A stretch of DNA of 21,397 nt from a virus. Both the position numbers and the translations under genes were made by a program. Below the pieces are notes generated by a model that saw nothing but the letters and a program-made list of their open reading frames with translations, ran no database searches and was not told where the DNA came from. Where the stretch lies: positions 1 through 21,397 of the IMG/VR virus record IMGVR_UViG_3300008216_000102. The stretch is one strand, 5' to 3'. Shown here piece by piece: positions 1 through 21,397 of this stretch (position 1 is its first letter; the number at the start of each line of letters is the position of its first letter).

Positions 1-2
1 GT

Positions 3-917
3 GCATTAACTTGGCAATATTATAATGGTAGTGCTTGGACAACTTTTATCCCCGGTTCTGGAAGGTTTCAACTTGACCCAGACGATAATTTTGGGGGTCA
101 ATTTGATTTTTCAGAAGATGGGGCAGAGCTTTTTCCGCATAATGTAGTAGCTGGTTGGGCTACTACAGCTATAAATGGTGTAACTAAATATTGGATTAGG
201 GTCACAGCAGCTAGTGTAGTAACGGCTCCTACTATTAGACGTATTCAAATGCGTCCTTTAGCAGCTTATGCTACTACTAAAGATGTCTTTGAACTGATTC
301 AAATGGGGGCTGTCCTAGGAGGAACTGATTTTACCTCCTCTACCACCCCCTCTAAGTCTACTGTAGAGGCATTTATTGAAGAAGCACAAGCTTGGATTGA
401 TTTCAAAACCCGAAAATCGTGGCGACCTACCTATATAGTTAATGAAAGTCACGAATTTAACCTAAATGGGTTTCATTTAGACCACGCAGACCCCTATAAA
501 ATACTCGCTGTAAAGATTTGGAATGGGGCAAACTGGGATACTAAGAGACAAGGGAGAAAATTAGATTATTTCCTCGTCCCAGATACAGGGTTGGTACACT
601 TCTCTAGGTATTTCCTCCTCCCTGCACGGTTTCAGTCCTATAATGCCCCCGTATGGCGGTGGGGGGGTGGTGAATTCACTATGCCCATTAGAGTAACCTA
701 TTTATCGGGTAGGGATATGTCTTTAGATACAAGAGGGGGCGGCATAGCCCATGATGCAGCTAAGAAATATGCTGCTATTAACATTATGCGTAGTGCTGAT
801 TTTGGAAATTTGGTGGTTACGGGTATGGATAGGTCACAAGTACAGAATCGAATAGATTCTTGGCAAGCAGAGATTGAAGATGCCGTAGAAAGTCTCTGGT
901 CGTTTGAGATATTCTAA
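3..917 (+). CDS. Head-tail connector-like protein, 5' end outside the window (partial)
   Basis: The frame is open from the first complete codon at base 3 to TAA at 915-917, giving 304 visible residues. An ATG at 249 is internal and has no ribosome binding site before it, so I do not take it as the start. The first ~80 visible residues form a Trp/Tyr-rich beta module (WQYYNGSAW, later KYWIRV), a pattern I associate with phage fibre and baseplate proteins. The rest begins ATTKDVFELIQ, continues through a helical stretch (EAFIEEAQAWIDFKTRKSW), a beta part, and a helical end (DAAKKYAAINIM), resembling gp6-type head-tail adaptors that plug the portal. Its place directly before a tail-terminator candidate and the tail tube gene supports a neck role. 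The connector call is by fold pattern and synteny, not a recognised signature. The next gene's ATG overlaps the stop (TAATG). Confidence 0.55.
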   Translation, partial: ALTWQYYNGSAWTTFIPGSGRFQLDPDDNFGGQFDFSEDGAELFPHNVVAGWATTAINGVTKYWIRVTAASVVTAPTIRRIQMRPLAAYATTKDVFELIQMGAVLGGTDFTSSTTPSKSTVEAFIEEAQAWIDFKTRKSWRPTYIVNESHEFNLNGFHLDHADPYKILAVKIWNGANWDTKRQGRKLDYFLVPDTGLVHFSRYFLLPARFQSYNAPVWRWGGGEFTMPIRVTYLSGRDMSLDTRGGGIAHDAAKKYAAINIMRSADFGNLVVTGMDRSQVQNRIDSWQAEIEDAVESLWSFEIF

Positions 918-1351
918 TGGCTGAACCAATTCCTGTCGAAATTCTCCTAACAGACTTGGATTCCCAATGGAATGCTAGTAATGTAGTGGAACCTAATTTT
1001 ATTGAGGCTACTGGGGCTAATGAACCAGCCCGATATAACCTCAACGTAGCTGATTATGTTATTGGTAGACCTGGTTCACCAGCTTTTCTGGAAACTCCAA
1101 TAGGTAACTGGAAATATGTGCGTAGACAGTATAATATAGAACTAGAGCTTCATACTAGACAGGGTAGGCAAAGACTATACGATATGATGGCAGAGATTAG
1201 AAGGGTGTGCCATGCCCGAAGGCATTCATTTACACAATTTCAACGGGTACAATTTCAACAATTTACGGAAGAAACTACTGACCAGACAAATGTATGGACA
1301 GGAAACGTAAGTGTTCAATTTGTTAATGAGGACGTATTAGCAGAAATTTAA
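917..1351 (+). CDS. Putative tail terminator / neck protein
   Basis: A 144-residue alpha/beta protein. The middle has a strand-helix unit (YNIELELHTRQG, then RLYDMMAEIRRVCHARRHS), followed by a strand-rich end (VWTGNVSVQFVNEDV). This length and pattern fit gpU-like tail terminators or head-closure proteins, which cap the tail tube and join it to the head. The gene sits between the connector-like gene and the tail tube gene, exactly where such a protein is encoded in siphophages. The ATG at 917 shares its A with the upstream TAA and lacks a clear ribosome binding site, so translation is probably coupled. No enzymatic motif is seen. A minor tail or head-completion protein is an equally possible name. 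Confidence 0.5.
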   Translation: MAEPIPVEILLTDLDSQWNASNVVEPNFIEATGANEPARYNLNVADYVIGRPGSPAFLETPIGNWKYVRRQYNIELELHTRQGRQRLYDMMAEIRRVCHARRHSFTQFQRVQFQQFTEETTDQTNVWTGNVSVQFVNEDVLAEI

Positions 1352-1367
1352 AGAATTTGAGTATAAT
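1337..1367 (+). promoter_or_regulatory. Possible promoter before the tail tube gene
   Basis: A perfect TATAAT at 1362-1367 lies in one of the few gaps between genes (1352-1399). The best -35 match is TTAGCA at 1337-1342 (4 of 6), with a long 19-base spacer. A promoter here would boost the abundant tail tube protein. TATAAT is frequent by chance in AT-rich DNA, so this is weak, and the phage sigma factor may read other sequences. Confidence 0.22.
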
Positions 1368-1399
1368 GTATAGTAACACTAAATACTCTGGAGGACAAC

Positions 1400-3145
1400 A
1401 TGCCAATCTATCGTTCTGATCAGGCACAATTAACTTTTGCTGTAGAAGCTGCTCCTGGGGGATACCCAGAGTTGGCTTCTGCTGTAACTCTTGCTACAAG
1501 TGGTGATGCGGGTGAATGCGCTATTAACCTTGTGGCTGGGGTACCAGCGGGTTCTCGTTCTTTGACTGTAGATGGTATGGCTGCTGATGAATTTGTAGCA
1601 GGGGATTTGATTGTAATTGGGACTACTGCGACTGAATCTTCTGAAATACGTAGGGTAGAATTTGTAGATGGAACTACTGGTTTGGTACTTGATACTCCCA
1701 CAGGATTTTTTCACGCTAACAATACAGTAATTAAGATAATTACTGCTGTAACCGATACTGATGCTGACAAGTATATTACGTTTGTTCCTGGTGTATATGA
1801 AACTGTTGAAGTTCCAGACCCTGAAATGGCGATTGAGCCTAGATATTACCTAGGAACTGCTTCTAAACGTAATCCTTATCAATTTTTAAAGGGTCAACAA
1901 ACTTTTACGGGCAGTTTGGGTGGGATGGTGTTGTTAGATGGTAGGGCTTTACGATTTCCTATAGGTCGAGTTAATACTACAACTACCTTTGTTAATACAG
2001 CGGGGTCAACTGACCCCACTTATGGAGCTTTAATTAATAATACTGCTGGATATAAGAAGGGTGATGTTTTTGTAACGGTAGATACTGCGTGGGCAAGTGT
2101 TCCTGTTGGAGCTAGACTCCTTTTCACAGGTTCAACAACCGCAGCGACAACGAGTTCAACTACATCTGAAGTACGTAAACATGTAGGTGCTGCGTCAGCG
2201 ACTGCTTTACGATTAGATGCTCCCCTGCAATTTGACCATGCAAATAATGAATATGTATATGCAATAGTAACTACAGCAGGGGGAACAACTGTTCAATCAG
2301 ATGCACAAAACCCCACAACCTTGATTCCATTCACTCATACTATTACAGAAACGGTAGATTTGGACTCTGTTTCTTGGCATCTACATGTTAGAGATAGCTC
2401 TGAAACAGATGCGAATGACTTTGACCGTAGATATCATGGAGGAAAGATTGGGAATATTTCATTAAGTGCCGAAGAAGGTGGGTTATTGACCTGTGGATGG
2501 GACGGAGTTAATTTCTTAGGTATGAATCATAATCAATCTGCCCATAGTGGGTTTACTGGAAATCTTCCTTCCTATACTTTAATGCAACCTATTAGGGATG
2601 GCAATGTTTCTGCCCCAGGAACCATTAATTCGGGTGCAACTGCGGAACCTTATTACTTCTCTCAAGGACAAGTAACATTATTTGGGTCAGTGATTGCTAG
2701 AGTGAGAAGCTTTAGCTTATCTATAAATAATAATGAAGAACCTAGGTATTATCTACGCAGGACTATGGGAAGGCATCGTGGCCCCTCAGAGATATTGGAA
2801 CAACGTAGGGAATATACTTGTTCTGTAACTCTAGCCCTACCTGATGCAACGACAAATTCATCTTCGGCTATTAGTGTCTTTAAAGAATTACTCTTAGAGG
2901 GTGATTATGGGAGTGGTATGGAGGGATTTAATATTGAACTTAGATTCGATAGAGGTGCTAGTGATAATATAATAATCACCATTCCTAATGATGGAGCAGC
3001 GGGTGTTGGGGGGAATAACCAAGGAGCATTTCTTAATACGGCACCCCATAATATTTCAGAAGCAAATCCAATGGAAGTTGAAGCAGAAGTATTGTTTAGA
3101 AATTTGAAAATTGAAGTTAATGATAATATAGGAGTTTACCCATAA
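1400..3145 (+). CDS. Major tail tube protein, internally duplicated
   Basis: A 581-residue protein in the major tail protein position, preceded by GGAGG at 1391-1395 and followed directly by the tail chaperone pair. It appears to hold two related tube domains. EPRYYL occurs at residues 146-151, followed by an FLKGQQTFTGSLGG strand, and again at 447-452, followed by ILEQRREYTCSVTL. Two further related modules, about 41-117 and 211-292, share a TVD...F/V-V-G...GTTA...E-R-V...LD-P...F-HANN pattern, with HANN at 105-108 and 280-283; these look like inserted beta domains. Single tube proteins are usually 150-350 residues, so the length fits a fusion. Phage T5 pb6 is a known duplicated tube protein that forms trimeric rings; the same arrangement here is inference. 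A tail sheath is less likely because no separate tube gene follows. Confidence 0.65.
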   Translation: MPIYRSDQAQLTFAVEAAPGGYPELASAVTLATSGDAGECAINLVAGVPAGSRSLTVDGMAADEFVAGDLIVIGTTATESSEIRRVEFVDGTTGLVLDTPTGFFHANNTVIKIITAVTDTDADKYITFVPGVYETVEVPDPEMAIEPRYYLGTASKRNPYQFLKGQQTFTGSLGGMVLLDGRALRFPIGRVNTTTTFVNTAGSTDPTYGALINNTAGYKKGDVFVTVDTAWASVPVGARLLFTGSTTAATTSSTTSEVRKHVGAASATALRLDAPLQFDHANNEYVYAIVTTAGGTTVQSDAQNPTTLIPFTHTITETVDLDSVSWHLHVRDSSETDANDFDRRYHGGKIGNISLSAEEGGLLTCGWDGVNFLGMNHNQSAHSGFTGNLPSYTLMQPIRDGNVSAPGTINSGATAEPYYFSQGQVTLFGSVIARVRSFSLSINNNEEPRYYLRRTMGRHRGPSEILEQRREYTCSVTLALPDATTNSSSAISVFKELLLEGDYGSGMEGFNIELRFDRGASDNIIITIPNDGAAGVGGNNQGAFLNTAPHNISEANPMEVEAEVLFRNLKIEVNDNIGVYP

Positions 3146-3150
3146 GGAGG
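3144..3150 (+). promoter_or_regulatory. Strong ribosome binding site for the tail chaperone gene
   Basis: AAGGAGG four bases before the ATG at 3155, overlapping the stop of the tube gene (TAA 3143-3145). It fixes the start of the chaperone gene. Confidence 0.6.
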
Positions 3151-3154
3151 AAAT

Positions 3155-3544
3155 ATGCCAGCAAAAAGCACAGTAGAGACAGTACAATTCGACTTTAAGA
3201 AGTATACCCTTAGTGCGGAGCCAACGAAAAAAGTTTTAACTATCGAAGAAACTGGGGAATCTTTTGAAGTAACAGTTAAACCATTATCTTGGGCTAAACG
3301 TAATCAAATGATTTCAGCTAGTTTAAATTTTGGTACGGATGGGGCTACAGGGTTTGATGGTGATGGGTATGTAAGAGGGTGTTTGAAAGAAATGGTTATA
3401 GACGCTCCGTGGGGGCGTACTACAGAAGCCTTCTTACTAACTATTGATGAACGATTAGGAACTGCCCTAGAAACGCTAGTTCCTAAAGCTTTTGGGGGGA
3501 GTGACGCTGAGACAGTAGATATAGATAATGTAAAAAAAGAGTAA
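3155..3544 (+). CDS. Tail assembly chaperone, short form (gpG-like)
   Basis: A 129-residue protein between the tube and tape-measure genes, the standard place for the gpG-like chaperone that coats the tape measure before tube polymerisation. The visible pattern is an N-terminal beta part (LTIEETGESFEVTVKPLSW) followed by helices, similar to many gpG-type proteins. The zero frame ends in V-K-K-E-stop over a slippery A AAA AAA stretch at 3532-3538. A -1 shift there joins residue 128 to the next frame, giving a 203-residue long form with the 3544-3765 sequence as its C-terminal part. Function is assigned by position and the frameshift hallmark; sequence similarity alone would not prove it. Confidence 0.72.
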   Translation: MPAKSTVETVQFDFKKYTLSAEPTKKVLTIEETGESFEVTVKPLSWAKRNQMISASLNFGTDGATGFDGDGYVRGCLKEMVIDAPWGRTTEAFLLTIDERLGTALETLVPKAFGGSDAETVDIDNVKKE

Positions 3545-3592
3545 TGGCTTTCTTATCTGGGGTAGGAAATACACCCCAGTATGAAGCCATTG
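3532..3592 (+). promoter_or_regulatory. Programmed -1 ribosomal frameshift signal (slippery heptamer plus two-stem RNA)
   Basis: Slippery heptamer A AAA AAA at 3532-3538, in the correct register (gtA AAA AAA gag taa). After a 5-base spacer (GAGTA, 3539-3543) comes an RNA stem-loop. Its outer stem pairs ATGGCTT (3544-3550) with AAGCCAT (3584-3590), extendable by A3543-T3591. Its inner stem pairs CTGGGGT (3557-3563) with ACCCCAG (3573-3579) around a 9-base loop. A -1 slip reads AGA GTA ATG straight into the second chaperone frame. The outer stem also covers that frame's own ATG, so folding may suppress independent initiation. Confidence 0.8.
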
Positions 3593-3765
3593 CTTATTAT
3601 CACTGGCTAATAATGTTACAATTATTAGAAGTTGGAATATCGTGGGACGCAATTCAAGAGATGACTGAGAATCAAATTCATATGTTATTAGGTGTCGTAT
3701 CAGCCAGGAAGCAGAAGGAAGCAGATGCTCAAGCCCGTTCTCAGGCATCCCAGATGAGGATGTAA
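3544..3765 (+). CDS. Tail assembly chaperone, frameshift extension (T domain of gpGT-like fusion)
   Basis: 73 residues from the ATG, or 75 added residues (R, V, then M...) when entered by -1 frameshift. It is in the -1 frame relative to the upstream chaperone, which is the phasing of lambda gpG-gpGT. The sequence is helical (YEAIAYYHWLIMLQLLEVG, then an EMTENQIHMLL helix) and ends in a charged, Gln/Ala-rich tail. In known systems the T part recruits the tube protein to the tape-measure complex. The ATG overlaps the upstream stop as TAATG, so low-level independent initiation cannot be excluded, but it sits inside the predicted stem and lacks a strong ribosome binding site. I expect the main product to be the fusion. 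Confidence 0.7.
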   Translation: MAFLSGVGNTPQYEAIAYYHWLIMLQLLEVGISWDAIQEMTENQIHMLLGVVSARKQKEADAQARSQASQMRM

Positions 3766-3768
3766 TAT

Positions 3769-5472
3769 ATGGCGACTGATGCGACCGAATTTGTTTTAAG
3801 GGTACTCGCTGGTTCGGAAAGTAGCTTGGGTGGTGGTGAATCTGCTCAAGGTGGTGGTTCGGGTGGTGCGTCTAAAGACCTAAACGCTATTCAGCGGGAA
3901 TTAACCAAGTTAAATAAATCTACCTCTAAAGGTGTAGGGGCTACCCTAGGTATAAAACTGGGTACTGCTTCTATCCTTAAACAATCCCAGGTCTTTACAG
4001 GATTCGTAGGAACCATCTTCCAATTGATGGGTGCTATGGTAGACGTTATCTTAGCTCCATTCCTCCCCGTTCTAATTCCTGCCATTCGTAAGATGGCAGA
4101 ATTGATTCCTTATATGGCTAAGTACGCCCAAAATATCTTTGACTTCCTAGATAGGACGTTATTTGAGTGGCTACGTGGTGGTATAGATAGCCTTTTACCC
4201 GAAAAATTTAAAAATGCTATTGTTCCTGTATTAGCTGCCTTTTTGGTTGGGGCGTTCTTCCTTAAAATGACGGGTTTATGGAATCCATTTTTTGCACTTA
4301 TGAAGAATTTTGTAGCTAAACCATTGTTTGCTGCACTTAAGCACTTTATTGCTAGACCTTTATGGGGCATAATTAAAACTTTTATTGCGAAACCTATATG
4401 GGGGATATTAGTAGAAAGATTTGCCATGTTTAAAAGGTGGGATGCCTTTTTTAGTGAAGGATTTAAGAAAGGGATAAAAGCAGTCTTAGGAGATGTGTGG
4501 GAGAATACTGGTGGAAAAGTATTTAGCTTTCTTAAGAAGAGTTTCACGACATGGTTGGATGACATGGGCAGAATTGGTAAGACGGTGCTTGGGTTTATAT
4601 TCAAGCCTATCTGGGCGATTGCAAAACCTATACTTTTAGGGATTGATAACCTTGCTAAGAAAATCCCATCAAGGCTAGGTACATGGATATGGCACCTTAT
4701 ATCTGGGCCTTTTAAGGCTTTCATTAAGGTACAAAAAGGAAGTATAATTGATAGATTTGTTGCCTTTTTTAAAAATATATATAGGAACACAATTAAAGGC
4801 TTGGTGGATTCAATAAAGGGGATAGTGGGTGACTTTATAACTTGGGTTGCCGGAAGGATTGTAGAGGTAAAAAATGCAATTGGGTCTGTAGCGGATGACT
4901 TGATAACTAAGTTTAAGGGTACTGGACTTTGGAAATTGGCAGTTAAATTTTTTGGTAAAGGTACGCTGGTTGGAAAGGCAGCAGGGCTAGTTGGAAGGGC
5001 AGGGGCAGCAGTAGGAGGAAAACTTAAAAGTGGTATGACCCCTAATGTAGGTAAGGGATTTAAAGTCTTGGGAATGTCTATGAAGGGTGTTCCTATTATC
5101 GGCGCAGTAGCAGAATTAGGTTTTGGAGGATGGGCAACATATCAAGACTTTCAAAAATATGGTGCAAAAGCAGCTGGGGCAAGGGCGGCTTTAACTTTAG
5201 CTAATACAGGGGCTGCTTTGATAGACCCAACAGGTCTTGCTTCCGCAGGAGTATCTATAGGTAGCAACGTAGCATTGAGCTATGGTATGAGTAAGAAGTT
5301 TGATGTAAAAAAAGAGTGGGCAATGCAAAACCAAGACCAAGTAATAATAATTAGGACTCCAGGTCAGGCAGATAGATACGTAATGAAAAACAACGTAGAC
5401 GCAGATCAAGGAATTAATGTGGCACTAGGAATGGAATTGGATAGAGCGGATTTAAATTCCGAATTAGGATAA
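3769..5472 (+). CDS. Tail tape-measure protein
   Basis: A 567-residue helical protein directly after the chaperone pair, with GAGGA at 3756-3760 eight bases before the ATG. Residues ~20-37 are a Gly/Ser linker. Next come hydrophobic helices (LMGAMVDVILAPFLPVLIPAI and IVPVLAAFLVGAFFLKM) and then three 12-residue repeats (residues 180-215). The C-terminal third is Gly/Ala-rich and hydrophobic (VPIIGAVAELGFGGW; LIDPTGLASAGVSIG), as in tape measures thought to enter the host membrane during DNA delivery. Tape measures set tail length at about 0.15 nm per residue, so ~85 nm is a rough inference; this is short for the family. No peptidase or lytic transglycosylase motif is seen. GTAAAAAAAGAG at 5305-5316 repeats the bases around the chaperone slippery site, in the same register. 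Confidence 0.8.
   Translation: MATDATEFVLRVLAGSESSLGGGESAQGGGSGGASKDLNAIQRELTKLNKSTSKGVGATLGIKLGTASILKQSQVFTGFVGTIFQLMGAMVDVILAPFLPVLIPAIRKMAELIPYMAKYAQNIFDFLDRTLFEWLRGGIDSLLPEKFKNAIVPVLAAFLVGAFFLKMTGLWNPFFALMKNFVAKPLFAALKHFIARPLWGIIKTFIAKPIWGILVERFAMFKRWDAFFSEGFKKGIKAVLGDVWENTGGKVFSFLKKSFTTWLDDMGRIGKTVLGFIFKPIWAIAKPILLGIDNLAKKIPSRLGTWIWHLISGPFKAFIKVQKGSIIDRFVAFFKNIYRNTIKGLVDSIKGIVGDFITWVAGRIVEVKNAIGSVADDLITKFKGTGLWKLAVKFFGKGTLVGKAAGLVGRAGAAVGGKLKSGMTPNVGKGFKVLGMSMKGVPIIGAVAELGFGGWATYQDFQKYGAKAAGARAALTLANTGAALIDPTGLASAGVSIGSNVALSYGMSKKFDVKKEWAMQNQDQVIIIRTPGQADRYVMKNNVDADQGINVALGMELDRADLNSELG
4306..4413 (+). repeat. Three tandem 12-residue (36-base) repeats in the tape-measure gene
   Basis: Units encode NFVAKPLFAALK, HFIARPLWGIIK and TFIAKPIWGILV (residues 180-191, 192-203, 204-215). 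The shared pattern is x-F-[VI]-A-[KR]-P-[LI]-[FW]-[AG]-[AI]-[LI]-x. A partial unit (WNPFFALMK) precedes them and a related FKPIW occurs later. The codons differ between units, so the repeat is old or held by selection on the protein. Confidence 0.7.
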
Positions 5473-5489
5473 GAAGGGGTATAATTTAA

Positions 5490-6032
5490 ATGGCTGAACC
5501 ACAAGTATCTATATTATTACGGAAAGGGCCACACGATGGTACGCCATCTAATGCTACTACTAGAATTAGATATGCATTATTGTGTGATAACTTCTCCGTT
5601 CAAATAGCTAAAACTCCTATTCAAATACCCATTCCTCAGAAGTCTCCTGAAATAGTAGACTTGGGCATCTTTCGTCCTTCGTTATCTATTAATGGCCTAG
5701 TACCTACGCTAGGGGAAGGAACATCTACTGTTGCTGGCTATGAGGGGATGGAAGTATTCCAATATACTAAGGGTGGAGTTGCAGCCAATTATTATTTTCC
5801 TTACAAAAATAAACTAGAAGAAGCTGCTTATACTTGGATTGCGGCTACTGTATCTGAATTAGAATTAGAGATTGGGGATGCTACTACTCCTACAGGTACT
5901 AATCATACTGGTGGGGGTGTTTATAAAGTAGCTATACAACAAGCAAGATTTCAAGTAGATGCCTCTAAGGAAGACCGTTGGACATTTGCCTTTCAGTTTG
6001 TTTGTAAGTCTAGAGGAGATGTGACTTTCTAA
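5490..6032 (+). CDS. Putative distal tail / baseplate protein
   Basis: A 180-residue, strand-rich protein between the tape measure and the large hub/receptor-binding gene, where distal tail (Dit-like) or tube-initiator proteins are encoded. Visible segments include VSILLRKG at the start, IPIPQKSPEIVDLGIFRPSL, and a beta C-terminus (VYKVAIQQARFQV; RWTFAFQFVCKS). I do not recognise a specific family signature, so the name rests mainly on synteny. AGAAGG at 5472-5477 lies 12 bases before the ATG, which is long spacing. A TATAAT at 5480-5485 just before the start has no matching -35 box. The stop overlaps the next ATG (TAATG). Confidence 0.5.
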   Translation: MAEPQVSILLRKGPHDGTPSNATTRIRYALLCDNFSVQIAKTPIQIPIPQKSPEIVDLGIFRPSLSINGLVPTLGEGTSTVAGYEGMEVFQYTKGGVAANYYFPYKNKLEEAAYTWIAATVSELELEIGDATTPTGTNHTGGGVYKVAIQQARFQVDASKEDRWTFAFQFVCKSRGDVTF

Positions 6033-9000
6033 TGGGTCTACCAAAAACAAAACTTGAATATGTAAATGCTTCAGGAAACTGGACACAAGCTGTTACTCCA
6101 AGTGGTCAAGATGCAGTGATCATGCTTCATATAGCGCAAGGTATAAATACCTCTAGTAAATGCGATGTAATTATGGCTAACCAATCTCCAGACCCTGGAA
6201 ACTCAGACCCTGCACAGGCTAAGGGAAATCTTACTGATATTTTTACAGATTTTCAACGTATTAGATTAGTAGATCAGGAAACCGGAATAGTGATTTTTAC
6301 TGGGCGTATTTATCGTATCAGAGATAAATATGATTTGCAATATGGACAGACAATTAGATTATATGGTTTTGATGCATATAAAGAGTTATTAGAGTATCCT
6401 ATTGACGATCCTCCTGATTCTTTAAAGAGTATAGATACTACCAGTAGTAACCTGGGAGGATTTGATGTCCGTAAGCGTAGCCAACTTATTAAATATATAT
6501 TGAGTGAATTAGATTTAAATGATAACATATCAGTATCAGATACTGATCATTGGGATGATTCCTGGTCAACAAATAGTTTTCAAGATAAAGATTTAAATAT
6601 TTCTAAGATAGACAGACGAATTGCTGGAGTTATTCAAGATTTAGCAATAGGAGATCCACTTAAAAATGTAAGTGGGACAGACATAGGTGAAAGTGGATAT
6701 GATTTTAGAGTAGAACCATATTTTACTTCGTGTGCAGTTAACCATAAACCTATAGAAATGATGAATTATTTTCAACGTGGGACTAGGCCAGGAAGGGGTG
6801 GAGCCTATTCTAATGAATCTTCTCCTACTTTATGTACGACAAGTACAGATAGCCTGACAATTCAATACCCTTCGGCTGGAGATACGGGCTTACTACGTTC
6901 CATGTTATCTTCTTTTGAATTTGATAAACCTAAAGAAGAGCTATATACATCCTTAGTTTTACATTATACGGATGAATCCCAAGAAGAACAAAATGCAAAT
7001 CAAGAAGGTTCCTCTAAGAAAGAAGGGGTAGTAACATTTGAATTGTTCAAAGGAACTACAAGTGGAACCTTTACTTGGGCAGATAAAGCTTTAGATTCAA
7101 GTAAAGCTACTCCGACAGAACTATTAAACATATCTGGAGGAGCCACTGGGGTAGCTAGAGTGCAATGGCATGAGTCTAATTATCTACTAGTCTCTGATAT
7201 TAATGAAGATACTTTTCCTACTACAGGTAGCATAACTTTAGTAGGGGCTGATAGTAGTGCAACCTTTACTATGAATGCTGCTACACAACGTATGGTTACT
7301 AAAATTGGTGTGAAAAGACCTATTCGAATACAGAGAAATTTAACTTCAAATCTTTATGCATTAAGGAAAGAAGTAGTCGCTAGATTAATAGGACGTACTG
7401 ATTTAGAAATAGTACGTGGTAAATTTCAAACTATTAGATATCCTTATGTTTATCATGACCTACCTAGTAATGCTTCTCGTTCTACTAATACAATTACATG
7501 GTCTGGTACTGTAGATGCTCAGGCTAGAGGTATAAGAAAAGCTTATGTTGTAGCACAAATAGATTCTGATGGTAATTACGTTAGGTATGCATACATTAGT
7601 GCAGTAAATAGTGCTACTAGTATTAGTTATGGGACTGGGGCAACAGATACAAGTGATGATACTGCTCTAGATGTAACAGATACTATCCGCTTAATTGTTC
7701 CCATAAGACCGGGAGATGTAGTTAAAGCTGTTCATACTACATCTAATATTAATACTGACCAAGTTATTTTAGAATTGCTGTATGATGAATCCCCTGGTAT
7801 AATGGGGGCCAACTATACTACTGTAGGGTCTAATGGCAAATTTAATAATATTTTTAGTGATAGTGATGCTGTTAAATCAGCTATTGCTCAGGCTCAAAGT
7901 AAGAAATTACCTCCTGAACAACCATTAAGTGAACAAGCTTTTGTCTTTGATGGATTCATAAATAGGGGGTCAAATCCTTCCGATAGTAATGATTATCGTA
8001 AGATACATTGGACAAACTCTGCTGGTAATACATCAGGAACTGCTGGTACACTAACCGCAGGAGATGGGACTAAGTATACCATAGCTTGCGCTAATTCAGC
8101 TACCTTAACTGAAGCAGAACACACTTTCTTCTTTAGACCTACATCAGCTAAGGCAACTGCTAATAAATCTAATACTACTTTTCAATTGGTTCTTGCTACG
8201 AACTATGTCAAAGACCCTTCGGATATACGGTTAGGGTGGGCTAAAGCTGTCCCAAATAAGGCTGGAGCTAAGGCCATCTTAGTTCTAGCACCCCAACTTC
8301 AGAGTAGAGATTTGTTTGCTGCGGGTGGAGTAGGCACATTAACAGACGCTTTGTTTAGTAAATCGGCCCAAGAATATGCATCTGGATTAGAAATAAAACC
8401 AGTAACCTCTGGTTCAAATCTACATAGACGGGTTACTTGGGCAGCATGTACTAGTGCCGAAGATAGATTAACTTTTGGTGATGGGGATTATTGGTCAATT
8501 GCAGCAGATGGGGGTAATTATTCCTATACGGCTAACGGTAGTAGTTATACTAATCTACAATTATTAGATGAAAGTAGTACTTATTATGTTTTTATAGATA
8601 CCGCAGATACAGCTTCTGGAGGAACTCTTACTTTACGTTTTACTAAGAGTTATAGTCATATATCTACAGCATCTGATGGAACTTACTCTAGTGCCAGAGT
8701 TATCATGGGGCAAATAGCGGTTCCTGCAAACGGTAATGATGGAGCAGCACCAAGAATTTTCCCATTTAATAATAGATCTTTAACGATAAATGCAGCGTCT
8801 ATTGCAGCCGATGCTATTACAGCCACACATATTACTGCTGGTACAGTTACAACAATTAGACAAGGTACCACTAAGGCAGATGTAGGTTTAGGAAATGTAG
8901 ATAATGATTCTACGAATACGGTTAGGGGGGGAGTTACACCACTACATGTTAGCGATAACATGACGGGTGTGACAATGGATCAAAATGGAAATATCTATAG

Positions 9001-10552
9001 TGGGTCTAAAACTACCTATGGAAGTAATACTGCTGGATGGTTCATAGGCATTGATAGCGGTACGCCTAAGATTAATATCGGTAGTGGTACCAATAGAATT
9101 AGATGGACAGGTTCTGCTTTAGAAATTATAGGTCAGATACAACTAACTAGTGGGGGTACTGCATTATCAGAAGCCAATACATTAAATGCCCAACAAGCTT
9201 GGAGTGATGTTTCGGGTAGTGGAAAACCAGACGATAATGCTACTGAAGGACTTGGGGGCACAGGATTTAGAACTGGGCAAATTACTACTGATATTACAGG
9301 TGGTAATGCTTCTCTCCCTACCTTTACTGGAAGTGATACTATAGTTGACAGTAAGGGTATATGCGGATTCGCTAGTAATGCCCTCCAATTTTACCTATTA
9401 TCTTCTACTGGTAAAGCTTATTTTGGTGCTGGCAGTATTATTGCTGATAGGGATGGATTAGCAATTGCTCAAGGAAATAGCAAGGCTATTGAATTTGGGT
9501 CTAGTAGAGATGTATTTATCCAATACTATACTGCCCAAAGCGGCGGTGGAAATGCTTTAAGATTGGGGAAAGATGGAAGTTTTGAGGTAGAAGTTGTAGG
9601 AAGTTTAGTTCCCGGTGTATCTGCTGGGTCAAACTTAGGTAAAAATGCCGGATATGGCGGTTTTGAGGTACTTTATTTAGCTAAACCTAATTCTTCCTTA
9701 ACACCAGTAGCCTTAACTGTAAATAGTAGCGGGGAATTATTAGTTGCGGGTAGTGCTGTTGGTGGGAGTAGTTCTTTCCCATTATTGGCTCCTGATGGTA
9801 GTAACAGTGCCCCTTCATATGCTTGGGATAGCGATAATAATTCTGGAATGAAATATGCTACATCTGGTAGTTATAATGGTACGGCTTTTATAGGTAATGG
9901 AGATTACATGGCTGCTTTTTGGAGTACTGGGTCTTCTGCTTTATTATCTATGTATGGTAGTATAGATATGAATAATTATGCTGTCTACGATGCCTATCGT
10001 TATTCTGTTAGAAACGATGGGGAGGACGATGAACCTAACTTTACTTGGGGTAGTCATTTAACTTCAGGGATGTATTGGAATGATGGGCCAGCCATTTCAA
10101 GAAATGGTATCACTAGAATGAAATTTGGGGGCTATGAAATTACTGCTCATGATGACATTAGGCCATCTACAAATGATTACTATGATATAGGGGGGTATAG
10201 TTATAAGTGGGATGATATTTATGCTACTAATGGAACCATTAATACATCCGATAGACGGGAAAAAACAAATATCTTGCCTACCACATTAGGGTTGTCTTTT
10301 ATTAATGATTTAAACCCCATTTCTTATAAATGGCTTAATAAGAAAAATAAAGAAACTCATCATGGCTTAGTGGCACAAGAAGTTATAGAGACACTTACAG
10401 CACATGGTATTGACTATACTTTAGATTTTGGGGGGATTACTGGAAGTGAAGATACTGCATATGGTGCAAGATATACGGAATTTGTTGCCATATTAATAAA
10501 AGCTGTACAAGAATTATCGGAGAGAATCGTTGTCTTGGAGGGAGGTCAGTAA
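6032..10552 (+). CDS. Tail hub / receptor-binding protein with C-terminal peptidase S74 chaperone
   Basis: A 1506-residue protein, the largest in the window. The N-terminus (to ~residue 120, e.g. GIVIFTGRIYRIRD and QTIRLYGFDAYKELL) resembles baseplate hub domains of the gp27/Tal/gpJ type. The middle is Ser/Thr/Gly-rich beta material. The fibre motif TKADVGLGNVDN starts at residue 947. The end is a peptidase S74 intramolecular chaperone: TSDRREKTNI places Ser1406 and Lys1411 five residues apart, as in endosialidase NF, followed by ISYKW, HHGLVAQEV and a final coiled-coil-like helix (VQELSERIVVLE). S74 domains trimerise the fibre and then cleave themselves just before the Ser, so a ~101-residue piece should be released from a ~1405-residue fibre. 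Translation is probably coupled to the gene before (TAATG); GAGGAG at 6013-6018 is distant. One 7-G run lies at 8925-8931. Confidence 0.8.
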   Translation: MGLPKTKLEYVNASGNWTQAVTPSGQDAVIMLHIAQGINTSSKCDVIMANQSPDPGNSDPAQAKGNLTDIFTDFQRIRLVDQETGIVIFTGRIYRIRDKYDLQYGQTIRLYGFDAYKELLEYPIDDPPDSLKSIDTTSSNLGGFDVRKRSQLIKYILSELDLNDNISVSDTDHWDDSWSTNSFQDKDLNISKIDRRIAGVIQDLAIGDPLKNVSGTDIGESGYDFRVEPYFTSCAVNHKPIEMMNYFQRGTRPGRGGAYSNESSPTLCTTSTDSLTIQYPSAGDTGLLRSMLSSFEFDKPKEELYTSLVLHYTDESQEEQNANQEGSSKKEGVVTFELFKGTTSGTFTWADKALDSSKATPTELLNISGGATGVARVQWHESNYLLVSDINEDTFPTTGSITLVGADSSATFTMNAATQRMVTKIGVKRPIRIQRNLTSNLYALRKEVVARLIGRTDLEIVRGKFQTIRYPYVYHDLPSNASRSTNTITWSGTVDAQARGIRKAYVVAQIDSDGNYVRYAYISAVNSATSISYGTGATDTSDDTALDVTDTIRLIVPIRPGDVVKAVHTTSNINTDQVILELLYDESPGIMGANYTTVGSNGKFNNIFSDSDAVKSAIAQAQSKKLPPEQPLSEQAFVFDGFINRGSNPSDSNDYRKIHWTNSAGNTSGTAGTLTAGDGTKYTIACANSATLTEAEHTFFFRPTSAKATANKSNTTFQLVLATNYVKDPSDIRLGWAKAVPNKAGAKAILVLAPQLQSRDLFAAGGVGTLTDALFSKSAQEYASGLEIKPVTSGSNLHRRVTWAACTSAEDRLTFGDGDYWSIAADGGNYSYTANGSSYTNLQLLDESSTYYVFIDTADTASGGTLTLRFTKSYSHISTASDGTYSSARVIMGQIAVPANGNDGAAPRIFPFNNRSLTINAASIAADAITATHITAGTVTTIRQGTTKADVGLGNVDNDSTNTVRGGVTPLHVSDNMTGVTMDQNGNIYSGSKTTYGSNTAGWFIGIDSGTPKINIGSGTNRIRWTGSALEIIGQIQLTSGGTALSEANTLNAQQAWSDVSGSGKPDDNATEGLGGTGFRTGQITTDITGGNASLPTFTGSDTIVDSKGICGFASNALQFYLLSSTGKAYFGAGSIIADRDGLAIAQGNSKAIEFGSSRDVFIQYYTAQSGGGNALRLGKDGSFEVEVVGSLVPGVSAGSNLGKNAGYGGFEVLYLAKPNSSLTPVALTVNSSGELLVAGSAVGGSSSFPLLAPDGSNSAPSYAWDSDNNSGMKYATSGSYNGTAFIGNGDYMAAFWSTGSSALLSMYGSIDMNNYAVYDAYRYSVRNDGEDDEPNFTWGSHLTSGMYWNDGPAISRNGITRMKFGGYEITAHDDIRPSTNDYYDIGGYSYKWDDIYATNGTINTSDRREKTNILPTTLGLSFINDLNPISYKWLNKKNKETHHGLVAQEVIETLTAHGIDYTLDFGGITGSEDTAYGARYTEFVAILIKAVQELSERIVVLEGGQ
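10541..10546 (+). promoter_or_regulatory. Ribosome binding site deciding the start at 10554
   Basis: GGAGGT inside the last codons of the tail gene, 7 bases before ATG 10554. This favours ATG 10554 over the in-frame TTG at 10530, which lies upstream of this site. Confidence 0.6.
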
Positions 10553-10553
10553 C

Positions 10554-10784
10554 ATGTCAGTACAAGTAACAGTAGAATTTACGGATGCTCAATGGGTCTT
10601 AGTGCAAAACCACTACTCTATTTTTGAGATTAATGAAGTTAATCAAGAAGAAAGAGTCTCTGTAACTGTAGACTCTTTGAGTAGATGGTTAACTAAACTA
10701 GTACGGCTAGAAATTGAAGATTGTATGAAACGGTCAGCTAGGCAAGAGGCTGATAAAACAACTCAGGATTGTTTTGATGTCTAA
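10554..10784 (+). CDS. Small protein of unknown function
   Basis: 76 residues from ATG 10554, whose ribosome binding site is strong. An alternative TTG start at 10530 would add eight residues but has no such site. It begins with a strand (VQVTVEFTDAQWVLVQ) and ends with an amphipathic, charged helix (LTKLVRLEIEDCMKRSARQEADK). I do not recognise the family. It lies between the last tail gene and the regulatory genes, just after the receptor-binding gene, so it could be a minor virion or assembly factor or an early host-interaction protein; nothing decides this. The following gene begins 3 bases after its stop. Confidence 0.55.
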   Translation: MSVQVTVEFTDAQWVLVQNHYSIFEINEVNQEERVSVTVDSLSRWLTKLVRLEIEDCMKRSARQEADKTTQDCFDV

Positions 10785-10787
10785 ATA

Positions 10788-11162
10788 GTGGAGTGTAAAC
10801 AAGAAATAATTCAATTACGGCAGTATAATCCGTTAATGAATGGGTCAGAGATAGCTAGGAAGGTAGGAGTCTCTAAGCAATACGTGAGTAAGGTTTTAAA
10901 AGCAGAAGAATTACCTAATTCTGCTCCCAGATTTCATAAACTTCCTCGCCAATGTGACCTCTGTGGGTATTCTATACTTCAAAGACAACGTTTTTGTTCC
11001 CCTAAGTGTCGGGAAACTTACTTATATTTGGTTGTAACCTGCTTCTTTTGTCGTGCGTCCTTTAAAAGAAGGCGTTCTGATATTGCATTAGGGCATAGAA
11101 GAGAGTATAATCATATCTATTGTAGTCAAAAGTGCTTCAATAGGGGGCAAAAAGATAGATGA
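10788..11162 (+). CDS. Helix-turn-helix protein with two four-cysteine zinc clusters
   Basis: 124 residues from GTG 10788, three bases after the previous stop and in the same frame. There is no ribosome binding site, so initiation is probably by re-initiation. An ATG at 10836 would cut into the first helix. Residues ~17-38 (GSEIARKVGVSKQYVSKVLKAE) form a clear helix-turn-helix. Two probable zinc sites follow: C56-x2-C59, C70-x3-C74, and C85-x2-C88, C112-x3-C116. The FCSPKC and YCSQKC signatures match zinc knuckles found in many phage DNA-binding proteins and beside homing nucleases. No HNH or GIY-YIG catalytic motif is visible, so I read it as a DNA-binding regulator. Its position directly before a sigma factor suggests a joint role in transcription control, which is inference. 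Confidence 0.6.
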   Translation: MECKQEIIQLRQYNPLMNGSEIARKVGVSKQYVSKVLKAEELPNSAPRFHKLPRQCDLCGYSILQRQRFCSPKCRETYLYLVVTCFFCRASFKRRRSDIALGHRREYNHIYCSQKCFNRGQKDR

Positions 11163-11171
11163 GGGAGGCTT

Positions 11172-11744
11172 ATGGATATTACAGACGATTTAATAATTCA
11201 ATGGGAACCCAAGATACAGAGGTTTTTAAATACATCCTTTGTATTGGGCATGGATAGGGAAGATTTAGGACAAGAATTACGGATTGCAATTATAAAAGCT
11301 GCGGATGGGTTTGATGAATCTAGAGGAACTTCTTTTCATACGTATTTACATACAACAATGGTGAATACATTACGTACTTTAATCTCTAAGGCTCAAAAAC
11401 AGCACTTTATTCATGAAGCAGCTAGTATAGATTCTTCCTATGCGTATGATATTTCTTCAGAAGATACAAATTATTCTCCAACATCCTCTAAAATTCTTAA
11501 AGCTTTAGAAGACCCCATTACAAAAAATAAAGATCAAGAATTTGAAGTCCAAGATCTGTTGATTAGATCTAAGTTAAGCCCTTCTGAGATCTCATTTGTT
11601 AATTTACGTATTGAAGGACTTACTATGGAAGAAATTACTGATGAATTAAATGAATCTTCTTATAAGTTACGTCATAGTTCTAAAAGAAAATTGGAAAAAT
11701 ACTTAACTAACGTTAATTGGTTAGGAGATGGTGATGCCAACTAA
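11172..11744 (+). CDS. Phage-encoded sigma-70 family RNA polymerase sigma factor
   Basis: 190 residues with an ATG after GAGGGAGG (11161-11168). Residues 28-72 (DREDLGQELRIAIIKAADGFDESRGTSFHTYL in outline, then TLRTLI) match sigma region 2: the acidic DLGQE core-binding helix, the FDESRGTSFHTYL aromatic/basic segment for -10 recognition, and the following helix. Residues ~125-178 match region 4, with a helix-turn-helix (LTMEEITDELNESSYKLRHSSKRKL in outline) for the -35 box. There is no region 1, and region 3 looks reduced or absent (a ~50-residue polar linker), so this is a small two-domain factor. It would redirect host polymerase to phage promoters, probably of a later class. No anti-sigma gene is evident. 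Its end overlaps the next gene by 11 bases. Confidence 0.78.
   Translation: MDITDDLIIQWEPKIQRFLNTSFVLGMDREDLGQELRIAIIKAADGFDESRGTSFHTYLHTTMVNTLRTLISKAQKQHFIHEAASIDSSYAYDISSEDTNYSPTSSKILKALEDPITKNKDQEFEVQDLLIRSKLSPSEISFVNLRIEGLTMEEITDELNESSYKLRHSSKRKLEKYLTNVNWLGDGDAN
11722..11727 (+). promoter_or_regulatory. Ribosome binding site deciding the start at 11734
   Basis: TAGGAG ends immediately before ATG 11728 (no spacing) but six bases before ATG 11734, so 11734 is the better start. Confidence 0.5.
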
Positions 11745-11958
11745 GAGAAGAACCAGACGGGGCGGTTTGAGTAAACCAAAGCCCTTGACAAACCCTTCAC
11801 AAAGTCTTAAACTCATGGGAGTGAACCAACAAACAAGACAAGTGTGGTTAGTTGCTGAAGTTACTACCTCAGCAGAGGCTAAACAGTACATTACTTCAGA
11901 AGACCAGACGGAATACTATTTGATGGATTCATATAATCAAGTTTATTTATTAACATAG
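11734..11958 (+). CDS. Small basic protein of unknown function
   Basis: 74 residues from ATG 11734, or 76 from ATG 11728. The N-terminus is strongly basic (PTKRRTRRGGLSKPKP), followed by a hydrophobic/polar strand (RQVWLVAEV) and an acidic, Tyr-rich end (EDQTEYYLMDSYNQVYLL). A basic tail of this kind could bind nucleic acid, but no family is recognised. It overlaps the sigma factor gene by 11 bases and ends 8 bases before the helicase gene, so it is probably co-expressed with both. A candidate sigma-70 promoter for the replication genes lies inside it. Confidence 0.5.
   Translation: MPTKRRTRRGGLSKPKPLTNPSQSLKLMGVNQQTRQVWLVAEVTTSAEAKQYITSEDQTEYYLMDSYNQVYLLT
11785..11813 (+). promoter_or_regulatory. 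Candidate sigma-70 promoter upstream of the replication genes
   Basis: A perfect TTGACA at 11785-11790, a 17-base spacer, and TAAACT (4 of 6 to TATAAT) at 11808-11813. It is inside the small basic gene, about 150 bases before the helicase ATG. It shares its layout (TTGACA, 17 bases, TANACT) with the site at 17184-17212. Confidence 0.35.
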
Positions 11959-11966
11959 GAGAAAAA

Positions 11967-13238
11967 ATGGAAAGTTTTGATTTTATTGAATCTGGAATTG
12001 TTTTAGGACTAACTGATTTCGACCAACTTAGGAAATTCAAGCACCCTTCTAAGGATTTTGCAAAACATGGAGATGCCTACAGGTTTCTAACCAAGTATGT
12101 AGATGATTATGGAGAATTCCCCACCATTTCCCATTTATGTGAAAATTATCCTACATTAGATACTTCCGCTAGTTCATTAAACTTAGAGTATGCAGTAGAT
12201 AAATTTAAAAACCAAGTTTTGTACAGAGAAATAGTCAATGTCTTTAATACAAACAAAGAAATTCTAAAGGAAAACCCGAAAAAAGCCTTTGCACAAATAA
12301 CACACAATTTACATGATATAAATATCATCTATGATGAAGAAGTAGTGGCTTATAACAATGGGCATTCTTTAGATCGACTTGAAGAATGGAGAACTCGTAC
12401 CAATAAAAGACAAATGGGGGATGGCCTCATGGGAATTAAAACCCCCTTTAAAACTTTGAATAATTTAGGGGTAGGTTGGTTACCTGGAGAATTGATTTCC
12501 TTATTTGCCCGTCCTACCGTGGGTAAAACTTGGATGAGCATCTTAGTAGCGGCTATTGCAGCGTTGCATGGACATAAAACTCTATTGATTTCTACAGAAA
12601 TGCCTGTATCTGCCATTAGTTTACGAGCAGATGTAGTTATGGCAAACTTAATGGGGTACAAGCTTTCCCATAAAGCTCTGAGAAATGGTGACCCTATAGA
12701 TGAAGAAACTTACAAGAATTTTTTAACAGAACTGAATCAACAGAACTTACTTATTTGTGACCATATAAGTGGGGAAGGTACAATTACTATTGAAGGAGTG
12801 GCAGGTCTTGTTAGAAAACACACTCCAGCCTTTATAGTTCTAGACGGTATCTATTTGGTTACATCAGGTATTACTACTAGTTCCAGGGCTAATAAGGCTA
12901 TGTGGGAACAGTCTCATGCTTTGTTCTATGCTATGAAAGGATTATGCCTGTCCCAAAACGTAACTATGTTTGCAACTACTCAAGCTAATCGGGATGCTGC
13001 GAATGTATACATTCCTCCCCAACCAGAAACAGTAGCTTTTGGTGATGCACTCCTTAGGGCTTCGGATGTAACTCTATCTATGGCACGGGTAGAAAATGAT
13101 AATCAAAAACGTGTGATTCAGTATCAAAAATATAGGGATGGAGAGGTAGATATAGACATGTCCTTGTTAGAATGGGATGTAGATAGAGGTCATATAGAAG
13201 AAATAGGCAGTAAATTCTTTGGGGATAATGAGTATTAA
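11967..13238 (+). CDS. dnaB: DnaB-like replicative DNA helicase
   Basis: 423 residues, with AGGAG at 11957-11961 five bases before the ATG. Residues 1-~120 are helical and fit the DnaB N-terminal domain. The RecA-like C-terminal part contains Walker A ARPTVGKT (181-188), catalytic Glu211 in STEMP, a Walker B-like FIVLDGIYLV with Asp293, motif H3 TTQANRD (Gln339), and motif H4 QKYRDG with Lys388 and Arg390 as likely inter-subunit sensors. The A-R-P opening of Walker A is normal for DnaB. The Walker B end (DGIYL) differs from the DYLQL of cellular DnaB. As a hexamer it should unwind DNA at the fork with the primase encoded next (TAATG overlap). Slightly shorter than E. coli DnaB (471 aa). Confidence 0.85.
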   Translation: MESFDFIESGIVLGLTDFDQLRKFKHPSKDFAKHGDAYRFLTKYVDDYGEFPTISHLCENYPTLDTSASSLNLEYAVDKFKNQVLYREIVNVFNTNKEILKENPKKAFAQITHNLHDINIIYDEEVVAYNNGHSLDRLEEWRTRTNKRQMGDGLMGIKTPFKTLNNLGVGWLPGELISLFARPTVGKTWMSILVAAIAALHGHKTLLISTEMPVSAISLRADVVMANLMGYKLSHKALRNGDPIDEETYKNFLTELNQQNLLICDHISGEGTITIEGVAGLVRKHTPAFIVLDGIYLVTSGITTSSRANKAMWEQSHALFYAMKGLCLSQNVTMFATTQANRDAANVYIPPQPETVAFGDALLRASDVTLSMARVENDNQKRVIQYQKYRDGEVDIDMSLLEWDVDRGHIEEIGSKFFGDNEY

Positions 13239-14098
13239 TGAATTGGACTAACATTCTTATAGATGCAGGACTTCCAATTCCCATAGATAAATCTGAAGTA
13301 AGTATAGTTTGCCCCTTGCATGATGATAGAGTTTCGTCTTTATCTATCAATACAGATAAAGGTGTGTGGATTTGCTTCGCTGGATGTGGACAAGGCTCAT
13401 TAAAATTTTTTCTAAGTAAGTATTGGCACATATCTTTGTTGGCGGTGGAGACGTATTTAGGAGATAAAGATGTAGAACTAGACATAAATTTCTTTGATAC
13501 TTTTGAATTGGAAGAGGCAGAAGAATTTGTAACTTTTCCAGAAGATTTTCAAGGGTATACCTATCCAAAGTGGGCTTTTAATAGGGGGTTTTCTCAGCAG
13601 ACTTTAGAAGAATGGGGTTGTGGTACTAATAGGTATGATGATTTAATCATTCCAATTTATACACAGACCCAGGAATTGAAGGGATGGGTATCACGTAGAG
13701 CTAATGCTGTTCCTAAGTATCTTTATTCTAAAGGGTTTAAAAAATCTAAGCACCTATTTGGGATTAATCATCTTAAGCGTAGTCCATTTGTGTGTGTTAC
13801 GGAAGGTAGTTTAGATACCATGTGGTTAACTCAAAATGGTTTCCCTTCTATAGCAATACTAGGAGCCATATTATCTAAGGCCCAGGAGGAATTACTTTCA
13901 AAACTTCCTGTAGAAGAATTGGTTATTTGTTTGGATAATGATGATGCGGGGCAAAAAGGAAAAGAACGATTAATGGCTTGCATGACACAAAATTTTGTGG
14001 TATCATATACGAAATTGCCGAAAGGAGTGAAAGATGTACAAGATGTAAAAACTAAAAAAGAGCTAGAAGCAATAATACAGAACAGAGATATTTGGTAA
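13238..14098 (+). CDS. dnaG: DnaG-type primase, short form (CHC2 zinc finger and TOPRIM)
   Basis: 286 residues. The N-terminal zinc site is C25-x2-H28-x17-C46-x3-C50, the CHC2 pattern that recognises the priming site. The TOPRIM core has Glu189 in VTEGSLD and the acidic motif LDNDDAG (Asp233, Asp235, Asp236) for metal-dependent RNA primer synthesis, then GVKDVQDV, which resembles the family's KDxND segment. Bacterial DnaG is about 580-660 residues, so this is a compact phage form without a separate C-terminal helicase-binding domain; contact with the helicase is probably through other surfaces. The ATG overlaps the helicase stop (TAATG), consistent with matched expression. Full helicase-independent activity cannot be judged from sequence. 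Confidence 0.82.
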   Translation: MNWTNILIDAGLPIPIDKSEVSIVCPLHDDRVSSLSINTDKGVWICFAGCGQGSLKFFLSKYWHISLLAVETYLGDKDVELDINFFDTFELEEAEEFVTFPEDFQGYTYPKWAFNRGFSQQTLEEWGCGTNRYDDLIIPIYTQTQELKGWVSRRANAVPKYLYSKGFKKSKHLFGINHLKRSPFVCVTEGSLDTMWLTQNGFPSIAILGAILSKAQEELLSKLPVEELVICLDNDDAGQKGKERLMACMTQNFVVSYTKLPKGVKDVQDVKTKKELEAIIQNRDIW

Positions 14099-14120
14099 AA
14101 TAAAATAGAAGGAGAATAAC

Positions 14121-14825
14121 ATGAGTGGAATAAGCAGAATTCAAAGTCTTAGGGAAGAAAGTAAGCAAGAAGCAGCATCTAGGGCAGCAGTCCCTTTTAG
14201 AGAAGTATGGTTTAAAGATGGTGACCAAGCATTTGTAACCTCTGTAGCTACGGGAGAAGACAATGATGTGAACTTGGATGAAGTATCTTTGTATACCTTT
14301 AGACAGGGGAACAGGTTTGTGAATCTCTTGAATGCGGATGGGGTTGATTTGAGTGCAGTACCAGCTGATTCTCGTCCCTCTAGGAAGTTTGCTTTTTGGG
14401 GATACGTACATGAAATTATTCATGGGGAAAAGCGGAATGATGATTGGGAAGAAATCTCAGGCCCAGGTGGACGCAAAATGTTTAGGGAAGTTGTAAATGA
14501 TTTCAAGGTTATTTGTCTAGGATTTGGTCGTAATGATTATCTGTGGAATCAGTTGGTAGATGTGTATAATGATTGGAACTCCTTGAATAAAGGAGTCATG
14601 CGAATTAAGCGTACTGGTGCTGGTATGAGGGATACTTCATATGCTATAGCTGCAACGGCTAGAGATGGTGAGATTCCTGATGACCGAAAGGATGATGTCT
14701 ATGAACTTCCCCCTATCCAAGAGTATTTCCAAGAGCGGTATGGGGCTTTGTGGAGTCCTGGCCCCTCTACTGAAGATGGAGAGTCGGAAATTAAAACTGA
14801 ATCCACTAGCCTAGATTTGTTTTAA
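14121..14825 (+). CDS. Probable phage single-stranded DNA-binding protein
   Basis: 234 residues, with a strong AAGGAG site before the ATG at 14121. The sequence FKDGDQAFVTSV, followed by LYTFRQGNRFVNLL and FAFWGYVHEII, suggests an OB-fold of beta strands. IKRTGAGMRDTSYAIAATA resembles the conserved region of phage gp32/gp2.5-like binding proteins. The last ~20 residues are acidic and end SLDLF, like the partner-binding tail of many SSBs. It lies between primase and dCMP deaminase/polymerase, so a role covering single strands at the fork and loading partners is reasonable. The zinc cluster of T4 gp32 is absent. The fold is not certain from reading alone; an unrelated replication accessory protein is the alternative. 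Confidence 0.6.
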   Translation: MSGISRIQSLREESKQEAASRAAVPFREVWFKDGDQAFVTSVATGEDNDVNLDEVSLYTFRQGNRFVNLLNADGVDLSAVPADSRPSRKFAFWGYVHEIIHGEKRNDDWEEISGPGGRKMFREVVNDFKVICLGFGRNDYLWNQLVDVYNDWNSLNKGVMRIKRTGAGMRDTSYAIAATARDGEIPDDRKDDVYELPPIQEYFQERYGALWSPGPSTEDGESEIKTESTSLDLF

Positions 14826-15262
14826 TGACCAGTAGATTAGATAAGGATACGTACTTCTTAGAGATTGCCAAGACGGTAGCACAGAGGAGTACGTGTCCTC
14901 GTAGACAAGTAGGGTGTGTCTTAGTAGACAGTAAGAACCATATTGTAGCAACTGGGTATAACGGCGTTCCAACAGGGTTTCCTCATTGTATTGAGAACCC
15001 TTGCCCTGGAGTGAATTACCCATCGGGAGAAGGGTTAGACCATTGTGAAGCTATTCATGCAGAGGTTAATGCCTTTCTTCAAGTACGGTCTGACGATGAA
15101 TTGACAGCGTATATGACCGTGACACCATGCTTCACTTGTGGTAAAATGTTTGCTAATAGTAAAGTAAAAAGAATTGTAGCTTTAGAAGAGTATGTACATA
15201 CTCAGACAGCAAGGATGTTAAAAATGGCAGGGATAAAATCAGAGATATATGATAGTCACTAA
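14825..15262 (+). CDS. Deoxycytidylate (dCMP) deaminase
   Basis: 145 residues, the usual size for the family. The catalytic zinc site is clear: H78-A-E80 (Glu80 the proton shuttle) and P101-C102-x2-C105. The N-terminal part has the typical RSTCPRRQVGCVLVD and ATGYNG substrate-binding elements, and further Cys/His residues (C24, C55, C60, H73, C74) could form the second zinc site seen in phage dCMP deaminases. It converts dCMP to dUMP, the substrate of thymidylate synthase; ThyX is encoded 5 kb downstream. It starts by TAATG overlap with the SSB gene and overlaps the polymerase gene by 14 bases, so these three should be made together. Cytidine deaminase is less likely given the spacing and the context. 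Confidence 0.9.
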   Translation: MTSRLDKDTYFLEIAKTVAQRSTCPRRQVGCVLVDSKNHIVATGYNGVPTGFPHCIENPCPGVNYPSGEGLDHCEAIHAEVNAFLQVRSDDELTAYMTVTPCFTCGKMFANSKVKRIVALEEYVHTQTARMLKMAGIKSEIYDSH

Positions 15263-17237
15263 AGAAAAATTTAATGGGGCATTACAGGATTTAGCTACTT
15301 ATGATACATGGTGTGTAGATGTAGAGACTAATGGGTTAGATCCTTATGCATATAATCAAGTGTGTGGTGTAGGAATAGGGGGATATAAAGATGACCAAAC
15401 TACATCTAGCGTCTACTATTTCCCTTTCCTACACCATCAAGGAACTAATTTAGGTCAATGGGAACAGACACAACTAATAGAACAGCTAAACCAAGTGGAA
15501 ATATTATTAGGATATAACATTAAATTTGATTTACGCTTTCTAGAAAAGATGGGTGTGAAAGTAAATGGTCAAAAACTTATAGATGTGATTGTCCTTGTTA
15601 GGCTTTGTGCAGATATAGACGTTAGAGAATTTAGTTTAACGGAAACATTAAAGCGATACTATGGTCTTGAGGCTGCTGCATATGACATAGAGACTAAGAA
15701 GTGTCTAAAGCAGAACAAGTGGAATAAGGACTTCTCTATGGCACCTGTAGAGCTTCTGGGGCCATACTGTGAACAAGATGTCTACTGGACATTGGAGCTA
15801 TATAAAAGCTGCACTAAACAGATTCTTAAGATGAACCAAGAAGGTGTAGCAGATTTGGAAAGTCAATTAACTACTGTATTATATGACATGGAAGGAAGAG
15901 GAATTGAGATTGATAAGGAGTATGCAGTACAAGCAATAGCTAAAATAGATAAACGTAGCTGTGAAGTAGAGGAGCAAATATGGAAGTTAACAGGTTCCGA
16001 ATTTAATATCAGTAGCTCACAACAGGTCGGGGAAGTCTTAAATGGGTTAGGAATACATTCTCCTACTAAGACTCCGAAGGGGAAAGAATCCTGGGGAGAA
16101 GCGGCTCTGGTACAGATAAATAATCCTATTGCGGGGTTGATTAGACAATATCGCTCCCTGGAGAAATTGAAATCTACTTATTTAGAACCCTATATAGACC
16201 TAAATACTTTACACACAACTTTCTGTAATTGGGTAGTAGTTACTGGACGGCTATCTTCTAGAAGCCCAAACCTTCAGAATATTCCCAGAACCCATTTTAA
16301 TTTAGTAGATAAGAAACTCACTACAGAGGAACGAGATATAGTACGTGGACGTATTGAAGCTATCGTATCCACCAAAGGTGGGGTCTTTGACACTGAGTTG
16401 GATGATGATGTCTTGGATACTTGGGGCTTTGTTGGAGACGAATCTTTCGATGAAACCAACTCATTACAAATTTCTGTTAGGAGATTGTTTGTACCTAGGT
16501 CAGAATACTCTTTGATAGGCTTTGACTATTCTCAGATGGAGGTAAGAGTCTTCCTTAGTTATCTACAAAATTCAATAATGGATGAATTGATGCGTCAAGA
16601 CGGTATTGATTTTCATGGTGAAACCGCTAAGACAGCCTTTGATATGGTAGAAGGTCATTCTGAATTTAAGTTCTATAGGCAAATGGCAAAGAACATTACC
16701 TTTGGTATTATTTATGGGATTGGGAATAAGCGTTTGGCGTTACAGTTGCGTACTTCTCCACAAGAAGCCTCAAAGTATAAGAAAAAGTATTTCCAGGGTA
16801 TTGAGGGTGCAAAAGAATTCATTGATAAAGTATCTAAAACCATTGAACAACGGGGATGGGTACGTAATCGGTATGGACGGTTGTATCAAATTCCTGCTGC
16901 ATTAGCGTATAAAGGGGTAAATTATTTGGTACAGGGTACAAGTGCAGATATCTTAAATGAAAGGATGATAAAAGTCTATGAATATCTTAAAGATAAAAAG
17001 AGTAATATCCTGTTGCAAGTACACGATGAAATCATTTGTGAAATCCACGATGAAGAATTATCTGAAGTACCTCTCCAAATACAAAAATTATTAGAAGAAA
17101 ATAGTTTAGGTATCCCACTTAAGGTGGATATAGATGTATGCCAAGGGTCTTGGGCTGTAAAAAAAGATTGGTCTAAAATAACCTTGACACCCAAACTCCC
17201 ATATGCTACACTAGAAGAAGCAATAGATTGGAATTAA
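15249..17237 (+). CDS. polA: Family A DNA polymerase with 3'-5' exonuclease
   Basis: 662 residues, a Klenow-like enzyme without the 5' nuclease domain. The proofreading site is complete: Asp24 and Glu26 in VDVETNGLD, Asp94 in NIKFDLRF, and Tyr173-x3-Asp177 (DEDDy). The polymerase motifs are TGRLSSRSPNLQNIP (to ~346), motif A DYSQMEVR (Asp426), motif B RQMAKNITFGIIYG (Arg477, Lys481, Phe485, Tyr489), and motif C QVHDEI (His592-Asp593-Glu594). Phe485 is at the position that favours discrimination against dideoxynucleotides in this family. Between Arg347 and Arg411 there are about 63 residues where E. coli Pol I has fewer than 10, a clear insertion next to the active site. It starts 14 bases inside the dCMP deaminase gene. 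This is presumably the phage replicase. Confidence 0.93.
   Translation: MIVTKEKFNGALQDLATYDTWCVDVETNGLDPYAYNQVCGVGIGGYKDDQTTSSVYYFPFLHHQGTNLGQWEQTQLIEQLNQVEILLGYNIKFDLRFLEKMGVKVNGQKLIDVIVLVRLCADIDVREFSLTETLKRYYGLEAAAYDIETKKCLKQNKWNKDFSMAPVELLGPYCEQDVYWTLELYKSCTKQILKMNQEGVADLESQLTTVLYDMEGRGIEIDKEYAVQAIAKIDKRSCEVEEQIWKLTGSEFNISSSQQVGEVLNGLGIHSPTKTPKGKESWGEAALVQINNPIAGLIRQYRSLEKLKSTYLEPYIDLNTLHTTFCNWVVVTGRLSSRSPNLQNIPRTHFNLVDKKLTTEERDIVRGRIEAIVSTKGGVFDTELDDDVLDTWGFVGDESFDETNSLQISVRRLFVPRSEYSLIGFDYSQMEVRVFLSYLQNSIMDELMRQDGIDFHGETAKTAFDMVEGHSEFKFYRQMAKNITFGIIYGIGNKRLALQLRTSPQEASKYKKKYFQGIEGAKEFIDKVSKTIEQRGWVRNRYGRLYQIPAALAYKGVNYLVQGTSADILNERMIKVYEYLKDKKSNILLQVHDEIICEIHDEELSEVPLQIQKLLEENSLGIPLKVDIDVCQGSWAVKKDWSKITLTPKLPYATLEEAIDWN
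17184..17212 (+). promoter_or_regulatory. Candidate sigma-70 promoter before the recombination genes
   Basis: A perfect TTGACA at 17184-17189, a 17-base spacer, and TACACT (4 of 6) at 17207-17212, about 35 bases before ATG 17248. Transcription would begin near 17219 and include the ribosome binding site. It lies in the last codons of the polymerase gene. Confidence 0.42.
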
Positions 17238-17247
17238 GGAGGAACAA

Positions 17248-17466
17248 ATGGCTAAAGTAAGTATGCACTTAGGATTTACCTTTAGGGTAGGAGATTTATC
17301 TACAAATCAATATGGGAGAATAGATTATTCTATTGACCAGATAGACACAGAGTTACCTATAGATGACCAGTTAGACAATGTAGGGTTAGTGACAGATAAA
17401 GTTTGGGAAGTATTGAAAACTAAAGTAGATGACCAATTAGAGGTGTTGTTAGATGAAGGGAAGTAA
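17248..17466 (+). CDS. Small acidic protein of unknown function
   Basis: 72 residues with a strong AAGGAGG site at about 17236-17242 before the ATG. It starts with a possible strand (VSMHLGFTFRVGDL) and ends with an acidic helix (VWEVLKTKVDDQLEVLLDEG). It is rich in Asp, including IDQIDTELPIDDQLD. No family is recognised, and no catalytic motif or membrane segment is seen. It is the first gene after the candidate promoter at 17184, so it should be made with the MazG-like and RecA genes, and it overlaps the MazG-like gene by 14 bases. Small acidic phage proteins sometimes mimic DNA or bind host enzymes; that is only a possibility here. Confidence 0.6.
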   Translation: MAKVSMHLGFTFRVGDLSTNQYGRIDYSIDQIDTELPIDDQLDNVGLVTDKVWEVLKTKVDDQLEVLLDEGK

Positions 17467-17728
17467 AATCGTTCAAGAGTATGTTCTAGAAGATGTTAAA
17501 GAAGAGAGGGAGCGTCAAGACATTAAATGGGGTGACCAAATATCTAATTCACATGAATTGTGGAATGTAATTGGAGTAGAAGAAGTGGGAGAAGTGGCTA
17601 GGGCTATTTATGAGGCAGATAATATAGAGCATTTATACAATGAAATTATTCAAGTAGCTGCGGTTTACGTGGCTTGGGCTGAAAGTATAAAACGGTGGGA
17701 GGAAACTTGCTTTGAAACACACAGCTGA
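17453..17728 (+). CDS. MazG-like nucleotide pyrophosphohydrolase
   Basis: 91 residues, start ATG 17453 with GAGGTG at 17440-17445. The pattern EERERQDIKWGDQ, then VEEVGEVARAIYE (Glu43, Glu44, Glu47), then EIIQVAAVYVAWAES (Glu64) matches the all-alpha NTP pyrophosphatase (MazG/dUTPase-like) superfamily, where these acidic residues bind magnesium. The expected Asp of the usual EExxD second motif is not present: Glu64 is followed by IIQVAA, as in a phage subgroup that keeps one acidic residue. It would hydrolyse a nucleoside triphosphate to the monophosphate, perhaps dUTP or a damaged base, or an alarmone; substrate cannot be read from sequence. It overlaps genes on both sides (14 and 17 bases). 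Confidence 0.7.
   Translation: MKGSKIVQEYVLEDVKEERERQDIKWGDQISNSHELWNVIGVEEVGEVARAIYEADNIEHLYNEIIQVAAVYVAWAESIKRWEETCFETHS
17697..17702 (+). promoter_or_regulatory. Ribosome binding site supporting a TTG start for recA
   Basis: GGGAGG nine bases before TTG 17712. No in-frame ATG is close by, so TTG 17712 is the best-supported start of recA. Confidence 0.5.
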
Positions 17729-18740
17729 GGATGTTATTAACCAATTGTTAGGAGATAAGGATTTAGACTTACGAAGGGGAAGTAGTTCAGAGTTTAGTTA
17801 TGGACGAATTCCTTTTGGTATACCTGCCTTAGACCGTTTGACGGGTGGTGGGATACCTAAAAAGAGAATGACTATCCTATACGGGCCAAATAACGTAGGT
17901 AAATCTTATCTGGCTTCTCAGATATGTAAGAATGTTCAAGCTGAAGGTGGAACGGCTGGATGGATTGATACGGAATTGTCTTGGGATCATGAATGGATGG
18001 CGAAGTGTGGTGTGGATGTAGAAAATATTCTAGTGGCTCAACCCTCTACAGGAGAGAAAGCTTTTGGTATAGCTAGTCGTATGATGCAAGCAGGAGTTGG
18101 GGTAATTGTATTAGATAGTATAGCAGGGCTTGTCCCGGCTGCTGTACTGGAGCCAGCTAAAACGAAGACGGTAGAGGAGGATTTTAGTTATAATCCAATG
18201 GCATGGCAAGCCAGGTTTATTAATTCATCCCTCCCTAGATTATTGCCCAATCTACAAGAAGGGTCAGCATTTGTAGCTATTAATCAAATGAGAACAGGGC
18301 TTGGTAAGGTAGCATTAGATACTATGCCAGGAGGATTAGCGCAAACTTTCTTTGCCCATTTCTTGTTACAGGTACGTAGAGTGGGGTGGTTGGAAACATC
18401 TGATAAAGAGAAGATTGGTTTTGACATGGAAATACGTTTGAGGAAAACTAAAGTGGGTGGTGAGAACTGGAAGTCAGCTATTGTACCTTTTAAAGTAGAT
18501 GGTGGTATTGATATAATTGAAAGTTATATGCGGGATGGATTAGCTGAAGGCTTGATAGATAAGAAAGGGGCTTGGTATACTTATAAGGAACAACGGGCAC
18601 AAGGTATGAATGGGTTGAAAACATTGATGGTAACTAATGAAGTATTATTTGCCACGCTTGTAGCTGAATTAGGGGGAAAAGATGCTATTACCGAAGGATT
18701 ATACACAGCAGGAGAAGAAGATAGCGAATTGCCTGTCTAA
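17712..18740 (+). CDS. recA: RecA/UvsX-type recombinase
   Basis: 342 residues from a TTG start (GGGAGG upstream), near the ~350 of bacterial RecA. Walker A GPNNVGKS spans residues 58-65, the DTELS segment holds Glu88 in the position of the RecA catalytic Glu, and Walker B GVIVLDSIAGLVP ends near 142. The L2 region has NQMRTGLG (Gln192) and PGGLAQTFFAHFLLQVRR, the counterpart of RecA's GGxALKFYASVRL. The C-terminus is acidic (AGEEDSELPV), as in bacterial RecA. It should form filaments on single-stranded DNA and exchange strands. Its last 59 bases overlap the DUF559-type nuclease gene in the +1 frame. A slippery-looking G GGA AAA lies in register at 18674-18680. UvsX-like is an equally good label. 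Confidence 0.9.
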   Translation: MKHTAEDVINQLLGDKDLDLRRGSSSEFSYGRIPFGIPALDRLTGGGIPKKRMTILYGPNNVGKSYLASQICKNVQAEGGTAGWIDTELSWDHEWMAKCGVDVENILVAQPSTGEKAFGIASRMMQAGVGVIVLDSIAGLVPAAVLEPAKTKTVEEDFSYNPMAWQARFINSSLPRLLPNLQEGSAFVAINQMRTGLGKVALDTMPGGLAQTFFAHFLLQVRRVGWLETSDKEKIGFDMEIRLRKTKVGGENWKSAIVPFKVDGGIDIIESYMRDGLAEGLIDKKGAWYTYKEQRAQGMNGLKTLMVTNEVLFATLVAELGGKDAITEGLYTAGEEDSELPV

Positions 18741-18984
18741 CTTAGGGTTAAGATACACAGAACAATTTAATATTCTTAAATATACAGTGGACTTCTGGAT
18801 ACCGGAGTTAAGTATTGTCATTGAAGCAGATGGTCAGGTAGGTCATTTAAGGAAAGCTGATGCTAAACGGGATGCTGAATTACTAGCGGGACAGGATACT
18901 AAGATATCTCAAGTAGTGCATATTTCGGCAACAGATGTCCACGTAATTATGGAGGAACTATGTCAGGTGTTAGACAAATTATAA
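18682..18984 (+). CDS. DUF559/Vsr-like endonuclease
   Basis: 100 residues from ATG 18682, with AGGGGGA at 18671-18677 inside the recA gene as ribosome binding site. The sequence follows the DUF559/very-short-patch-repair nuclease pattern: a TQQEKKIANCLSNLGL helix, YTEQFNI, YTVDFWIPELSIVIEADG with catalytic Asp and Glu-x-Asp, GH, RDAELL, then a VVHISATDV strand. This is the restriction-endonuclease-like core, with residues ~37, 48 and 50 as the likely metal-binding acids. The first helix is part of the family pattern, so the long overlap with recA is likely real and not a misplaced start. It probably cuts DNA during recombination or repair; the specific substrate is unknown. Its end overlaps the next gene by 25 bases. 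Confidence 0.72.
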   Translation: MLLPKDYTQQEKKIANCLSNLGLRYTEQFNILKYTVDFWIPELSIVIEADGQVGHLRKADAKRDAELLAGQDTKISQVVHISATDVHVIMEELCQVLDKL

Positions 18985-19631
18985 AGAAACCCGCAAAACT
19001 GACTCAAGCTATCAATCAAGATGAATGGATATTAGCATCCTTAAGTGAACATTTAGGGCATATGAATACAAGAGTTAATCAAGGAGTCTTTTATCCATCT
19101 AATCTAGGTAACCCTTGTAATAGAATGTTGTACTTGGCCTATAATGGATTGTTACCACAACAATTTATAGAGCCTACTCTTCAACGTATTTTTGATTGTG
19201 GGGATGCTTTAGGGTATAGGTATGAAAAATATTTTAGAGACATGGATATTTTAATTGGGGCAGAGAGGGCAGTCCGTTGTGAAGACCCAGTAATTTCTGG
19301 ACGTATGGACTTTGTGATTAAACATAAGGAGCATGAGCTTTCAGTAGTGGAATTGAAATCTATTAATGATAGAGGGTTTAAAGCCCTCTTAGATAAGCCT
19401 AAAGCTGACCATTTAATTCAGCTTCAAATTTATTTACATCTCTCTAAAATTGAGCATGGTTCTGTGTTGTATGAAAATAAGAACAATCAAGAAGTAAAAG
19501 CTTTTGCTGTAAATTATGATCCTACTGTGTGGGCACAGATACAAGAGAGATGTCATACTATAATGGGATTGACTGATGTACCCCTTAGGTGTACAGGATT
19601 AAAGTATTGTCAATGTAAAGGAGTGTCATGA
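18960..19631 (+). CDS. Cas4/RecB-like PD-(D/E)XK nuclease
   Basis: 223 residues with GGAGG at 18951-18955 before the ATG. The PD-(D/E)XK core is clear: SGRMDFVI (Asp117), VVELKSIND (Glu131, Lys133), then HLIQLQIYLHL with Gln154 and Tyr158, the RecB-family QxxxY motif. Cys53 (SNLGNPCNR) plus a C-terminal Cys211-x5-Cys217-x1-Cys219 resemble the four cysteines that hold an iron-sulfur cluster in Cas4 and AddB, although the spacing differs. It probably acts as an exonuclease that makes single strands for RecA. No CRISPR array or other Cas protein is in the window, so a phage recombination role is far more likely than adaptation. It overlaps neighbours on both sides. Confidence 0.75.
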   Translation: MSGVRQIIKKPAKLTQAINQDEWILASLSEHLGHMNTRVNQGVFYPSNLGNPCNRMLYLAYNGLLPQQFIEPTLQRIFDCGDALGYRYEKYFRDMDILIGAERAVRCEDPVISGRMDFVIKHKEHELSVVELKSINDRGFKALLDKPKADHLIQLQIYLHLSKIEHGSVLYENKNNQEVKAFAVNYDPTVWAQIQERCHTIMGLTDVPLRCTGLKYCQCKGVS

Positions 19632-20149
19632 CCCAATTAAAACTAGAGAAGCGTGATAGTAAATGGAGTCCCTTTAAAGCCATAGGTCAAGCGGATAAAT
19701 TTATTGAAGACTTAATGGTACCTTCTATTGGAAAGGAATTAGCAGTTGACCAGAATTTAGATTTCCCTAATCTAATGAATGCAGACAATAAAAAACTAGA
19801 GCAGTTTCTTACTATGTATGGGGGAATTAAAATGTATTTAGAAACCCAACTAGCAGATATTGAAGCAACTAAAAATGCCCTGGATGCTGCATTTAATGAA
19901 AGTTATTCGACTGCTATTTATAGACTAGCTGAAGAACGGGAAGAAGCAGGAAAAAAGAAGTTTACTCAGAATGAATTACGGGGGGCAGTACTAGATAAAT
20001 ACGAAGCCTTAAAAGAATTACGTAGGGATATTATTGAACAGGAAGCCATACATAGAAAGGTTACTGGTTTGAAAGAAGCGTATGCTCAAGGGTTTCAGAC
20101 AGTTTCTAGGGTAGTTTCTTTGAGAACTTTTGGAGGTAACAATGCATAG
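19628..20149 (+). CDS. Helical protein, possible UvsY-like recombination mediator
   Basis: 173 residues, start overlapping the previous stop as ATGA, with GGAG nearby (19619-19622). Largely helical and charged: KLEQFLTMYGGIKMYLE, ATKNALDAAFNESYS, YEALKELRRDIIEQEA, and an end AYAQGFQTVSRVVSLRTFGG. The C-terminal outline (a long helix, a GF turn, a short helix, then R-x-F) recalls the end of T4 UvsY, which loads the RecA-like UvsX. This is a weak resemblance read by eye. The position between a RecA/nuclease group and ThyX fits a mediator or loader. Coiled-coil scaffold or unknown DNA-binding protein remain open. An A AAA AAG run at 19951-19957 is in slippery register but nothing around it supports frameshifting. 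Confidence 0.42.
   Translation: MTQLKLEKRDSKWSPFKAIGQADKFIEDLMVPSIGKELAVDQNLDFPNLMNADNKKLEQFLTMYGGIKMYLETQLADIEATKNALDAAFNESYSTAIYRLAEEREEAGKKKFTQNELRGAVLDKYEALKELRRDIIEQEAIHRKVTGLKEAYAQGFQTVSRVVSLRTFGGNNA
20132..20137 (+). promoter_or_regulatory. Ribosome binding site deciding the thyX start
   Basis: GGAGGT five bases before ATG 20142, inside the end of the preceding gene. The in-frame TTG at 20130 starts before this site and is rejected. Confidence 0.6.
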
Positions 20150-20942
20150 AGTAGAACCAGAAGTCTTTTTAATAGCAGAGCAAAGAGTTAGACACATGGA
20201 TTTATCTAGATATCTAACCCATATAGGTGCAAGCTGGTCATCGAATACTGTAAATGATTGTGAAGAACTAATTGAAGTCATGGGACGGGGCTGCTATAAA
20301 TCCTTTGGGACGGAGTTAAATCCAAATATTACTAAGGTACGCACCAACAACAAAGCCTACTTACAAAATATTATAAACATAGGACATGGTTCAGTGCTTG
20401 AACATGGGTGGGTTTCTTTTATGATATGTGATGTCAGTAGAGTAGTCACTCATGAGCTTGTAAGGCACAGAGCGGGTACCGCTATCTCTCAGGAGAGCCT
20501 AAGGTTCCTTAGGCTAGAAGACATGGGTCTATGGATACCTAAAGCATATGAAGGTGACCCCTATTCGGAAGAGATTTTTGAGGAAACTTGGGAATATCTA
20601 GAGCTTCAATATACCAGACTGATAGAACGGGCCGAAGCCATTGAAGGTCAAGACTTCGATGACCTACCCTTTTCTAAAAAGAAGTATTATACGTCAGCTG
20701 CTAGAAGGGTAGCTCCTATTGGCCTTGCTACTAATATAGGATGGTCATGTAACATAAGGTCTGCGAGGCATATAATTGAAATGAGAACGGATGAACATGC
20801 AGAAGAAGAAATAAGGCTGGTCTTTAATAAGATTGGAGATATTCTAAAGGATGAGTATCCTTCCTTATTTGGAGATTATGAATTGGTAGGTAATGGAATG
20901 GATGGAAATTCGGAATGGCAAACTGAACATAGGAAGGTGTAA
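20142..20942 (+). CDS. thyX: Flavin-dependent thymidylate synthase ThyX
   Basis: 266 residues from ATG 20142, inside the usual ThyX range. The diagnostic motif is RHRAGTAISQES at residues 108-119; GHGSVLEH at 81-88 matches the FAD/dUMP-binding H-x-S-x2-E-H segment, and NIRSARHIIEMRTDEHAEEEIR in the C-terminal part matches the family's N-x-R...R...E-I-R region with the catalytic arginine. It makes dTMP from dUMP using methylene-tetrahydrofolate and FAD, which with dCMP deaminase supplies thymine nucleotides. The RHR motif has one residue more before the conserved Ser than the textbook RHR-x7-S; I believe some phage and actinobacterial ThyX share this, but did not check. An inverted repeat lies in this motif's DNA. 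It overlaps the previous gene by 8 bases. Confidence 0.92.
   Translation: MHRVEPEVFLIAEQRVRHMDLSRYLTHIGASWSSNTVNDCEELIEVMGRGCYKSFGTELNPNITKVRTNNKAYLQNIINIGHGSVLEHGWVSFMICDVSRVVTHELVRHRAGTAISQESLRFLRLEDMGLWIPKAYEGDPYSEEIFEETWEYLELQYTRLIERAEAIEGQDFDDLPFSKKKYYTSAARRVAPIGLATNIGWSCNIRSARHIIEMRTDEHAEEEIRLVFNKIGDILKDEYPSLFGDYELVGNGMDGNSEWQTEHRKV
20496..20515 (+). repeat. Perfect inverted repeat inside thyX
   Basis: AGCCTAAGG (20496-20504), two bases TT, CCTTAGGCT (20507-20515): nine-base arms. It encodes part of SLRFLRL next to the RHR motif. It could fold in RNA with a 4-base loop, or be a protein-binding palindrome. It has no T-run after it, so it is not a normal terminator. Confidence 0.5.
20931..20939 (+). 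promoter_or_regulatory. Ribosome binding site deciding the start at 20944
   Basis: AGGAAGGTG at the end of thyX, about four to six bases before ATG 20944. The upstream in-frame ATG at 20893 would overlap thyX by 50 bases and has no such site. Confidence 0.5.
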
Positions 20943-20943
20943 T

Positions 20944-21114
20944 ATGGATGAGCATATTCTACTTGATTTAGTAGTCCAGGCAGAAATTATATTGAAAGGC
21001 ATTCATTATGGAGTGTTTGTTCAAGACATTGATACAGTTCGGAAAGCTGTGATAGACTTAAAGGATTGTGCTGACACTATGGATAGCATTGTAGAAGATG
21101 ATTTCGGGGAATAA
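20944..21114 (+). CDS. Small acidic helical protein of unknown function
   Basis: 56 residues from ATG 20944, beginning with a hydrophobic helix (ILLDLVVQAEIILKG) and continuing with FVQDIDTVRKAVIDLKDCADTMDSIVEDDFGE, which is acidic and probably helical. An earlier ATG at 20893 would add 17 residues but overlaps thyX and has a poor ribosome binding site. I do not recognise the family. It lies between ThyX and the resolvase and overlaps the latter by 17 bases, so it is likely co-translated with it. A partner or regulatory subunit role is possible but unsupported. Confidence 0.5.
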   Translation: MDEHILLDLVVQAEIILKGIHYGVFVQDIDTVRKAVIDLKDCADTMDSIVEDDFGE

Positions 21115-21397
21115 AGAGGCATTTAAAATATTTAAGTGTGTAACTTCTCCTGTATACTTAGGATTAGATTGTTCCTCTAGAGCAATTCATGGAGTATGGT
21201 TAGACAAGACGGAGAAGATTTTAGCCATGTTAAAATGGCGTAGTTCAGATTTAGAATTTGATACCCGATTTATAGAAATTTCGTTACAGTTTGCCAAAGA
21301 TTTGAGTAAAATAAAAGTAATGACTGAAGCTGCCGTTGAGTCAGCTATCTTTATTCAGAACCCCAAGTCTACTATGGAAATAGCCTCTGTAGTTGGA
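21098..21397 (+). CDS. RuvC-like Holliday junction resolvase, 3' end outside the window (partial)
   Basis: 100 codons from ATG 21098 remain open to the window edge. The sequence has VYLGLDCSSRAIHGVWLD (Asp24, the first RNase H-fold metal ligand) and later MTEAAVESAIFIQNP (Glu81 at the second catalytic position), followed by STMEIASVVG, which matches the RuvC/RNase H order of strand, Asp, then Glu-x-x-x-x-N-P. RuvC is ~170 residues, so the last ~70, with the final catalytic acids, lie outside. It would cut branched recombination intermediates made by the phage RecA. The start is inside the preceding gene, whose stop lies at 21112-21114; GTAGAAG just before is a weak ribosome site. A related RNase H-fold nuclease is the alternative. 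Confidence 0.7.
   Translation, partial: MISGNKEAFKIFKCVTSPVYLGLDCSSRAIHGVWLDKTEKILAMLKWRSSDLEFDTRFIEISLQFAKDLSKIKVMTEAAVESAIFIQNPKSTMEIASVVG

Follow-up and report, generated by a model that had tools for sequence, protein, structure and literature searches.

The locus studied here raises the question of how the second tail assembly chaperone domain of a phage is produced: from a start of its own, or as the end of a longer protein made by ribosomes that change frame. It lies in a record of 21,397 bases (the whole stretch analysed, hereafter the window), which is probably a fragment of a tailed phage. An earlier note on this DNA had proposed a complete -1 programmed frameshift signal, i.e., a slippery heptamer with a two-part RNA stem behind it, linking two tail assembly chaperone frames.

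Gene neighbourhood and protein identity

The first frame, TAC1 (3155-3544, plus strand), encodes the zero-frame product of 129 aa, and profile and fold matches mark it as a gpG-like tail assembly chaperone 1. Upstream lies the gene for the tail tube protein (1400-3145, plus strand; Pfam Phage_tube_2, E 4.9e-12), and downstream, behind the second frame (TAC2), the gene for the tail tape measure protein (3769-5472, plus strand; phrog_1272, E 1.1e-5). That is, the gene order is tail tube, TAC1, TAC2 and tape measure.

We have found PHROG tail assembly chaperone matches for 13 of the 15 TAC1 family members (best E 5.4e-5). In addition, the AlphaFold model of TAC1 (moderate confidence, pLDDT 63) matches, among viral structures, the tail assembly chaperones of Haloarcula hispanica tailed virus 2 (HHTV-2) and of Bacillus phages. 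Judging from this model, the closest named counterpart may be gp47 of HHTV-2 (best fold match, E 7.9e-6), for which the likeness in sequence is weak (27.5% identity, E 0.06, found with the relative L048). Unlike the window phage, HHTV-2 is an archaeal virus, and it is annotated with separate gp47 and gp48. The top fold match in the PDB is B. subtilis YqbN (3klu, probability 0.95, with a weak E of 0.14), which likens TAC1 to the XkdN-like proteins (phrog_389). Searching the PDB by sequence with TAC1 returned chance matches only (E >0.4), and the TAC1 query gave no match against named phages. For TAC2, there is no PHROG or Pfam match and no fold match with E <0.5.

The HHTV-2 match prompted the consideration of an archaeal host, which was set aside, since the sigma-70, DnaG, DnaB, RecA and PolA genes of the window, which also encodes ThyX, point to a bacterial host. 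When genome contigs were scanned with the TAC1 alignment, no relative in a prophage came up; the TAC2 alignment was too variable for such a scan. Two other genes deserve mention: a protein with sigma-70 region 2 (11172-11744, E 2.1e-10) may direct late transcription, and a DUF559 (endonuclease-like) ORF at 18682-18984 shares 59 bases, in another frame, with the end of the RecA-like gene at 17712-18740.

The slip site and its conservation among relatives

The ORF 3155-3544 ends with GTA AAA AAA GAG TAA, which puts positions 3532-3538 (plus strand) in the A_AAA_AAA register and confirms the slippery heptamer that the earlier note had placed there. The slip site of lambda is G GGA AAG, as against A AAA AAA here. 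After a slip, the -1 frame continues as AGA GTA ATG GCT and gives K-K-R-V-M-A-F-L over the junction; it is open from 3529 to 3765, and the claimed entry into the second chaperone frame holds as well. This frame, TAC2 (3538-3765, plus strand), consists of 75 codons and a stop, and is a putative gpT-like second chaperone domain with a helical model (pLDDT 86). In the predicted fusion, TAC1 contributes 128 residues and the second frame 75, ~203 aa in all. The window has three A7 runs, and its genes hold 43 in-frame X XXY YYZ heptamers, of which the one at 3532-3538 is alone in having a -1 frame that runs on for over 25 codons, here 75.

Relatives were collected as TAC1 matches from two IMG/VR scans, and identical junctions were removed. 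The resulting set has 69 distinct junctions, namely the window and 68 relatives, in 50 clusters at 70% TAC2 protein identity; counts over loci are inflated by relatedness, for which this clustering is a partial correction. From the contig names and the sample sets that they denote, we take the clade to be marine. A tandem-slip heptamer is in register in all 69 junctions, 3-15 bases before the zero-frame stop. Actually, 67 of them have A AAA AAA, while the other two have A AAA AAC (L040) and T TTA AAA (L022), which are natural swaps at the same site that still fit X XXY YYZ. In every relative, no stop interrupts the -1 frame across the junction, and it leads into a conserved Trp-containing domain, and an ORF of 253-706 codons follows TAC2 in 68 of the 69 cases, the contig ending in the remaining one.

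The codon before the two lysine codons shows how narrowly the site is kept. Its third base is A in 68 of the 69 junctions, compared with ~30 expected from the codon usage of the same genes, the only other base being the T in T TTA AAA. Since this A is kept although the residue varies among I, V, L, A, K, T and N, the constraint is on the nucleotide and not on the residue.

Between the heptamer and the conserved TAC2 Trp, no ATG, GTG or TTG is found in 21 of the 69 junctions (15 of the 50 clusters at 70% identity), the closest relative (L003/L018) among them. In these 21, TAC2 can be made only as a fusion, because no start codon precedes the conserved Trp. Relatives without the heptamer and the stem but with both frames kept as separate genes, a pattern that the earlier note had named as speaking against its proposal, were not found among the 68. 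The window itself has an ATG (3544-3546, plus strand) that overlaps the zero-frame stop as TAATG and is a possible reinitiation start; it recurs at the junction codon in 22 others (23/69) and is not conserved. With an ATG in only 23 of 69 junctions, the suggestion that the outer stem hides the internal start does not stand as a family feature or a general function.

RNA structure downstream of the slip site

In the window, a hairpin (3539-3595, plus strand) follows the heptamer, as supported by folding, a family-level helix excess, and outer-stem pairing above shuffles. Its outer stem has 7 bp (3544-3550 with 3584-3590) and can be lengthened at either end, and its inner stem pairs 3557-3563 with 3573-3579 (7 bp). 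The region 3539-3620 folds at -30.9 kcal/mol, compared with -16.5 +/- 3.2 for shuffles (z -4.5). As stable a fold arises in 0 of 200 dinucleotide shuffles and in 0 of 300 sequences under a protein-preserving null (z -3.7). In the MFE fold, pairing begins at 3539, down to which the outer stem is extended; therefore, the spacer of 5 bases given in the earlier note is valid only if the lowest pairs are counted as melted in the ribosome.

We have further examined the structure across the family. In the 66 bases after the heptamer, the folding energy is below that of synonymous resampling (mean z -1.05, with 30% of loci at p<0.05), while control windows give -0.19. In the -1 frame, the helix formed by bases about 5-22 with bases about 37-58 is stronger than the protein-preserving null predicts (mean z 1.09 and Fisher p 9.8e-9 over the 50 clusters, of which 28% have p<0.05), and the identical test at four downstream control offsets is flat. 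The base-pair-probability version of this test is marginal (Fisher p 0.055), and ~70% of the relatives are without an individually significant stem. Stem pairs were counted in a codon-based alignment of 34 gap-free clusters, the MAFFT DNA alignment of the junctions being too gappy. The outer stem is paired at 0.658 in these clusters, versus 0.603 +/- 0.015 in shuffles, and also above slid registers. As for the co-varying stem bases that the earlier note had called for, double changes in the outer stem are in excess (21 versus 15.3 +/- 3.0), but they are as numerous in the registers shifted by +1 and +2.

A test for conservation of the inner stem in its exact form was negative, with pairing at chance level (0.420 versus 0.417 shuffled). 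The two-part stem thus exists in the window with both of its 7-bp parts, but the inner one is not conserved, and only the outer helix, with a drifting register, has a family signal. A putative stimulatory structure at about 5-9 bases downstream is present in the window and as an excess in the family, but not in every relative. Overall, the data are best read as selection for a helix here, one whose register drifts and which many members of the family lack.

How the second domain is made, and what it means

Based on the above analyses, we hold it to be very probable that a lambda gpG/gpGT-type -1 programmed ribosomal frameshift signal joins TAC1 and TAC2, the slippage and the fusion being predicted. 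This reading is supported because the heptamer is universal in the set, a synonymous site is constrained, 21 junctions offer no usable start, and the helix is selected at the RNA level; -1 frameshifting explains the heptamer, its register, the synonymous constraint, the missing starts and the helix all together. Most ribosomes would read GTA AAA AAA GAG TAA through to the stop, yielding the 129-aa chaperone. A smaller share would pause at the hairpin, and the two lysyl-tRNAs on A AAA AAA would move back together by a single base, after which translation would go on in the -1 frame and give the ~203-aa fusion. By analogy with lambda (roles reviewed in PMC5009743), the short form may coat the tape measure protein, and the fusion may recruit tail tube subunits.

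TAC2 could also arise without frameshifting, if ribosomes stopped at the TAA and restarted at the overlapping ATG to make a separate 73-aa protein. TAATG stop-start overlaps are indeed frequent at other junctions of the window (917, 6032, 13238 and 14825), suggesting general translational coupling, and the ATG at the junction codon in 23 of 69 junctions agrees with this; yet the 21 junctions without a start before the conserved Trp include the closest relative, the heptamer and the synonymous X base in it persist with or without the ATG, and no clear Shine-Dalgarno precedes 3544, whereas 3155 has AAGGAGG. We regard reinitiation as a very unlikely explanation of the junction; where the ATG is present, it may supply some free TAC2 as well. 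For this subset, it seems rather improbable that one segment yields TAC1, the TAC1-TAC2 fusion and free TAC2 by TAATG reinitiation, with the hairpin shifting the balance between fusion and free TAC2.

Slippage of the polymerase, by which the A7 run would gain or lose bases and the mRNA itself would be in the other frame, is hardly credible. The homopolymer is there, and longer runs (n>7) have been tied to polymerase slippage (PMC3711429), but most runs here have just 7 A, which is the low end, and L022 (TTTAAAA) and L040 (AAAAAAC) have no 7-A run and still retain a tandem ribosomal slip site. Moreover, polymerase slippage would work without the ribosomal register and without a helix in the RNA downstream. 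Both processes may contribute a little in the window beside the ribosomal frameshift.

Long-tailed phages widely share the gpG/gpGT arrangement of lambda (PMC5009743), in agreement with the earlier note. As in lambda, the present signal lies between the tail tube and tape measure genes and would act in the -1 direction near the end of the first gene. The second domain, which normally has no start of its own in the lambda kind, is without one in 21 of the 69 junctions; unlike lambda, the window carries an additional ATG where the first frame stops, and the protein sequences are not recognisably related. In E. coli, A_AAA_AAA is far less shift-prone than A_AAA_AAG (PMC5009743), while a 7-A A_AAA_AAA cassette of another gene family gave 10% frameshifting, and tested tail chaperone genes 6-7% (PMC3711429). 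The identical heptamer letters, AAAAAAA, have been proposed as the frameshift site for tail assembly proteins in Paenibacillus larvae phages (PMC6256562), which are other phages and where the prediction came from annotation and not from a comparative test. The exact signal was new to the earlier note, but its heptamer is an already known site (PMC3711429), proposed before for tail assembly genes (PMC6256562).

The known mechanism is unchanged, and what is new is its setting, an undescribed, uncultivated marine phage clade without a close named relative. The tail-chaperone frameshift is extended to this large clade, which also provides a comparative data set with an almost invariant slip site and an RNA helix whose register drifts under coding constraint. 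For annotation, TAC2 of these contigs would be the terminal part of a fusion and not a gene of its own.
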